DNA from: Guyparkeria hydrothermalis
GTDB taxonomy: Bacteria > Pseudomonadota > Gammaproteobacteria > Halothiobacillales > Halothiobacillaceae
Assembly: GCF_023555385.1 (NCBI RefSeq)
Contig: NZ_JAJSED010000001.1
Coordinates: 2,214,311 to 2,278,310, forward strand
Reading direction: 5' to 3'
DNA: 64,000 bases
Shown one piece after another: positions 1 to 64,000 of this stretch. Numbering within the stretch: position 1 is the first letter of the stretch; each line of letters starts with the position of its first letter. The notes beneath the pieces were generated by a model. The model worked only from the letters and a program-made list of their open reading frames with translations, was not told the origin of the DNA and ran no database searches. A program made the position numbers and the translations under genes.

Positions 1-517
1 GCTGGAGGATGCGGCGCGTTCGCTGGGCGAGTCGCTGGACGGTCGTTTCCTGGCGGCGGATCTCGAGCGTCTCGAGCTCGAGTTGACGCGTTACCGGACT
101 ACGTTCCATCCGGAGCAGGGTGAGCGGGTGCTCGAACTGCGCCGCGCCGCGCTCGAGGCGATGGACTTCTTTGCCGAGTTCCGACCCCGGCTGGTGGGGG
201 AGGTGCTGTCAGGTACCGCAGACGAGTACTCGCCCATCGTGCTGCAGTTGTTTGCGCCCACTCCCGAGGGCGTGATGGAGCGCTTGCTGACCCGGGACAT
301 CCCTTTCGAGGAATCGGAGACGACCTACCAGTACGGTGATGGTCGAAGCGAGCGGGTCTCGGTGTTTGCCTTCGGAGCGGGAGGCGACCAAGTGGTGCTC
401 GAGGTATTCCCCGAGGAACGCATCCGCGAGGCGCCGCTCGGTCCCGGTGGAGCCAAGCTGCGCCGTGCCTCCCGGGGCCAGTTGCAGGCCCTGATCGACG
501 GTGAGACGCACGCCTGA
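1..517 (+). CDS. Uncharacterised protein, C-terminal part (gene starts before window)
   Basis: The reading frame is open from the first bases of the window, so this is the last 171 or so residues of a longer protein; a TTG at 83 is only an internal possibility. The visible part is soluble, Leu/Glu/Arg-rich at first, then has an alternating beta-strand-like stretch and the segment RPRLVGEVLSGTAD, which recalls small nucleotidyltransferase-like conserved proteins. No catalytic motif can be verified. It is followed at once by a strong bidirectional hairpin and converges with hemE. I do not assign a function. Confidence 0.7.
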   Translation, partial: LEDAARSLGESLDGRFLAADLERLELELTRYRTTFHPEQGERVLELRRAALEAMDFFAEFRPRLVGEVLSGTADEYSPIVLQLFAPTPEGVMERLLTRDIPFEESETTYQYGDGRSERVSVFAFGAGGDQVVLEVFPEERIREAPLGPGGAKLRRASRGQLQALIDGETHA

Positions 518-536
518 GCGCGCATCGCTCGGAAAC

Positions 537-566
537 AAGAACGCCCCCGGATCCGGGGGCGTTCTT
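537..566. terminator. Bidirectional intrinsic terminator
   Basis: This is a perfect 30-bp palindrome centred on GGATCC. It has GC-rich arms flanked by A and T residues and lies between two convergent genes, so it can terminate both the upstream unknown gene and hemE. Confidence 0.8.
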
Positions 567-587
567 CGTTGAGGCGTTGCCGTGGTG

Positions 588-1652
588 TCAGTCGCGGGCG
601 CTGAGGCGGTGAACCGCATCGACGAGCACCTTCACCTTGTCCGGATTCACGTGCTGATGGATGCCGTGGCCCAGGTTGAAGACGTGACCGGGGTTGGGGC
701 CGAACTCCTCGAGAATGCGCGCCACCTCCCGCTCGATCACCTCGTCCGGGGCGTAGAGCACGCTCGGGTCGAGGTTGCCCTGCAGGGCAACCCGGTCACC
801 GACTTTCTCGCGAATCGTGTCGAGGTTCACGGTCCAGTCCAGGCCGATACCGTCGGCGCCGGTGTCCGCGATCCAGGAGGCCCATTGGCCACCGCCCTTG
901 GTGAACAGCGTGACCGGCACGTAGCTGCCGTCCGGGCGCTCCCGGTTCAGCCCGTCGACGATGCGTTGCATGTACTGCAGCGAGAAGTCGCGGTAGTCGT
1001 GCGGCGCGAGGACGCCACCCCAGGTGTCGAACACCATCAGCGCCTGGGCGCCGGCCTCGATCTGGGCATTGAGGTAGTCGGTGACCGCGTCGGCCAGTCG
1101 GCCCAGCAGGTCGTGGGCCGCCTTCGGGTCGCTGTAGACCAATCCCTTTACCTTGGCGAAGTCTTTGGTGCCGCCGCCCTCGACCATGTAGGTCGCCAGC
1201 GTCCACGGGCTGCCGGTGAAGCCGATCAGCGGCACGCGGCCGTCAAGCGCCTTGCGGATGGTGGACACGGCGTTCATGACGTAGCCCAGGTCCGATCCCA
1301 TGTCCGGCTTCGGCAGGCGGGCCACGTCGGCGGCCGAGCGCACGGGGCGCTCGAAGACCGGGCCCTCGCCGGCGACGAACTTGAGCCCAAGGCCCATGGC
1401 ATCCGGGATGGTGAGGATGTCGGAGAACAGGATCGCCGCATCCAGATCGTACCGTTCCAGCGGCTGCAGGGTGACCTCGCAGGCCAGATCCGCCGAGCGG
1501 CACAGGTCCATGAAGCTGCCGGCACGCTCACGAGTGGCGCGGTATTCCGGCAGGTAGCGCCCGGCCTGGCGCATGATCCAGATCGGGGTGCGGTCGACGG
1601 GCTGGCGCGCAAGCGCGCGCAGCAGACGATCGTTCTGCAGCGGGGCAGTCAT
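588..1652 (-). CDS. hemE: Uroporphyrinogen decarboxylase
   Basis: It decarboxylates the four acetate side chains of uroporphyrinogen III to give coproporphyrinogen III, a cytosolic step of haem synthesis. The 354-residue length is normal. The first family signature, [16 protein letters not shown], is at about residues 23-38, and the second conserved block [18 protein letters not shown] follows near residue 145. I start at the ATG at 1652 because the codon before it is TTG and the ATG begins 4 bases past the gltD stop, suggesting co-transcription with gltD. Haem supply fits a genome with many cytochromes (cbb3 oxidase, SoxXA). Confidence 0.97.
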
Positions 1653-1656
1653 CAAA

Positions 1657-3093
<1,437 letters not shown>

Positions 3094-3145
3094 TCAATGC
3101 GGCGTGCGGGGCGGGTGCCCGAGAGGGCGTGGCCGCGCCCGCGGC

Positions 3146-3595
3146 TCAGGCCGAAAGACGGTTGCGGACGACCTGGCTGACGACCGACATGTCGGCGCGT
3201 CCGGCCAGGCGCTCGCGGGCCGCTTTCATCACGGCGCCCATCTGGCTGAGATCGGTCGCTTGCTCGGCAGCGATGATGTCGGCAACCGCGGCCTCGATTT
3301 CCTCGGCGGAAAGCGGCTGAGGGAGGTAGGTCTCGATGATCGCCAGTTCGGCTTCCTCGACGGCCTTGAGATCCTCGCGGCCGGCCGATTCGTACTGGGC
3401 GATCGATTCGCGGCGCTGCTTGGCCTGCTTGGTCAGAATCGCCATGGCCTCGTCGTCGGAGACGTCGCGGCGCTCGTCGATCTCCCGCTGCTTGATCGCG
3501 GAGATCAGCATGCGGATCGTGGCCAGACGCGACTTTTCGCCGCCCTTCATGGCCGTTTTCATGTCGGCGGTCAGGCGCGCCTTGATCGTGCTCAT
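3146..3595 (-). CDS. yqeY: GatB/YqeY domain protein
   Basis: This 149-residue, largely helical protein has the YqeY/GatB C-terminal-like fold associated with tRNA-dependent amidotransferases, although the stand-alone family has no settled role. It begins with STIKARLTADMKTAMK and ends with the conserved VVRNRLSA. It lies just downstream of rpsU, the usual gammaproteobacterial order. Here, however, the next gene is gltD rather than dnaG and rpoD, with an 80-bp gap before it. Confidence 0.9.
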   Translation of the reverse strand: MSTIKARLTADMKTAMKGGEKSRLATIRMLISAIKQREIDERRDVSDDEAMAILTKQAKQRRESIAQYESAGREDLKAVEEAELAIIETYLPQPLSAEEIEAAVADIIAAEQATDLSQMGAVMKAARERLAGRADMSVVSQVVRNRLSA

Positions 3596-3620
3596 GCGGT
3601 AAAGGCCGTCGAGCGACAGA

Positions 3621-3836
3621 TCAGTACAGGCGAACGCGGCGCGCTTGTTCCTTCGAGAGGCGCTTCTGGTTGCGCTTCACGGCAGCAGCGGCCTTGCGCT
3701 TGCGGGCGGCAGTCGGCTTCTCGTAGTACTCACGCTCGCGCATCTCGCTGATGATGCCGGCTTTCTCGCAGGAGCGCTTGAAACGACGAACTGCAACCTC
3801 GAAGGGCTCATTTTCCCGAACACGTACAGAAGGCAT
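3621..3836 (-). CDS. rpsU: 30S ribosomal protein S21
   Basis: This is a 71-residue, very basic protein starting [21 protein letters not shown], the S21 signature, with the Lys/Arg-rich C-terminus typical of a small-subunit component near the anti-Shine-Dalgarno region. The frame is open far upstream, but the ATG at 3836 is preceded by a GAGGTGG ribosome site and gives the exact family length. A good sigma-70 promoter lies about 80 bp upstream. The gene heads the leftward rpsU-yqeY-gltD-hemE run. Confidence 0.97.
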
Positions 3837-3913
3837 GAATGCGTTCCACCTCGTTGAATTGAAACTGAAATGTTTGGCTTCGGACCCGTGCGGCCCAAAA
3901 TAAAAGGTGTTGT

Positions 3914-3941
3914 AGTATAAAGCGTTGCCGGAGGTGTGCAA
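3914..3941 (-). promoter_or_regulatory. Putative sigma-70 promoter of rpsU
   Basis: Read leftward, a -35 TTGCAC (3936-3941) and a -10 TATACT (3914-3919) are separated by 16 bp, in an AT-richer patch upstream of rpsU. Confidence 0.7.
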
Positions 3942-4015
3942 GTGGCGAGTCGCCTTCGGGTTCATTCCTCCGTTTCCCTGTTCACCTTTGGCCCTGTATC
4001 TAAGGAGTGTGGCGC

Positions 4016-5035
4016 GTGCGCGTATTGGCAGTCGAAAGTTCCTGTGACGAGACGGCGCTGGCCGTCTATGACAGTCGGCAGGAGCGATTGCTTGCCCACC
4101 GCGTGCATTCGCAGACCGACGTGCATGCCGCCTACGGTGGCGTGGTGCCTGAACTGGCGGCGCGGGATCATATGCGGCGCCTGCCGCTGCTGGCTCGCGA
4201 GACCATGGCCGAGGCTGGGATCGACTACGACGAGCTTGAGGGGGTGGCGTATACCGCCGGCCCGGGGCTGGCAGGCGCGCTGATGACCGGCGCCGCCTTC
4301 GCAAAGGGGCTGGCGGCCGCGTGCGGTCTGCCGGCCTTGGGCGTCAACCACCTGGAGGGGCATATCCTGGCCCCGCTGCTGAGCGCCGAGCCGCCGTCCT
4401 TTCCGTTTCTGGCACTGCTGGTATCCGGTGGCCACAGCCAGCTGATCGAAGTGCTCGAGGTGGGTCGCTACCGGCTTCTGGGCGAGAGCATAGACGATGC
4501 CATCGGCGAGGCGTTCGACAAGTCGGCCAAGCTAATGGGGCTGGGCTACCCGGGTGGGGCGGCGCTGTCGAAGCTCGCCGAGCAGGGCGATCCGGCGGCG
4601 ATTCCGTTCACTCGGCCGATGGTCAACCGCCCCGGCCTGGAGCTGAGCTTCAGCGGACTGAAGACGGCGGTGGCGAATGCCATCGCCGGCGGCAGCGCGC
4701 ATCCGGACGTGGCCGCCTCGTTCGAGCGCACGGTGATCGACACGCTGGAGATCAAGCTCAAGCGGGCCCTGGATCAGACCGGGCTGGAACGGCTGGTGGT
4801 GGCGGGCGGCGTTGCCGCCAACCGCCCCTTGCGTCGACGACTGACGGCCATGATGGCCGATCGTGGCGGCCGGGTGTTCTTCCCGGAGATCGAGCTGTGT
4901 ACCGATAATGCCGCGATGATCGCGTTGGCTGGTTACCTGCGCCTGGTCGCGGGTGAGCGTGATGCCACCGTGGGGTTCTCGGTGCGCCCACGCTGGCCGC
5001 TTGATGCACTGACGATTCCCGGGGAGGCGGCCTGA
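4016..5035 (+). CDS. tsaD: tRNA N6-threonylcarbamoyladenosine transferase subunit TsaD
   Basis: It transfers the threonylcarbamoyl group to A37 of ANN-decoding tRNAs, working with TsaB and TsaE in the cytosol. The 339-residue protein begins [13 protein letters not shown] and has the metal-binding pair in NHLEGH (His112 and His116) plus the C-terminal CTDNAAMIA block. A GTG at 4007 is in frame, but it overlaps the ribosome site AAGGAG (4002-4007), so the GTG at 4016 is the better start. It is transcribed divergently from rpsU, as in many proteobacteria. Confidence 0.96.
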
Positions 5036-5048
5036 GCTGGCCGAGGGA

Positions 5049-5717
5049 TCACTCGGCGGGATCGGCTTTCGAGGCCTTCTCGCCGATGCGTGGCTCCTCG
5101 CCGCGGATTAGTCGGCGGATGTTGCCGTGGTGACGCAGGATCAGGAGCAGCGCCATTACCGACACGGCCAGGGCAATGAAGGGTGGCGAGAGCAGGGTGG
5201 CAAGCGTGGCGGCGACCACGGCGGCAAACAGGGCCGAGAGCGACGAGTAGCGGGTTGCCCATGCCGTGCTGAGCCAGCCGACGATCGCGACCAGGCCGAC
5301 CACCGGCGCCATGGCCAGGATGGCGCCGGCCGCCGTGGCAACCCCCTTGCCGCCCTTGAAGGCAAAGAAGACCGGGAACAGGTGCCCGAGGAACGCGAAC
5401 AGCCCGGCGATTCCCATTGCGGCGGTCCGGTTCGGTTCGTCGATGACGGCGGCAGCCAGCACGACCGGCAGCAGACCCTTGAGCAGGTCGCCCACCAGCG
5501 TGACAATGGCCGCCTTTTTCCCGCCCAGTCGCAGCACATTGGTTGCGCCGGGGTTGCCCGAGCCGGCCGAGCGCGGGTCGGGCAGGCCGAGCAGGCGCGC
5601 GGTGATCACCGCGGTGGACAGCGAGCCGATCAGGTAGGCGGCAAGGGCGACGATGAGCAGCGTAGGCCAGTCGAGGGCAGTCAAGAGGTGATCCCGGTGT
5701 TTGAATGGGGCGGCCAT
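5049..5717 (-). CDS. plsY: Acyl-phosphate:glycerol-3-phosphate acyltransferase PlsY
   Basis: This integral membrane enzyme acylates glycerol-3-phosphate using acyl-phosphate made by PlsX, the first step of phospholipid synthesis. Several hydrophobic segments are visible, with the conserved loops SGNPGATNVLR and FKGGKGVATA. The ATG at 5717 gives 222 residues, slightly longer than the usual 200 or so; a TTG further inside could also be used. It converges with tsaD at 13 bp and is divergent from bioH. Confidence 0.94.
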   Translation of the reverse strand: MAAPFKHRDHLLTALDWPTLLIVALAAYLIGSLSTAVITARLLGLPDPRSAGSGNPGATNVLRLGGKKAAIVTLVGDLLKGLLPVVLAAAVIDEPNRTAAMGIAGLFAFLGHLFPVFFAFKGGKGVATAAGAILAMAPVVGLVAIVGWLSTAWATRYSSLSALFAAVVAATLATLLSPPFIALAVSVMALLLILRHHGNIRRLIRGEEPRIGEKASKADPAE

Positions 5718-5785
5718 TATCGCGGTCGAGCCGGCCGGCGGCAAACGGGTGGTCGGTCGGCAACGAATATCTTCGGGGGTGAGTC

Positions 5786-6472
5786 GTGACCATGGCGGCG
5801 CCGATGGCTTCCCGGCAGTCGCCGCGAGGTCGCGTCGGCCTCGTGGCCGGCTGGTCGTACCCGGCGGCGGTGTTCGAGCCGCTTCGGCGGGCGCTGGCCG
5901 ATCATGCGGTTTCGGCGTTCGACTGGGTGTCTTTTGCCGCAGGGTGGCTTGGCGAGGACGTGGTCCGGGCGGACGAGCCGGAGCCCTCGGTCTGGGTGGG
6001 TTGGTCGCTTGGTGGCGTGCTCCTGCTCGAAGCGTTGCGGCAGGGGCGGATCGCCCCCGACCGCTTGGTTCTCGTCAACGCCACACCGCGGTTTCTCGAG
6101 GCGCCGGGTTGGCCCGGGGTGCCGGAGGCCGAGTGGCGCGGCCTGCGTCGGGCGGCCGCCCGCCACCCCATGGCGGCGGTGGCGGCCTTTCGCCGTCGCT
6201 TTGCGCTGCCTGACGTTGCCGGCCGAGATCCGGCGCTGGCCGATGTGAGCGGGCTCGACTGGTTGGCCCGGCTGGATCTGCGTGCGTTTCTGGCGGACGT
6301 GTCGACCCCGGTCGAATGTTGGCTGGCTCAGGACGACCCGCTCGTGCCAGCCGACTGGCCGTCGCATCTGGCGTTGTCACCGCGTGTGTGCTGCCAGCGT
6401 TTTACCGAGCCCGGTCACGCTCCCTGGTTTGCGGATCCCGCCGCACTGGCCGCTCGCCTCAGCGCGGGCTGA
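5786..6472 (+). CDS. bioH: Pimeloyl-ACP methyl ester esterase, BioH-like
   Basis: This alpha/beta hydrolase would remove the methyl group from pimeloyl-ACP methyl ester at the end of pimelate assembly for biotin. The nucleophile elbow GWSLGG places the serine at residue 74, an acid lies in QDDPLVP, and the histidine in EPGHAPW near the C-terminus. The length (228 residues) is slightly short of the 250 or so of E. coli BioH. The GTG at 5786 follows a GGGGGTGA site; the ATG at 5792 is an alternative. Its position just ahead of bioC supports the call. Confidence 0.85.
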   Translation: MTMAAPMASRQSPRGRVGLVAGWSYPAAVFEPLRRALADHAVSAFDWVSFAAGWLGEDVVRADEPEPSVWVGWSLGGVLLLEALRQGRIAPDRLVLVNATPRFLEAPGWPGVPEAEWRGLRRAAARHPMAAVAAFRRRFALPDVAGRDPALADVSGLDWLARLDLRAFLADVSTPVECWLAQDDPLVPADWPSHLALSPRVCCQRFTEPGHAPWFADPAALAARLSAG

Positions 6473-6542
6473 AGTTGGCGGCGAGAGCCGGCCTTCAGCT
6501 CCTCAATCACGACACTATATTAAATGAGTACCCTTCGCCTTC

Positions 6543-7388
6543 ATGTCTGCCTTGCCTTCCTTTGACCAGCGTCGCGTGCGCGAACGATTCAACCGAGCGG
6601 CCGAAAGCTACGACCGGCATGCGGCCGTGCAGCACGAGATCGGTCGACGCCTGGATGAGCGTTTCGGTTGGCTCAAGCTCGAGCCTGCACGGATCCTGGA
6701 TCTGGGCACCGGGACGGGGCAGATGGTTCGCGCCATGCGCGAGCGCTACCCCAAGGCCGACGTCATTGGGGTGGATCTGGCCGAGGCGATGCTGCGGCGG
6801 CTCCCACGTCGCCGCTGGTGGTCGCTCCACCGCCAGGGGGTCGTGGCCGACATGCATGCGCTGCCGTTCGTCGGCGGCAGCATGGACGCGGTGGTGTCGA
6901 ACTTTGCCGTGCAGTGGAGTGATCGTCCGGCGGCACTGTTCGCGGAGGTGGCGCGGGTGATGTCCTCCGGGGCGCCGTTCGCCTTCACCACGCTTGGGCC
7001 GGACAGCCTCGTCGAGGTGCGTCGTGCCTGGGCAGCCGTGGACCCGTCGCCCCATGTCCATCAGTTTCTCGACATGCACGATCTGGGCGACGCGCTGGTC
7101 GGCGCCATGCTCGCCGATCCGGTAATGGACCGCGAGACGGTCACGGTGACCTATCCGACCGTTGATGCGCTGCTCAGTGACCTGCGTGGCGTCGGCGTGG
7201 GCAATACCCAGTCGGGGCGGTCTCGCGGGATGACCGGTGCGCAGGCGTGGCGCCGTTTCCGCGAGGCGCTCGCCGAGCAGGCCGTCGACGGTCAGATCCC
7301 GCTTACCTATGAAATTGTCTATGGCCTGGCATGGGGGACCGGTGTTTCGCCCGTGCCGCAGGAGGCTCACGGCATGGTGGGCGGGTGA
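6543..7388 (+). CDS. bioC: Malonyl-ACP O-methyltransferase BioC
   Basis: It methylates malonyl-ACP with SAM so that the fatty-acid enzymes can build pimelate for biotin. The 281-residue protein has the class I methyltransferase motif ILDLGTGTGQM near residue 52, a GVDLAEAML motif II, and the BioC hallmark NFAVQWSD. It lies 70 bp after bioH. No other biotin genes (bioF, bioA, bioD, bioB) are in the window, so this is a satellite bioHC pair. Confidence 0.93.
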   Translation: MSALPSFDQRRVRERFNRAAESYDRHAAVQHEIGRRLDERFGWLKLEPARILDLGTGTGQMVRAMRERYPKADVIGVDLAEAMLRRLPRRRWWSLHRQGVVADMHALPFVGGSMDAVVSNFAVQWSDRPAALFAEVARVMSSGAPFAFTTLGPDSLVEVRRAWAAVDPSPHVHQFLDMHDLGDALVGAMLADPVMDRETVTVTYPTVDALLSDLRGVGVGNTQSGRSRGMTGAQAWRRFREALAEQAVDGQIPLTYEIVYGLAWGTGVSPVPQEAHGMVGG

Positions 7389-7673
7389 GCGTTGCCGCGG
7401 GGTCGTGCTCGCGAGGCTGTCGCGTCGATGCAACACATAGAACTTGCCCGCCACAAGATCAGGTTTGCTTATGGAACAGGATGTTGCCCGCCTAACTGGT
7501 TGAAAGGCCGTTGGCGAGCCGCTGCTGATACGAGTGTGTGGCGCTCATGGCGCGAGTAGATAAGTAAATTCATAGGTTTTTGTATGCCGGGGATTGGATT
7601 ATCATTGCCGACCGAGAAAAAGGGTCTGGCCGTCCCGCGGCCGGGATGAACCTAAAAGTCTGGAGGGGTCACG
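7389..7673 (+). other. Intergenic region upstream of ccoN
   Basis: This 285-bp gap has an AT-rich stretch around 7555-7610 and a strong ribosome site GGAGGGG (about 7661-7667) for ccoN. I looked for an FNR/ANR box (TTGAT-N4-ATCAA), which often controls cbb3 genes, and did not find one. No convincing -35/-10 pair could be chosen. Confidence 0.5.
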
Positions 7674-9131
7674 ATGTCCACCAATGCAGTGCCGGTAGCA
7701 ACCGAGCAGTACAATTACGGCATCGTCAAGAAGTTCGCCATCATGGCCATGATTTGGGGCGTGTTGGGGATGCTTGCCGGTGTCTATATTGCCAGTGAGC
7801 TGGCATGGCCGTTTTTGAACTTCAACATTGCCGAGATCACCTTCGGTCGTCTGCGCCCCGTGCACACGACGCTGGTGATCTTCGGCTTTGGTGGTAGCGC
7901 GCTGTTCGCGACGTCCTACTACATCGTGCAGCGCACCTGCCAGGCGCGGCTGTGGGGCGGCTCGGTCCTTCCGGAACTCACCTTCTGGGGCTGGCAGCTC
8001 TCGATCGGCCTGGGCGTGCTCTTCTACATGGCCGGCTACACGCAGGGCCGTGAGTACGCCGAGTTCATCTGGCCGGTCGACCTGCTGATCACCGTCACCT
8101 GGGTGATCTACTTCGCCGTCTACGCCATGACCCTGGTCAAGCGCAGCCAGCCGCACATCTACGTGGCGAACTGGTTCTTCATGGCCTTCATCCTGGCCAC
8201 CGCGCTGCTGCATATCTTCAACAACCTGCAGGTACCGGTCTCCCTGACCAGCCTCGAGTCCTACTCGCTGTTCTCGGGCGTGCAGGACGCGATGACCCAG
8301 TGGTGGTACGGCCACAACGCGGTCGGCTTCTTCCTGACTGCCGCCTTCCTCGGCATGATGTACTACTTCGTGCCCAAGCAGGCCGGTCGTCCGATCTATT
8401 CCTACCGCCTGTCGATCGTCCACTTCTGGGCGCTGTCGTTCCTTTACATGTGGGTCGGTGCTCACCACCTGCACTGGACCGCGCTGCCGGACTGGGTCTC
8501 GACCCTCGCGGCAACCTTCTCCATCCTCCTGCTGCTGCCGTCCTGGGGTGGCATGATCAACGGCATCATGACCCTGTCGGGTGCCTGGGAGAAGCTGCGT
8601 ACCGATCCGATCATGCTGTTCCTGATCACCGCGCTGGCGTTCTACGGCATGTCGACCTTCGAAGGCCCGATGATGTCGCTCAAGTCGGTTAACGCCCTGT
8701 CGCACTACACCGACTGGACCGTCGGTCACGTTCACTCCGGCGCGCTGGGCTGGGTAGCGATGATCTCGATCGGTTCCTTCTATCACCTCATCCCGCGGCT
8801 CTGGGGCACCACCCTGCACTCGACCAAGCTGGTGTTCGTCCACTTCTGGCTGGCCACCGTCGGTGTCGTGCTCTACATCGTCTCCATGTGGGTCGCCGGT
8901 ATCGGCCAGGGCCTGATGCTGCGTGCCTTCGACCAGTACGGCAACCTCGCCTACACCTTCATCGAAACCGTGTCGTTCATGCACATCCCGTATGTCGTGC
9001 GTGCCATCGGTGGGGCGTTCTTCCTCTCGGGGATGCTGGTAATGGGTTACAACATCCGCAAAACGATCGCCGGGGCCCGTCAGCCGGCCGCCGCCGAGGG
9101 TCGTGACGCCGTGGCTGCCGCCGCACGCTAA
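7674..9131 (+). CDS. ccoN: cbb3-type cytochrome c oxidase subunit I
   Basis: This is the catalytic subunit of the high-affinity terminal oxidase. It holds haem b, the haem b3-CuB centre and about 12 membrane helices. The 485-residue sequence shows the haem-ligand region [17 protein letters not shown] near the N-terminus, the active-site helix around [19 protein letters not shown] with the CuB ligands, and [13 protein letters not shown]. It heads ccoNOQP, with 18 bp to ccoO. In this organism it probably takes electrons from sulfur oxidation through cytochrome c. Confidence 0.98.
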
Positions 9132-9149
9132 TGGATTGAGGTTAGGTGA

Positions 9150-9884
9150 ATGAAACACGAAAGCATTGAAATCAACTCCGGTCTGCTGATCGTCCTCACC
9201 CTGATGGTGATCAGCATCGGTGGCCTGGTCGAGATCGTCCCGCTGTTCCACATCGAGGAAACGGTCGAGGAAGTCGACGGCGTTCGCCCCTACACCCCGC
9301 TGGAACTGCGGGGCCGGGACATCTATGTCCGCGAGGGCTGCTACACCTGTCACTCGCAGATGATCCGCCCGTTCCGTGACGAGATGCTGCGCTACGGCCA
9401 CTACTCGCTGGCAGCCGAGTCGCAGTACGACCACCCGTTCCAGTGGGGCTCCAAGCGGACCGGTCCGGACCTGGCGCGTGTCGGTGGCAAGTACTCCAAC
9501 GAATGGCAGACGCAGCACCTGGTTGACCCGCAGTCGCTGGTGCCCGAGTCGATCATGCCGGGTTATCCGTGGCTGCTCGACACCGAGCTTGACTACAGCC
9601 AGATCGAGGAACGCATGGTGGCGCTCAAGCGCGTCGGCGTGCCGTACTCGCAGAGCCAGGAAGAGTACGACGCCAACGTGGAGCAGTTCGGTCAATCGGT
9701 GGCTGACAAGCTGCACGTCTCCAACGGCACCCAGGTGCTGGAAGACGAGGCGAGTGCCGAAAACTGGGACGGCAACCCCGACCAGATCACCGAAATGGAT
9801 GCCCTCGTGGCTTACCTGCAGGTACTGGGCACGATGGTCGACTTCTCGAAGTATGAAGACGGCCACTTCAACCAGTTCCGCTGA
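9150..9884 (+). CDS. ccoO: cbb3-type cytochrome c oxidase subunit II (mono-haem)
   Basis: This is a membrane-anchored monohaem cytochrome c that passes electrons from CcoP to CcoN. One N-terminal membrane helix (about residues 11-31) is followed by the haem site CYTCH at residues 64-68 and a conserved [15 protein letters not shown] segment. The 244-residue length is within the family range. It sits between ccoN and ccoQ in the usual order. Confidence 0.97.
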
Positions 9885-9916
9885 TACATGAAAACCGCCA
9901 CTGTCGAGGTGATCTC

Positions 9917-10147
9917 TTGATTGGCGATATCTTTGCGTGGTTGGGCGACATGGAGAACAGCAAGCCGCTGGCGCTGATTCTGTTCTTCTCCGCCTTCGTG
10001 GGAATCATCGTGTACGTCTACACCGGCAAGAAGCGTAAGCAGCGGCTGGAGTCGTACAAGGACATTCCCTTCCTGGACGACGACGAGCTCGACCCCACGC
10101 AACAAAAGAAACAACAGGTGAATAACGATGAGTCAACCGGAAAATAA
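9917..10147 (+). CDS. ccoQ: cbb3-type oxidase subunit CcoQ
   Basis: This is a small (76-residue) subunit with one membrane helix at about residues 17-36, followed by a KKRKQR positive patch and a conserved FLDDDE-like acidic segment, as in CcoQ/FixQ, which stabilises the oxidase. The start is TTG at 9917, with a GAGGTG ribosome site 5-6 bases upstream; an ATG at 9950 would cut into the helix region. The end overlaps ccoP by 20 bases. Confidence 0.9.
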   Translation: MIGDIFAWLGDMENSKPLALILFFSAFVGIIVYVYTGKKRKQRLESYKDIPFLDDDELDPTQQKKQQVNNDESTGK

Positions 10148-11048
10148 GCAGGGGCAGGTCGAGACCACCGGGCACGTTTGGGACGGCGATCTGCGCGAGT
10201 ACAACAACCCGTTGCCGCGCTGGTGGCTGTGGGCCTTCTACATCACGATCATCTTCTCGGTGGTCTACTGGATCCTTTACCCGGCTTGGCCGTACGGCGA
10301 TACCTACACCAAGGGCATCAACACGGTCGAGTACACGGTGGAAGGCGAGAACGGTGAAGAGAAGACCGTCACCGAGCACTGGAACACCCGTGCGCTGTTC
10401 ACCAAGAACATGCAGTCCAGCCCGTCGGCCCTCGCTCAGCAGGAGTGGGTCAACAAGGTCAAGGACATGAGCTTCGAGGAAATCGAGCAGGATCCGGACA
10501 CCCTGCAGTTCGCCATGTCGGTCGGCCACGGCACCTTCGGTGACTACTGCGCGGCCTGTCACGGTGCGGGTGGCCAGGGCAAGATCGGCCTGTTCCCGAA
10601 CCTGGCGGACAACGCCTGGCTGTACGGCAACTCCTACGAGACGATCGTCAGCAAGATCGACGGCGGCATCAACGGCATGATGCCGGCGCAGAACGTCCCC
10701 GAGGACAAGATCGACGATCTGGCCAAGTACGTGCTGAGCCTCTCCGGCAACGCCGAGATCAGTGGCGAGGCGGCCAGCCGTGGCAAGCAGGCGTTTGCCA
10801 CCTGTGCGGGTTGTCACGGCCAGAATGGCGAGGGTAACGAGGCCATGGGCGCCCCGAACCTGACCGACGCGATCTGGGACGTGGCTGACGTACCGGGCTG
10901 TGGCGGTGACACCGCCTGTCAGGTTGACGAGATCAAGCACGTCGTCAACAACGGTATCGAGCGCCAGATGCCGGGCTTCGGCGATCGTCTGACCGAGACG
11001 CAGATGCGGATGCTCGCCATCTACGTGCGTCAGATGGGCGGCAACTGA
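10128..11048 (+). CDS. ccoP: cbb3-type cytochrome c oxidase subunit III (di-haem)
   Basis: This di-haem subunit receives electrons from soluble cytochrome c. A membrane helix at about residues 32-52 is followed by a periplasmic part with two haem sites, CAACH (141-145) and CAGCH (226-230). An AGGTGA ribosome site lies inside the end of ccoQ, so translation is coupled. A strong terminator follows, separating the structural genes from the assembly genes ccoG-fixH-ccoI. Confidence 0.97.
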   Translation: MSQPENKQGQVETTGHVWDGDLREYNNPLPRWWLWAFYITIIFSVVYWILYPAWPYGDTYTKGINTVEYTVEGENGEEKTVTEHWNTRALFTKNMQSSPSALAQQEWVNKVKDMSFEEIEQDPDTLQFAMSVGHGTFGDYCAACHGAGGQGKIGLFPNLADNAWLYGNSYETIVSKIDGGINGMMPAQNVPEDKIDDLAKYVLSLSGNAEISGEAASRGKQAFATCAGCHGQNGEGNEAMGAPNLTDAIWDVADVPGCGGDTACQVDEIKHVVNNGIERQMPGFGDRLTETQMRMLAIYVRQMGGN

Positions 11049-11074
11049 TCGTCCCCGGCGTTTTCCCGATTCGG

Positions 11075-11104
11075 AACACCGGCCCCTGGCCGGTGTTCTT
11101 GTTT
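11075..11104 (+). terminator. Intrinsic terminator after ccoP
   Basis: A perfect 10-bp stem (11075-11084 with 11088-11097, AACACCGGCC/GGCCGGTGTT) with a 3-base loop is followed by CTTGTTT. It closes the ccoNOQP transcript. Confidence 0.8.
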
Positions 11105-11134
11105 GCGGGCCCCGAAAAATTCTCTGGCGTGCGG

Positions 11135-11164
11135 TTGTCAGACAATTTCCCTATGGGGTATAAG
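11135..11164 (+). promoter_or_regulatory. Putative sigma-70 promoter of ccoG
   Basis: A -35 TTGTCA (11135-11140) and a -10 TATAAG (11159-11164) are separated by 18 bp, 33 bp before the ccoG start. This would give the oxidase-assembly genes their own promoter. Confidence 0.65.
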
Positions 11165-11197
11165 ATTACCCCGAGAGTATGTTTCGGAGTTTGATTC

Positions 11198-12622
11198 ATG
11201 GCCCAGCACGACGATCCCAGCTACGCCGCCGACGAGCTTTACGCGGCGCGGGAGCCCATCCATCCCAAGGGGATCCGGGGCCGGTTCCGGCGTTTCAAGA
11301 ACGCGGTCCTGCTGATCGCCTACGGTGTGTTCTTCCTGCTGCCGTGGGTGCGTTGGGAGCGGCTAACCGGGCCCGATCAGGCGGTCATGTTCGACATCCC
11401 GTCGCGCCGTTACTACCTGTTCGATCTGGTCATCCATCCGCAGGACATGTTCCTGCTCGCGGGTTTTCTGATTCTCGCCGCGTGGTTGCTGTTCTTTGTC
11501 ACCGGGCTTGTCGGGCGCGCGTTCTGCGGCTACTTCTGCTTTCAGACCCTGTGGACCGACACCTTCATGAAGGTCGAGGCGCTGGTCCAGGGGGATCGCA
11601 ACAAGCGCATGCGGCTGGAAAAGCAGCCGTGGAACGCCGAGAAGATCACCAAGAAGGGCATCACGATCGCCATCTGGACCGCGATCGCGTTTTGGACCGG
11701 GTTCACCTTCACCGCCTACTGGGCCGATGCGCCGCAGCTGTTCGTCGACTTTTTTACCCTGGACGCCGCCAAGGCCGCCTATATCACCACGGGGATCCTC
11801 ACCGTGACCACGCTGATCGCGGCGGGTTTCGCGCGCGAGCAGGTGTGCATCTACATGTGTCCCTATGCGCGCTTCCAGAGCGTGATGTTCGACAAGGAAA
11901 CCCTGCTGGTGTCCTACGACGCCAAGCGGGGCGAGGGCGAGTCCGGCCGCAAGCCGCTCAAGCAGGGCCTGATGACGCTCGACGAGCGTCACGGTCAGGG
12001 CGTCGGCGATTGCATCGACTGCAAGCTCTGCGTGCAGGTCTGTCCGACGGGCATTGATATCCGCGACGGCCTGCAGCTGGAGTGCATTTCCTGCGGGCTG
12101 TGCATCGATGCCTGCGATCAGATCATGACCAAGCGCGGTTGGCCGACGGGGCTGATCCGTTATGCCTCCGAGCAGGAGCTGGAAACCGGGGAGAAGCCGA
12201 ACCTGCTGAAGTTCCGCACGATCGGCTATGGGATCGCCACGCTGGCAGCCACCGCGCTGCTCCTCTACGGCATCTTCGCGCGTGCCCCGGCGGACATCTC
12301 GGTGCAGCAGGTGCGTCAGCCGTTGTTCACGGTCCTCGCCAGCGGCGACATCCAGAACAACTACAACGTGAAGATCAACAACAAGCTCCAGGAGCGGCTG
12401 GATTTCACGCTGGCGCTGGAGGGTTTGCCGGATGCCAAGGTGAGTGTCGTCGGTGATTTCGAAGGGCTTTCCGTACCCGCCGACGGTTCGCGCAAGTATC
12501 TGGTGCACGTGCGTGCGCCGCGTGATGCAGAAGTGGACCGTCGCAAGATAGAATTCGTCCTCACCGAGGAGAACGGACGCATCGAGCCGCTGGAGCACGA
12601 CGCGACATTCGTCTTCCGCTGA
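11198..12622 (+). CDS. ccoG: Cytochrome c oxidase accessory protein CcoG (RdxA/FixG)
   Basis: This polyferredoxin-like membrane protein helps copper enter the cbb3 oxidase; the family has been linked to Cu(II) reduction. The 474-residue sequence has several membrane helices, the NapH-type motifs FCGYFCFQ and MCPYARFQ, then two 4Fe-4S motifs CIDCKLCVQVCP (from about residue 272) and CISCGLCIDAC (from about residue 296). A C-terminal Ig-like periplasmic domain follows one more membrane helix. It lies upstream of the fixH-like gene and ccoI, the standard assembly block. Confidence 0.96.
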   Translation: MAQHDDPSYAADELYAAREPIHPKGIRGRFRRFKNAVLLIAYGVFFLLPWVRWERLTGPDQAVMFDIPSRRYYLFDLVIHPQDMFLLAGFLILAAWLLFFVTGLVGRAFCGYFCFQTLWTDTFMKVEALVQGDRNKRMRLEKQPWNAEKITKKGITIAIWTAIAFWTGFTFTAYWADAPQLFVDFFTLDAAKAAYITTGILTVTTLIAAGFAREQVCIYMCPYARFQSVMFDKETLLVSYDAKRGEGESGRKPLKQGLMTLDERHGQGVGDCIDCKLCVQVCPTGIDIRDGLQLECISCGLCIDACDQIMTKRGWPTGLIRYASEQELETGEKPNLLKFRTIGYGIATLAATALLLYGIFARAPADISVQQVRQPLFTVLASGDIQNNYNVKINNKLQERLDFTLALEGLPDAKVSVVGDFEGLSVPADGSRKYLVHVRAPRDAEVDRRKIEFVLTEENGRIEPLEHDATFVFR

Positions 12623-12636
12623 TCATCCATTTCTGA

Positions 12637-12671
12637 GGCCGTCGCCCGGCAGGGAGCCCCGGGCGACGGCC
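12637..12671 (+). other. Stable stem-loop between ccoG and the fixH-like gene
   Basis: A perfect 12-bp stem pairs GGCCGTCGCCCG (12637-12648) with CGGGCGACGGCC (12660-12671). No U-run follows. It lies just after the ccoG stop and 22 bp before the next start, so it may stabilise the upstream mRNA or act as a partial terminator rather than a full stop. Confidence 0.6.
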
Positions 12672-12693
12672 TGCTGCAACCAGGTTTTCCAAC

Positions 12694-13494
12694 ATGGCCG
12701 TACTGCTGCCCGCCGGGATCGGCATGACACTGATCCCGATCCTCTTCTTCCTGCTGCGGTGGCGTTTCCCGACCGCCGGTCGCCAGATCGCCTTCATCCT
12801 CGGCGTGCTGGCCCTGGCTAGCTATGCCCCCTATGCGATCAGCGCCTGGCCGGGACTCGACGTGGTTGCGATGGTGGTCGCCATCCTCGTGATGACCGCG
12901 TTCATCCTCGGCCTGATCTCGCCGCCGCGACATGCCAAGTCGCACAAGATGGGCTTTCACGCCGGACCGGCGACCATCATCGCGTTCTTCGCGGTCATCA
13001 TCCTGCTTGACTCGATCTTCCTCACCATCGCGACGCGTGGCCTGAGCGAGAACGCCGCGCGCCAGTTGTTGCCGGAGCCTCAGGGCGGTCCGGTCGCCAC
13101 CTCCTACTTCCCCGGCACGGTCGCTCACGACTACCAGGAGAAGGTGGCTCAGTTCGAGGCCTATGACGCCATGCGCGAGGAGCAGCAGCGCCGCGGCTGG
13201 CAGGTGCGCCGTGGCTGGCTGGGCGAGCCGGTCGTCGGTGAGTCCACGCCGTTTCGCATCCAGGTGTACGACGGGGAGGGCGGTCCGGTTCGGGATGCCG
13301 ACGTGACCGCGCAGTTCCTGCGTTTCTCGAGCCAGAGCCTCGACTTCACGCGCCGGCTCGAGGAGATCGAACCCGGCGTATACCAGGCCGATATCACCCC
13401 GTCGCGTCCGGGGCGGTGGGAAGTGATCGTCAACGTGCGTCGCGATGGCGCAACCCACCAGCTGCGCGGCATGACCGACATCGCCGAGCCGTGA
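12694..13494 (+). CDS. FixH-family protein with N-terminal membrane domain
   Basis: The C-terminal half (about residues 150-266) carries the FixH/CcoH pattern GEPVVGESTPFRIQVYDG...QADITPSRPGRWEV, a periplasmic beta-sandwich involved in cbb3 assembly. The N-terminal half has three predicted membrane helices (about residues 1-20, 27-73 and 90-115), making it longer than classical single-helix FixH of 160-170 residues. The position between ccoG and ccoI supports a CcoH-like role. An N-terminal domain of this kind may be lineage-specific. Confidence 0.85.
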   Translation: MAVLLPAGIGMTLIPILFFLLRWRFPTAGRQIAFILGVLALASYAPYAISAWPGLDVVAMVVAILVMTAFILGLISPPRHAKSHKMGFHAGPATIIAFFAVIILLDSIFLTIATRGLSENAARQLLPEPQGGPVATSYFPGTVAHDYQEKVAQFEAYDAMREEQQRRGWQVRRGWLGEPVVGESTPFRIQVYDGEGGPVRDADVTAQFLRFSSQSLDFTRRLEEIEPGVYQADITPSRPGRWEVIVNVRRDGATHQLRGMTDIAEP

Positions 13495-13543
13495 GCGGTC
13501 GGGTCGTTCGCTTGAACGGCGTGGCGCGAGCCATGGGTGAATC

Positions 13544-15997
13544 ATGAGCGAGGCGGACGTCGTTGCCCCGAAGACGGAGGCCGAGGCCAGCTGCTTTCAT
13601 TGCGGCTTGCCGGCGCCGGACGGCGCGAGCTATTACACCCGCGTTTTGGGCGAGCAGCGTGCCATGTGCTGTCCGGGGTGCCAGGCGGTGGCCCAGGCCA
13701 TCGTCGAGGCGGACATGGAGGACTATTACCGCCATCGCACCGAGGCCTCGCCCAAGCCGGATGACGACCTTGAGCGCGTGCTCGAGGAAGTGGCGATCTA
13801 CGACCGCCCAGAGATGCAGAAATCGTTTGTCGCCAACCGCGACGGCGAGCGACGCGAGGCCTCGCTGATCCTCGAAGGCATCGTCTGCGCCGCCTGCATC
13901 TGGCTGTCCGAGCGGCAGGTGCGCCAGCTCCCCGGCGTCGAGTCCTTTTCGGTGAATTTCTCCACCCACCGCGCCCAGGTCGTCTGGGACAACCGCCAGG
14001 TGCAGCTGTCCGAGATCCTGCGGGCCATTGCGGCTATCGGGTACCGCGCCTATCCCTACGACCCGGACCGCCAGGACCGGGTCTACCGCCGCGAGCGTCA
14101 CGACATGATGCGCCGCCTGGCGGTCGCCGGGCTGGTCTACCTGCAGGTGATGATGATCTCGTTGTCGCTGTATTTCGGCGACTTCCTCGATCTCTCCGAG
14201 GGCATGCGGTACTTCTTCTGGTGGGTCAGCCTGGTGCTATCGACCCCGATCGTGCTCTATTCCGGACAGGCGTTCTTCCGCCCCGCCTGGCGCGATCTCA
14301 AGCAGCGACGCGTCAGCATGGATCTGCCGGTCTCGCTGAGCATCCTGCTGGCCTACGGCGGCAGCGTCTACGCCGTGTTGAGCCATAGTGGCGAGGTCTA
14401 TTTCGACTCGGTCACCATGTTCGTCTTCCTGCTGCTGGCCGGGCGTTTTCTCGAGCAGGGGGCGCGACACAAGGCCGGCGAGCTGGCCGAGTCGCTCAAC
14501 AAGCTGGTGCCGCAGGTGGCCAACCGCATCGAGGCGGACGGCTCGATGACCGTGGTGCCGGCATTCGACCTGGTGCCCGGGGATCGCATCCTGGTACGTC
14601 CGGGCGGACCGGTGCCGGCCGACGGGCGGGTGATCGAGGGCGAGAGCGGGGTGAACGCCTCGATGCTCACCGGCGAGAGCGTGCCCGAACTCAAGCGTGC
14701 GGGCGACACGGTGGCCGCCGGCACCGTCAACACCGAGAGCCCGCTGACCGTCGAGGTGGAGAAGGTCGGCCAGGACACCATGGTCTCCTCGATCGTGCGC
14801 CTAATCGACCGGGCCCAGTCGCAGAAGCCGCGGGTGGCCGAGGTGGCCGACCGCTTCGCGCAGAAGTTCGTCATTGGCCTGCTGGTCACCACGGCGGCGG
14901 TCTCGCTTGCCTGGCTGGTGATCGATCCGGCGCGGGCGTTCTGGATTGCGGTCGCCATCCTGGCGATCACCTGCCCCTGCTCGCTCTCACTGGCGACACC
15001 TGCAGCGATCGCGGTGGCGGTCGGCCGACTGACGCGCCAGGGACTGCTGGTCTCCCGCGGGCGGGCGATCGAGGGGCTGGCCGGCATCACCCACGTGGTG
15101 TTCGACAAGACCGGCACTTTGACCACCGGCCAGCTGGCCGTGCGTGAGGTCGAGCGATTGGGTGACGCGGACGAAGCCGAATTGCGCACCGTGGTTGCCG
15201 CGCTGGAGCAGTATGCCGACCATCCCGTGGGTCGGGCACTGCGCGCCTGGGGCGAGGAGGCGGCGCCGGCCGCTCGGGAGGTGCGCGACGTGGAGAGCGC
15301 CAGCGGGCGTGGTGTCACCGGGCGGGTTGCCGGCGAGCGTTTCGCGGTGGGTAATGCCCGCCTGATGGGCGAGCTCGGCATCCGGCTGCCCGAGGTGAAC
15401 GCGGCCGTCGACGAGCTGGTGGTCTGGATTGCCCGGAGCGAGCAGCTGGTCGCCCGCGCCGTGCTGGGCGACGAGCTGCGCGAGGATGCTCGCGAGGCCA
15501 TCGACCGGCTGCGTGGCCACGGCGTTCAGGTCTGGCTGCTGTCCGGCGATCAGGCCGATCGGGCCCGGTTGATCGGTAATCATCTGGGGGTCGATCACGT
15601 CGAGGGTGATCTGTTGCCGGAAGACAAGATGGAACGGGTCGCCGACCTGCAGGCCGATGGTGGCCGCGTGCTGATGGTCGGTGACGGGGTCAACGACGCG
15701 CCGGTGCTGGCGCGGGCGGACGTCTCGATGGCCATGGGCGGCGGCACCGCGGTCGCCAAGCACAGCGCTGACATGGTGCTCCTGAACGATCGGGTGGCGG
15801 AGACGGCCTTTGCCGTCGACTATGCGCGCCGCACCATGGGCGTGATCCGACAGAACCTTGCCTGGTCGGTCTGGTACAACGCGATCGCGATTCCGATTGC
15901 CGCGGTCGGGCTGGTGCAGCCGTGGCTGGCGGCGATCGGCATGTCGGTCAGTTCGATCGCCGTGATCGGCAATGCCCTGCGGTTGAGGCGAGGGTAG
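13544..15997 (+). CDS. ccoI: Copper-transporting P-type ATPase CcoI
   Basis: This P1B-type ATPase moves copper across the inner membrane for the CuB centre of the cbb3 oxidase. The 817-residue protein starts with a Cys-rich domain (CFHC near residue 16 and CCPGC near residue 44), then a metal-binding-like domain containing CAAC. The transmembrane CPC motif is in TCPCSLSLATP (about residue 474), the phosphorylation site DKTGT near residue 520 and GDGVND near residue 713. CcoS, often encoded next, is absent: only 3 bp separate its stop from the opposing gene. Confidence 0.95.
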   Translation: MSEADVVAPKTEAEASCFHCGLPAPDGASYYTRVLGEQRAMCCPGCQAVAQAIVEADMEDYYRHRTEASPKPDDDLERVLEEVAIYDRPEMQKSFVANRDGERREASLILEGIVCAACIWLSERQVRQLPGVESFSVNFSTHRAQVVWDNRQVQLSEILRAIAAIGYRAYPYDPDRQDRVYRRERHDMMRRLAVAGLVYLQVMMISLSLYFGDFLDLSEGMRYFFWWVSLVLSTPIVLYSGQAFFRPAWRDLKQRRVSMDLPVSLSILLAYGGSVYAVLSHSGEVYFDSVTMFVFLLLAGRFLEQGARHKAGELAESLNKLVPQVANRIEADGSMTVVPAFDLVPGDRILVRPGGPVPADGRVIEGESGVNASMLTGESVPELKRAGDTVAAGTVNTESPLTVEVEKVGQDTMVSSIVRLIDRAQSQKPRVAEVADRFAQKFVIGLLVTTAAVSLAWLVIDPARAFWIAVAILAITCPCSLSLATPAAIAVAVGRLTRQGLLVSRGRAIEGLAGITHVVFDKTGTLTTGQLAVREVERLGDADEAELRTVVAALEQYADHPVGRALRAWGEEAAPAAREVRDVESASGRGVTGRVAGERFAVGNARLMGELGIRLPEVNAAVDELVVWIARSEQLVARAVLGDELREDAREAIDRLRGHGVQVWLLSGDQADRARLIGNHLGVDHVEGDLLPEDKMERVADLQADGGRVLMVGDGVNDAPVLARADVSMAMGGGTAVAKHSADMVLLNDRVAETAFAVDYARRTMGVIRQNLAWSVWYNAIAIPIAAVGLVQPWLAAIGMSVSSIAVIGNALRLRRG

Positions 15998-16000
15998 GGA

Positions 16001-16489
16001 TCAGCCGCCCATGCTGTGGATGTACTGGTTGAGCTGTGCCACGTCGGTGCTGGTGCGCCGGTAGAGGTGGTCGAGGCTGACGATGGCGTACTCGAGCAGC
16101 AGCACCGAGAAGACCGGGTGCTCCAGGCGCAGTCGGTTGTACTTGGCGCGGGGCAGGCGCAGCAGACGGACCTTGGAGCGGGCCCGCATGCGTACGTTGC
16201 GTGGCTGGCGGTCGAAGAAGCTCATTTCGCCGAGCATCTCGCCGGCGTGGATCTGGCCGACCGGGACCTCGTTGGTGGTCGGGCCGACGATCAACTCGGC
16301 GGTGCCCTCGAGCAGGAAGTAGAGCGATTCACCCACCTCGCCGATGTCGGCGATGATCTCGCCGCGCTCGATCACCTCGAAGTCGCAGAAGTCGAGGAAG
16401 GCGCCGACCTCCGCCTGGGTCAGGATCTGCGTGTCGACGTGGCGGGCGAGAAAGTCGACCAAGGCGTGGCGGTCGTTGTCGGTCATCAT
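16001..16489 (-). CDS. Cyclic nucleotide-binding domain protein without DNA-binding domain
   Basis: The 162 residues form a single cNMP-binding beta-roll: FLLEGTAELIVG, then GEMLGEMSFFD-type phosphate-cassette residues with RNVRMRA. The C-terminus is a short helix, and the winged helix of Crp/Fnr regulators is missing. It may bind a cyclic nucleotide or only keep the fold; a partner protein is likely. It converges on ccoI, with a 98-bp palindrome 37 bp upstream of its start. Two tandem ATG codons (16489, 16486) make the exact start uncertain by one residue. Confidence 0.85.
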   Translation of the reverse strand: MMTDNDRHALVDFLARHVDTQILTQAEVGAFLDFCDFEVIERGEIIADIGEVGESLYFLLEGTAELIVGPTTNEVPVGQIHAGEMLGEMSFFDRQPRNVRMRARSKVRLLRLPRAKYNRLRLEHPVFSVLLLEYAIVSLDHLYRRTSTDVAQLNQYIHSMGG

Positions 16490-16526
16490 CGCTGCAATGC
16501 TCCCATGCCGGTTTGCGGGAAAGGTT

Positions 16527-16624
16527 AAGGAACCTCGGCACGGATCGTAATGCCACTCTGGCTGGGTGAGTTGCTCGCCCTCAAGGCGCGCAGAGCGGTA
16601 TTACGATCCGTGCCGAGGTTCCTT
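16527..16624. repeat. 98-bp imperfect palindrome (possible non-autonomous mobile element)
   Basis: The two ends are a perfect 25-bp inverted repeat (16527-16551 and 16600-16624), starting AAGGAACCTCGGCACGG. Pairing continues inward to 16560/16591 with one G-U and one mismatch, giving a 34-bp stem, and a further small hairpin (GGGTGAG/CTCGCCC) occupies the 30-base loop. The terminal GGAACCTC resembles ends of some IS elements, so a MITE-like element is possible. I see no clear target-site duplication and no second copy in this window. Confidence 0.65.
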
Positions 16625-16919
16625 GCATTGTCGCGAGCCGCTCACGTTTTGTCGATCCTCTTGCGCGTGGTGAGGCGACATGAGCCCGATTCATGCTCGG
16701 GTTGCGGATGGTTCGCTTGGCCGGCCGGGTGTCGCGACGGAAAATGAGGCGCTGCCATGATGGTCGGAGCGACGGGCGAGGCGATCGGCCGCAACATGCT
16801 AGAATTCCCGGCATTGTTCGGTCGCCCTCGGTTCCTGTCGGGGCGGCCGCTTGTATTTCGCGGCCTCGCTCGCGCGGGGTCGAGCCGGTTTTGATTTCAC
16901 CTTCTTCAGGAGCCAATTC
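16625..16919 (+). other. Leader region of glyA
   Basis: There is no convincing gene. The stretch has a TAGAAT hexamer at 16800-16805 that could be a -10 (no good -35), an imperfect GC-rich stem around 16825-16855, and a ribosome site AGGAG at about 16908-16912 for glyA. No known glycine or folate-related riboswitch could be recognised. Confidence 0.4.
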
Positions 16920-18182
16920 ATGTTTGCCAAGTCCATGACCATCGCGGGCTACGACCCGGAACTTGCCGATGCGATCAACGCCGAGGTGCGCCGCCAGGAG
17001 GATCACGTCGAGCTGATCGCCTCCGAGAACTACGCCAGCCCGCGCGTCATGGAAGCCCAGGGCTCCGTGCTGACCAACAAGTACGCCGAGGGCTACCCGG
17101 GCAAGCGCTACTACGGCGGCTGCGAGTATGTCGACGTGGCCGAGCAACTCGCGATCGACCGAGCCAAGAAGCTCTTCGGCGCCGACTACGCCAACGTCCA
17201 GCCGCACTCGGGCTCCCAGGCCAATGCCGCGGTCTTCCAGGCACTGGTCGAGCCGGGTGACACCGTGCTCGGCATGAGCCTGGATGCCGGTGGCCACCTG
17301 ACCCACGGCGCCAAGCCCAACTTCTCCGGGCGTATCTACCACGCGGTGCAGTACGGCATCGACGACGAGGGCTACGTCGACTACGACGAAGTCGAGCGTC
17401 TGGCCAAGGAGCACAAGCCGAAGATGATCATCGCCGGCTTTTCCGCCTATTCGCGCGTGATGGACTGGGCACGCTTTCGCGAGATCGCCGATGCGGTTGG
17501 TGCCTACCTGATGGTCGACATGGCCCACGTCTCCGGTCTGGTGGCCGCCGGCCTGTACCCGAATCCGGTGCCGCACGCCCACGTGGTCACCTCGACCACG
17601 CACAAGACCCTGCGCGGCCCGCGCGGCGGCATTATCGTGGCCAAGTCCAACCCGGACCTGGAGAAGAAATTCCAGTCGCGCATCTTCCCCGGCTCGCAGG
17701 GCGGCCCGCTGATGCACGCGATCGCCGGCAAGGCGGTGGCCTTCAAGGAGGCCATGGAGCCGGACTTCAAGACCTACCAGCAGCAGGTGATCGACAACGC
17801 CCGCACCATGGCGCAGGTGTTCGTCGACCGCGGCCTGGAAGTGGTCTCCGGCGGCACCGACAACCACCTGTTCCTGGTCAGCTTCGTCAAGCGCGGCCTG
17901 ACCGGCAAGGCGGTCGACGAGGCCCTGGGCAACGCCCACATCACCGTCAACAAGAACGCCGTGCCCAACGACCCGCAGTCGCCGTTCGTCACCTCCGGTA
18001 TCCGCGTGGGCACCGCGGCGATCACCACCCGTGGCTTCGGGACCGAGGAATCGCGCGATCTGGCTGGCTGGATGTGCGACATCATCGACGACATCGAGAA
18101 CGAGTCGGTGATCGAGGCGGTGCGCGAGAAGGTCACCGCGCTCTGCCGTCGCCTGCCGGTCTACGAGGCCAACCAGGCCTGA
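16920..18182 (+). CDS. glyA: Serine hydroxymethyltransferase
   Basis: This PLP enzyme interconverts serine and glycine with transfer of a one-carbon unit to tetrahydrofolate. At 420 residues it matches GlyA, with [23 protein letters not shown] and the PLP-lysine segment [13 protein letters not shown] (lysine near residue 229). The frame is open further upstream, but the ATG at 16920 follows AGGAG at 7 bases and aligns with the usual N-terminus. It leads the glyA-nrdR-rib-nusB-thiL-pgpA operon, a common gammaproteobacterial order. Confidence 0.98.
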
Positions 18183-18195
18183 TCGAGGGGGCGGC

Positions 18196-18696
18196 ATGCG
18201 CTGCGCGATCTGCGGTAACGACGACACCCGGGTGATCGACTCGCGTTCGATCGACGCGGGCGAGGGCATCCGCCGCCGGCGCGAGTGTGCCGACTGTGGT
18301 CAGCGCTTCACCACCTACGAGCGGGCCGATCGGCAGATGCCGCGGGTGGTCAAATCCAACGGCGCGCGGCAGAACTTCGACGAGCGCAAGCTCAGGGACG
18401 GCCTGATGCGGGCGCTGGAAAAACGCCCGGTACCGACCCGGCGTATCGAGGAGGCCATCGAGCAGATCGAGCGCCAGCTCCGCAGTCGAGGGGAGCGCGA
18501 GATCGCCGCCCGCGAGATCGGCGAGATGGTGATGGCCCAGCTGCGCCGCCTCGACCACGTCGCCTATATCCGCTTCGCCTCGGTGTATCTCAGTTTCGAC
18601 AGCGTCGAGGCCTTCCGCGAGGCGATCGAGTCGCTGGCCAACGACGTCATCAGCGACCCGGACCACCAGCTGCCCCTGATCGGCGATGCCAACTGA
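18196..18696 (+). CDS. nrdR: Transcriptional repressor NrdR
   Basis: This nucleotide-sensing repressor of ribonucleotide reductase genes has a zinc ribbon with CAIC at residues 3-6 and CADC at 31-34, followed by an ATP-cone domain. The length of 166 residues is slightly above the typical 150. It lies 13 bp after glyA and overlaps ribD by 11 bp, so translation of the two is probably coupled. NrdR boxes near its target genes are not in this window. Confidence 0.97.
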   Translation: MRCAICGNDDTRVIDSRSIDAGEGIRRRRECADCGQRFTTYERADRQMPRVVKSNGARQNFDERKLRDGLMRALEKRPVPTRRIEEAIEQIERQLRSRGEREIAAREIGEMVMAQLRRLDHVAYIRFASVYLSFDSVEAFREAIESLANDVISDPDHQLPLIGDAN

Positions 18697-19834
18697 GGCG
18701 ACTGCGGCCGATAGGCCCGCGTCCCACGAGGACCGGAGCTGGATGGCGCATGCGCTGTCCCTGGCCGAGCGTGGTCGTTACACCACTTCGCCCAACCCGC
18801 GGGTCGGCTGCGTGCTGGTCCGCGACGGCGAGATCGTCGGCGAGGGTTTCCATGCTCGTGCCGGTCAGCCGCACGCCGAGGTGCGGGCCCTCGAGCAGGC
18901 GGGCGAACGGGCACGTGGCGCGACCGCCTATGTGACCCTGGAGCCCTGCAGCCACGTCGGTCGCACCCCGGCCTGCGCGCCGCAACTGGTCGAGGCAGGC
19001 CTGGCGCGCGTGGTCACGGCAATGAACGATCCCAACCCGCTGGTGGCCGGCCGCGGGCACAACATCCTGCGCGAGGCCGGGGTCGAGGTGACCGAGGCGA
19101 TCGCCCCGGCGGCCGCCCGGGCCCTCAACCCGGGGTTCGTCTCGCGCATGGAGCGGGGCCGGCCGTGGGTGACGGTCAAGGTGGCCCAGTCGCTCGACGG
19201 GCGCAGTGCACTGGCCAGCGGCGAGAGCCAGTGGATTACCGGCGAGGCGGCGCGGCGCGACGTGCAGTTCCTGCGCGCCCGTCAGTGTGCGGTCCTGAGC
19301 GGCATCGACACGGTGTTGACCGACAGCGCCCGGCTGAATGTGCGCCTGTCGGCGGATGAACTCGGCATCGACGGCGAGGTGCGCCAGCCGACGCGGGTGG
19401 TGCTCGATTCAGGCCTGCGCTTGCCGCCGTTCACCGCGATCTTCGACGCGCCCGGGCCGGTGTGGATCTACACCCGCGATGCCAGCGACGGCGTGCACCA
19501 CGAGGCGCTGGTCAAGCGCGAGGCGAACCTGATCGAGGCGCCGGCCGCGGCAGGGCTGGGCATGGACCTCGACTTCATCCTCGCCGACCTGGCCGAGCGC
19601 GAGATCAATGAGGTGCTGGTCGAGGCGGGCGCCAAGCTCGCCGGGGCGTTCGTCGCTGCCGGGCTGTGTGACGAGCTGGTGATCTACCAGGCGCCGGTAC
19701 TGCTCGGGCATCAGGCACGCCCTGCGCTGGCGCTGCCCGAACCGGCGGCACTGGCCGATGCGAGCCGCTGGGAAATCAGCGACGAGACACGGATCGGCGA
19801 CGACCTGCGCCTGACCCTGCGCCCGGCACGCTAA
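18686..19834 (+). CDS. ribD: Riboflavin biosynthesis protein RibD (deaminase/reductase)
   Basis: This bifunctional enzyme carries out the second and third steps of riboflavin synthesis. The N-terminal deaminase domain (to about residue 150) has the zinc motif HAEVRAL with PCSHVGRTPAC. The C-terminal NADPH-dependent reductase begins near WVTVKVAQSLDGR. At 382 residues the length is normal. It overlaps nrdR and precedes ribE, ribBA and ribH, so most of the pathway is encoded in one run. Confidence 0.97.
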   Translation: MPTEATAADRPASHEDRSWMAHALSLAERGRYTTSPNPRVGCVLVRDGEIVGEGFHARAGQPHAEVRALEQAGERARGATAYVTLEPCSHVGRTPACAPQLVEAGLARVVTAMNDPNPLVAGRGHNILREAGVEVTEAIAPAAARALNPGFVSRMERGRPWVTVKVAQSLDGRSALASGESQWITGEAARRDVQFLRARQCAVLSGIDTVLTDSARLNVRLSADELGIDGEVRQPTRVVLDSGLRLPPFTAIFDAPGPVWIYTRDASDGVHHEALVKREANLIEAPAAAGLGMDLDFILADLAEREINEVLVEAGAKLAGAFVAAGLCDELVIYQAPVLLGHQARPALALPEPAALADASRWEISDETRIGDDLRLTLRPAR

Positions 19835-19875
19835 GCGGCGCGCCGGCAGCTATCCAAACCCGCGGAGAGACACGC

Positions 19876-20517
19876 ATGTTCACCGGCATCATCCAGACCG
19901 TCGGCACCCTGGTCGAGCAGACCCCGACCGGTGGCGACGCCCGCCTGACCATCGAGGCGCCGGGACTGGATCTCGTGCATACCGCCGTCGGCGACAGCAT
20001 CGCCGTCAATGGCGTCTGCCTGACGGTCACCGACCTGGATGGCGATCGCTTCTCGGTCGACTGTTCCGCCGAGACCCTGCGCCTGACCACGGTCGGCCAG
20101 CTGGCCCCCGGCTCGCGCGTCAACCTGGAGCCGGCGCTGACGCTGGCCACGCCGCTGGGTGGGCATCTGGTCAGCGGTCACGTCGACGGGCTGGCGATCG
20201 TCGATGCGCGGCGCAGCGAGGCGCGCGCGACCGAGTTCTGGCTGCGGGTGCCGCCGGAGCTGGCGCGCTATGTCGCCAAGAAGGGTTCGCTTGCCATCGA
20301 CGGGGTCAGCCTGACGGTCAACGAGGTCAGCGGCGTGCGCTGCCGGCTGACCATCATTCCGCACACCCTCGAGGCCACCATCATGGGCGAGTACCGCCCC
20401 GGTCGGCAGGTGAATCTGGAGGTCGACCTGATGGCGCGCTACCTCGAGCGCCTGCTGCAGGCCGGCGATGGCCAGCCCGGTGGCGGCGGGCAGAGCCCCT
20501 ACCAGGATCTGTCCTGA
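19876..20517 (+). CDS. ribE: Riboflavin synthase (alpha subunit)
   Basis: It makes riboflavin from two molecules of 6,7-dimethyl-8-ribityllumazine. The protein starts with the diagnostic MFTGII and contains two lumazine-binding repeats, each with a GDSIAVNGVCLTV or KGSLAIDGVSLTV segment, about 95 residues apart. The length of 213 residues is standard. A CGGAGAGA ribosome site precedes the ATG. Confidence 0.97.
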   Translation: MFTGIIQTVGTLVEQTPTGGDARLTIEAPGLDLVHTAVGDSIAVNGVCLTVTDLDGDRFSVDCSAETLRLTTVGQLAPGSRVNLEPALTLATPLGGHLVSGHVDGLAIVDARRSEARATEFWLRVPPELARYVAKKGSLAIDGVSLTVNEVSGVRCRLTIIPHTLEATIMGEYRPGRQVNLEVDLMARYLERLLQAGDGQPGGGGQSPYQDLS

Positions 20518-20612
20518 GGATCACCTGCCGGGCCGGTGGTCTACAGTCGGGCCCGCGATGATACAATTACCGGCTGCCCTTCGGGCGTTCCATGACGGCG
20601 CTGAGAGACCCT

Positions 20613-21725
20613 ATGAGTTTTAGTCCCATTGACGAGATCCTCGACGACCTGCGGGCCGGGCGCATGGTCATCATCGTCGATGACGAGGACCGCGAAAACG
20701 AGGGCGATCTGGTCATGCTCGCCGAGCAGACGCGCGCCGAGGACATCAATTTCATGGCGCGCTACGGCCGCGGCCTGATCTGTCTGACGTTGAGCCAAGA
20801 GCGCTGCGAGCAGCTCGAGCTGCCGCTGATGGTTAGCCGTACCCGCGAGGCATTCCAGACCGCGTTCACGGTCTCGATCGAGGCCGCGCGCGGCGTGACC
20901 ACCGGCATCTCGGCTGCCGACCGGGCCTGCACCATCCGCACCGCGGTGGCGCCCGAGGCCAAGCCGGCCGACCTGGTCCAGCCGGGGCACGTCTTCCCGC
21001 TGATGGCGCGTCCAGGCGGTGTGCTGGCGCGCGCCGGGCACACCGAGGCGGGCGTGGACCTCGCCCGACTGGCCGAGGCGCGCGAGCCGGCGGCGGTGAT
21101 CGTCGAGATCCTCAACGAGGACGGCTCCATGGCCCGCCGTCCGGACCTGGAGCAGTTCGCCGCCGAGCACGACATCAAGATCGGCTCGATCGAAGACCTG
21201 ATCCGCTACCGCATGCGTCACGAGCGTTCGGTCGAGCACCAGTTCGCCACCGAGATCGACACGCGCCACGGCCGGTTCACGCTGCATGCGTACAAGGATT
21301 TCACCAGCGGCCAGTTGCAGTTTGCGGCCGTGCGCGGCACGCCGGACGCCGAGACGCCGACGCCGGTGCGGGTGCACGTGCATCACTCGGTCTGCGACCT
21401 ATTCGAGCCGCAGGGGCGCGATTGCGGCTGGCCGTTCTCCGACGTGCTCTCGCGCCTGGCGGGCATGGAGACCGGCGTCGCGGTAGTGCTGCGTTCGACG
21501 CCCAACGAGGACGAGCTGCTGCGCCAGTTGCAGGGCTGGGACAAGCCGTCTGCCGAGCCAGTCGGCGGCGAGGTCGAAGAGCTGCGAAACTACGGGGTGG
21601 GCGCGCAGATCCTCAAGGATCTGGGCGTTCGCCAGATGCGCGTGATGAGCGCGCCCAAGCGTTTCCACGCCCTGGCCGGTTTCGGTCTGGAAGTGGTCGA
21701 CTACATTCACGACGAGGCGGACTGA
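20613..21725 (+). CDS. ribBA: 3,4-dihydroxy-2-butanone-4-phosphate synthase with degenerate GTP cyclohydrolase II domain
   Basis: The N-terminal domain (about residues 1-205) has the DHBP synthase motifs [12 protein letters not shown] and [12 protein letters not shown] and should supply the four-carbon unit for lumazine. The C-terminal domain resembles GTP cyclohydrolase II but has lost its key features: the zinc site is reduced to [14 protein letters not shown] with one cysteine missing, and the RQEGRGIGL-like catalytic motif is absent, although [15 protein letters not shown] remains. It therefore probably acts only as RibB, with a separate RibA elsewhere. The start at 20613 is preferred over the ATG at 20592 because of length and a GAGAG site. 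Confidence 0.93.
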
Positions 21726-21749
21726 CCGCCGCAGACGGGACAGACAGGC

Positions 21750-22232
21750 ATGAACGAGCTTCAGGTGATCGAGGGCGGGCTGACGGCCCGGGCAGGACGT
21801 TACGCGATCGTGGCGACACGCTGGAACGCCCAGGTGGTCGACCGGCTGCGTGACGGCGCGATCGACACGCTGCGTCGTCACGGCGTGGATCCCGCGCAGA
21901 TCACGGTAGTGATGGCGCCGGGCTCCTTCGAACTGCCGCTGGTCGCCCAACGGGTCGCGGCGAGCGAGAAGTTCGACGCCATCATCTGTCTCGGCGCAGT
22001 CATCCGTGGCGCGACGCCGCACTTCGATTACGTTGCCGGGGAAGCCGCCAAGGGCATTGCCGGCGTGGCCACCGACTTCGACATGCCGGTCATCTTCGGC
22101 GTGCTGACCACCGACACGGTCGACCAGGCGATGGAGCGCGCCGGCAGCAAGGCCGGCAACAAGGGCGCGGAAGCCGCCGCCACCGCCATCGAGATGGTCA
22201 ACCTCCTCGACCAGATCGACCAGATTGCCTAA
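21750..22232 (+). CDS. ribH: 6,7-dimethyl-8-ribityllumazine synthase
   Basis: It condenses the DHBP unit with the ribityl pyrimidine; the family forms pentamers or 60-mer shells. The 160-residue sequence shows [36 protein letters not shown] and [12 protein letters not shown], all conserved active-site stretches. It follows ribBA by 24 bp and is followed by nusB after 6 bp. Confidence 0.97.
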
Positions 22233-22238
22233 ACGCTC

Positions 22239-22763
22239 ATGATCAAGCAGTTTCCCCAGGACGAGCCCTCACGCCACGATGGTGCCGACGACGCCGGATC
22301 CGACAAGGTCGCGCCCGCCGGCAAGAAATCGCCGGCGCGCAAGCAGCGTCGCTGGGCTCGCGAGCGTGCCGCCCAGGGGCTCTACCAGCAACTGATGAAC
22401 CCGGTCCCGGTCGACCAGCTCGAGGCGCAGTTCATGGAGGACGCCTTCATGCTGCGCATCGATCTCGAGCTGTTCCGCCGCATCCTGCGTGGTGTCGAGC
22501 AGCACGCCGCGGAACTGGACGCGGCGATCGAGCCGCATCTGGATCGCCCGGTGCGCGAGCTCGACCCGATCGAGCACGCCATCCTGCGACTGGGTGCCTT
22601 CGAGCTGACGCACATGATTGAAACCCCGCGTGCGATCGTCATCAACGAGGCAGTCGAGTTGGCCAAGCGTTTCGGTGCCACCGACGGCCATCGCTACGTC
22701 AACGGCGTGCTCGACCGGCTCGCCGACCGGGTCCGGCCGGCCGAGCCGCGCCGCGGGTCCTGA
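22239..22763 (+). CDS. nusB: Transcription antitermination protein NusB
   Basis: This rRNA antitermination factor works with NusE (S10) on boxA RNA. The all-helical domain with RWARERAAQGLYQ and LGAFELTHMIETPRAIVINEAVELAKRFG pieces is clear. At 174 residues it is about 30 longer than E. coli NusB, because of a polar, Lys/Pro-rich N-terminal tail. The ribH-nusB-thiL order is the classical one. Confidence 0.95.
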   Translation: MIKQFPQDEPSRHDGADDAGSDKVAPAGKKSPARKQRRWARERAAQGLYQQLMNPVPVDQLEAQFMEDAFMLRIDLELFRRILRGVEQHAAELDAAIEPHLDRPVRELDPIEHAILRLGAFELTHMIETPRAIVINEAVELAKRFGATDGHRYVNGVLDRLADRVRPAEPRRGS

Positions 22764-22784
22764 TCCCGCAGCGGACGACGAGGC

Positions 22785-23765
22785 ATGGCAGCGGGGCCCG
22801 ACGAGTTCGACCTGATCCGTCGCCACTTCGACTGGCCCCCCGTTCGTTCGGAGGTGGCACTCGGCGTCGGCGACGACGCCGCACTGATTCACCCGCCTGC
22901 CGGCCAGCAACTGGCCATCGGCACCGACATGCTGATCGCCGGGCGCCACTTTCCCGAAGCCACCCCTCCCGAGGCCGTCGCCCACAAGGCGCTGGCGGTG
23001 AACCTCTCCGATCTGGCCGCGATGGGCGCCGCGCCACTGGCCTTCACCTTGTCGTTGGGCCTGCCGGCCACCGACGAGACGTGGTTGATGCGGTTTTCTT
23101 CTGGATTGCGCGAGGCAGCCGACCGCTGGGGTTGCGATCTCGTCGGCGGGGATACCATCGGCGCCCCGCGGACCACCCTCTCGATCACCGCCTTCGGCAT
23201 GGTGCCGCCGGAAACGGCTATCCGCCGGGGTGGGGCGCGTGTCGGGGATCTCATCGCGGTCACCGGCACGATCGGTGACGCAGCGTTGGGGCTCGCGTTG
23301 GCACTGGGGCAGACGGAGTCGCCCTCGACCCTTGCCGAGACCGACGCCGACTACCTCCGCGACCGGCTGGACCGACCGGAGCCACGGCTGTCCGCGGGGC
23401 AGGCCCTGCGCGGTCACGCGACTGCCGGGCTGGATATCTCCGACGGGCTGCTGCAGGACCTCGGGCACATGCTGACTGCCAGCGGGCTGTCCGCTGAGAT
23501 CGATCTGGATGCGATCCCGCTGTCGGGGGCGGCGCGGCGCTGGCTCGAGGAGCGCCCGGCCGACATCGAGCGGTTGATCGCCGGGGGTGATGACTACGAA
23601 CTGGTGGTGGCCCTGCCTCCGGCTATCGAGCTTGATCCGGCGTGGGGGCTGACCGTCATCGGCCGGCTTACGGACGAATGGTCGGACGGCGAGATCCGGG
23701 AGCGTGCCGGCCGGCCCCTGCCCGGTCAACGGGGCTACAACCATTTCCGGGGATCGCAAGCATGA
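22785..23765 (+). CDS. thiL: Thiamine-monophosphate kinase
   Basis: It phosphorylates thiamine monophosphate to the active cofactor thiamine diphosphate. The 326-residue sequence has the conserved GVGDDAAL near the start, TDMLIAGRHFP, HKALAVNLSDLAAMGA, GGDTIGAPRT and GLDISDGLLQDLGH. Its TGA overlaps the pgpA ATG (ATGA), so the two are translationally coupled. Confidence 0.97.
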   Translation: MAAGPDEFDLIRRHFDWPPVRSEVALGVGDDAALIHPPAGQQLAIGTDMLIAGRHFPEATPPEAVAHKALAVNLSDLAAMGAAPLAFTLSLGLPATDETWLMRFSSGLREAADRWGCDLVGGDTIGAPRTTLSITAFGMVPPETAIRRGGARVGDLIAVTGTIGDAALGLALALGQTESPSTLAETDADYLRDRLDRPEPRLSAGQALRGHATAGLDISDGLLQDLGHMLTASGLSAEIDLDAIPLSGAARRWLEERPADIERLIAGGDDYELVVALPPAIELDPAWGLTVIGRLTDEWSDGEIRERAGRPLPGQRGYNHFRGSQA

Positions 23766-24283
23766 ACGCAGGGAAGTCCGCACCACGCGTCCGGGTCGCC
23801 GACCTCGGTCGCAGCCCGGTGATGTGGTTGGCCTTCGGTCTGGGTACGGGGCTGTCGCCGAAAGCGCCGGGCACGGTTGGCACCTTGCCCGGCATCCTGC
23901 TGGGGTGGCTGCTGGTGCACGTGGCTGCGCCGTGGGGCCAGGCCGCCACCGTCGGCTTGCTACTGGCGGCGACCGCAGTGCTGTCGCTGGTCGGGGTCTA
24001 TCTCTGCGACGAGGCGAGCCGACGCCTGGGCGTGCATGACCACGGCGGCATTGTCTTCGATGAAATTGTCGGGGTGTTGCCGGTATTCGTCGTGCTCCCC
24101 GAGACGTGGTGGCAGCTGGTGCTGATCTTCGTCTGGTTCCGGGTGTTCGACGTGATCAAGCCCTGGCCGATCAACTGGCTCGACCGGCGGGTCGGCGGCG
24201 GTCTAGGGATCATGGTCGACGACCTGCTGGCAGGGGGCTACGCCCTGCTGGCCACCTGGGCGACTTTGTTGGTAGCGGGCTGA
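23762..24283 (+). CDS. pgpA: Phosphatidylglycerophosphatase A
   Basis: It dephosphorylates phosphatidylglycerophosphate to phosphatidylglycerol at the inner membrane. The 173-residue protein has GTGLSPKAPGTVGTLPG and the metal-binding region DHGGIVFDEIVG, with several hydrophobic helices and the conserved C-terminal MVDDLLAG. The ATG at 23762 overlaps the thiL stop. It is the last gene of the glyA-pgpA run and ends only 4 bp from the convergent moaB. Confidence 0.95.
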   Translation: MNAGKSAPRVRVADLGRSPVMWLAFGLGTGLSPKAPGTVGTLPGILLGWLLVHVAAPWGQAATVGLLLAATAVLSLVGVYLCDEASRRLGVHDHGGIVFDEIVGVLPVFVVLPETWWQLVLIFVWFRVFDVIKPWPINWLDRRVGGGLGIMVDDLLAGGYALLATWATLLVAG

Positions 24284-24287
24284 GTGC

Positions 24288-24812
24288 CTAGCGCTCGTTG
24301 AGGCGCGGCATCAGCTCGACCAGGTTGCAGGGGCGCTTGCGGTAGTCGAGCTGGCTTTCGATCAGCATGTCCCAGGCATCGGTGCAGGCGCCGGTCGAGC
24401 CGGGCAGGACGAACAGGTAGGTGCGGTTGGCCACCCCGGCGGTGGCGCGCGACTGCAGGGTCGAGCTGCCGATGGTCTGGAAGGACAGGGAGCGAAACAT
24501 CTCGCCGAAGCCGTCGATGGTCTTGTCGAACAGCACGGAGACCGCCTCGGGCGTGCCGTCACGGCCGGTCAGTCCCGTGCCGCCGGTGGTGATCACCACG
24601 TCGCAGTCGCTCGTCGCGATCCAGCGCGAGACGGTGGCGCGGATCGCATAGATGTCGTCGGGGAGGAGTTCGCGCTCGAACAGGTAGTGGCCAGCGCCTT
24701 CGAGGCGCTCCACCAGCCGGTCGCCGGAGCGGTCTTCGGCGAGGCTGCGGCTGTCCGAGACGGTCAGTACGGCGATGTTCAGGGGCTTGAAGGGGCGTTC
24801 TTCGGTCATCAT
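24288..24812 (-). CDS. moaB: Molybdopterin adenylyltransferase family protein MoaB
   Basis: It belongs to the MoaB/Mog family that binds molybdopterin for cofactor synthesis. At 174 residues it has the family motif VVITTGGTGLTGRDGTPEA and an N-terminal LNIAVLTVSDSR strand. The ATG at 24812 follows a GGAGGGAC ribosome site and overlaps the stop codon of the DUF3565 gene (ATGA). It is the last gene of the leftward DUF3579-rimO-DUF3565-moaB group. Confidence 0.94.
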   Translation of the reverse strand: MMTEERPFKPLNIAVLTVSDSRSLAEDRSGDRLVERLEGAGHYLFERELLPDDIYAIRATVSRWIATSDCDVVITTGGTGLTGRDGTPEAVSVLFDKTIDGFGEMFRSLSFQTIGSSTLQSRATAGVANRTYLFVLPGSTGACTDAWDMLIESQLDYRKRPCNLVELMPRLNER

Positions 24813-25063
24813 CGGTGTCCCTCCGGGAACGACAGATACGGCATCGGATCGGCTTCGGCCCCCTCCGCGCACTTGCGGCAGGCAAGCGGGCTTCCCAGCA
24901 TCGAAATGCGGCCGAGGCTGTGTTCCACCCAGGGGCGATTGATCCAGGGCGGATTGTGACGCGTGTGCTGATTGTGGCCGCATTCGAGGCGCGCAAACCA
25001 GTGCCCCTCGGCGTCGCGGTGAAAGGAGCGGATGGCCCGTAACGGTGCCTCGGCCCGGACCAT
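24809..25063 (-). CDS. DUF3565 family protein
   Basis: This 84-residue protein contains the family core GHWFARLECGHNQHTRHNPPW followed by RPWV. A Cys/His pair (CGH) and a later CRKC pair suggest a small zinc-binding fold. The function is unknown. The start ATG at 25061-25063 overlaps the rimO stop (TGATG), and its own stop overlaps the moaB start, so three genes are chained by overlapping codons. The frame is open further upstream over rimO, but that extension is only the rimO shadow. Confidence 0.85.
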   Translation of the reverse strand: MVRAEAPLRAIRSFHRDAEGHWFARLECGHNQHTRHNPPWINRPWVEHSLGRISMLGSPLACRKCAEGAEADPMPYLSFPEGHR

Positions 25064-26448
25064 CAGGGGACGGGGACGCCCCACAGGTCGTGCTCGTCCG
25101 CTTCGACGATTTCCACCTCGACGAAGTCGCCCGGGGCCACGTCGGTCACCTCGGGCAGGTAGACCACACCATCGATCTCGGGGGCATCGGCCATGCTGCG
25201 CGCCACGGCGCCGGACTCGTCCACCGCGTCCACCAGCACCGGCATGCGCTGGCCGACCTTCCTTGCCAGCTTGGCCGCGCTGATGGCTGCCTGCTTTTCC
25301 ATGAAACGCGCCAGGCGCTCTTGCTTGACCTCTTCCGGCACCGGCTCGGGCAGGTCGTTGGCCGTCGCGCCCTCCACGGGCGAGTAGGCAAACGCCCCGA
25401 CGCGATCGAGCTGCGCTTCGTCGAGGAAGTCGAGCAGCTCCTGGAAGTCGTCCTCGGTCTCGCCGGGGAAGCCGACGATGAATGTCGAGCGGATCGTGAT
25501 TTCCGGACAGATTTCCCGCCACTTGGCGATTCGCTTGAGAACGTTCTCGCTCGAGGCCGGGCGCTTCATCAGCTTGAGGATGCGGTGGCTGGCGTGCTGG
25601 AACGGGATGTCGAGGTAGGGCAGCACCAGTCCCTCGGCCATCAACTCAACGGCGTCGTCGACGTGCGGGTAGGGGTAGACGTAGTGCAGTCGGATCCAGG
25701 CGTCCAGCGAACCCAGCGCGGCGGCCAGTTCACGGAAGCGGGTCTTCAGCGGCCGCCCACCCCAGAAATCGAGCTTGTAGCGGGTATCGACGCCGTAGGC
25801 GCTGGTGTCCTGCGAGACCACCAGCAGCTCGCGCACGCCGGCATTGACGAGGTTTTCCGCCTCGGTCATGACCTCGCCGATCGGCCGGCTGGCAAGATCG
25901 CCGCGCAGGCTGGGAATGATGCAGAAGCTGCAGCGATGATTGCAGCCTTCGGAAATCTTGAGGTAGGCGTAGTGGCGCGGAGTCAGCTTGACGCCAACGG
26001 CCTCGTCCAGCGTCGGCATGCCGTCCTCGCTCGCGTCCTTGGCGGTTGCCTGGCTGCCCGGCTCGGGCATGACGTCGACGAACGGGTCGAATCGCGGCGG
26101 CAGGTGCTGGTGAACGGCTTCCATCACCTCCTGATAGGCCTGCGGGCCGGTGACGGCCAGCACGCTGGGATGCGTCTCGCGCACCAGATCGCCCTCGTCG
26201 CGGCCACCCAGGCAACCGGTGACGATGACGCGCCCGTTCTCGTCCAGCGCCTCGCCGATGGTGTCGAGCGATTCCTGCACCGCCGAGTCGATAAAGCCGC
26301 AGGTGTTCACGATCACGAGCTCCGCGCCTTCGTAGCTGTCGGAGAGGGCATAGCCCTCGGCGCGCAGCTGGGTGAGGATCCGTTCGGAGTCGACCAACGC
26401 CTTGGGGCATCCGAGAGAAATAAACCCTACTTGTGGCTGCATAGACAT
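25063..26448 (-). CDS. rimO: Ribosomal protein S12 methylthiotransferase RimO (with replaced 5' end)
   Basis: This radical-SAM enzyme adds a methylthio group to Asp89 of ribosomal protein S12. The 461-residue protein is complete: N-terminal cluster cysteines Cys14, Cys50 and Cys79, radical-SAM cysteines Cys169, Cys173 and Cys176 (in CNHRCSFC), and a C-terminal TRAM domain. The first 13 codons or so are AT-richer than the rest and duplicate the residues [10 protein letters not shown] that also occur in a remnant upstream, showing that the start has been exchanged. The new ATG overlaps the stop of the remnant (TAATG) and has AGGGA 6 bases upstream. Confidence 0.96.
26399..26409 (-). repeat. Direct repeat copy 1 inside rimO (possible att core)
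   Basis: The 11-mer TGCCCCAAGGC (minus strand) encodes CPKA codons 14-17 of the present rimO. It is identical to 26482-26492 in the displaced native start, 83 bp away, while the codons before it differ. Confidence 0.8.
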
Positions 26449-26481
26449 TAGTTATCCCTAGAGCCGAGTTTATTTTCTGTG
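26410..26481 (-). mobile_element. 72-bp AT-rich insert carrying a replacement rimO start
   Basis: Between the two 11-bp repeats lie 72 bp with 30 G or C bases (42%), clearly lower than the surrounding coding DNA. The insert holds the AGGGA ribosome site, the ATG at 26448 and codons 1-13 of the current rimO, written with codons (GTA GGG TTT ATT TCT) unlike those of the native copy. I read it as the edge of a lost integrative element; no integrase gene is present. Confidence 0.6.
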
Positions 26482-26534
26482 GCCTTGGGGCAGCCCAGGC
26501 TGATGAAGCCGATGCGCGGCGGGTTGTGCGTCAT
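26448..26534 (-). pseudogene. Displaced native 5' end of rimO (28-codon remnant)
   Basis: The ATG at 26534 overlaps the stop of the DUF3579 gene (ATGA). The peptide begins [18 protein letters not shown], the standard RimO N-terminus, then runs into the insert and ends at TAA 26450-26448, which overlaps the new rimO ATG. Removing 83 bp would join this start in frame to the rest of rimO ([12 protein letters not shown]). It may still be translated and pass ribosomes to the new start by reinitiation. Confidence 0.8.
26482..26492 (-). repeat. Direct repeat copy 2 in displaced rimO start (possible att core)
   Basis: This is TGCCCCAAGGC on the minus strand, the same 11-mer as 26399-26409, here preceded by native high-GC codons (ATC AGC CTG GGC). 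Confidence 0.8.
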
Positions 26535-26869
26535 GACTTGGCGGCGTCGGGGGAGACGGGGGCGTTCTCGCCGTTGAACTCCTCGAGGTGGCCGTCGGGA
26601 TACTGGACGTGCACCGTGAGGTTGTTGCGGTCGATGAATTGCATCACCGAGTCGAACATCTGGCGATTCGCGGTCTTCAGTTCGGGCTCGATCACCAGCA
26701 TCTTCTGGCCGTCGAGCAGGACGGGGTGCAGCCGCTGCGAATAGACCAGACGATGCTGGGCAAACGTCGCATCCCAGCTCGAGATGCGATCGATCCAGTC
26801 ACTGGGGCGGAATCGGGCGCCGGCCTTGGTCACTGACTCGACGATGTAGCGTTTCGGCTGGTTGTCCAT
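26531..26869 (-). CDS. DUF3579 family protein
   Basis: A 112-residue soluble protein starting MDNQPKRYIVESVTKAGARFRPSDWIDRI, consistent with DUF3579, a family often found immediately upstream of rimO in beta- and gammaproteobacteria. The function is unknown. The ATG at 26869 is used because the upstream alternative at 26923 is a TTG and adds an unlikely tail. Its stop overlaps the original rimO start, which fixes where rimO used to begin. Confidence 0.8.
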   Translation of the reverse strand: MDNQPKRYIVESVTKAGARFRPSDWIDRISSWDATFAQHRLVYSQRLHPVLLDGQKMLVIEPELKTANRQMFDSVMQFIDRNNLTVHVQYPDGHLEEFNGENAPVSPDAAKS

Positions 26870-26993
26870 GAAGTCGTGGCTTGCTCGGCCTGCACCGAAT
26901 GTGGATGGGTCGATTAGAATCAATCGGCCATTTTACTTCACTTGGCCGCCAAACGCATCCGGCCAGCGATATCAAAACAGGAGGAAAGCCGTG

Positions 26994-27530
26994 ATGGCTG
27001 TGCGCAATGTGACCGGGAGCGGCTTTCGGCTGATCGTGGTTGATACGGGGGGGACTTTCAACAAGCGCTATCGGCCGACCGACGGGAAGCTGGTTGTCGA
27101 GAGCGGCAGCCCGGCGGCCCGTGCAATCCTTGAATCGGCGCAAGAGAATCTCGACGTCGAGTGGTTGCAGCCGGTGTGCAAGGACAGCCTCGAGATGACC
27201 GAGAGCGATCGTGAGGAGATCGTGGCCGCGGTGTCTGCGGCGCTCGGGCGTGCACCGCATGCGCCGGTGGTGATCATCCACGGCACGGATACGATGCACC
27301 TCACCGGCGAGGCGCTCTGCGCCGCCTGTCCCGACGAGCGTATCGTCATCACCGGCGCCATGAGGCCGCACGAGATCGATCCGGTCGAGCCGGCATTCAA
27401 TCTCGGGCTGGCGTTCGGCTTCGTTCAGGCCGAGCCGTCTCCCGGGGTATATCTGGCCATGAGCGGCCTGGTCCGTCCCCTAGGGCAGCTGGTGAAGGAT
27501 CGCGCGGCCGGCGTGTTCCGGGGGTGCTGA
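26994..27530 (+). CDS. Short asparaginase-like protein (N-terminal domain only)
   Basis: The 178 residues contain both catalytic threonine motifs of bacterial L-asparaginases, TGGT (residues 18-21) and HGTDT (95-99), and the later ITGAMRP block. The C-terminal domain present in the usual enzymes of about 330 residues is missing; the gene ends cleanly before a terminator, so it is not a frameshift product. Activity as an amidohydrolase is possible but unproven, since the missing domain helps form the dimer active site. The start follows AGGAGG (26979-26984); a GTG 3 bases earlier is possible. Confidence 0.85.
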   Translation: MAVRNVTGSGFRLIVVDTGGTFNKRYRPTDGKLVVESGSPAARAILESAQENLDVEWLQPVCKDSLEMTESDREEIVAAVSAALGRAPHAPVVIIHGTDTMHLTGEALCAACPDERIVITGAMRPHEIDPVEPAFNLGLAFGFVQAEPSPGVYLAMSGLVRPLGQLVKDRAAGVFRGC

Positions 27531-27553
27531 CCCGCAAGGCGAACCACACAAAA

Positions 27554-27579
27554 AAAGCCCCGCCAAGTGGCGGGGCTTT
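27554..27579. terminator. Bidirectional intrinsic terminator
   Basis: An 11-bp stem AAAGCCCCGCC/GGCGGGGCTTT with a 4-base AAGT loop is flanked by an A-run. Read leftward it ends in seven Ts and should stop soxB; read rightward it stops the asparaginase-like gene. Confidence 0.88.
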
Positions 27580-27617
27580 CGCGTTTCAGGCGCCCTCGAT
27601 TGAGAGCGACCGGGTCA

Positions 27618-29423
27618 TCAGCACTTCTTGGTGATGCCCGGGTTGCCTTCCGCGTCCTTGAGGACCGGCTCGTTCGGCTGGACCGGCTTGATGTGCTTCT
27701 GGTCACGCAGCCAGGACTCGACCTGGTCCCAGATCATCTCGCCAGTGTCGCCCGGGATGTTGCCCGGCTTGGCAACCGATGCCCAGCCAGCGACCTTGTA
27801 GCTCTTCTTCGGATCCAGCGGCTTGCCGCCCAGTTCCATGTCCAGGATGCGCTTGCCCTTTTCGGCGCTCGGCGCACAGGCGTACTTCAGACCACCGACG
27901 CGAACCATGTCGCCGCCCTGCTGGTAGTAGGGATCGGTGTTGAAGATGTTGTCGCAGACATCCTCGAGGATGGACTTGATCTCTTCGCCGGTGAACTCGT
28001 TGACGGTGACGTTCGGGTAGGTCAGGCCCACCTCGGTCATCAGGTCGTCGTAGGTGATCGGCTCGCCCGGAATCAGCGAGGTGCCCCAGCGAACGCCCGG
28101 GGAGAACGAGATCTGGGCGTCGTTGACGTCGATCAGCGCGTCGCAGATCAGCTGGTCCCAGGTGCCGGTGAAGTTGCCACGGCGATAGAGCAGGGCATCG
28201 TTGGTCGCGAGGACTTCGCTGGTGCGCTCGCCGGCGTTGAAGGTCTTGTCCTGGAAAGTGATTTCCTGGCTGTAGGCCTTGTCGATGAACGCCTGCATCT
28301 CCTTGTCCGGCTCGATGAAGTCGGAGAAGACCGGCAGCAGGTGGTACTTGAAGTCCTGAACCTTGCCCTTGCGCACGTCGAGATCCAGCACGCCCAGGTA
28401 CTTGGCGTTGGAGCCAGCGTTGGAGACGATGGTCTGGCCGCCGCTGTTCTTGACGATGGTCGGGGTCGGAACCGCGTCGTGGGTGTGACCGCCCATGATG
28501 GCGTCGATGCCGGTAACGCGGCTGGCCATCTTGAGGTCAACGTCCATGCCGTTGTGCGACAGGACAACGACAACCTCGGCGCCTTCGGCGCGGGCCGCGT
28601 CGACAGTCTCCTGCATCTTGTCGTCACGGATGCCGAAGGTCCAGCCCTCGGTCATCCAGCTCGGGTTGGCGATCGGGGTGTACGGGAACGCCTGACCGAT
28701 GACGGCAACCTGAACGCCGTTCTGCTCGCGAATGACGTACGGCTTGAAGACGCGCTCGTAGAAGTCGCTGTCCAGGATGTTCTGGGCGACGAACGCCATG
28801 TTCGTCTCGGACTCGAGCTCGTTGATGCCCTCGACCATGCGGTCCTTGGTGTAGGTCGCTTCCCAGTGCGAGGTGAAGAAGTCCGGCTTGGCGATCTTCA
28901 TCGCATCGATCTGGCTCTGGGCGTCGGTCCACAGTGCCAGAGCGTTGCCCTGCCAGTTGTCACCGCCGTCCAGCAGGAAGGCACCCGGACGCTGCTCGCG
29001 CATGTGCTTGATCAGGGTGAGCAGGTGGGCAAAACCACCAACCTTGCCGTACTTCTTGGCTGCTTCAGCGAAGTCGAGGCAGGTGAAGGCGTGGGCTGCC
29101 GGGGTGTTCGGCTCCAGGCCGAAGTACTCCAGGAACTTCTCGCCCACCAGGTGCGGCGGGTTGCCCTTCATGGAGCCTACGCCCAGGTTGATGTTCGGCT
29201 CGCGGAAGTAAACCGGCTTGAGCTGGGCGTGCATGTCGGTCATGTGCAGGATCGACACGTTGCCGTAGCGCGGCACCTCGTACATGTTGCTCGAGGCGTT
29301 GTTTGCCTTGACCGAGCTCGCGACGCGCTGGGTGCCGGTGCCGGCTTGCGCGCTCTCGAGGTTGATGCCGGCGGCCGAGGCCACGGCGAGCATCTGCAGA
29401 AATTCGCGACGAGAAAGACTCAT
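27618..29423 (-). CDS. soxB: Thiosulfohydrolase SoxB
   Basis: This periplasmic di-manganese hydrolase removes sulfate from the thiosulfate-derived sulfur bound to SoxYZ. The 601-residue protein starts with a twin-arginine signal (SRREFLQM), meaning export in folded form by Tat. Metal and catalytic motifs of the 5'-nucleotidase superfamily are visible: TDMHAQLKP, DGGDNWQG, SHNGMDVDLK and GGHTHDAVP. It ends with two stop codons. It follows soxA but is separated by a terminator, so it probably has its own promoter. Confidence 0.97.
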   Translation of the reverse strand: MSLSRREFLQMLAVASAAGINLESAQAGTGTQRVASSVKANNASSNMYEVPRYGNVSILHMTDMHAQLKPVYFREPNINLGVGSMKGNPPHLVGEKFLEYFGLEPNTPAAHAFTCLDFAEAAKKYGKVGGFAHLLTLIKHMREQRPGAFLLDGGDNWQGNALALWTDAQSQIDAMKIAKPDFFTSHWEATYTKDRMVEGINELESETNMAFVAQNILDSDFYERVFKPYVIREQNGVQVAVIGQAFPYTPIANPSWMTEGWTFGIRDDKMQETVDAARAEGAEVVVVLSHNGMDVDLKMASRVTGIDAIMGGHTHDAVPTPTIVKNSGGQTIVSNAGSNAKYLGVLDLDVRKGKVQDFKYHLLPVFSDFIEPDKEMQAFIDKAYSQEITFQDKTFNAGERTSEVLATNDALLYRRGNFTGTWDQLICDALIDVNDAQISFSPGVRWGTSLIPGEPITYDDLMTEVGLTYPNVTVNEFTGEEIKSILEDVCDNIFNTDPYYQQGGDMVRVGGLKYACAPSAEKGKRILDMELGGKPLDPKKSYKVAGWASVAKPGNIPGDTGEMIWDQVESWLRDQKHIKPVQPNEPVLKDAEGNPGITKKC

Positions 29424-29682
29424 TGAAAACTCCCCTTTACGTTTTCAGTTTGGGTCAGTACCCGGCCCGGCTGGTAGCGGAGGGCGGGATCCGAGGGATC
29501 TTTACCGGTTCCCTGACCCGGCCCAAGCCCGGTGGGCACGTCGGGGGCAGTGCCAGGAAACTGAACCGGGCCATTTAACCATACTGACCCCTGCGACGAT
29601 AGAAAAAATACTTATGGGCAACATGTATGCGGGGCCGTATGCCGCGGCCGGCCGCCGCGCCGGGCTTGCGAGCGGGCACAAA
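29424..29682 (-). promoter_or_regulatory. Intergenic region between soxA terminator and soxB
   Basis: There is no gene. Read leftward, a possible promoter is TTTTCT (29601-29606), 17 bp, TATGGT (29578-29583), with modest matches. GGGGAG just upstream of the soxB ATG is a good ribosome site. The long leader between them (about 150 bases) is GC-rich and contains no motif I recognise. Confidence 0.35.
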
Positions 29683-29706
29683 AAAAGCAGGCCGAAGCCT
29701 GCTTTT
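29683..29706 (-). terminator. Intrinsic terminator after soxA
   Basis: Read leftward, AAAAGCAGGC pairs with GCCTGCTTTT across a CGAA/TTCG loop and is followed by further Ts. It lies 22 bp past the soxA stop and separates soxXA from soxB. Confidence 0.85.
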
Positions 29707-29728
29707 CCGATCTCGCAAGAGCCGAGGC

Positions 29729-30592
29729 TTACTTGCGGATGTTTGGGCCGTTGAGCTCGAGCTCGTTGTCGTTGTAGGACATGAAGAACTCGAGGTCACG
29801 CAGGTACTCGGAGTACTGCTTCGGCGGGATGGTGCCGGTGTCGCGGACGCAGCCGTACATGCGCTTGTGCAGGGTGAACATGCTGCCCTTGCTGTAGCGG
29901 AATGCCGGGAAGTGCGTGGTGTTGCCCAGGTTCATGTGCAGGTGCTCGGCGCGAGCATACTTGCCGCCGTGGTACTGGTGGCAATCGGCACAGGAGTTGT
30001 CCAGGCGACCGGTGCGACGGAACCATGCTTCCTTGCCGCGGTTGTAGGCAGCCTTGGCGCCTTCGCTGTCGATCTTGACCTGGTTGGTCATGCCGTTCGA
30101 CTCGCTGGCGAGGTAGGCAAGGACGTTAGCCAGTTTCTTGTAGTTGTTCTTCGGGTCCCAGACCTTTTCAGCCTCTTCGCCGGCGTTCTTCTGGCAGTTG
30201 ATGATGTCCAGACCCAGGCTGTGCACCTCGCCGTCCTTCTCGTTGAAGTACGGGTACTTGGCGCGCAGGCCCTTGGCCTCGCCCAGGCAGGAGGAGAGCG
30301 GCTTGCCGTTCGGCAGGCGGTACTCGTTCCAGAGCTCTTCGCCCTTGGCGACGAACTCGTCGGTCTGCGGGAAGATCATCATGCCTTCCCACTGGGAGCG
30401 GGCATCATCATCGATGGCGTAAACGCCCATGTTGTAGTTCTCGAACGGAACGTCCGGGTAGCGGTCCTCGTAGAACTCAACCATCAGCTGGCGAAACTCT
30501 TCCGGATCGGACGGGTTGGCTGCGTCGGCCGCGATTGCGCCGCCGGTGGCCAGTACGCTGGCTGCGAGCATGCTAGAGATCAAGCGTTTCAT
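29729..30592 (-). CDS. soxA: Sulfur oxidation c-type cytochrome SoxA
   Basis: This is the catalytic subunit of SoxXA, which joins thiosulfate to SoxY through a cysteine and releases electrons. The 287-residue precursor has a Sec signal peptide (about residues 1-25). Only one haem site is present, CADCH at 201-205; the N-terminal domain keeps isolated cysteines (Cys102, Cys133) but no CxxCH, so this is the mono-haem type. Cys248 in CVRD is the likely active-site haem ligand. It lies 54 bp downstream of soxX. Confidence 0.96.
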   Translation of the reverse strand: MKRLISSMLAASVLATGGAIAADAANPSDPEEFRQLMVEFYEDRYPDVPFENYNMGVYAIDDDARSQWEGMMIFPQTDEFVAKGEELWNEYRLPNGKPLSSCLGEAKGLRAKYPYFNEKDGEVHSLGLDIINCQKNAGEEAEKVWDPKNNYKKLANVLAYLASESNGMTNQVKIDSEGAKAAYNRGKEAWFRRTGRLDNSCADCHQYHGGKYARAEHLHMNLGNTTHFPAFRYSKGSMFTLHKRMYGCVRDTGTIPPKQYSEYLRDLEFFMSYNDNELELNGPNIRK

Positions 30593-30645
30593 TCTATGCG
30601 TCTCCTACTGAATTCGGGTCTTTATGTTTGCTTCCTGGAGCGGTC

Positions 30646-31026
30646 TTACAGCGTGAGGATGAAATCGGTGATGTGCTCGATTTCATCGTCGCTCAGGAGT
30701 TTGTGGGCCCCGAACGGCGGCATGATGGTCTGGTCGCCAAACTTGTCGCGCGGATCAGCGATGACGTTCTTGAGCTCTTCACGGTCCGGATAACGCGCCT
30801 TCATGGCGATCAGAGCCGGGCCGATGTTCCCCGCGAGATTGCCGCCCTGAATCTGGTGGCACGCCAGGCAGTTGCCCTTGCCGCGGTTGAAGGCCAGTTC
30901 CTTGCCTTTCTTGGCGGAGTCGGACATGCCTTCTTCCTGTGCCGCGACGGCACCGGAGAAACCCATGCCGGCCGCGAGCAGTGCGGCGGCGCCTGCCGTG
31001 GTGATCACGGATGTGAACTTCTTCAT
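30646..31026 (-). CDS. soxX: Sulfur oxidation c-type cytochrome SoxX
   Basis: This small mono-haem cytochrome partners SoxA and passes electrons onward. The 126-residue precursor has a Sec signal peptide ending near AVAAQ (about residue 30), a haem site CLACH at 53-57 and the likely methionine ligand Met102 in TIMPPFG. AGGAGG precedes the ATG. It is the promoter-proximal gene of soxXA; an AT-rich promoter region with an inverted repeat lies about 100 bp upstream. Confidence 0.96.
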   Translation of the reverse strand: MKKFTSVITTAGAAALLAAGMGFSGAVAAQEEGMSDSAKKGKELAFNRGKGNCLACHQIQGGNLAGNIGPALIAMKARYPDREELKNVIADPRDKFGDQTIMPPFGAHKLLSDDEIEHITDFILTL

Positions 31027-31128
31027 TGTTATCCTCCTCTGCGGTCGCTCGTAAGCGCCGAGATGCCTTGGTGAGTTGTCTCATTCATCGATTCGACGTC
31101 TACCACTTTAGTGGCCTGAACACTCGAG

Positions 31129-31157
31129 ACAATAAAAAATAATTTATGCCGACACAA
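31129..31157 (-). promoter_or_regulatory. Putative soxXA promoter
   Basis: Read leftward, TTGTGT (31152-31157) and TATTGT (31129-31134) are 17 bp apart in a strikingly AT-rich stretch within GC-rich DNA. The start of transcription would lie about 95 bp upstream of soxX. Confidence 0.55.
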
Positions 31158-31198
31158 TGATTTTATTTATTAGCATTTGTTGAAATTCGATGTCGGCA
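31147..31198. promoter_or_regulatory. Inverted repeat upstream of soxXA (possible operator)
   Basis: The arms TGCCGACA (31147-31154) and TGTCGGCA (31191-31198) are 44 bp apart centre to centre, about four helical turns. The first arm overlaps the proposed -35. The spacer is AT-rich. A dimeric or looping regulator is possible; the rest of the gap to bepA (31199-31361) holds nothing I can identify. Confidence 0.45.
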
Positions 31199-31361
31199 CG
31201 GGGCCCGTCATGACGGCTTTCCCGGCAGGAAAATTACCACAGGGCGCCATTTGGAGGGGGTGCGCGGTGGTGAGGCGATGACTGGGCGATCATTGGTTCC
31301 GCCAGCGCGTCGCGAGGCGGTTTCATGTTCTTGTCGGTGCCAGAAACGCGCGGTCCGTGGG

Positions 31362-32777
31362 TCAGTCTTCGTCTTCCGTCTGGCCGGCGCGACGTTCGAT
31401 CTCCTCGAGGGTGGACTCGATCCGGGCCTGGGCGCGCGGGTTGTCTGCCGTGAAGGTGTAGGCCGTCTCGAGCTCCTGGTGGGCTGCGACCAGGTTGTCC
31501 TTGAGCAGGAAGTAGCGGCCGAGTTGCTCGTGATGTTCCAGCGGACGATCCGCTGCGCTGGCTGCCTTTGACAGGGCCAAGGCGGCTTCCGGGTCATCCG
31601 GACGGGATTCGACCGCTTCGCGAGCCTTCCGGTAGGCCGTCTCCGTATCGCCCCGGTCGAGCATCCATTCGACCTCGACCCGCATCAGCGTGGCATCGCC
31701 GGGGTAGAGGGCGATCAATTCATCGAGAATGCGGTCCGCCTCGCGGGCGTTGCCCTGGTCGTTGAGGGCTCGGGCAAGGGGCAGGGCGAACCAGCGGTTG
31801 CCGGGTTGCTGTGCGTGCAATGGCTCGAGCAGATCGACGGCTTGATCGTGTCGGCCGTTGCGTTGCGCGGCCACTGCGCGGCGATAGGTCTCGGCGGTGT
31901 CATCCAGGCCGAGGCCGGACTCGCCCTGCAGTCCGGCCAGCCGGGCGCGAGCCAGCCGGAATGCCTCGCTGTCGGTCTGGCCGAACTCTCCCTCGGGCAG
32001 GCGGGCGATGCGGTCCTTGATCGAGCTGATGCGTTCGGCCGTCATCGGGTGGGTGCGCAGGAACTCGAACTGCCGGCTGGGCGCGCCGCCGGCCCGGCGC
32101 TGGAGCTTCTCGAAGAAGCTGATCATGCCGCGCGGATCGATGTCGGCCCGTTTCAGGGTGTCCAGAGCTAGCCGGTCGGCCTCGCGCTCGTGCATGCGCG
32201 TGTAGTTGATGGCATTTTGCGCGGCCCCGGCAATGCCGGCCGTCGCGACAGCCGCCCCCAGTTGCGGATTGACGGCGCCGAGCAGGGCGCCTGCAATGAA
32301 CCCCGCGATCGCCGTCAGGTTGTTCCCCGTCTGGGCGGCCACCATCTCGGCGATGTGGCGCTGAGTGGCGTGGGCGATTTCGTGGGCGATCACGCCGGAA
32401 AGCTCGCTTTCGTTCTCGGCAGTGAGGATCAGCCCGGAGAACACCGCGATGTGCCCGCCCGGTACGGTGAAGGCATTGATGGTCGAGTTGTCGACAACCA
32501 CCAGGTTAGGGGCGAATCGCGTACCCGAGGATGACGACATCAGCCGCACACCCAGATCATTGAGATAGCTGTCGATCAGGGCATCTTCGATGACGCCGCC
32601 CTGCTCCCGGAGCTGCTCGAAGACTTTCGCGCCGATCTCGCGTTCATCTTCGGGCGAGAGCACCGTGTCGGCCGGCGTGCCGAGTTCCGGGAGGCGATAT
32701 TCGGCCATTGCCGGCTGGCCGACCAGGACGGCGAAGGCCAGTATGGAGGCGAGCGTTGCGCGGATCGATTTATTCAT
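31362..32777 (-). CDS. bepA: Periplasmic M48 metalloprotease/chaperone, BepA-like
   Basis: It is likely to act in outer-membrane protein quality control with the Bam machinery. The 471-residue precursor has a signal peptide ending near AMAEYR (residue 26), the zinc site HEIAH (132-136) with a downstream HEREADRLA, and a C-terminal TPR region. The start MNKSIRATLAS at 32777 is chosen over an upstream in-frame start because it begins the signal peptide. In Pseudomonas-like genomes bepA is also near tusA, as here. Confidence 0.92.
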   Translation of the reverse strand: MNKSIRATLASILAFAVLVGQPAMAEYRLPELGTPADTVLSPEDEREIGAKVFEQLREQGGVIEDALIDSYLNDLGVRLMSSSSGTRFAPNLVVVDNSTINAFTVPGGHIAVFSGLILTAENESELSGVIAHEIAHATQRHIAEMVAAQTGNNLTAIAGFIAGALLGAVNPQLGAAVATAGIAGAAQNAINYTRMHEREADRLALDTLKRADIDPRGMISFFEKLQRRAGGAPSRQFEFLRTHPMTAERISSIKDRIARLPEGEFGQTDSEAFRLARARLAGLQGESGLGLDDTAETYRRAVAAQRNGRHDQAVDLLEPLHAQQPGNRWFALPLARALNDQGNAREADRILDELIALYPGDATLMRVEVEWMLDRGDTETAYRKAREAVESRPDDPEAALALSKAASAADRPLEHHEQLGRYFLLKDNLVAAHQELETAYTFTADNPRAQARIESTLEEIERRAGQTEDED

Positions 32778-32937
32778 CGGCTTGAGTAGATATTGCTGTC
32801 GGTTGCGTTTGACCGAGGCGGGCCGGCTGGGTTCGCGATGCAAATGCTCGGTCGGTGGCGCCGGCGTTCGATAGACGCCAGGGGGCGGCGCCCGCTAGAC
32901 TTTCCCGAATTCACCATGCGACCGGTTGGAGACGATT

Positions 32938-33258
32938 ATGGCAGCTTACGGCAACATCACGGCCGATGAACTCAAGGACCGCCTCGACGAAGTGGCCCTG
33001 TTTGATGTGCGAGGCCCGGCCGAGACGGATCGCGGCATTATCGAGGGGGCCACACTGATTCCGCTCCATCTGGTGCCGATGAACGTCGACCGATTCCGCG
33101 GAGACAAGGACGTTGTCATCTATTGCCACAGCGGGGCGCGTTCGGCGCAGGCGTGCCAGTATCTGGCCGGCCAGGGCGTCGAGCGACTGTACAACCTGGA
33201 GGGCGGCATTATGTATTGGGCCGGTTCAGGCCTTCCGCTGACCGCGCCGGATCAGTGA
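32938..33258 (+). CDS. Single-domain rhodanese-like sulfurtransferase
   Basis: A 106-residue rhodanese domain with the active loop CHSGARSAQ (Cys63), which would carry a persulfide. No signal peptide, so cytoplasmic. The ATG at 32938 follows a GGAGA site; a TTG at 32926 is also in frame. It lies 26 bp upstream of tusA, suggesting hand-over of sulfane sulfur to TusA. Confidence 0.92.
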   Translation: MAAYGNITADELKDRLDEVALFDVRGPAETDRGIIEGATLIPLHLVPMNVDRFRGDKDVVIYCHSGARSAQACQYLAGQGVERLYNLEGGIMYWAGSGLPLTAPDQ

Positions 33259-33284
33259 GAGCCATTGTTAAAGAGGGTTCGCGG

Positions 33285-33518
33285 ATGGCGGATGATGCAA
33301 TCGAGGTCGATGCGCGCGGGCTCTCCTGCCCGATGCCGCTGCTCAAGGCGCGCAAGGCCATCGCCACGGCGGCGCCAGGGCAATCGATCGTGGTGCTGGC
33401 CACCGATCAGGGTGCGGAAAGTGACTTCCGTGCCTATTGCGAGCGGGCGGGGCACGAGCTGCTCTCGCTCGAATGGCAGGACGACGTGTTGCGCGTCGAG
33501 CTCGCGCGCGGTGACTAG
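33285..33518 (+). CDS. tusA: Sulfur carrier protein TusA family
   Basis: A 77-residue TusA/SirA-fold protein with the sulfur-accepting cysteine in LSCPMPLLK (Cys15) and a second cysteine later (AYCERAG). In sulfur oxidisers TusA homologues move sulfur between rhodaneses, DsrE-type proteins and biosynthetic acceptors; in other bacteria they serve tRNA thiolation. GAGGG lies 7-8 bases before the ATG. Pairing with a rhodanese supports sulfur trafficking. Confidence 0.94.
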   Translation: MADDAIEVDARGLSCPMPLLKARKAIATAAPGQSIVVLATDQGAESDFRAYCERAGHELLSLEWQDDVLRVELARGD

Positions 33519-33759
33519 ACATCGGGACCCGACCCGGGGCGCGGATACATCGTCGGTGTCCCCTGGCTGGGTTTTCAACGGACGAGGGCTTGCCGGGATC
33601 GCTGGCGCGGGAGGGCGGCGGCCCGCTGGATGAGCCGGAACTGATATACGGAACTAGGTATTCCCTGCGATTCTGGCGTATTGTCGGAATTGTCAAAGAA
33701 AGACGATAAAAAGAACGACAATAAAACGACAAAATATCTTGGCAAGGGAGTGATGAGTC

Positions 33760-34704
33760 ATGGGGAAAACCGGTTCGTTCCGCCTGCTGCTTGCGGGCAG
33801 TTTCTTGATGGGTCTTCTGTTTTCCGGTCTGGTTCGGGCCGAGTACCAGCCATTCGTCGAGGCGGCCCCGTTCGCCGGGGATGTCGATGCGGCGGTCGCG
33901 GCTGCGCGCGAGAAGCTCGGTAACGAGGGATTCGATGTGGTCGGGGAATATGCCCCGACCGAGGGCGTGTATGTGCTGGTCGTCAGCAGCGAGGCGCTGC
34001 GCAAGACGGCCTCCCGGAGCAAGCGAGGTGGCTACGGCGCCGTGGTCAGCGTCGCCTTCGAGCAGACCGATGCTCAGACCCGTATCAGCTACCAGAACCC
34101 GCAGTACGTCGCCCACGGGTATCGCCTCGAGGGCAGCCACGAGGCGGCCTTCCAGGGGCTGGCAGGTGCGCTGGGCGCCAAGGGCTATTTCGGCGCCGAG
34201 CCGATCTCGAAGGCGAACCTGCGCACCTACCAGTACGCCTTCGGTCTGGAAACGTTTGCCGACTCGGTCGACCTGGGCAGCTTCAGCAGCTTTTCGGCAG
34301 CCGATCGCCAGATCACCGAGCGCGTGAAGAGCGGCGAGCTGGGCACCGAACTGGTCTACCGCGTGGAAATTCCGGGCAAGAACCAGATTGTCTACGGCGT
34401 GGCGATGCAGACCGATGACCCCAATGCCCACGGCGCGGCACTGGTGCAGGCTGTCAACAACGAGGCGCCGCGCGGCTACGCGTTCCTGCCGTACCCGGTT
34501 CTCCTGGACGGCAACGTGGCCGAGACGCTGAACCTGCGTTTCCGCATGGCGTTGTTCTTCCCCGACCTGCCGATGATGGGTGGCGATGCCTCCTTCTTTA
34601 AGCTGCGTTCCGCTCCGGATGCCATCAACGACCTGCTGATTGCGGTCGTCGACGGCAAGATCGAGAAGGAAGAACGCTCAGGCGGCGGGTTCGGTACCTT
34701 CTGA
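33760..34704 (+). CDS. Secreted protein of unknown function, possible DUF302-like fold
   Basis: The 314-residue protein has a clear signal peptide (hydrophobic residues 8-25, cleavage near VRAEYQ) and no further membrane segment. The segment AREKLGNEGFDVVGEY followed by a strand-rich stretch to NPQYVAHGYRL recalls DUF302 domains, but I cannot confirm this. There are no cysteines in the mature part and no catalytic motif. The 240-bp upstream region is AT-rich near the start and has TTGTC/GACAA repeats. It stands alone between tusA and the ilv operon. Confidence 0.8.
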   Translation: MGKTGSFRLLLAGSFLMGLLFSGLVRAEYQPFVEAAPFAGDVDAAVAAAREKLGNEGFDVVGEYAPTEGVYVLVVSSEALRKTASRSKRGGYGAVVSVAFEQTDAQTRISYQNPQYVAHGYRLEGSHEAAFQGLAGALGAKGYFGAEPISKANLRTYQYAFGLETFADSVDLGSFSSFSAADRQITERVKSGELGTELVYRVEIPGKNQIVYGVAMQTDDPNAHGAALVQAVNNEAPRGYAFLPYPVLLDGNVAETLNLRFRMALFFPDLPMMGGDASFFKLRSAPDAINDLLIAVVDGKIEKEERSGGGFGTF

Positions 34705-34773
34705 CTGTTGTCGGCATTCGCCACCATGCCCGTCCGGCCGCGCCCCGTGGTCGGACGAAATGCGTCCAAAGTG

Positions 34774-34802
34774 GTGAAATCTGTCGAATAACACGTTATA
34801 TT
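34774..34802 (+). promoter_or_regulatory. Putative promoter of the ilv operon
   Basis: GTGAAA (34774-34779), 17 bp, TATATT (34797-34802): four and five matches to the sigma-70 consensus hexamers. It lies about 300 bp upstream of ilvB. Confidence 0.65.
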
Positions 34803-35105
34803 GCCCAGTCTACGATTGAGACCGCCGGGCCCTAACGGGCGCAACCGCGGTTGATGGCAGCCTGTCCGGCCGGCGATGATCTCGCCGCCTGGGCGGGCTG
34901 CCGTCGTCATGGGCTGCGTTGATCGCGTTGCACTCTGTGCTTTCGAGCAAACTCAATGAGAAGTGGATGACCATCCGGGAGCGGTTCCCGGATGCGGGGA
35001 CGGTTTCCCCGAAATCGGACGATCGTTTGTGCGGCGCGTCCGCCGTCGAGCCGATCGTCAAGCCATTAGTCAGTGAAACGCGCAAGTTTCGAGGTGAGTA
35101 CTCTC
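34803..35105 (+). other. Long 5' leader of ilvB
   Basis: No gene is convincing here. Two adjacent hairpins are visible: CATCCGGGA/TCCCGGATG (34972-34980 with 34986-34994) and CGGGGA/TCCCCG around 34996-35011. A 27-codon ORF at 34875 contains several valines but is not a typical Ile/Val/Leu-rich leader peptide. GAGGTGAG at 35091-35098 is the ribosome site for ilvB. The length suggests leader regulation, without a recognised mechanism. Confidence 0.4.
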
Positions 35106-36806
35106 GTGGAATTGTCCGGCGGTGAAATCCTGGTCGAGTGCCTCAAGTCGGAAGGGGTCGATACGGTCTTCGGCTACCCCGGTGGGGCGGTCCTTCACAT
35201 CTACGATGCCCTGTTCCAGCAGGAAGAGGTCCAGCACGTACTGGTGCGCCACGAGCAGGGCGCGGTCCACATGGCCGACGGGTTTGCCCGGGCGACGGGC
35301 AAGCCGGGTGTCGTGCTGGTCACGTCCGGTCCGGGCGCGACCAATGCGGTGACCGGTATCGCCACGGCGCACATGGATTCGATCCCGCTGGTGGTCTTCA
35401 CCGGCCAGGTCCACAGTGCGCTGATCGGCAACGACGCCTTCCAGGAAGTCGACAACGTCGGCATCACGCGTCCCTGCGTGAAGCACAACTTCATGGTCAA
35501 GGACGTCAGCGAGATGGCCGAGACCATCAAGAAGGCGTTCTACGTCGCGACCACCGGTCGCCCGGGCCCGGTCGTGGTCGACATCCCCAAGGATGTCACC
35601 GACCCGAAGGTGAAGATCCCGTTCGAGTACCCGGAAAAGGTCGCGATGCGTTCCTACCAGCCGAGCGAGAAGGGGCATTCCGGGCAGATCCGCAAGGCGG
35701 TCGACCTGATCGTCAACGCCGAGCGGCCGATGATCTACACCGGTGGTGGCGTGGTCCTCGGCCGGGCCGGCGACGAGCTGACACACTTCACGCAGAAGCT
35801 CGGCTACCCGATCACGCAGACGCTGATGGGCCTGGGCGCCTACCCGTCGAGCGACAAGCAGCACCTGGGCATGCTCGGCATGCACGGCACCTACGAGGCG
35901 AACATGGGCATGCACCATTGCGATGTCCTGATCGCCATCGGTGCGCGCTTCGACGACCGGGTCACCGGCGATCTGTCCAAGTTCTGCCCGCACGCGAAGA
36001 TCGTCCACGTCGACATCGACCCGTCCTCGATTTCGAAGAACGTGGTCGTCGACGTGCCGATCGTCGGTGCGGTCAAGTCGGTCCTGACCGAGATGATCGA
36101 GCTGGTCAATCAGGCCGGCGGCGCCAAGAAGACCAAGGAACTCGAGGCCTGGTGGGACCAGATCGAGCAGTGGCGCGGCATGAAGTGCCTCGACTACAAG
36201 TGGTCCGACGAGATCATCAAGCCGCAGTACGTGGTGCAGAAGCTGTGGGAGGTCACGAAAGGCGACGCCTTCGTCACCTCCGATGTCGGCCAGCACCAGA
36301 TGTGGGCGGCGCAGTACTACGGCTTCAACAAGCCGCATCGCTGGATCAACTCCGGCGGCCTCGGCACGATGGGCTTCGGCCTGCCGGCCGCGCTGGGTGC
36401 CAAGTGGGCGCACCCCGACGAGGAGGTCGCCTGCATCACCGGCGAGGGCAGTATCCAGATGTGCAGCCAGGAGCTGTCCACGGCGCTGCAGTACAACCTG
36501 CCGGTCAAGATCATCAGCCTCAACAACGGCTATCTCGGCATGGTTCGCCAGTGGCAGGAGTTCTTCTATTCGGGCCGCTATGCGATGAGCTACATGGAGT
36601 CCTTGCCGGACTTCGTCAAGCTGGCCGAGTCCTACGGCCACGTCGGCATGCGCATCGAGAAGCCGTCCGACGTCGAGGGCGCGCTCAAGGAGGCGTTCGC
36701 CATGAAGGACCGGCTGGTCTTCATGGACTTCCAGACCGATCCGGAAGAGAACGTCTACCCGATGGTCCCCGCCGGCGCGGGCCTCAACGAAATGATCCTG
36801 GTGTGA
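35106..36806 (+). CDS. ilvB: Acetolactate synthase large subunit
   Basis: This ThDP/FAD enzyme makes acetolactate or acetohydroxybutyrate, the first common step to valine, leucine and isoleucine. The sequence shows VFGYPGGAVLHIYDAL with the ThDP-activating glutamate in RHEQGAVHMADG, and the ThDP-binding GEGSIQMCSQELSTALQ..NNGYLG region. I place the start at GTG 35106 (MELSGGEIL), 7 bases after GAGGTGAG, giving 566 residues; GTG 35073 and 35094 are alternatives. It is followed by its regulatory subunit ilvN. Confidence 0.96.
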   Translation: MELSGGEILVECLKSEGVDTVFGYPGGAVLHIYDALFQQEEVQHVLVRHEQGAVHMADGFARATGKPGVVLVTSGPGATNAVTGIATAHMDSIPLVVFTGQVHSALIGNDAFQEVDNVGITRPCVKHNFMVKDVSEMAETIKKAFYVATTGRPGPVVVDIPKDVTDPKVKIPFEYPEKVAMRSYQPSEKGHSGQIRKAVDLIVNAERPMIYTGGGVVLGRAGDELTHFTQKLGYPITQTLMGLGAYPSSDKQHLGMLGMHGTYEANMGMHHCDVLIAIGARFDDRVTGDLSKFCPHAKIVHVDIDPSSISKNVVVDVPIVGAVKSVLTEMIELVNQAGGAKKTKELEAWWDQIEQWRGMKCLDYKWSDEIIKPQYVVQKLWEVTKGDAFVTSDVGQHQMWAAQYYGFNKPHRWINSGGLGTMGFGLPAALGAKWAHPDEEVACITGEGSIQMCSQELSTALQYNLPVKIISLNNGYLGMVRQWQEFFYSGRYAMSYMESLPDFVKLAESYGHVGMRIEKPSDVEGALKEAFAMKDRLVFMDFQTDPEENVYPMVPAGAGLNEMILV

Positions 36807-36819
36807 GGGCGGCCTGACT

Positions 36820-37320
36820 ATGCGACACATCATCTCGATCCTGATGGAAAACGAGGCCGGCGCGCTCTCCCGGGTGGCCGGGCTGTTCTCGGCACGCGGC
36901 TACAACATCGAGTCGCTGTGCGTGGCACCGACCCATGACGAATCCCTCTCGCGCCTGACGCTGGTGACCAGCGGCGACGAGCAGGTGATCGAGCAGATCG
37001 TCAAGCAGCTCAACAAGCTGATCGACGTGGTCAAGGTGCAGGACATGGCCGACACCGCGCACATCGAGCGCGAGCTGATGCTGGTCAAGCTGCAGGCCTT
37101 CGAGGCCGTGCGCGAGGAGGTCTACCGCCTGGCCGACATCTTCCGGGGCCAGATCATCGACGTGACCGAGTCCAGCTACACCGTGCAGCTGGTCGGTCCG
37201 GGTAACAAGCTGGATGCCTTCATCGAGGCGCTCGGCTCGATCCCGGTGGTCGAGATCGTGCGTTCCGGCGCGCTGGGCATCTCCCGCGGCCCGCGCGGCA
37301 TGCTGGTTCCCGAGGTCTGA
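36820..37320 (+). CDS. ilvN: Acetolactate synthase small (regulatory) subunit
   Basis: This valine-binding regulatory partner of IlvB has an N-terminal ACT domain (RHIISILMENEAGALSRVAGLFSARGYNIESL) and a C-terminal domain ending in the typical SGALGISRG. The 166-residue length matches the family. It starts 13 bp after ilvB and is followed 55 bp later by ilvC. Confidence 0.97.
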   Translation: MRHIISILMENEAGALSRVAGLFSARGYNIESLCVAPTHDESLSRLTLVTSGDEQVIEQIVKQLNKLIDVVKVQDMADTAHIERELMLVKLQAFEAVREEVYRLADIFRGQIIDVTESSYTVQLVGPGNKLDAFIEALGSIPVVEIVRSGALGISRGPRGMLVPEV

Positions 37321-37342
37321 GCTTCGACCCCGAATTCCGTAA

Positions 37343-38392
<1,050 letters not shown>

Positions 38393-38435
38393 TCGCGGGG
38401 CCCATCGCACGAGGCAATCCCGGGAGGGGCAGAGC

Positions 38436-39215
38436 ATGGATCACGAAACGCAGACCGAGCAGCAACCGAGCGAGGCTCAGGCGGCGCGTCGGCGGCGCAA
38501 GGCGATCTATCTCCTGCCCAACCTGTTCACGACCGGCGCCCTGTTCGCCGGTTTTTTCGCGATAGTGATGGCCGTTCAGGGCGACTTCGTCCCGGCCGCA
38601 CTGGCCGTGTTCGTCGCGATGATCCTCGACGGGATGGACGGCCGCGTGGCGCGGATGACCGGCACCGAGTCCGAGTTCGGCGTCCAGTTCGACTCGCTCT
38701 CCGACGTGGTTTCGTTCGGCATCGCGCCGGCACTGATCGTCTATCTCTGGAGCCTGCAGGGCATGGATGACCGCTGGGGCATGCTCGGCGCGTTCGTCTT
38801 CGCTGCGGCGGCCGCCATCCGTCTGGCACGCTTCAATGTCCAGGTGGAGACGGTCGACAAGGGCTACTTCGTCGGGTTGGCCTCGCCGGCCGCGGCAGCG
38901 GTGCTGATGGGCATGGTGTGGTTCTTTGAATCGCACGGACTGGCGTTCAACGAGCAACAGGGCTGGGTGTGGGTGATCACGATCACCACCGGTCTGCTGA
39001 TGGTATCGAGCTTCCCGTACTTCAGCGGCAAGCGACTCTCGCCACGGCTGCGGCTGTCGTTCCTGAGCCTGCCGATCGCGATCCTGGTGTTCGTGCTCGC
39101 GGTGCGGGATTTCGCCCTGACGGTCTGGGTGCTGGCAAGCGGCTACGCGCTGTCGGCTCCGCTATGGGCGCTGAGTCGCGGCTTGCGTCGTCGGCTTGCC
39201 TCGCGGCGCTCTTGA
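38436..39215 (+). CDS. pssA: CDP-diacylglycerol-serine O-phosphatidyltransferase
   Basis: This integral membrane enzyme makes phosphatidylserine, the precursor of phosphatidylethanolamine. It carries the CDP-alcohol phosphotransferase motif DGMDGRVARMTGTESEFG..FDSLSD (around residues 67-92) and about six to eight membrane helices in 259 residues. The location between ilvC and leuA is a common arrangement in proteobacteria. Confidence 0.95.
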   Translation: MDHETQTEQQPSEAQAARRRRKAIYLLPNLFTTGALFAGFFAIVMAVQGDFVPAALAVFVAMILDGMDGRVARMTGTESEFGVQFDSLSDVVSFGIAPALIVYLWSLQGMDDRWGMLGAFVFAAAAAIRLARFNVQVETVDKGYFVGLASPAAAAVLMGMVWFFESHGLAFNEQQGWVWVITITTGLLMVSSFPYFSGKRLSPRLRLSFLSLPIAILVFVLAVRDFALTVWVLASGYALSAPLWALSRGLRRRLASRRS

Positions 39216-39246
39216 ATCGCGGTCCGGCCGTCGTTACCTTTGCCTC

Positions 39247-39360
39247 ATGAGCAGTCGTTCTCACGCAGCCCGTTATCCCCTCCCGGCCACCGTTTCGGTG
39301 GTCGGGCTGCGTTGCGTCTGCCTGTCGCTGCTGCTGCGACTGCCCCGTTGGGGCATCTGA
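39247..39360 (+). CDS. Putative leucine-rich leader peptide upstream of leuA
   Basis: A 37-codon ORF lies in the pssA-leuA gap and ends 90 bp before leuA. It contains seven leucines, five of them in the seven residues LSLLLRL near the end, and several Arg and Cys residues. This is what a ribosome-stalling leader for a leucine biosynthesis gene would look like. No strong ribosome site precedes the ATG, which lowers confidence. It could respond to leucine-tRNA charging by changing the folding of the hairpins in and after it. Confidence 0.45.
   Translation: MSSRSHAARYPLPATVSVVGLRCVCLSLLLRLPRWGI
39265..39355 (+). promoter_or_regulatory. Competing RNA hairpins in the leuA leader
   Basis: GCAGCCCG (39265-39272) can pair with CGGGCTGC (39303-39310), while CCGGCCACC (39283-39291) pairs with GGTGGTCGG (39297-39305); the two use the same bases at 39303-39305. 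A third stem, TGCCCC/GGGGCA (39341-39346 with 39350-39355), covers the end of the leucine stretch. No U-run terminator was found. Confidence 0.4.
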
Positions 39361-39450
39361 CATGAGGCCTGGCGAGGCGATCCACGCGACCACCGACTAG
39401 AAATGACATGCCGACGGGACGACCCGGCGGTGATACCTGAGGTTTTTGCC

Positions 39451-40998
39451 ATGAGCAGCAGTGACTCCTTGATCATCTTCGACACGACGCTTCGCGACGG
39501 CGAGCAGAGTCCGGGCGCGTCCATGACGCGTGACGAGAAGCTGCGCATCGCCCGTCAGCTGGAGCGACTGGGCGTGGACGTGATCGAGGCCGGCTTTGCC
39601 GCGGCGAGCGAGGGCGACTTCAACGCTATCCGCACCATCGCCGAGCACGTCCAGCATTCCACCGTCTGTTCGCTCGCTCGCGCCGGCGAGAAGGACGTGC
39701 GCCGTGCCGGCGAGGCGGTCTCGCCGGCCCCGAAACGCCGCATCCACACCTTCATCGCCACCAGCCCGATCCACATGGAGAAGAAGCTCCGCATGACGCC
39801 GGACGAGGTGGTCGGTCACGCGGTGAACGCGGTCAAGATCGCGCGCGAGTACACCGACGACGTCGAGTTCTCCGCCGAGGACGCGGTGCGCTCGGACATG
39901 GACTTCCTGGTGCGGGTGTTCGAGGCGGTGATCGAGGCTGGGGCGACCACACTGAACGTACCCGACACGGTCGGCTACGCCACCCCGGACCAGTGGGCCG
40001 AACAGATGGCGACCCTGATCGACCGGGTGAAGGGCTCGGACAAGGTGGTCTGGTCGACGCACTGCCACAACGATCTCGGTCTTGCGGTGGCCAACTCGCT
40101 GGCGGCGGTCCGTTCCGGCTTCCGCCAGGTCGAGTGCACCATCAACGGTCTCGGTGAGCGGGCCGGCAACGCCGCGCTCGAGGAAGTCGTCATGGCGACC
40201 CGCACCCGTCAGGACGTCTACGGCGTGTCGACCCGGATCGATACCACCCAGATCGTGCCGACCTCGAAGCTGGTCTCGACCATTACCGGTTACCCGGTGC
40301 AGCCGAACAAGGCAATCGTCGGTGCCAACGCCTTCGCTCACGAGTCGGGCATCCACCAGGACGGCGTGCTCAAGCACCGCGAGACCTACGAGATCATGCG
40401 CGCCGAGGACGTCGGCTGGTCGACCAACCGCCTGTCGCTCGGCAAGCTCTCCGGGCGCAACGCGTTCAAGAGCCGCCTCAAGGACCTCGGCGTCGAGCTC
40501 GAGAGCGAGGAGGCGCTCAACGACGCCTTCCGCCGCTTCAAGGAGCTCGCGGACAAGAAGCGCGAGATCTTCGACGAGGACATCCAGGCGCTGGTCTCCG
40601 AGGTCTACGACGAGCAGGAGGAGGCCTTCCGCCTGGTCTCCCTGCACGTCTGCTCCGAGACCGGCGAGACGCCGGAGGCCACCGTTACCGCGTCGATCCG
40701 CGGCGAGGAGATGACCGCCACGGCGACCGGGGCGGGCCCGGTCGATGCCGCGCTGGCCGCGATCGAGAAGATCGTCGCCTCGGGCGCCAACCTGCAGCTC
40801 TACTCGGTCAACAACATCACCAGCGGCACCGATGCCCAGGGTGAGGTCAATGTCCGTCTGGAACGCGCCGGACGTATCGTCACCGGACAGGGCGCGGATA
40901 CCGATATCGTGACCGCCTCGGCGAAGGCCTATCTCAACGCCGTCGAGCGGCTCGAGCATCCGCCCAAGCGCGCTCACCCCCAGATGGGTGACGTGTGA
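39451..40998 (+). CDS. leuA: 2-isopropylmalate synthase
   Basis: This first committed enzyme of leucine synthesis condenses acetyl-CoA with 2-oxoisovalerate. The 515-residue protein shows the HMGL-like signature [12 protein letters not shown], the metal-binding [19 protein letters not shown] and the C-terminal allosteric LeuA-dimer domain that binds leucine. An in-frame ATG at 39403 would add an atypical basic tail; ATG 39451 follows GAGG at 8 bases. The leucine-rich leader ORF is directly upstream. Confidence 0.98.
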
Positions 40999-41014
40999 AC
41001 GGTCGCGCCTAATC

Positions 41015-41560
41015 ATGGGATTGCGGGTCGACCGCGAAGCGGCATTGAGCTGGCTCGGCATCGAGGGTTACCGGCCTAGTGGCCGGGTCCCGCTGCCGGC
41101 CGGTAGGCGCGGCGTGGACGCGGTCGAACTCGATGCGCATCCGGCAGCGTATGCCGATGAGCTGCCTGTCGACGCTGGTCCGGGTATCGACCCGGTCGAA
41201 TCGGCCGATGCGCCGGCTCAGCCGGTAGCAGCCGACACACCGGCGTCGACTAGGCCAGCTGTCGCACCGCAGGCCGCAGCGGCTGCTATCCAACCGGAGT
41301 CGACCGGCAAGGAATCGGTCCAGCAAGAGTCTCCCGCGGCCTCGCCGGCGGACGGATTGAGCGTCGCGGCCGGGTCGCCTCACCGTGCGCTGGCCGAGGC
41401 GATCGGTCGGGTGGCCGGGTTGGCCTGCGAAACGGGCGAGGGCGATCGGCTGACCCTCGCTGGCGAAACCTGGGAGCTGTCGACGCTGGCGGGCGACGGG
41501 CAGGCCAAGCGGCGCCTGTGGCGGGCCCTGGCCGCGCGCTCGCGTCGGTCGCGCACATGA
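41015..41560 (+). CDS. HolD-like protein (possible DNA polymerase III psi subunit)
   Basis: The 181-residue protein has two short conserved-looking ends and a long Ala/Pro/Gln-rich linker (about residues 50-125). The N-terminus (LSWLGIEGYRPSGR) resembles the HolD pattern of an LGI motif followed by an aromatic residue and Arg. The C-terminal QAKRRLWRAL resembles the terminal helix of HolD. In E. coli holD also lies directly before rimI, and here the stop overlaps the rimI ATG (ATGA). The assignment is inference from position and two weak motifs. Confidence 0.6.
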   Translation: MGLRVDREAALSWLGIEGYRPSGRVPLPAGRRGVDAVELDAHPAAYADELPVDAGPGIDPVESADAPAQPVAADTPASTRPAVAPQAAAAAIQPESTGKESVQQESPAASPADGLSVAAGSPHRALAEAIGRVAGLACETGEGDRLTLAGETWELSTLAGDGQAKRRLWRALAARSRRSRT

Positions 41561-42027
41561 GCGTCGCGCCGGCCGAACGCCCGAGCTGGGACTGGGCGGC
41601 GCTGGCCGTCGAGGACCTGCCCGAGGTGCTCGCCATCGAGGAGGCTGCCCACCTGTATCCCTGGAGCGAGGCGGTGTTCGAGGAGTGCCTGCGTGCCGGC
41701 TATCGGCTCGACGGCGCCTTTCGACATGGCGAGCTCGTCGGCTACTCGGTGGTCATGGCGGTGCTCGACGAATGGCACCTGCTGAATCTCTGTGTCGAGC
41801 CGACGATCCAGCGATCCGGGGCCGGCCGGTTTCTGCTCGAACGAGTGATCGCCAGCGCTCGGGCGGCCGAGGCGAGCTGCGTCCTGCTCGAGGTGCGTGC
41901 GGGCAACCACGCTGCTATCGGATTGTATGAGAGCGCCGGCTTCGCGGATATCGGCCACCGAAAGGCGTATTATCCGGCCCCAAGCGGACGCGAGGATGCG
42001 CGCGTGATGCGTCGCCTGCTGTCCTGA
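41557..42027 (+). CDS. rimI: Ribosomal protein S18 alanine N-acetyltransferase
   Basis: A GNAT-family acetyltransferase of 156 residues, expected to acetylate the N-terminal alanine of S18. It shows the acetyl-CoA pyrophosphate loop [13 protein letters not shown], the [17 protein letters not shown] motif typical of RimI and the tyrosine-containing [14 protein letters not shown] segment. The ATG overlaps the upstream stop; an in-frame start further up lies inside the previous gene. Confidence 0.93.
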
Positions 42028-42040
42028 TCACGTTTTACCG

Positions 42041-42073
42041 GCTCGCCGCCGTTACCGACGCGGCGCGGCGAGC
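42041..42073 (+). terminator. GC-rich stem-loop between rimI and prfC
   Basis: GCTCGCCGC (42041-42049) pairs with GCGGCGAGC (42065-42073). No T-run follows, so it may be a weak or Rho-assisted terminator, or a leader structure for prfC. Confidence 0.35.
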
Positions 42074-42094
42074 GACTGCCTATTCCGAGAATTC

Positions 42095-43696
42095 ATGAGC
42101 ACCACTCCCGAAAACGATTATTCCAGCCGCCGGACGTTTGCGATCATTTCGCACCCCGACGCGGGCAAGACCACCATGACCGAGAAGCTGCTGCTGTTCG
42201 GCGGCGCGATCCAGCTCGCCGGCACGGTCAAGGGCAAGAAGTCCGGGCGCCACGCCACTTCCGACTGGATGGCGATGGAGAAGGAGCGCGGTATTTCGGT
42301 GACCTCCTCGGTGATGCAGTTCCCGTATCGCGAGCGGATCGTCAACCTGCTCGATACCCCGGGGCACGAGGACTTCTCCGAGGACACCTACCGCGTGCTG
42401 ACCGCGGTGGATTCGGCGTTGATGGTGATCGACGCGGCCAAGGGCGTCGAGGCGCGCACCATCAAGCTGATGGAGGTCTGCCGCCTGCGCACCACGCCAA
42501 TCATGACCTTCGTCAACAAGCTTGACCGCGAGGGTCGCGATCCGCTGGAACTGCTCGACGAGGTCGAGACCGTACTCGACATCCGCTGCGCCCCGGTGAC
42601 CTGGCCGATCGGCAGCGGCAAGCGCTTTCGTGGCATCTACCACATCGCGCAGGACACCACCTACCTGTATGGCACCGCTGACGGCACCCGCGATCAGGCG
42701 GTCGAGGCGATCAAGGGGCTCGACAACCCGGAGCTTGACGAGCGTATCGGCAGCCAGGCGGACGAGCTGCGTGACGAGATCGAACTGGTGCAGGGGGCGG
42801 CCGACGAGTTCGACCTTGAGGCCTATCTCAACGGTGAGCAGACGCCGGTGTACTTCGGCTCGGCAATGAACAACTTCGGCGTGCAGTCGCTGCTCGACGA
42901 TTTCGTCGAGTATGCGCCGGCGCCGCAGCCACGCGAGGCGACCGGCCGTACCGTCGACCCGTCGGAAGACAAGTTCACCGGCTTCGTCTTCAAGATCCAG
43001 GCGAACATGGACCCGCAGCACCGCGACCGGATCGCGTTCCTGCGCATCTGCTCGGGCGAGTTCCGCCGCGGCATGAAGTCACATCACGTCCGGCTCGGCC
43101 GTGACGTGAAGATCCCGGATGCGCTGACCTTCATGTCCTCCGATCGGGTGCGGCTGGAGACGGCCCAGGCCGGCGACATCATCGGCATCCACAATCACGG
43201 TACGGTGCGCATTGGCGACACCTTCACCGAGGGCGAGAAGCTTGCCTTCACCGGCATCCCCAACTTCGCCCCGGAATTGTTCCGTCGGGCGCAGCTCAAG
43301 GATCCGCTCAAGTCCAAGCAGTTGCTCAAGGGGCTCTCGCAGCTCTGTGAGGAGGGCGCGACCCAGCTCTACCGGCCGATGACCAACAACGACCTGATCC
43401 TGGGCGCGGTGGGCGTGCTGCAATTCGACGTGGTCGCCCAGCGCCTCAAGGACGAGTACAAGGTCGATTGCCGCTTCGAGGCGGTCAACGTCAACACCGC
43501 CCGCTGGGTGGAATGCGACGATGCCAAGCGTTTCGAGGAGTTCAAGAACAAGAACCAGGCGAACCTGGCCCTCGATCACGCCGGCGATCTGGTCTACATC
43601 GCCCCCACCCGGGTCAACCTGCAGATGGCGCAGGAGCGCTGGCCCGAAGTGCGCTTCCTCGCCACCCGCGAGCACGGCGACTACAGCACGGACTGA
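42095..43696 (+). CDS. prfC: Peptide chain release factor 3
   Basis: This GTPase recycles RF1 and RF2 from the ribosome after termination. The 533-residue protein has the P-loop SHPDAGKTT, switch regions with [19 protein letters not shown] and NKLDREGRD, then the domain II and III regions typical of RF3. The ATG at 42095 gives the standard N-terminus. It converges with the lipoprotein gene 43716-44429. Confidence 0.97.
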
Positions 43697-43715
43697 CCGC
43701 GCTGACTCGCGTCCG

Positions 43716-44429
43716 TCAGGGGGCGTTGCCGCTGGTCTGGGTCACCGTGCCGGCAAGCAGCCGGTCGAACTGACCCGGGTTGATGTACTGGAACAGCTCC
43801 TTGTCGCCGGGTTCGACCGTGATCAGCAATCCCTTTTTCGGGTAGAGCCACAGTTCGGCTGGGGGCTCGTCCTCGTCGCGACCGTCCGCCAGTGTCCGGA
43901 CTTCGGCCGGCTCCCCGAAGCGACGGGTGATCAATTCCCTGTCGTAGTCGGCGCTCGGGGCGTAACTGATCGAGCGGATCGGCTTTTCCTGCGCTTCCAG
44001 CAGTGCTTCATCGGACATCGACAGCTTGCGCGCCCCCGACGGCGTCGGGTCGGCGATGCGTGACTGCTCGGCCCAGCGTTCCAGCGTGGCGGTGTCGACC
44101 TCGGCGATCAGCACCACCTTGGCGGTCAGCGGCCCGACGGCCATCTGGCCGAAGTAGGCCTCGAGCGTGATCGGCTCGTCGGGTTTGGTGAACATCGCCA
44201 GGTCCGCCTTCTGGCCGTACAGGCGCTTGAAGTCGAGCAGAGTGGATTCGCCGAGGGTGACACCGAACACCGAGACGTGCCCGTGATCGTTGATCTCGAT
44301 ATCCCAGGGCAGGAATGCGTGTTCCGGCGGGGAGCGGTCGCAGCCGGTCAGGACGGCGACGGTCAGCAGGGCGGAGAGCAGGCCTCGGACGGCTCCGGGC
44401 AGCGGGTGATGAGTCAGCAGGCGGGGCAT
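43716..44429 (-). CDS. Putative lipoprotein of unknown function
   Basis: A 237-residue protein with a lipoprotein signal: a hydrophobic stretch followed by VLTGC, placing the lipidated cysteine at residue 30. The mature part is acidic, lacks other cysteines and has no motif I recognise. The open frame extends upstream over the divergent rhodanese gene, but the ATG at 44429 directly precedes the signal sequence and has GGGAA upstream. It is divergent from the tandem rhodanese. Confidence 0.85.
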   Translation of the reverse strand: MPRLLTHHPLPGAVRGLLSALLTVAVLTGCDRSPPEHAFLPWDIEINDHGHVSVFGVTLGESTLLDFKRLYGQKADLAMFTKPDEPITLEAYFGQMAVGPLTAKVVLIAEVDTATLERWAEQSRIADPTPSGARKLSMSDEALLEAQEKPIRSISYAPSADYDRELITRRFGEPAEVRTLADGRDEDEPPAELWLYPKKGLLITVEPGDKELFQYINPGQFDRLLAGTVTQTSGNAP

Positions 44430-44588
44430 GGCGGTTCCCGAGTGAAATGGGGTGGAGGGCAACGGCCCGAGCCGGGATTTAATCAGCCCCCAGCAGGCGG
44501 GGCAAGTCGTGAATGTATTGCCTTGCGCCGGGCGAGAAGAAGGCGGTATGTTGCCGGTATTCGGATTGTCAGATGAGGGAATATACGC

Positions 44589-45455
44589 ATGGCGTACACA
44601 GGGATGGAAGGCCGTAATGTCAGGCGGCGCAAAAGGGCGATGACCGGCCGCCTGATCGGGACCGCGATGCTGGCCGCCACGCTCGCGTGGCTGTCGCCGT
44701 CGGCCTGGGCCACCGAGGACTTTCCGCTGCGGGAGAAGTACGAGTCGGTCGGTCTGCAGCCGATCGAGACGGCCGAACTGGCCGAAACCCTCGATTCGGT
44801 CACCGTGGTCGACGCGCGCTCGACCTACGAATACGAGACGCTCCACATCAAGGACGCCCGATCCGTCCCGCTCGCCTCGGCATCCTTCAATGCCACGGTG
44901 AAGTCGCTGGCGGAAGCCTCGGGCCAACCGCTGGTGTTCTACTGCAACGGGGTGACCTGCTCGGTCTCCTACAAGGCGGCGATCAAGGCCCGGGAAGCCG
45001 GGCTGTCCCGCGTGCGGGTCTACGATGCGGGCGTCTTCGCCTGGGCAAAGGCCCATCCGGAGCACACCACGCTCCTCGGCGCGCCGCTGGAAAGCGCCGA
45101 CCGCCTGATCGCCGACGAACAGTTCCAGTCGCATCTCTTGCCGGAAGACGACTTCTATGGCCGTATCGTGGCGAGCACCGATCCGCTGATCGTCGATATC
45201 CGCAGCCAGGAGCAGCGTCAGGGGGTGTCGCTGTTCCAGATGCGGGACCGGCACGTGCCGCTGACCACCGGTAACCGCGAGTTGAATGGGCTGGTGCAGA
45301 CGGCCATGCGCGAGGGGCGGCCGATGTTCTTCCTCGACGCCACCGGCAAGCAGGTGCGTTGGCTGCAGTACTACCTCGAGGCGCAGGGCGCCGAGGACTA
45401 CTGGTTCCTCGAGGGCGGCGCGCGCACCCTCTACGAGAGCATGGGGCTCAAGTAG
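44589..45455 (+). CDS. Secreted tandem rhodanese-domain protein
   Basis: The 288-residue precursor has a basic N-terminus and a signal peptide ending near SAWATE (about residue 41), so it should be periplasmic. The first rhodanese domain has an active-loop cysteine (YCNGVTCS, Cys119 with Cys124 nearby). The second domain has FLDATGKQVRW at the equivalent loop with no cysteine, so it is probably inactive. GAGGGA lies 8 bases before the ATG at 44589; internal ATGs at 44604 and 44640 would also keep the signal peptide. A role in periplasmic sulfane-sulfur handling is likely but unproven. Confidence 0.85.
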   Translation: MAYTGMEGRNVRRRKRAMTGRLIGTAMLAATLAWLSPSAWATEDFPLREKYESVGLQPIETAELAETLDSVTVVDARSTYEYETLHIKDARSVPLASASFNATVKSLAEASGQPLVFYCNGVTCSVSYKAAIKAREAGLSRVRVYDAGVFAWAKAHPEHTTLLGAPLESADRLIADEQFQSHLLPEDDFYGRIVASTDPLIVDIRSQEQRQGVSLFQMRDRHVPLTTGNRELNGLVQTAMREGRPMFFLDATGKQVRWLQYYLEAQGAEDYWFLEGGARTLYESMGLK

Positions 45456-45461
45456 GCCGCG

Positions 45462-46373
45462 TCACGTTGGGGCGGCGGGCAGCGGGTGGCGCTGTCGCCA
45501 CTCCCCGATCCAGCGGTCCAGTCGCTCGCTGATCGAGGCGCCGCTCGTGGCCTGGAGGCCGAGAACGGCCGCCGCGACGTCGAGGTTCGCCGCGGCCTCT
45601 CGGTTGTCCAGTGGCCGGGCGTGATTGGTCTTGCTCAGCTTGCGGCCGTCCGGGCCGTTGACCAGCGGCAGGTGGAAGTAGCCGGGTGCTGTCAGGCCGA
45701 GGGCCTCGGCCAGCTCGACGTGCAGCGGGGTCAGTTCCGCCAGGTCCTCGCCGCGGACCACCTGGGTGATGCCCATCGCGGCATCATCGACCACATTGGC
45801 GAGATGGTAGGCGATCGGGCCGTCGGCACGGCGGAGGACCGGATCGCCCACCTCGGCGGCGAGTCGTTGGCGGATGGAGCCCAGCCGCCGGTCGGCAACC
45901 CGGCGCTCGGTGTCACCGACACGGAATCGCAGGGCATGGCGCTCGTCCTCGGCGGCCGGCTTCTCGCGGCAGAAGCCCGGATAGACCGGACCGATCGCAC
46001 CCATCGTCTGGCCGTGTTCGGCTGCCCAGGCCCGCAGATGGGCGCGGGTGCAGCCGCAGCGATAGACTCGTCCGGCCTCAGCCAGTTGTTCCAGTGCTTC
46101 CTCGTAGTGATCCCGCCGACGGCTCTGGAAGATCACGCTGCCATCGGGCTTGAGTCCGTGAGCCTCGAGCTGGGCGAGGATGGCATCGATGGCCTCCGGG
46201 CGGCTGCGCGCTTCATCGGTGTCGTCGATGCGTACCGACCAGCGCCCGCCCTGGGCACGGGCATCGAGAAAGCTGCCCAGCGCGGCGACCAGCGAGCCGG
46301 CGTGCAGCGGCCCGGACGGGGTCGGGGCAAAGCGGCCGTGGTAGCGGTCCTGGGACGGGGGCGTGCTGGTCAT
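45462..46373 (-). CDS. gluQ: Glutamyl-Q tRNA(Asp) synthetase
   Basis: This paralogue of the glutamyl-tRNA synthetase catalytic domain attaches glutamate to queuosine in tRNA(Asp). The 303-residue protein has the HIGH-like motif FAPTPSGPLHAGSL, a zinc site with CGC and a later YPGFC, and KLSKTN in place of KMSKS. The anticodon-binding domain of GltX is absent, as expected. The ATG at 46373 starts just before RYHGRFAPTPSG. dksA, a frequent neighbour in other species, is not here. Confidence 0.95.
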   Translation of the reverse strand: MTSTPPSQDRYHGRFAPTPSGPLHAGSLVAALGSFLDARAQGGRWSVRIDDTDEARSRPEAIDAILAQLEAHGLKPDGSVIFQSRRRDHYEEALEQLAEAGRVYRCGCTRAHLRAWAAEHGQTMGAIGPVYPGFCREKPAAEDERHALRFRVGDTERRVADRRLGSIRQRLAAEVGDPVLRRADGPIAYHLANVVDDAAMGITQVVRGEDLAELTPLHVELAEALGLTAPGYFHLPLVNGPDGRKLSKTNHARPLDNREAAANLDVAAAVLGLQATSGASISERLDRWIGEWRQRHPLPAAPT

Positions 46374-46496
46374 CTCGGTTCGGTCGGTTATCGATTGCGT
46401 TGACGAATGGATAATGTCGCCAAGCGACGAACTCAAGGCCTTTTTCGGCATCCTACACGGGCCCGTCCAACCACCGTCATCCGAAAGCGTAAAGTG

Positions 46497-48494
46497 ATGC
46501 CCATGTCCGCCCCCCTGTCGTTCCCACTGCCGCGTCTGCTCCGCTTCCTGCCGATGCTGCTCGTCGCCCCGATGTTCGTGGCGTCGGTCGACGCGGTTGG
46601 CGCCGCATACCTGCAGGGCGAGCCGCCGGCGGGACTGGCGGCCGGGCTGGAGGCCATCGAGCGACACGATCGAGCCGGATTCCGTCTGGCGCTAGAAACG
46701 GTCGAACGCCAGACGCATGGCGAATCGATCCGGCTCTATCTGCAGACGCGCTGGCTGCTCGAACGGGTCGACGAGGAGCCAGCCGCCGTCGCCGCGCAGT
46801 TGCGCGAGCACCCCCAGGACCCGTTGGCGCCTCTTCTCAAGCGTCGCTACCTCGACCACCTTGCCGAACAGGAGTCCTGGGGGCAGTACCAGCTGGTGTT
46901 CGAGCGCGCGCCCGAGATCACGGCCGGCACGCGCCGGCAGTGTGCCTACTGGGAGGCCGAGCTCGCGCTCGAGGGAACACTCACCGGCGATCAGGCCGAC
47001 GAGGCGCTGGCGGTATGGCAGCAAGGCCGCAGCCAGCCGGAGGCCTGCGACCCGGCCTTCGCCTGGCTCGAGTCCAACGACTATCTGGACGCGGCCGCCT
47101 ACCGGGCGCGTATCCGGGCGGCGGTAACGGCGGGTCAGGACGGACTGGCCCGCTACCTGGTTCGGCGTGGGCCGACGGGGCTAGTCGCCTATCGCGATCG
47201 TTGGATCGCGCTGCGTGATCGGCCGGCCACCGCCGTGGCCGAGCGCATCGAGGCCGAGGGTGACGCCGAGGCGATCACCCAGGGGCTCTTGTGGCTGGCC
47301 AAGAAGGATCCGGCCCGTGCGCGTGAGCTTCTCGAACGAGCGTCCCGCCTGGAGCTGGTCGATGACGAACAGGCCGGGTCGGTGGCACGACTGGCGGCTC
47401 TCAAGGCGGCCTACCGCTACGAACCGCAGGCCTACGAGTGGCTGCGCGAGGTACCGCTCTCGGCGCGCGATCACGAGGTCTGGACCTGGACGGTGCGCTC
47501 GGCCCTGCGTCACCTCGACTGGTCGCGGGTAAAGCGGGCGATCGACGCCATGCCCGAGGAGATTGCCGCCGAGCGCGAATGGCGCTTCTGGCGCGCCGAA
47601 GCGGATCACCGCCTTGGCCAGAAAACGGCGGCCCGCCAGGCCTGGCGCGAGCTGGCCGAGACGCCCGACTACCATGGCTTTCTTGCGGCCGATCGTCTCG
47701 GGATCCGCTATCCGCTTCCGGCGGAGGCCATCGAGCCCCCGCAGCCGGCCGACGAGGCCGTCGCCGATCTGGAGGGTCGGCCGTGGCTCGCGCTGGCGTT
47801 CGCGTTGCAGCGGCTGGATCGCCCGGAGGACGCCCGCCGGCTGTTCGAGCACGCGCTGGACAATGTGGCCGACGAGCGTCTTCCCGCGCTGGCCTGGCTG
47901 GCCGACCAGGCCGGCTGGGCTGATCGTGCCTCCGTAGTGCTCGCCCGCATGAAGGCCTTCCACGATCCCGAATGGCTGGCGGCCCGGTACGCGACGCCGT
48001 ATCGTTCCCTGGTGGAGGCGCAGGCGGAACGACAGGCCATCCCGCCGGCGTGGGTGTATTCGGTCATGCGGCGTGAAAGCCTGTTCATGCGCGACATCGG
48101 TTCCGGCGTGGGCGCGCAGGGCCTGATGCAACTGATGCCGGCGACCGGGCGCTGGATCAACCGGCAGGCCGACCTGGGCCTCGCGCCGCTTCGCCTGACC
48201 GACCCCGGCACGAACATCGCCCTCGGGGCGGCCTATCTCGGTCACATGGCGGAGCGCTTCGACGAGCGCTACCCGCTGGCCATCGCCGCTTACAATGCCG
48301 GTCCGGGGCGGGTTCGGGACTGGCTGCCCGAGGTGCCGCTGCCCGGTGATGTCTGGGTGGACACGATCCTGTTCGACGAGACGCGGGCCTACGCCCGGGC
48401 GGTGCTGGCCGGGATGGTGATCTACCACTGGCGTCTGACCGGCCGGCCCGAGCGCCTCGGTACGCTGCTGCCGGTGATACCGTCAGCGGACTGA
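46497..48494 (+). CDS. slt: Soluble lytic murein transglycosylase
   Basis: This periplasmic enzyme cleaves the peptidoglycan glycan strand to 1,6-anhydro products. The 665-residue precursor has a signal peptide (about residues 1-38), a long alpha-superhelical region, and the catalytic domain at the C-terminus with MRRESLFMRDIGSGVGAQG LMQLMPATG and AYNAGPGRV. The catalytic glutamate is in RRESLF. The start could also be the ATG at 46503. Confidence 0.94.
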   Translation: MPMSAPLSFPLPRLLRFLPMLLVAPMFVASVDAVGAAYLQGEPPAGLAAGLEAIERHDRAGFRLALETVERQTHGESIRLYLQTRWLLERVDEEPAAVAAQLREHPQDPLAPLLKRRYLDHLAEQESWGQYQLVFERAPEITAGTRRQCAYWEAELALEGTLTGDQADEALAVWQQGRSQPEACDPAFAWLESNDYLDAAAYRARIRAAVTAGQDGLARYLVRRGPTGLVAYRDRWIALRDRPATAVAERIEAEGDAEAITQGLLWLAKKDPARARELLERASRLELVDDEQAGSVARLAALKAAYRYEPQAYEWLREVPLSARDHEVWTWTVRSALRHLDWSRVKRAIDAMPEEIAAEREWRFWRAEADHRLGQKTAARQAWRELAETPDYHGFLAADRLGIRYPLPAEAIEPPQPADEAVADLEGRPWLALAFALQRLDRPEDARRLFEHALDNVADERLPALAWLADQAGWADRASVVLARMKAFHDPEWLAARYATPYRSLVEAQAERQAIPPAWVYSVMRRESLFMRDIGSGVGAQGLMQLMPATGRWINRQADLGLAPLRLTDPGTNIALGAAYLGHMAERFDERYPLAIAAYNAGPGRVRDWLPEVPLPGDVWVDTILFDETRAYARAVLAGMVIYHWRLTGRPERLGTLLPVIPSAD

Positions 48495-48520
48495 TTCCAC
48501 GTCATGCCAGGGAGCCGGCT

Positions 48521-50071
48521 TTGTCTGTCACCAGTGCACCACCCAGTTTTCTCTTTTTCGACCTCGAGACCACCGGCGCCGACCCGGCCTTCGACCGGCC
48601 GCTGCAGTTCGCCGCGATCCGCACCGACATGGCATTGCAGCCGATCGGCGAGCCGGTGGTCTGGTACGCCCGCGTGCCTGAGGATTGCCTGCCGCACCCC
48701 GCGGCGGTGATGACCACCGGCATCCTGCCGGATGCCCCGGAACTGGCCGGGGCCGACAGCGAGGCGAACCTCGCCAACCGGATCCATCGGCTTGTCAGTC
48801 AGCCGAATACCTGTGTGGTGGGGTTCAACAACCTGCGCTTCGATGCGCCGATGCTGCGCTTTCTCTTCTGGCGCAACCTCATGGACCCCTACCGTCACGA
48901 GTGGGCCGACGGCAACAGCCGTTTCGACGTGCTCGACGCTGCCCGCGCGTATCGTCTGCTGGTGCCGGGTGCGCTCAACTGGCCGGTCGGCAGCGACGGT
49001 CGGCCGACCCTGCGGCTGGCCGAGCTCTCGGCGGTCAACGGGCTGACGCACGAGCACGCGCACGACGCGCTCTCGGACGTGGAGGCGACCATCGACCTGG
49101 CCCGCCGGCTGCGCGAGGCAGATACGGCGCTCTGGGAGTACCTGCTGGCCGCCCGGGACAAGCGACAGGTGGCCCGACTGATCGACTCGCCCGATAGTTC
49201 GCCGTTTCTGCACGTCTCGCCGCGGCTGCCGGCGCGCGTCGCCTCGGCGTCGATGTTCTGCTCGTTCGGTCAGGTCGACGGCAACCGCAATCGACGCGAA
49301 TGCTGGGACCTGCGCTTCGACCCGCTGCCGTGGCTGGATCTTGACGCCGAGGCCTGGGCCGAACGGCGGTTTCTCAAGAGCCCGCCCGAGGATGCCGAGC
49401 GCGACTGGGACGAGCTGCGCCTCCCGATAAAGTCCATCCATCTCAACCGGGTGCCGGTGGTGTTGCCGGCCGACGCGCTCGATCGTGAAGGCGTCGCCCA
49501 GCGCATGGTCATCGACCGGGAGCGGATCGCCCTGCATGCCGAGCGATTCCGTGAGCACCTGCCGGCGTTAAGGGAGCGGCTGATCGGCGCGCTCGAGCTG
49601 ACCGAGGGCGAATTTCCGCCCAAGCCGGTCGAGCAGTCCCTCTATGCCGGGTTTGTCCCCCCGGCCGATCGTCGTCATATGGATGACTGGTGGCAGCGGG
49701 CGCGCTCGCTTGGCTCGCGGCAGGAGGCGATCGATCATGCCCGCGATCTCATGGCCTGGTCGTTCGAGGACGATCGCCTGCCCGAACTGGTGGAGGGGTT
49801 CGTGGCCCGCAACCTGCCCGAGGCCCTGGACGCCGCGGGCAGGGAGCGCTGGCACAGGAGGCTGGTCGATCAGCTACGCCCCGGCCAGGCGCAGGAGGGG
49901 GATCCGTCCGCTCGCGACTTCCCCGGTCTGCGTGCCGAGCTGGAGCGGCTGGAGCACGATGAGCACTGGTCGGTCGAGCAGCGCGCATTGCTGGAGCCCT
50001 ACCGGCGGTGGCTCTCGGAGCGAGAGCGCGAGGTGGGGTCGGGGGTGCCGAATGGTCAGGGAACGGCCTAG
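48521..50071 (+). CDS. sbcB: Exodeoxyribonuclease I
   Basis: A 3'-to-5' single-strand DNA exonuclease acting in mismatch repair and recombination. The DEDD-type exonuclease motif FLFFDLETTGAD is at the N-terminus and the HDALSDVEATI motif near residue 185; SH3-like and C-terminal helical domains follow in 516 residues. The only sensible start is TTG at 48521, with GGGAG at 48509-48513. It lies 26 bp after slt. Confidence 0.95.
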   Translation: MSVTSAPPSFLFFDLETTGADPAFDRPLQFAAIRTDMALQPIGEPVVWYARVPEDCLPHPAAVMTTGILPDAPELAGADSEANLANRIHRLVSQPNTCVVGFNNLRFDAPMLRFLFWRNLMDPYRHEWADGNSRFDVLDAARAYRLLVPGALNWPVGSDGRPTLRLAELSAVNGLTHEHAHDALSDVEATIDLARRLREADTALWEYLLAARDKRQVARLIDSPDSSPFLHVSPRLPARVASASMFCSFGQVDGNRNRRECWDLRFDPLPWLDLDAEAWAERRFLKSPPEDAERDWDELRLPIKSIHLNRVPVVLPADALDREGVAQRMVIDRERIALHAERFREHLPALRERLIGALELTEGEFPPKPVEQSLYAGFVPPADRRHMDDWWQRARSLGSRQEAIDHARDLMAWSFEDDRLPELVEGFVARNLPEALDAAGRERWHRRLVDQLRPGQAQEGDPSARDFPGLRAELERLEHDEHWSVEQRALLEPYRRWLSEREREVGSGVPNGQGTA

Positions 50072-50150
50072 CCGGCGTAGGGTCAATTACTTGGCTCAAG
50101 TTGTGCCGGTATGGGGCCGATAACCTCGAAGTACAGATGAGGAAACTGCC

Positions 50151-50786
50151 ATGAGTTTTACGGTCTTCGGGCGTGGGGTGAGCGATCCCGTGACCATCGA
50201 CGAGGCGACGTCGCCGGGATTGCTGCGGCCGCCCATGATGGTCGAGCCGGTTCGCGCCGTACGGGAAGACCGGGGCGGGACCTCCTTCCAGCGGGGCGCC
50301 CGCGGCGGTGCTGGCGCCGAGCGGCTGCGTGCCTATTACGAGGCGTCGGGGGCGGTCAACCGGGAGCCGGCGCCGGTGTCCCTGGCCGAGCAGATCATGT
50401 CGAAGCCGCCGATCACCATCGGCATCAACGATACCGTCGGGCGGGCCCGTGACTTGATGGCCGACCGTGGCATCGGCCTGCTGCCGGTGATGGGGGATGA
50501 CGGACGGATCGAGGCGATCATCACGCGGGGGGATATTACCCGGCAGCGGATTCGCTACACGGATCTGGCCAAGATGCCGGTGGGAGCCATCTCGCGTTTC
50601 GAGGTCCTCACCGCCGGCCCCAAGACGAACATCCGCGAGCTCGCCCGGGTGCTGATCGACCAGGACATCCGTGGCATGCCGATCGTCGACCAGGGCGAGG
50701 ATCCGCCGCGAGTGATCGGCGTGGTCACGCGCAGCGACATCCTGCGCGCACTGATCAACTACGCGCCGCTCGAACTCTGGCTGTAG
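50151..50786 (+). CDS. CBS-domain-pair protein
   Basis: A 211-residue protein whose second half (about residues 78-205) holds two CBS motifs: ITIGINDTVGRARDLMADRGIGLLPVMGDDG and TNIRELARVLIDQDIRGMPIVDQG...GVVTRSDILRAL. Such pairs bind adenine nucleotides or SAM. The N-terminal 75 residues are Gly/Arg-rich and look disordered. There is no membrane segment or catalytic domain. It is followed by the convergent CZB protein gene after 15 bp. Confidence 0.9.
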   Translation: MSFTVFGRGVSDPVTIDEATSPGLLRPPMMVEPVRAVREDRGGTSFQRGARGGAGAERLRAYYEASGAVNREPAPVSLAEQIMSKPPITIGINDTVGRARDLMADRGIGLLPVMGDDGRIEAIITRGDITRQRIRYTDLAKMPVGAISRFEVLTAGPKTNIRELARVLIDQDIRGMPIVDQGEDPPRVIGVVTRSDILRALINYAPLELWL

Positions 50787-50801
50787 CCGCGTTCTGACCG
50801 C

Positions 50802-51218
50802 TCAGTCGGTCTGGCGATGGGCGAGCAGGCAACTGTCGCTGTAGGCGTCGCGCATCAGGTTGAAGCAGGTCGCCAGGAACAGGCTCTGCAGCTCGACGAA
50901 CTCGTCGAAGGATTCGCGTTCCGCCTGCTCCCCACCTTCGGCGCTCGTCAGCAGCGTGTCCGCCGACTTGTGCATCTTCACGTGCAGCTGGTGGACCTTG
51001 TCGAACTCGGCCTGTCGTCCCGGCGGGGCACCATGGCTTTCCAGGAACCGACCAAAACGGCACTCGTGCTCGCTCAGGGCAGGGCGGGGCGTGCGATAGA
51101 GCAGCACCGCCATGATCCGCGAGTACCAGTCGAAGTGCCAGTACGTGACTTCCTCGAAGCCGTCGATGAAAGCCTGATAGTCGAATTGCTCGGACCAATC
51201 CGGGGTGGGAGCGCTCAT
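50802..51218 (-). CDS. Stand-alone CZB (chemoreceptor zinc-binding) domain protein
   Basis: The 138 residues form one helical domain with the CZB pattern: His28 in YWHFDW, Cys53 in HECRFG, and His79 and His83 in HQLHVKMH. These four correspond well to the zinc ligands described for the CZB domain of DgcZ. Normally CZB is attached to chemoreceptors or diguanylate cyclases; here there is no output domain. It may sense zinc or a thiol oxidant such as hypochlorous acid through the Zn-Cys core and act on a partner. Confidence 0.78.
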   Translation of the reverse strand: MSAPTPDWSEQFDYQAFIDGFEEVTYWHFDWYSRIMAVLLYRTPRPALSEHECRFGRFLESHGAPPGRQAEFDKVHQLHVKMHKSADTLLTSAEGGEQAERESFDEFVELQSLFLATCFNLMRDAYSDSCLLAHRQTD

Positions 51219-51308
51219 GAGGGGCCTTTACTCGGGCGTGGATCGTGAATTCAGTCTAGGCGATTTGCTCGCCGCCCGACAGGGGCGGCACGCGAGGTGC
51301 CGGTCGAG

Positions 51309-52064
51309 TCACCGCTCGAGCAGGCCCTTGAGGTAGCCCAGGTCGATCACGCCATGCTCGGGCGCCGGCCCGGCGAGGGTCTCGGCGGGTTCGTTCGGCT
51401 CGCCCAGATCCGTGTGCACCGCGATCGCGCCGTCGAAGTCGTCCCCGGCGGTGTAGTCATTGACTGTGACGATCACCGGCACGTCGGCATCGCGCGCCGA
51501 GCGCACGCCGTTGGCCGAATCCTCCAGGGCGATCGTCTCGTTCGCCGACAGGTTCATCTGCTCGAGGGTGTAGTGGTAGATGTCCGCCGCCGGCTTCTTG
51601 GCCGGGACGATGTCGCCGGCAGCGATCAGCTCGAACCAGTCGGGGCTGTCGTCCCCCAGCGTTGCCTTCAGAAGGCCGGTGACGTTCTCCGGCGTGGTGG
51701 TCGTGGTGATGGCCAGTCGCACTCCTGCCTGGCGGGCCTCGGCGATCAGGCGAGCCACGCCGGGGCGCAACGGGATCTCGCCCTGACGCAGCAGCTCGAG
51801 ATAATGAGCCGTCTTGGCCTTGTGCAGGCCGGCGATCCAGACCGTGAGGTCGTCGACGTCGGGAACTTCCGGTGCCCAGCTGTCGATGAAGTAGCGGATG
51901 CGTTCCTTGCCGCCGGTTACCGCCAGCAGTTCGCCGTAGGTGGGCACGTCCCAGTGCCAGTCGAGTCCCGCCTCGCGGAAGGCGAGATTGAAGGCCACGC
52001 GATGGCCGTCACGTTCGGTGTCGGCCATGGTGCCGTCGACGTCGAAAAGAATGGCTTGCAGCAT
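51309..52064 (-). CDS. HAD-family phosphatase, CbbY-like
   Basis: The 251-residue protein shows the HAD motif DVDGTMADTE near residue 8, a TTTTTP motif II threonine, KKPAADIY with the motif III lysine and the acidic EDSANG motif IV, in the beta-phosphoglucomutase/CbbY subgroup. CbbY of autotrophs removes xylulose-1,5-bisphosphate, an inhibitor of Rubisco, so this fits a Calvin-cycle organism, but no Rubisco genes are here and other sugar phosphates are possible. The start at 52064 (MLQAILFDVDG) is preferred to an in-frame start 12 bases upstream. Confidence 0.85.
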   Translation of the reverse strand: MLQAILFDVDGTMADTERDGHRVAFNLAFREAGLDWHWDVPTYGELLAVTGGKERIRYFIDSWAPEVPDVDDLTVWIAGLHKAKTAHYLELLRQGEIPLRPGVARLIAEARQAGVRLAITTTTTPENVTGLLKATLGDDSPDWFELIAAGDIVPAKKPAADIYHYTLEQMNLSANETIALEDSANGVRSARDADVPVIVTVNDYTAGDDFDGAIAVHTDLGEPNEPAETLAGPAPEHGVIDLGYLKGLLER

Positions 52065-52145
52065 GCAGGGTTCCAACTTTGGTTACCATTGTGTCCGTTC
52101 CCGTGGAACGGGGGACATGAATCAAAACGAACGAGAGTCTACGCA

Positions 52146-52955
52146 ATGCGCAAACGACCGGCCAGTTCCGGCGCCCGCTGGATCGCGGGTGGCTGGCAGC
52201 TTCTGAAGACACGGCCCGGCCTGGTCATCGGCAGCGTCCTGCTGATGTACCTGCTTATCTTCCTGACCAGCTTCGTGCCGTTGATCGGCATGGGCGCCGG
52301 CTACCTGCTGGCGCCACTGCTGGGCGGCGGCGTGATCATGATCTTCGTCCGGATCGCCCAGATACTCGAGCGGGCCGAGGAAGAGCCGCTGGCCCGCGAG
52401 CAGCCGATCGGCTTCGACCTGCTCTTCTCCCAGTTCTCGAACGGGGCGCCATGGCGCACGTTGCTGGCGCTGGGTGGCGTGACCATCCTGGTGAATCTCG
52501 CGATGCTGCTCCTGGTCGCCGGCTATCTGGCGGCGGCCATGCCGGAAGGAGGGATGGCGGCGCTGAACAATCCCGAGATCAGCGACAGCGAGAGGGCGGC
52601 CAAGCTGCTGCCGGTCCTGACGTCCGGCGCGGCGATATGGCTGTGGCTGCTGGTGATCGGCCTCTACGTGGTCTACCTGTCGGCCATGCTGTTCGCCATC
52701 CCACGCGTCGTGCTGGCGGGTGACACGGTGCGAGGGGCCCTGTCCGCCAGTTTCCGTGCCGTGTGGTTCAACTGGGTGCCGATGCTGATCTTCGGCCTGA
52801 TCTGGCTGGCGCTGTTTATGACGGTGCCCCTGACGGTGGGCCTGAGCGCGATCCTGCTGGTGCCATGGGGTTGGGCGGCCATGTACGCGGCGTATGTGTC
52901 GATCTTCCCGAGAGCGGAGGGTCAGCCGGAGGAGTCGGACCAACCGGTCGGCTGA
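52146..52955 (+). CDS. BPSS1780-like membrane protein
   Basis: A 269-residue integral membrane protein with about six hydrophobic helices and the family-like N-terminus GARWIAGGWQLLKTRPGLVIG. The function is unknown; similar proteins are widespread in beta- and gammaproteobacteria. The open frame upstream overlaps the opposite-strand phosphatase and is not real; the ATG at 52146 sits just before the first conserved segment. A strong terminator follows. Confidence 0.82.
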   Translation: MRKRPASSGARWIAGGWQLLKTRPGLVIGSVLLMYLLIFLTSFVPLIGMGAGYLLAPLLGGGVIMIFVRIAQILERAEEEPLAREQPIGFDLLFSQFSNGAPWRTLLALGGVTILVNLAMLLLVAGYLAAAMPEGGMAALNNPEISDSERAAKLLPVLTSGAAIWLWLLVIGLYVVYLSAMLFAIPRVVLAGDTVRGALSASFRAVWFNWVPMLIFGLIWLALFMTVPLTVGLSAILLVPWGWAAMYAAYVSIFPRAEGQPEESDQPVG

Positions 52956-52974
52956 TCCGCGCCGGTCGGGCACA

Positions 52975-53004
52975 AAAAAGGCAGCGCCGTGGCGCTGCCT
53001 TTTT
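52975..53004. terminator. Bidirectional intrinsic terminator
   Basis: AAAAAGGCAGCGCC (52975-52988) pairs with GGCGCTGCCTTTTT (52991-53004). It lies between the convergent membrane protein gene and slyD and has T-runs on both strands. Confidence 0.88.
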
Positions 53005-53048
53005 CGTATCCGCCGCGGCTGACGCGACGGGAGTCCGGTCGGTGCGGA

Positions 53049-53531
53049 TCAGTGCTCGTGACCGCCCGGGCCGTGGACGTGGCCGTGCTCGATCTCTTCC
53101 TCGGAGGCCGGGCGCACGTCCTTGACCTCGACGTCGAAGTGCAGGGTCTCGCCCGCCAGCTCGTGGTTGCCGTCGAGGGTGATCTCGTCGCCGTTGACTT
53201 CCTTAATGGTCACGACGGTGACGCCGCCTTCGGTCTGTGCCTGGAAGCGCATGCCCGGCTCGATTTCGTCGACGCCCTGGAACATGGAGCGCGGCACGGT
53301 CTGGATCATTCGCTCGTCGCGCTCGCCGTAGGCTTCTGCCGGCTCGATGCTGACGGTGAAGCTGTCGCCGACCGACTTCTCTTCCAGCGCCTTTTCCAGA
53401 CCCGGGATGATGTTCTGGTGACCGTGCAGGTAGGCCAGCGGGCCGTTCTGCTCGGAGGTGTCCATGACTTCACCGGCATCGTTTTTCAGGGTGTAGTCGA
53501 TGGAAACGACGTGGTCGTTTTGAACTTGCAT
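53049..53531 (-). CDS. slyD: FKBP-type peptidyl-prolyl isomerase SlyD
   Basis: This prolyl isomerase, chaperone and metal-binding protein has an FKBP domain with an inserted IF flap (about residues 70-125) in 160 residues, beginning VSIDYTLKNDAGEVMDTS. The C-terminus is His-rich (HGHVHGPGGHEH), shorter than in E. coli but able to bind nickel or other metals, for example to serve hydrogenase or other metalloenzymes. Confidence 0.95.
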   Translation of the reverse strand: MQVQNDHVVSIDYTLKNDAGEVMDTSEQNGPLAYLHGHQNIIPGLEKALEEKSVGDSFTVSIEPAEAYGERDERMIQTVPRSMFQGVDEIEPGMRFQAQTEGGVTVVTIKEVNGDEITLDGNHELAGETLHFDVEVKDVRPASEEEIEHGHVHGPGGHEH

Positions 53532-53599
53532 TGATTTGCCTCACGTGGACGGCTGTGGATTTGGGGTAGCCTCCCGAACCCGCCTGCGACAGAAGGTAC

Positions 53600-53616
53600 G
53601 CGGGGAGGTTCCCCGC
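53600..53616 (-). terminator. Possible terminator after galU
   Basis: GCGGGGA (53600-53606) pairs with TCCCCGC (53610-53616) across a 3-base loop, about 20 bp past the galU stop. The following T-content is low, so strength is uncertain. Confidence 0.4.
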
Positions 53617-53635
53617 ACGCGGGGGCGTGAGATGC

Positions 53636-54457
53636 CTAGCGCGTGCTGAGGTGATAGAAGTGGTTAGTGGCGGCGACGAAGCCCGATGGGCTGCCGCAGT
53701 CGAAGCGCCGTCCCTTGAACCGGTAGGCGACCACCTTGCCTTGTTCAGCCTGTTCGCGCAAGGCGTCGGTGATCTGGATCTCGCCGCCAGTCCCCGGCGG
53801 GGTGCGGCGCAGGATGTCGAAGATATCCGGCGTGAGGATGTAGCGACCGATGATGGCGAGGTTGCCCGGCGCCTCGTTGGCAGAGGGTTTTTCCACCATC
53901 TCGCTGACCTGGATGACGTCGTCGTCGATCGGCGTGCCACCAATGACACCGTACTTGTGGATGTCCTGTTCCGGGACTTCCTCGACGGCGATCACCGAGC
54001 ACTGATGACGCTCGTAGATGGTGGCCATCTGGGCCATGATGCCGACCGGCGATCCCACGCACAGGTCGTCCGCCAGTACCACGCCGAACGGGTCGTGACC
54101 GACCAGCCGTTCGCCGGTGAGGATGGCGTGCCCGAGACCCAGCATTTCCAGCTGGCGGGTGTAGGAGAAGGTGCAGTTCTCGATCAGGCGGTCGATCGAG
54201 GCGAGCATGGACTCCTTTTTGGTGCCGCGGATCTGGTGCTCGAGTTCGTAGTTGACGTCGAAGTGGTCTTCGAGCGCGCGCTTGCCACGGCCGGTGACCA
54301 TGGCCATCTGCGTCATGCCGGCTTCGAAGGCCTCCTCGACGCCGTACTGGATCAGTGGCCGGTCGAGGATTGGCAGCATCTCCTTGGGCATGACCTTGGT
54401 GGCGGGCAGGAAACGGGTGCCGTAGCCGGCGGCGGGGAAGAGACACTTCTCGATCAT
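53636..54457 (-). CDS. galU: UTP-glucose-1-phosphate uridylyltransferase
   Basis: It makes UDP-glucose for envelope glycans and storage sugars. The 273-residue protein starts MIEKCLFPAAGYGTRFLPATK, the nucleotide-binding signature with PKEMLPI, and has the VLADDLCVG metal/nucleotide motif and a VEKP motif. The ATG overlaps the stop of the upstream DUF2069 gene (TGATG), so the frame that runs through that gene is not part of it. Confidence 0.97.
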   Translation of the reverse strand: MIEKCLFPAAGYGTRFLPATKVMPKEMLPILDRPLIQYGVEEAFEAGMTQMAMVTGRGKRALEDHFDVNYELEHQIRGTKKESMLASIDRLIENCTFSYTRQLEMLGLGHAILTGERLVGHDPFGVVLADDLCVGSPVGIMAQMATIYERHQCSVIAVEEVPEQDIHKYGVIGGTPIDDDVIQVSEMVEKPSANEAPGNLAIIGRYILTPDIFDILRRTPPGTGGEIQITDALREQAEQGKVVAYRFKGRRFDCGSPSGFVAATNHFYHLSTR

Positions 54458-54902
54458 CACGAATCCTCTGCGTTTGATGTTGGCTGTGCGTTCAATGGTG
54501 ACTGGGTGTCGGCGTGCCGGCGGCGAGCGCGACCCTTGAGTGTGCGGCGGCGCTGGATGCTGTGCCACCACGCGGCGAGAAACGCGACCGTGGCCGCGAC
54601 GGCGATCAGCAGGTGCCAGCCGCGGTTGGCGGCTGCCGCCCAGGCGTCGGTGCTTGCGACAAGGAGGTAGAACAACGCGAACAGGGCGGCCCAGACCATG
54701 GTCTTGTAATGGCCACGCCATAGTCCCGGCAGCACCGCGACCGCCGGGAGAAGCAGAAGGCCGGTGGTCACCAGGCCGGGACGGACCTCGGCTTCACCGC
54801 CGAAGGCGATCACCCCGTAGCCGGCGACCACGACCAGCAGGCTGGCGGCCATCAGTCGCAGCGGCCACAGCGGGAGCCCCTCGGCGGTAGTCGCGCCGCG
54901 CA

Positions 54903-54903
<1 letters not shown>
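54457..54903 (-). CDS. DUF2069 membrane protein
   Basis: A 148-residue protein with four hydrophobic helices (about residues 15-35, 45-60, 66-82 and 95-112) and a basic, disordered C-terminal tail. This matches DUF2069, a family of unknown function often found next to wrbA in gammaproteobacteria, as here. The start overlaps the wrbA stop and its stop overlaps the galU start, so wrbA, this gene and galU are chained. Confidence 0.85.
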
Positions 54904-55535
<632 letters not shown>

Positions 55536-55691
55536 TTAGCAATAACCTCGCCCTGAGGGTGGTCTGTCACCCCGTGCCGAGCGGCCTGCCGGGCGACATC
55601 GTTTGCCGGCGACCGGAAGGCTGGTTGGCCCTTTGATTTTCCGTATGTCGAATGGTGGCAGTTCGATGCCGAATGGGACGAGAGGCGTTGC

Positions 55692-56234
55692 ATGGATCGT
55701 GTGAGTACATTCCGGTGGGGGGAGTTCCTTGCCGTGGTCTTGCTTGTGCTGGCGTTCGTCATGACGGGCGCGGCGCAGGCGCAGGCGCTGGAAGGATTCT
55801 GGGATGATCCCTTCAAGGATCTGCAGGCGGACGTGCAGGCCGCGCGCGATGCCGGCAAGGCCGGTGTGTTCGCGTTCTTCGAGATGGACGAGTGCCCCTT
55901 CTGTCATCGCATGAAGACCCAGGTGTTCACCGACCCTGAAGTGCAGGCCTATATCGACGAGCATTTCGTCACGGTCAGCATCGACATCGAAGGCGACGTG
56001 ATGATGACCGCCCCCAACGGGGAGCAGGTCAAGGAAAAGGACTTCGCTTTCAAGGAGCACCGCGTACGGGCCACCCCGGTCATGATCTTCTTCGACACCG
56101 AAGGCAAGCCCGCCTTGCGGTACACCGGCCCGACCCAGTCCGCCGAGGAGTTCCTGCTCCTGATGAAATTCGTGGCTTCCGGAGCGTATCAGGAGCCGGG
56201 TATGAACTTCTTCAAGTTCAAGAAGCAGCAGTGA
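55692..56234 (+). CDS. Periplasmic thioredoxin-fold protein, SoxW-like
   Basis: The 180-residue precursor has a signal peptide (about residues 10-32) and a thioredoxin fold with the active site CPFC (Cys68-Cys71) and the cis-proline in RATPVMIFF. The DUF255/SoxW-type variant keeps reduced thiols in the periplasm; in a sulfur oxidiser it could maintain the SoxY cysteine or c-type cytochrome apoproteins. It is 50 bp upstream of the TolC-like gene, perhaps the same transcript. Confidence 0.85.
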   Translation: MDRVSTFRWGEFLAVVLLVLAFVMTGAAQAQALEGFWDDPFKDLQADVQAARDAGKAGVFAFFEMDECPFCHRMKTQVFTDPEVQAYIDEHFVTVSIDIEGDVMMTAPNGEQVKEKDFAFKEHRVRATPVMIFFDTEGKPALRYTGPTQSAEEFLLLMKFVASGAYQEPGMNFFKFKKQQ

Positions 56235-56283
56235 TGGTCGCGGGCGGCTGACGCGTTCGCGTCACGACAGGGAGAGCAGGTCG

Positions 56284-57717
56284 ATGGACAGGCCAGAGAG
56301 AGTGCGGCGGCGCCATGGGGTGCTGAAGTCGTGGCGATTGGCGCTGGGGTTGCTGGTGACGGGGGCCACAATGCCCGCGGCTGCCGATGCGACCCCGCCA
56401 CCGCCGCCGGTGATCGACCAGGGTCGACTGGCCAATGGCGCCCCCTTGCCTGAGGATCTCTCGCTCGAGCAACTGCTTTCCCTCCCTCTCGAAGGCCAAT
56501 ACGGCGTGGTCGCCGCCCGTTCCCGTTACCAGCGGCGGCTGGCCGAGCAGCAGCTGACGCGATCCGCCAACCGGCCTCAGGCAATGTTCGAGGGGCGGCT
56601 GCGCTACGTTGAACCCAGTGAGCTGGCCACGGAGAGTGATCAGCACGACGATCATCGGGCCGGCCTGTCGTTGCGCCAGAAGCTGTTCGACTTCGGTCGA
56701 CAGGATGAACGAGAGGCAGCGGCCGAGGCGCGTGTGGACGGCGCCCGTCTCGCCCTGCTCGATCAGGCCAAGCGCCAGCGACTGGCATTGCTGCGGGCCT
56801 ATTTCGATGTGCTGCTTGCCGACCAGCGCTACCAGATGCTCAACGAGCGCATGGCCATCCTGTTCATCCGCTACGACCGTGCCCGCGACCGGCGCGAGCT
56901 GGGACAGACCTCCGAGTACGACATCGCCGTGTTCGAGCGCGACTACCAGGAGGTGATGCTGGAGCGGGGTCGGGCGGATGCCGAGCGTCGCTTGAGCCGA
57001 CGCCATCTTGCCGAGATTGCCGGTCGGCCGGATGTGCTGCCACGAACCCTCGAGGCCCCGGATCTCGAGTCGTTGTTCGATCGCGAGGCGCCTGACGCCG
57101 ATGAGCTGATCGCCTCGGCTCTCGAGCAGGACCTGCGGCTTGCCGCGCTGCGCCGTCAGGTCGACGGTAGCGAGTCGGCCCTCGTAGCGGCGCGTGGTTC
57201 GAACCTTCCCAGCATTCACAGCGAGATCAACGCCGATTACTACACCCGCGAGGGTTCCATGCGTGACCCGTTCCGCGCCGGGGTCTACCTGGAATTCCCA
57301 CTGTTTCGGGGCGGTGCGCGCAATGCCGAGATCGCGGCCGCCCAGGCCGAGCGGATGGCGGCGGTGGCCGAGCTGGCCGAGCGCGAGGCGGATATTCGTT
57401 CCTACGCCACCGAGCTGGTGGAGATGATCCGTCTGCATCGCTCCATTGGCCGGCAGCGGGTGGTCGCGCTGGAGAACTTTGCCGAACTCAATTTCATGCG
57501 CAAGCAGACGCTCTACCAGATGGAAAAGGCGGCCGATCTCGGCGATGCCATGGTCGAGATGTCGGTGGCACGGCTCGAGCGCATGCGGACCACTTACGCC
57601 TTGGCGACGCGATGGGCGGAGATCGCGTTGCTGACGAACCGTCCGCTGGAGACGGTGCTGCTGGGGGCGACCGAGGAATCAGCCGGCGCGTCGGGCGCCA
57701 CGGAGGAAGCGTCATGA
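56284..57717 (+). CDS. TolC-family outer-membrane efflux protein
   Basis: A 477-residue protein with an N-terminal signal peptide (to about residue 35) and two repeated long-helix regions, each typical of the TolC/OMF fold, e.g. FEGRLRYVEPSELATES and YTREGSMRDPFRAGVYLEFPLFRGGARNAEI. It would form the outer-membrane tunnel of a type I or RND-like exporter. The start codon of the adaptor overlaps its stop. No inner-membrane pump gene is next to it. Confidence 0.88.
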   Translation: MDRPERVRRRHGVLKSWRLALGLLVTGATMPAAADATPPPPPVIDQGRLANGAPLPEDLSLEQLLSLPLEGQYGVVAARSRYQRRLAEQQLTRSANRPQAMFEGRLRYVEPSELATESDQHDDHRAGLSLRQKLFDFGRQDEREAAAEARVDGARLALLDQAKRQRLALLRAYFDVLLADQRYQMLNERMAILFIRYDRARDRRELGQTSEYDIAVFERDYQEVMLERGRADAERRLSRRHLAEIAGRPDVLPRTLEAPDLESLFDREAPDADELIASALEQDLRLAALRRQVDGSESALVAARGSNLPSIHSEINADYYTREGSMRDPFRAGVYLEFPLFRGGARNAEIAAAQAERMAAVAELAEREADIRSYATELVEMIRLHRSIGRQRVVALENFAELNFMRKQTLYQMEKAADLGDAMVEMSVARLERMRTTYALATRWAEIALLTNRPLETVLLGATEESAGASGATEEAS

Positions 57718-58505
57718 AGGTATTCAATACGGGGCAGGACGGCGTACGCAGGACGCTGGCGTTCCTGCTGCTCCTCGGCACGTCGCCGGCTGGTCTCGCG
57801 GGCGAGGTGGAGGGCGAACTGACATTCGCCGACCGGGTGTCGCTGTCGACGCCGGTCTCCGGTGTGGTCGCCGAGCTGCCGGTGCGTGCCGGCGAGCGGG
57901 TCGAGCCGGGCGCGCTGTTGCTGGCGCTGGACCCGACCCCGTTCGACCAGCGTCATCGGATGGCCGTCGCGGAGATCAAGGCGCTGGCCCTCGTGGCCGA
58001 CGAGGCCGCCCTGGACGCCGAGCGCGTTCAGGCGCTTTACGACCGGACGGTTGGCTCGGATTCCGAGCGGGCCCTGGCGATCATCGAGCGCGAGCGGGCG
58101 GCGGGCGAGCGTGACCGGGCACGGGCGCAGGCGGCGCTAAGGGCCTGGCAGCGGGACCAGTCCCAGCTCGAGTCGCCCTTCGCGGCAAGGGTGCTGGCCG
58201 TCAATACAGCCGTCGGTGAGGTGGTCTCGCCGCAGCTGACGCCGCCGACGCTGATCGAAATCGCCCGGTCCGATCAGTTGATCGCCGTGGCCCCGCTGAC
58301 CGCCGACCAACTTGGCGTGATTGCGCTGGGTGACGAGATCGAGGTCAGGCGCGGCGGGGAAAGTCGCACGGGTAAGGTGGATGCCATTCGTGCCGAGACC
58401 GAGGCGGGTGGTGAGACCCGTTACCGGGTGGAGGTGCGCATCGAACGGGGCGAACTCGACTGGCGCGCTGGTCAGTCAGTCACGTTGGATCTGCCGGGCG
58501 ACTGA
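57714..58505 (+). CDS. Periplasmic adaptor (HlyD/RND membrane fusion) protein
   Basis: The 263-residue protein has a signal-like N-terminus and the two half-lipoyl motifs of membrane fusion proteins: VSGVVAELPVRAGERVEPGALLLALD and SPFAARVLAVNTAVGEVV, with a helical hairpin between them and a C-terminal beta-barrel. It is shorter than many adaptors of 350 or more residues. The ATG overlaps the TolC stop. It must work with a pump encoded elsewhere, or with a non-standard partner. Confidence 0.88.
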   Translation: MKVFNTGQDGVRRTLAFLLLLGTSPAGLAGEVEGELTFADRVSLSTPVSGVVAELPVRAGERVEPGALLLALDPTPFDQRHRMAVAEIKALALVADEAALDAERVQALYDRTVGSDSERALAIIERERAAGERDRARAQAALRAWQRDQSQLESPFAARVLAVNTAVGEVVSPQLTPPTLIEIARSDQLIAVAPLTADQLGVIALGDEIEVRRGGESRTGKVDAIRAETEAGGETRYRVEVRIERGELDWRAGQSVTLDLPGD

Positions 58506-58531
58506 TCGTTACCCGCAAGGCGCGCATGAAA

Positions 58532-58562
58532 AACGGGGCGGGAGTGATCATCCCGCCCCGTT
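58532..58562. terminator. Bidirectional intrinsic terminator
   Basis: AACGGGGCGGGA (58532-58543) pairs with TCCCGCCCCGTT (58551-58562) across a GTGATCA loop, with A and T flanks. It lies between the convergent adaptor gene and proS. Confidence 0.82.
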
Positions 58563-58587
58563 CTCGTTCTGCGCCGCGAGCGGCCGG

Positions 58588-60294
58588 TCAGCCGATCTGG
58601 GCGTCGAGCCACTCGAACAACCCGTCTGCCGGGATGTCCTCACTCTCCGTGGCGTCGCGACGGCGGACCTCCAGCTGGCCCGCAGCCAGTCCGCGCGGGC
58701 TGACCACCACGCGCAGCGGGACGCCGATCAGTTCCCAGTCGGCGAAGGCCGCGCCCGGGCGCATGCCGCGGTCGTCGAGGATCACTTCGATGCCGCGTGC
58801 CCGCAGGTCGGCATAGATCGACTCCGCCCGCTCCATGACCGTCTCGTCCTTGTTGGCGCCGATCGGCACGATGGCGACCGTGAACGGCGCGATCGGTTGC
58901 GGCCAGCGGATGCCACGGTCGTCGAAGTTCTGCTCGATCGCTGCAGCGACGATGCGAGAAACACCGATGCCATAGCAGCCCATCAGCGGCGTGATCGGTT
59001 TTCCGTCCTCGCCGAGTACCTCACAGTTCATCGTCCGGCTGTACTTGTCGCCCAGCTGGAAGACGTGGCCGACCTCGATGCCGCGGCAGATGTCGAGCTT
59101 GCCCTGTCCATCTGGCGCCGGGTCGCCGGCGACCGCGTCGCGCAGGTCAGCCGTCTCCGGCTCGGGCAGGTCGCGCGTCCAGTTCACGCCGGTCAGGTGG
59201 TAGCCGTTCTTGTTCGCCCCGCAGGCAAAGTCGGTCAGCGCCGCGGCGGCGTGGTCGGCGATCACCGGGATGTCAAGGGCGACCGGGCCGATCGAGCCGA
59301 CCGAGGCGCCGGTCAGCTTGGGCACCTCGGCCTCGTCGACGAAGGTCAGCGGCTCGGCGATGGCCGGGTGCTTGGTCGCCTTGATCTCGTTGAGCGCGTG
59401 ATCGCCGCGCAGCACCAGTGCCACCGCCGGCGTCTCGGCGCCCTTGACCAGCAAGGTCTTGACGGTGCGTGTAGCCGGCAGGTCGAGCGTCGCTGCCACT
59501 TCCTCGATGGTGCGCGCCTTCGGCGTTGCTACCTCGGTCATCGTTTCGGTCGGCTCGGCGCGCGGCTCGTCGACCGGGAAGGTGGGGGCCATCTCGACGT
59601 TGGCGGCGTACTCGCCGTCGACGGCATAGGCGATGGCGTCCTCGCCCGAGTCGGCCAGCACGTGGAATTCGTGCGAGGCGTTGCCACCGATCGAGCCGGT
59701 GTCGGCGACCACCGCGCGCCACGCCAGCCCCATGCGCTCGAGGATGCGGCTGTAGGCCGTGTACATGACCTGGTAGGTCTGCTCGAGCGACTCGGCATCG
59801 GCGTGGAAGGAGTAGGCGTCCTTCATGACGAACTCGCGGGCCCGCATGACGCCGAAGCGCGGGCGGATCTCGTCGCGGAACTTGGTCTGGATCTGGTAGA
59901 AGTTGACCGGCAGCTGGCGGTAGCTCTTGAGTTCGCGCCGCGCGTAGTCGGTGATCACTTCTTCATGGGTCGGACCGAAGCAGAAATCGCGACCATGCCG
60001 GTCGGTCAGTCGCAGCAGCTCGGGGCCGTACTGTTGCCAGCGGCCCGATTCTTCCCACAGCTCGGCCGGCTGGACTGCCGGCATCAGCAGCTCGAGCGCG
60101 CCGGCGGCATCCATTTCCTCGCGCACGATTGCCTCGACGCGACGCAGGACCTTCAAGCCGAGTGGTGACCATGTGTAGAGCCCCGAGGCCAGCTTCTTGA
60201 GCATGCCGGCACGCAGCATCAGCTGGTGGCTGACGATCTCCGCCTCGGCCGGGGTTTCCTTCATGGTGTTGATGGCGAATTGGCTGGCTCGCAT
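58588..60294 (-). CDS. proS: Prolyl-tRNA synthetase (bacterial type)
   Basis: A class II synthetase of 568 residues. Motif 2 lies around [26 protein letters not shown] and the active-site GPTHEE motif near residue 112; a YbaK-like editing insertion (about residues 230-380, with [14 protein letters not shown]) hydrolyses mischarged Ala-tRNA(Pro). A GIGVSRI motif 3 and the anticodon-binding domain follow. The ATG at 60294 gives the standard MRASQF start. Confidence 0.97.
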
Positions 60295-60415
60295 GAGGGT
60301 CTCGCTTGGGTTTCGGAGTGCGGGTTGTGTGGGGCGCTGCGTCGCGGGCGACACAGTCGGGGAGGCCGAATTGTACCGGCAGCCGTGACGAGGCGTCGAG
60401 GGCGTGCAAACAAGA

Positions 60416-60435
60416 CGGCCGCCCGAAGGCGGCCG
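60416..60435 (-). terminator. Intrinsic terminator after the DUF4124 gene
   Basis: Read leftward, CGGCCGCC/GGCGGCCG with a TTCG loop is followed by TCTTGTTT. It lies 22 bp past the DUF4124 stop. Confidence 0.75.
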
Positions 60436-60457
60436 ATGGTTCCGCGTTGGTGCCGGG

Positions 60458-60943
60458 TTACTCGCCGGCGGCAGTGCAGGCTTGCTCGATGATGGCATCG
60501 AGTCGCTTGAGGCGTTCCTGGCGTTGCTCTTCGGTCATCGGCTGATACTTGCCGGCCTCGTCCTCGACCATCAGCTGGTTGCCGCTGTTGGCGACGGCCT
60601 CGCGTTGTTCACGGGCCTTTTGGCACGTCTCGCGGGCCTTGTCGCGGTCGACTACCTTGACCTCGGTCGTCGGATCGGTGGCCCGATCGTTGTCCGCAGC
60701 TGGCGCCTCTTCCTTGTTGGAAGTCGTGTCGGCGGTTTCGGTCGCAGGTGGAGCGTTCGCCTCGATGGTCTGGGAGGGGCGGTCCTTCGGCGGCGTCTGC
60801 GAGAACGTCACGTTGCCGTGTTTGTCGACCGATTTGTAGATCGTGGCCGCGCTCGCGGATGTGCCGGCGAGCAGGGCGGTGGCGAGGCTCGCCGCGACGA
60901 TCAGGCGCAGTGACGAGGTCAGACGTGTTGCGATTCCTTGCAT
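60458..60943 (-). CDS. Periplasmic DUF4124 protein
   Basis: The 161-residue precursor has a signal peptide ending near ASAATIYK (residue 33), directly followed by the DUF4124 segment [20 protein letters not shown] disordered Thr/Ala/Glu/Asp-rich linker and a charged helical C-terminal part follow. Family function is unknown. The upstream open frame is not conserved-looking; the ATG at 60943 starts the signal peptide. A plausible promoter lies at 60988-61016. Confidence 0.88.
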
Positions 60944-60987
60944 GATTTCCACTTCCCGGGTGCTGGTTTTGTCACGTGTCTGCTCCG

Positions 60988-61016
60988 AGCATAAACCGCT
61001 TGGCATGGCGTGAAAA
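60988..61016 (-). promoter_or_regulatory. Putative promoter of the DUF4124 gene
   Basis: Read leftward, TTTTCA (61011-61016), 17 bp, TATGCT (60988-60993), about 45 bp upstream of the start codon. Each hexamer has four consensus matches. Confidence 0.5.
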
Positions 61017-61134
61017 GCCCTGCTGGCCCGATCGTGGCGCGGTTGGGGCGGGTGCCATGCTGGTCGCAAACCACAAGCTGGCTTGATACACTCTGCGGTC
61101 ATATTTATCGCCCACCGGAACAGAGAGTGGACCA

Positions 61135-62088
61135 ATGGCTGACCGACGCCTCAAGGTTTTCAATACCGTTGCCCGTCTGCTGAGCTTCACCAAGGCAGCC
61201 GAGGCATTGCACATGACGCAGCCGGCGGTCACCTTTCAGGTCCGGCAACTCGAGGAACACTTCGACACCCGCCTGTTCGACCGGACACACAATCGCGTCA
61301 CGCTGACCGACGTCGGCCACACCGTCTACGAGATATCGGAGCGCATCTTCGAGCTCTATGACGAGATGGACCGACGGGTCAAGGAGATGACCGGCGAGAT
61401 CGGCGGGGCGCTCAATATCGGTGCGAGCATGACCGTGGCCGAGAACATGTTGCCGGCCCTCCTGGGTAACTTCCGTCAGGAGCATCCGGATCTGTCCGTG
61501 CGCCTGAAGGTGGGCAACACCGAATCGGTGGTCTCGATGGTCGAGCACAACGTGGTCGACCTGGCGCTGGTCGAGGGTAGCGTCACCAACAAGAACCTCC
61601 TGGTCGAGACCTGCCGCCGCGACGAGCTGGTGGTGATCATGCCGCCCGAGCACGAGTTGACCGCCTATGCCGACAAGGGTGTGCCGGTGGAGAAGCTGAT
61701 GAACTACCCGTTCATTTGCCGCGAGGAAGGTTCCGGTACCCGCGAGGTGGTGATTTCCTACATGAACGAGCAGGGGCTCACCGAAGGCTGGGACGTCTGC
61801 ATGGAGCTGGGCAGCCCGGAGGCGATCAAGGGGGCGGTCGAGGCCGGCATGGGGTTGTCGATCATGTCCTCCGCCGGGATCAGCAAGGAGCTCAAGCTGG
61901 GGCTGCTGAAGGCCGTGCCGCTCAAGCCGCGCCTTTTCCGCGATTTCTCCTTCGTGCGTCAGCGGCACAAGTTCCGCCTGCCGGCGATGGAGCAGTTGCT
62001 GGAGTTCTCGCGCAACTACTGCCGCGACAGCACGCCGATGCACGACCTGGAGGTCATCCAGCACACCGCCAACGGCGAGGAAGCCTGA
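61135..62088 (+). CDS. LysR-family transcriptional regulator
   Basis: The N-terminal winged helix (about residues 4-63: KVFNTVARLLSFTKAAEALHMTQPAVTFQVRQLEE) and a type 2 periplasmic-binding-like effector domain make a 317-residue LysR regulator. It is divergent from the DUF4124 gene. The effector is unknown; the domain resembles CysB/CbbR-like regulators only in a general way. Targets cannot be named, but the neighbouring genes are candidates. Confidence 0.92.
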   Translation: MADRRLKVFNTVARLLSFTKAAEALHMTQPAVTFQVRQLEEHFDTRLFDRTHNRVTLTDVGHTVYEISERIFELYDEMDRRVKEMTGEIGGALNIGASMTVAENMLPALLGNFRQEHPDLSVRLKVGNTESVVSMVEHNVVDLALVEGSVTNKNLLVETCRRDELVVIMPPEHELTAYADKGVPVEKLMNYPFICREEGSGTREVVISYMNEQGLTEGWDVCMELGSPEAIKGAVEAGMGLSIMSSAGISKELKLGLLKAVPLKPRLFRDFSFVRQRHKFRLPAMEQLLEFSRNYCRDSTPMHDLEVIQHTANGEEA

Positions 62089-62120
62089 CAGGCAGGCGCA
62101 CGCCGGTTCGTTTTCCCTCA

Positions 62121-62145
62121 GACGCCCGCCGATCCGGCGGGCGTC
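62121..62145 (+). terminator. Intrinsic terminator after the LysR gene
   Basis: GACGCCCGCCG (62121-62131) pairs with CGGCGGGCGTC (62135-62145), followed by TTGCGTT, 33 bp after the LysR stop. Confidence 0.78.
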
Positions 62146-62203
62146 TTGCGTTGAGCTGCGGGTTTTCCGTTGTGCGTCGGGCGGGTGGCCGGTCGGCAAA
62201 AAG

Positions 62204-62238
62204 AAAACCCGGCGCGGGTGACCCCGGCCGGGTTCTTT
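62204..62238 (-). terminator. Intrinsic terminator after the DUF302 lipoprotein gene
   Basis: Read leftward, GAACCCGGC pairs with GCCGGGTTTTC and is followed by a T-run. It faces the LysR terminator and ends the DUF302 transcript. Confidence 0.72.
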
Positions 62239-62278
62239 GCTGGGCCGCCGGTTGAGCGGCCCGGGAGGCGTGGCGGGC

Positions 62279-62848
62279 TTAGAAGCCGCCGGACGCGCCT
62301 GCCTTCATCATCTTGTAGATGGTGTCGCGAACATGCTGAGCGTTCTTCTTGAACTCCGGCGGCATTTCCTTACCACCGTGAACGAACATGTCCATGTTCA
62401 GGCCGTACAGCCAGTAGTTGCCTTCCTCGTCCTCGACCACCGAGATACGGCACGGCAGGTAGGCGGAGAAGTACGGGCTGAAGTCGACCGCCTGACGAGC
62501 GATGGACGGGCTGCAGTACTGATAGATCATCAGGTAGCGCTGCTCTTCACCGGTCTCCAGCTCGAGCTGCTTGGACAGCGGCATCTCGCCGACGTTCTTG
62601 AGACCGCTGCCGACCGCTGCCGACTCGATGCTCACCTTGATGTCTTCCGGGGTGAGGCCTTCGTCGACCTTCATCCGCCAGACGGTAGCGGCACCCAGGT
62701 CGCCGCCGCTTTCAACGAACTTGCCGTACATCTCCTTGTAGATGTCCATGGCCTGCGGATCGAGGTCGTCCTTAATGGAAAGGAAGCCGCAGCCTGACAA
62801 CGACAGGATGGCAACGCCGAGAATGGCTGTCTTGAGGAAATTACGCAT
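62279..62848 (-). CDS. DUF302-domain lipoprotein
   Basis: The 189-residue protein has a lipobox LSGC (Cys20). The second half contains the DUF302 core, with the sequence YCSPSIARQAVDFSPYFSAY and the later LPCRISVVED and YGLNMDMFVHGG segments. DUF302 proteins are common in sulfur-oxidising bacteria, but their role is unknown. It has its own good promoter (62907-62935) and a terminator, so it is a single-gene unit. Confidence 0.85.
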   Translation of the reverse strand: MRNFLKTAILGVAILSLSGCGFLSIKDDLDPQAMDIYKEMYGKFVESGGDLGAATVWRMKVDEGLTPEDIKVSIESAAVGSGLKNVGEMPLSKQLELETGEEQRYLMIYQYCSPSIARQAVDFSPYFSAYLPCRISVVEDEEGNYWLYGLNMDMFVHGGKEMPPEFKKNAQHVRDTIYKMMKAGASGGF

Positions 62849-62906
62849 GTGTGACTCTCCCTGTGTAATTTTTCGCCTTGAGGTCCTTATGCCTCGAGCG
62901 GTCCTG

Positions 62907-62935
62907 ATTATCTGCGCATTAGTACATGCTTACAA
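62907..62935 (-). promoter_or_regulatory. Putative sigma-70 promoter of the DUF302 gene
   Basis: Read leftward, TTGTAA (62930-62935), 17 bp, GATAAT (62907-62912). Just upstream, GATTAA (62940-62945) and TTAATC (62966-62971) form a short inverted repeat that could be a regulator site. Confidence 0.7.
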
Positions 62936-63058
62936 ACTGGATTAATTTACCTCTGATAAAGGGGGTTAATCTGGCTATCGATGAATACCGCTGCAAACGA
63001 TGGGGTGATTGCCACCGGATGGCCGCGTGCCAAGCTCATCCGGTTTTCGGCATGTGTG

Positions 63059-64000
63059 CTAGAGGACCTCGGCGGCGAATTCCGCCAGCCGTGAACGCTC
63101 GCCGCGGGCCAGTGTGACGTGCGCACCGTGTGCCCAGCCGCGGAAACGGTCGACCACGAAGGTCAGCCCCGAACTGGTCTCGGTCAGGTAGGGTGTGTCG
63201 ATCTGTGCGACGTTGCCGAGGCAGACCATCTTGGTGCCGGGGCCGGCACGGGTGATCAGGGTGCGCATCTGCTTGGCGGTGAGGTTCTGCGCCTCGTCGA
63301 TGATGATGAACTTGTTCTGGAAGGTCCGGCCGCGCATGAAGTTCAGCGAGCGGATCTTGATGCGTGACTGCAGCAGGTCGTTGGTGGCCGCCCGTTCCCA
63401 GGAGCCGCCCCCGCCGTCGGTCTTGGCCAGCACCTCCAGGTTGTCCATCAGCGCCCCCATCCAGGGCGTCATCTTTTCCTCTTCGGTGCCTGGCAGGTAG
63501 CCGATGTCCTCGCCCACCGGGATGGTTACGCGCGTCATCACGATTTCGGTGAACTGCTTCTGCTCGAGCACTTGCGTCAGGGCGGCGGCGAGGGTGAGCA
63601 GTGTCTTGCCGGTGCCCGCCTGGCCGAGCAGGCTGACGAAATCGATGTCCGGATCCATCAGCGCATTGAGCGCGAAGCTCTGCTCCGGGTTGCGGGCGGT
63701 GATGCCCCACACCGAGTGACGTTCCTGCTCGTAGCCGGTGATGCTCTCGAGTACGGCGGTGCCGTCACCATGGACTTCGCGGACCACCGCCGCGAAGGGG
63801 GCCGGTGCCTCGAGCCGCAGGTAGAGATTGGGGTACCACTCCTCGGTGTCGGCGCCGTGGACCCGGTAGAAGATGCGTCCTTCGTCCTGCCACGACTCCA
63901 GTGACTGGCCGTGCGCTTCCCAGAAATCGGGACCGAGCGTTTCGTAGCCGGTATGCAGCAACGAGACGTCGTCGAGGACCTGATCGTTCTGATAATCCTC
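63059..64000 (-). CDS. PhoH-family ATPase, C-terminal part (gene runs past window end)
   Basis: The visible 313 residues or so hold the PhoH ATPase domain: Walker A GQAGTGKTLL, an ...RVTIPVGEDIGYLPG sensor region and Walker B FIIIDEAQN, then the SSGLTFVVDRF end. The frame is open through the last base of the window, so the N-terminus, probably a PIN nuclease domain as in PhoH2-type proteins, lies beyond. The role is likely RNA metabolism. The lower gap, 62849-63058, holds the DUF302 promoter. Confidence 0.92.
   Translation of the reverse strand, partial: EDYQNDQVLDDVSLLHTGYETLGPDFWEAHGQSLESWQDEGRIFYRVHGADTEEWYPNLYLRLEAPAPFAAVVREVHGDGTAVLESITGYEQERHSVWGITARNPEQSFALNALMDPDIDFVSLLGQAGTGKTLLTLAAALTQVLEQKQFTEIVMTRVTIPVGEDIGYLPGTEEEKMTPWMGALMDNLEVLAKTDGGGGSWERAATNDLLQSRIKIRSLNFMRGRTFQNKFIIIDEAQNLTAKQMRTLITRAGPGTKMVCLGNVAQIDTPYLTETSSGLTFVVDRFRGWAHGAHVTLARGERSRLAEFAAEVL

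Follow-up and report, generated by a model that had tools for sequence, protein, structure and literature searches.

The 5' end of rimO in Guyparkeria hydrothermalis probably retains the junctions of a lost serine-recombinase element

The rimO locus of Guyparkeria hydrothermalis described here lies in a stretch of 64,000 nucleotides (the window), in which rimO and the DUF3579-type gene upstream of it (26531..26869) are both encoded on the minus strand. The family name of the upstream gene is the putative label of the initial annotation, and its start, an ATG at 26869, was inferred by reading, the listed open reading frame (ORF) opening at a TTG at 26923. Its TGA stop overlaps the native rimO start, an ATG at 26534-26532. 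The frame opened by this ATG spans just 28 codons and persists as an orphan ORF (26448..26534, minus strand) ending in a TAA at 26450-26448, which in turn overlaps the ATG (26448-26446) of an intact rimO gene (25063..26448, minus strand). The latter encodes a protein of 461 residues with the Pfam domains UPF0004, Radical_SAM and TRAM_2, which matches T. maritima RimO (4jc0) with an E-value of 8.9e-80. Its Cys14 aligns with the cysteine of GCPK in the Thermotoga protein and is presumably a residue of iron-sulphur cluster binding.

The unusual layout reflects an insertion of 83 bp in the codon for the conserved cysteine of RimO. An 11-bp sequence, TGCCCCAAGGC, occurs in two exact copies 83 bp apart, which sit within a 17-nt repeat of 88% identity; the 72 bp between them have a GC content of 41.7%, set against 65.7% for the window. 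Deleting one 83-bp unit in silico joins the native start in frame to the body of rimO. The initial annotation had already pointed out the two stop-start overlaps, the repeat, the low GC content (given as 42%) and the effect of the deletion, all of which are borne out by the ORFs and the sequence. Both junctions fall inside the GGNTGYCC stretch of rimO, with the native N-terminus on one side and the native body on the other.

The insertion is absent from related genomes. Our genus sample comprised 11 genomes including that of the window (G000), and a full rimO was retrieved from eight of the ten others. In all eight the site is single and unbroken, and the stop of the upstream gene overlaps the native rimO start; in the remaining two, the rimO search had no match (G005, 64% complete) or returned a paralogue-level match only (G008, 34%). 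These empty sites rule out that the insertion is an ancestral feature. In the family, the N-terminal motif of rimO was matched in 24 of 27 genomes, twice only in the window's own; a search at the level of the order returned the same 27 genomes. Given the single site in congeners and the single match in other family genomes, the insertion is derived and so far seen only in G000. The sequence beside it aligns with the congeners over about 160 bp to the left and about 40 bp seen to the right. A search for the recombinase gave no match at rimO or elsewhere in G000, nor in its genus or the 27 family genomes, an empty answer that is by itself no proof of absence, and no intact element at rimO was found in the genus or family genomes searched, so that intact counterparts have to come from other groups. 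A blastn search with a 146-bp region returned 12 plasmid and three phage records; the matches were all short, and several fell in rimO genes.

The exchange of a gene's 5' end by a mobile element is a familiar process. SXT/R391 ICEs, for instance, use a tyrosine integrase and an attachment site in prfC, and give this housekeeping gene a new 5' end. The initial annotation had drawn on this example; while the new gene start is indeed alike, the site here is rimO, and its intact counterparts carry large serine recombinases rather than tyrosine machinery. Elements at rimO, of which the initial annotation knew none, have moreover been described. Burkholderia phage JC1 is reported (2022) to integrate in the 5' end of rimO by means of a serine recombinase, with an overlap of 18 bp, RimO staying in frame thanks to an ATG of the phage (PMC9144972). 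The attP site of JC1 carries the motif GTATAG in its P arm and TATAC in its P' arm. JC1 thus resembles the window in the target gene, in the use of its 5' end and in an element-supplied in-frame ATG, the serine recombinase being that of JC1; it differs in being a complete 61-kb phage, whereas the window has neither body nor integrase but two junctions only, and a P arm lacking GTRTAG.

Further cases are on record. Prophage 2 of Variovorax J1 has a serine integrase and is listed at RimO (PMC9658991), Acidithiobacillus ferrooxidans ATCC 53993 has a genomic island in rimO, for which the table row names no integrase (PMC10322971), and an island of Polaromonas CJ2 at rimO is cited in PMC4482086. 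The Variovorax prophage and the Acidithiobacillus island share the rimO site with the window but are, by these accounts, large elements, likened here by their insertion gene. The dusA-associated islands and prophages described in the same paper likewise put element sequence in place of the start of a gene for RNA modification and preserve its frame (PMC4482086), but they concern another gene and another integrase family, and appear there as islands or prophages, not as bare scars. Taken together, these cases mean that the mechanism was already known. A bare junction scar at rimO is not described in the literature searched, a body of text outside which most subscription journals lie.

Intact elements at rimO were found in other groups. 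A scan of IMG/VR with the pattern I-S(TCN)-L-G-C-P-K-A yielded 24 loci, in 20 of which a provirus end is joined in frame to rimO; the other four (L046, L050, L057 and L063) turned out on reading to be chance matches. A variant with AGY serine codons matched two IMG/VR loci, L070, a rimO with no sign of an element in the stretch read, and L071, which resembles the opposite junction. By reading, a divergent serine-recombinase ORF lies near rimO in all 20 fused proviruses (partial only in L053 and L062), and two of these recombinases, when tested, had the combination of Resolvase (PF00239) and Recombinase (PF07508) domains that makes up large serine recombinases. Solved structures gave no match to the recombinase alignment. 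In a phage collection, 18 records match the recombinase, the closest being JC1 (OM283127; integrase 62.6% identical to the family query), LPPA36 (60.8%), Bcep176 (59.3%) and Rb1 (53.1%). A rimO-like motif adjoins the recombinase in Rb1 (by pattern) and JC1 (by reading), and is absent from the stretches examined of LPPA36 and Bcep176.

A genome scan with an alignment of eight recombinases returned 102 relatives, of which 80 were kept, from Pseudomonas, Xanthomonas, Burkholderia, Polaromonas, Acidithiobacillus, Comamonas and others. In many Gamma- and Betaproteobacteria, and in proviruses, a large serine recombinase is found no more than 3.5 kb from rimO. RimO homology was detected in 60 of the 80 loci; the other 20, without such a match within the stored flank (L097, L102, L104, L107, L108, L113, L115, L119, L125, L127, L129, L133, L135, L140, L146, L147, L148, L150, L151 and L155), may in some cases use other target genes. 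The recombinase beside rimO in Acidithiobacillus ferrianus (L153), matched only over residues 7-290, belongs to the family as well, and this locus may be related to the reported island of A. ferrooxidans. The core motif is present in 56 of the 60 RimO-adjacent loci, and L080, L109, L112 and L114 have an altered core beside a recognisable P arm. All 56 attR cores are preceded by an in-frame start, and 55 of them have GTRTAG in the P arm. The exception is L116, whose arm is native-type and whose in-frame start is that of its native 5' end; its core is preceded by 67 bp that recur without change in the outer-junction copy, L190. At this locus of Burkholderia stagnalis (G416, contig C10; L116, L190 and L191; positions 112130 and 121810), the rimO next to the recombinase has a native-type 5' end that recurs 9.7 kb away before a P' arm, with full identity over those first 67 bp; it looks as though duplication or recombination had given rimO its native start back.

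For the second junction, 44 of the 60 loci were submitted to a motif search in 43 genomes, 42 of which matched. A single contig carries both the attL and the attR motif in 17 genomes, at distances of 32.4 to 121.7 kb with a median of 38.1 kb. G416 has a further such pair, of 9.7 kb, which was kept separate because a native-type 5' end is present at both of its ends. The attL set comprised 34 stretches and, with L191 recognised as the rimO side of G416 and L157 added, holds 34 rows with a P' arm. In these, the native GFVSLGCP is followed by element DNA with TANAC at a constant distance. JC1, Rb1 and L071 bring the number of P' arms to 37; TANAC occupies offset 19-23 in 31 of them. Since the motifs of the P and P' arms are equidistant on both sides from the TG of the Cys codon, this dinucleotide forms the axis and is the probable point of crossover. 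We infer from these alignments that the recombinases cross over at this TG; the elements supply a new in-frame N-terminus.

The window can be read on the same axis. Its attL junction, on the minus strand like all features that follow, would consist of the native B half (26493..26517, 25 bp shown), identified by alignment with the empty sites of the eight congeners, the probable crossover dinucleotide TG, bases 1-2 of the Cys codon (26491..26492), and an element P' arm of 25 bp (26466..26490), which has TAAAC at offset 19-23, in agreement with the TANAC of the family. This arm scores 14.4 bits in exact register, compared with a leave-one-out median of 16.3 in the family, in which 14 of 37 arms score lower; with L190 left out, it scores 14.5. 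Among 127,934 window positions on both strands, the score is reached at one, the site itself, and shuffling the arm's own 21 bp reaches it in three of 20,000 cases. In 19 further registers between -6 and +13 the score is always negative, and the native B' half of the window scores -25.7 bits on the same model. The initial annotation had taken TGCCCCAAGGC as the boundary of the insertion: the repeat is exact, as stated, but it would start at the presumed crossover TG and extends further because the element P' arm resembles native rimO there. It is the P' arm that carries the argument for a probable origin from the JC1-type family, and it is also the main guide to the family of the integrase, which has itself disappeared. 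Two further candidate features were dropped: a dyad symmetry of the window arms, with only five of 16 positions matching at offsets 10-25, and an attP dyad formed by GTTTATTT and AAATAAAC, which lies off the TG axis.

The attR junction would accordingly be made up of a presumed element P arm of 25 bp (26410..26434), which encodes part of the replacement N-terminus of RimO, the probable crossover TG in the Cys14 codon of the new RimO (26408..26409), and the native B' half (26383..26407, 25 bp shown), the latter again recognised by congener alignment. The P arm is far less telling. With L116 removed from the model, its score is 7.7 bits, and the 53 unique element arms all score higher, from 13.0 to 31.5 with a median of 25.4. 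A model that counted L116 as an element arm gives it 10.8 bits, inside the range of the family (8.2 to 31.4), but the minimum of that range is L116 itself, a native-type arm, and the score therefore no longer supports the case. The value of 7.7 bits is reached at one of 127,934 window positions and in four of 20,000 shuffles. Three of 33 native arms score at least as high (up to 11.4), and several native arms of the congeners do too (0.2 to 13.4 bits). Over 32 bp, the median identity of the window arm is 16/32 to element arms and 18/32 to native arms. It reads AAGTAGG and lacks the longer motif GTRTAG, but has TAGG at offset 17-20, like 55 of 57 element arms, three of 41 native arms and none of the eight congeners. 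Its GC content is 40%, versus 64-76% in congener native arms, and it has a 14-bp in-register run, GTAGGGTTTATTTC, in common with L090, L093 and L149, while native arms reach at most 11. Taken by itself, the arm fits a divergent family member, but is no proof of one.

We consider it very probable that the 83 bp are the remains of a lost provirus or island with a JC1-type large serine recombinase, which integrated at rimO and whose body was deleted while its start was retained. Such an element would have entered rimO of an ancestor at the TG of the Cys codon, separating the native first 14 codons from the gene and placing its own ATG and 13 codons before the rest of rimO. Its body would later have been deleted, leaving behind attL (native B plus P'), 31 bp between the 25-bp arms (26435..26465) and attR (P plus native B'). 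These 31 bp comprise AGGGA (26459-26455), the likely ribosome site of the new start, the TAATG overlap and the new ATG. RimO is now most likely started from this element-derived ATG, and would be translated by read-through from the DUF3579 gene, possibly with coupling at the TAATG overlap; selection may have kept the start. Excision by a serine integrase restores the empty site exactly, and the body was therefore most likely lost by deletion. The initial annotation had likewise proposed a lost element that used rimO as its attachment site and whose replacement start outlasted its body, a view that the empty congener sites and the P' arm support. Against it stand the missing GTRTAG in the P arm, the lack of an intact element in the genus and family genomes searched, and the lack of an intermediate for G000. 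As no serine recombinase was found in G000 or the family genomes, we classify the 83-bp unit as a relic and not as a member of the JC1-type elements.

Partly decayed elements were found at rimO in other genomes. In G338 (L192 and L198, contig C75), an element-type rimO start lies beside a broken recombinase, with residues 11-146 and 281-376 and an internal stop; most of the body is gone, given that about 2.1 kb separate rimO from a stretch shared with G117, compared with about 1.8 kb in G117 itself. G444 (L201, C11:36500-43000) is a probable further relic: next to an element-type rimO start, the stretch examined shows a recombinase match over residues 1-98 only (72% identity). In G165, a recombinase fragment accompanies rimO at the end of one contig, and a putative attL without TANAC lies on another. 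All three fit a decay by deletion in which the start is retained. Among 369 genomes of the class, 193 have a motif match, with two matches only in G000 and G165; a stricter motif matches 170, with two matches only in G000 and G338 (the second on another contig). In the family of G392 (117 of 138 genomes matching), two matches occur in G392, G399 and G530, and in that of G416 (127 of 140) in G416, G588 and G605. A second bare junction pair was not found in these 369, 138 and 140 genomes, in a search that changed motifs would escape. G605 has a motif pair 1,354 bp apart; there (L200, G605:C24:22800-26600, positions ~530 and 1884), an attP-like site, with P-like CGCATAGG and P'-like AATATACC flanking a TG, lies about 1.35 kb upstream of a native-looking rimO start, and no recombinase was matched in the 3.8 kb examined.

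Other origins of the insertion are conceivable. A tandem duplication of rimO's own 5' end, followed by drift of one copy, would account for the 10-residue stretch encoded by both copies, for their 11 identical bp, and for a second arm that is overall no closer to element arms than to native arms. This arm, however, has the low GC content and the TAGG noted above, and the DNA after the first core cannot be aligned with congener rimO, but fits an element P' arm at exact register. Because of this P' arm, we regard a duplication as highly unlikely. An import of the 5' end by recombination with rimO DNA from a lysogen of another species, and its subsequent shortening, is the least probable origin of all; the attR regions of other hosts do have a similar layout, but the flanks of the insertion align with the congeners on both sides, over the ~160 and ~40 bp given above.

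The short distance of 31 bp between the 25-bp arms raises the question of whether a large body was ever present. Instead, a minimal non-autonomous element, an 83-bp circle consisting of attP and a start, could have been integrated in trans. The survival of the P' arm, the loss of which would presumably cost the cell nothing, is noteworthy in this regard. Yet the 17 same-contig attL/attR pairs measured all span at least 32.4 kb, the search yielded no second pair of motifs spaced by 200 bp or less (none in the 117 matching of 138 and the 127 matching of 140 genomes searched), the broken-integrase relics suggest decay by deletion, and a circle of 83 bp would be physically unlikely, all of which makes such an element quite improbable. 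It is equally improbable that the 83-bp unit still is a recombinable junction pair acting as a portable start-codon cassette. If it were, an integrase arriving from elsewhere, together with its excision factor, could excise the unit and rimO would regain its native start; the dead prophage would then have made the 5' end of a housekeeping gene switchable.

While elements at rimO had been described before, what is new here is an endpoint at which both junctions are kept, the body is gone and the start is retained; it is the apparent end stage of a process that is usually observed at its start. Integrases that target the most conserved codon of a gene supply it with a spare start, which the host may go on using after the element has decayed. 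With whole elements, broken-integrase relics and bare junctions at one and the same site, the decay of gene-targeting prophages becomes readable as a series, and the arms collected here from a single serine-integrase family, 37 P' and 57 P, provide a basis for seeking attachment sites and other scars.
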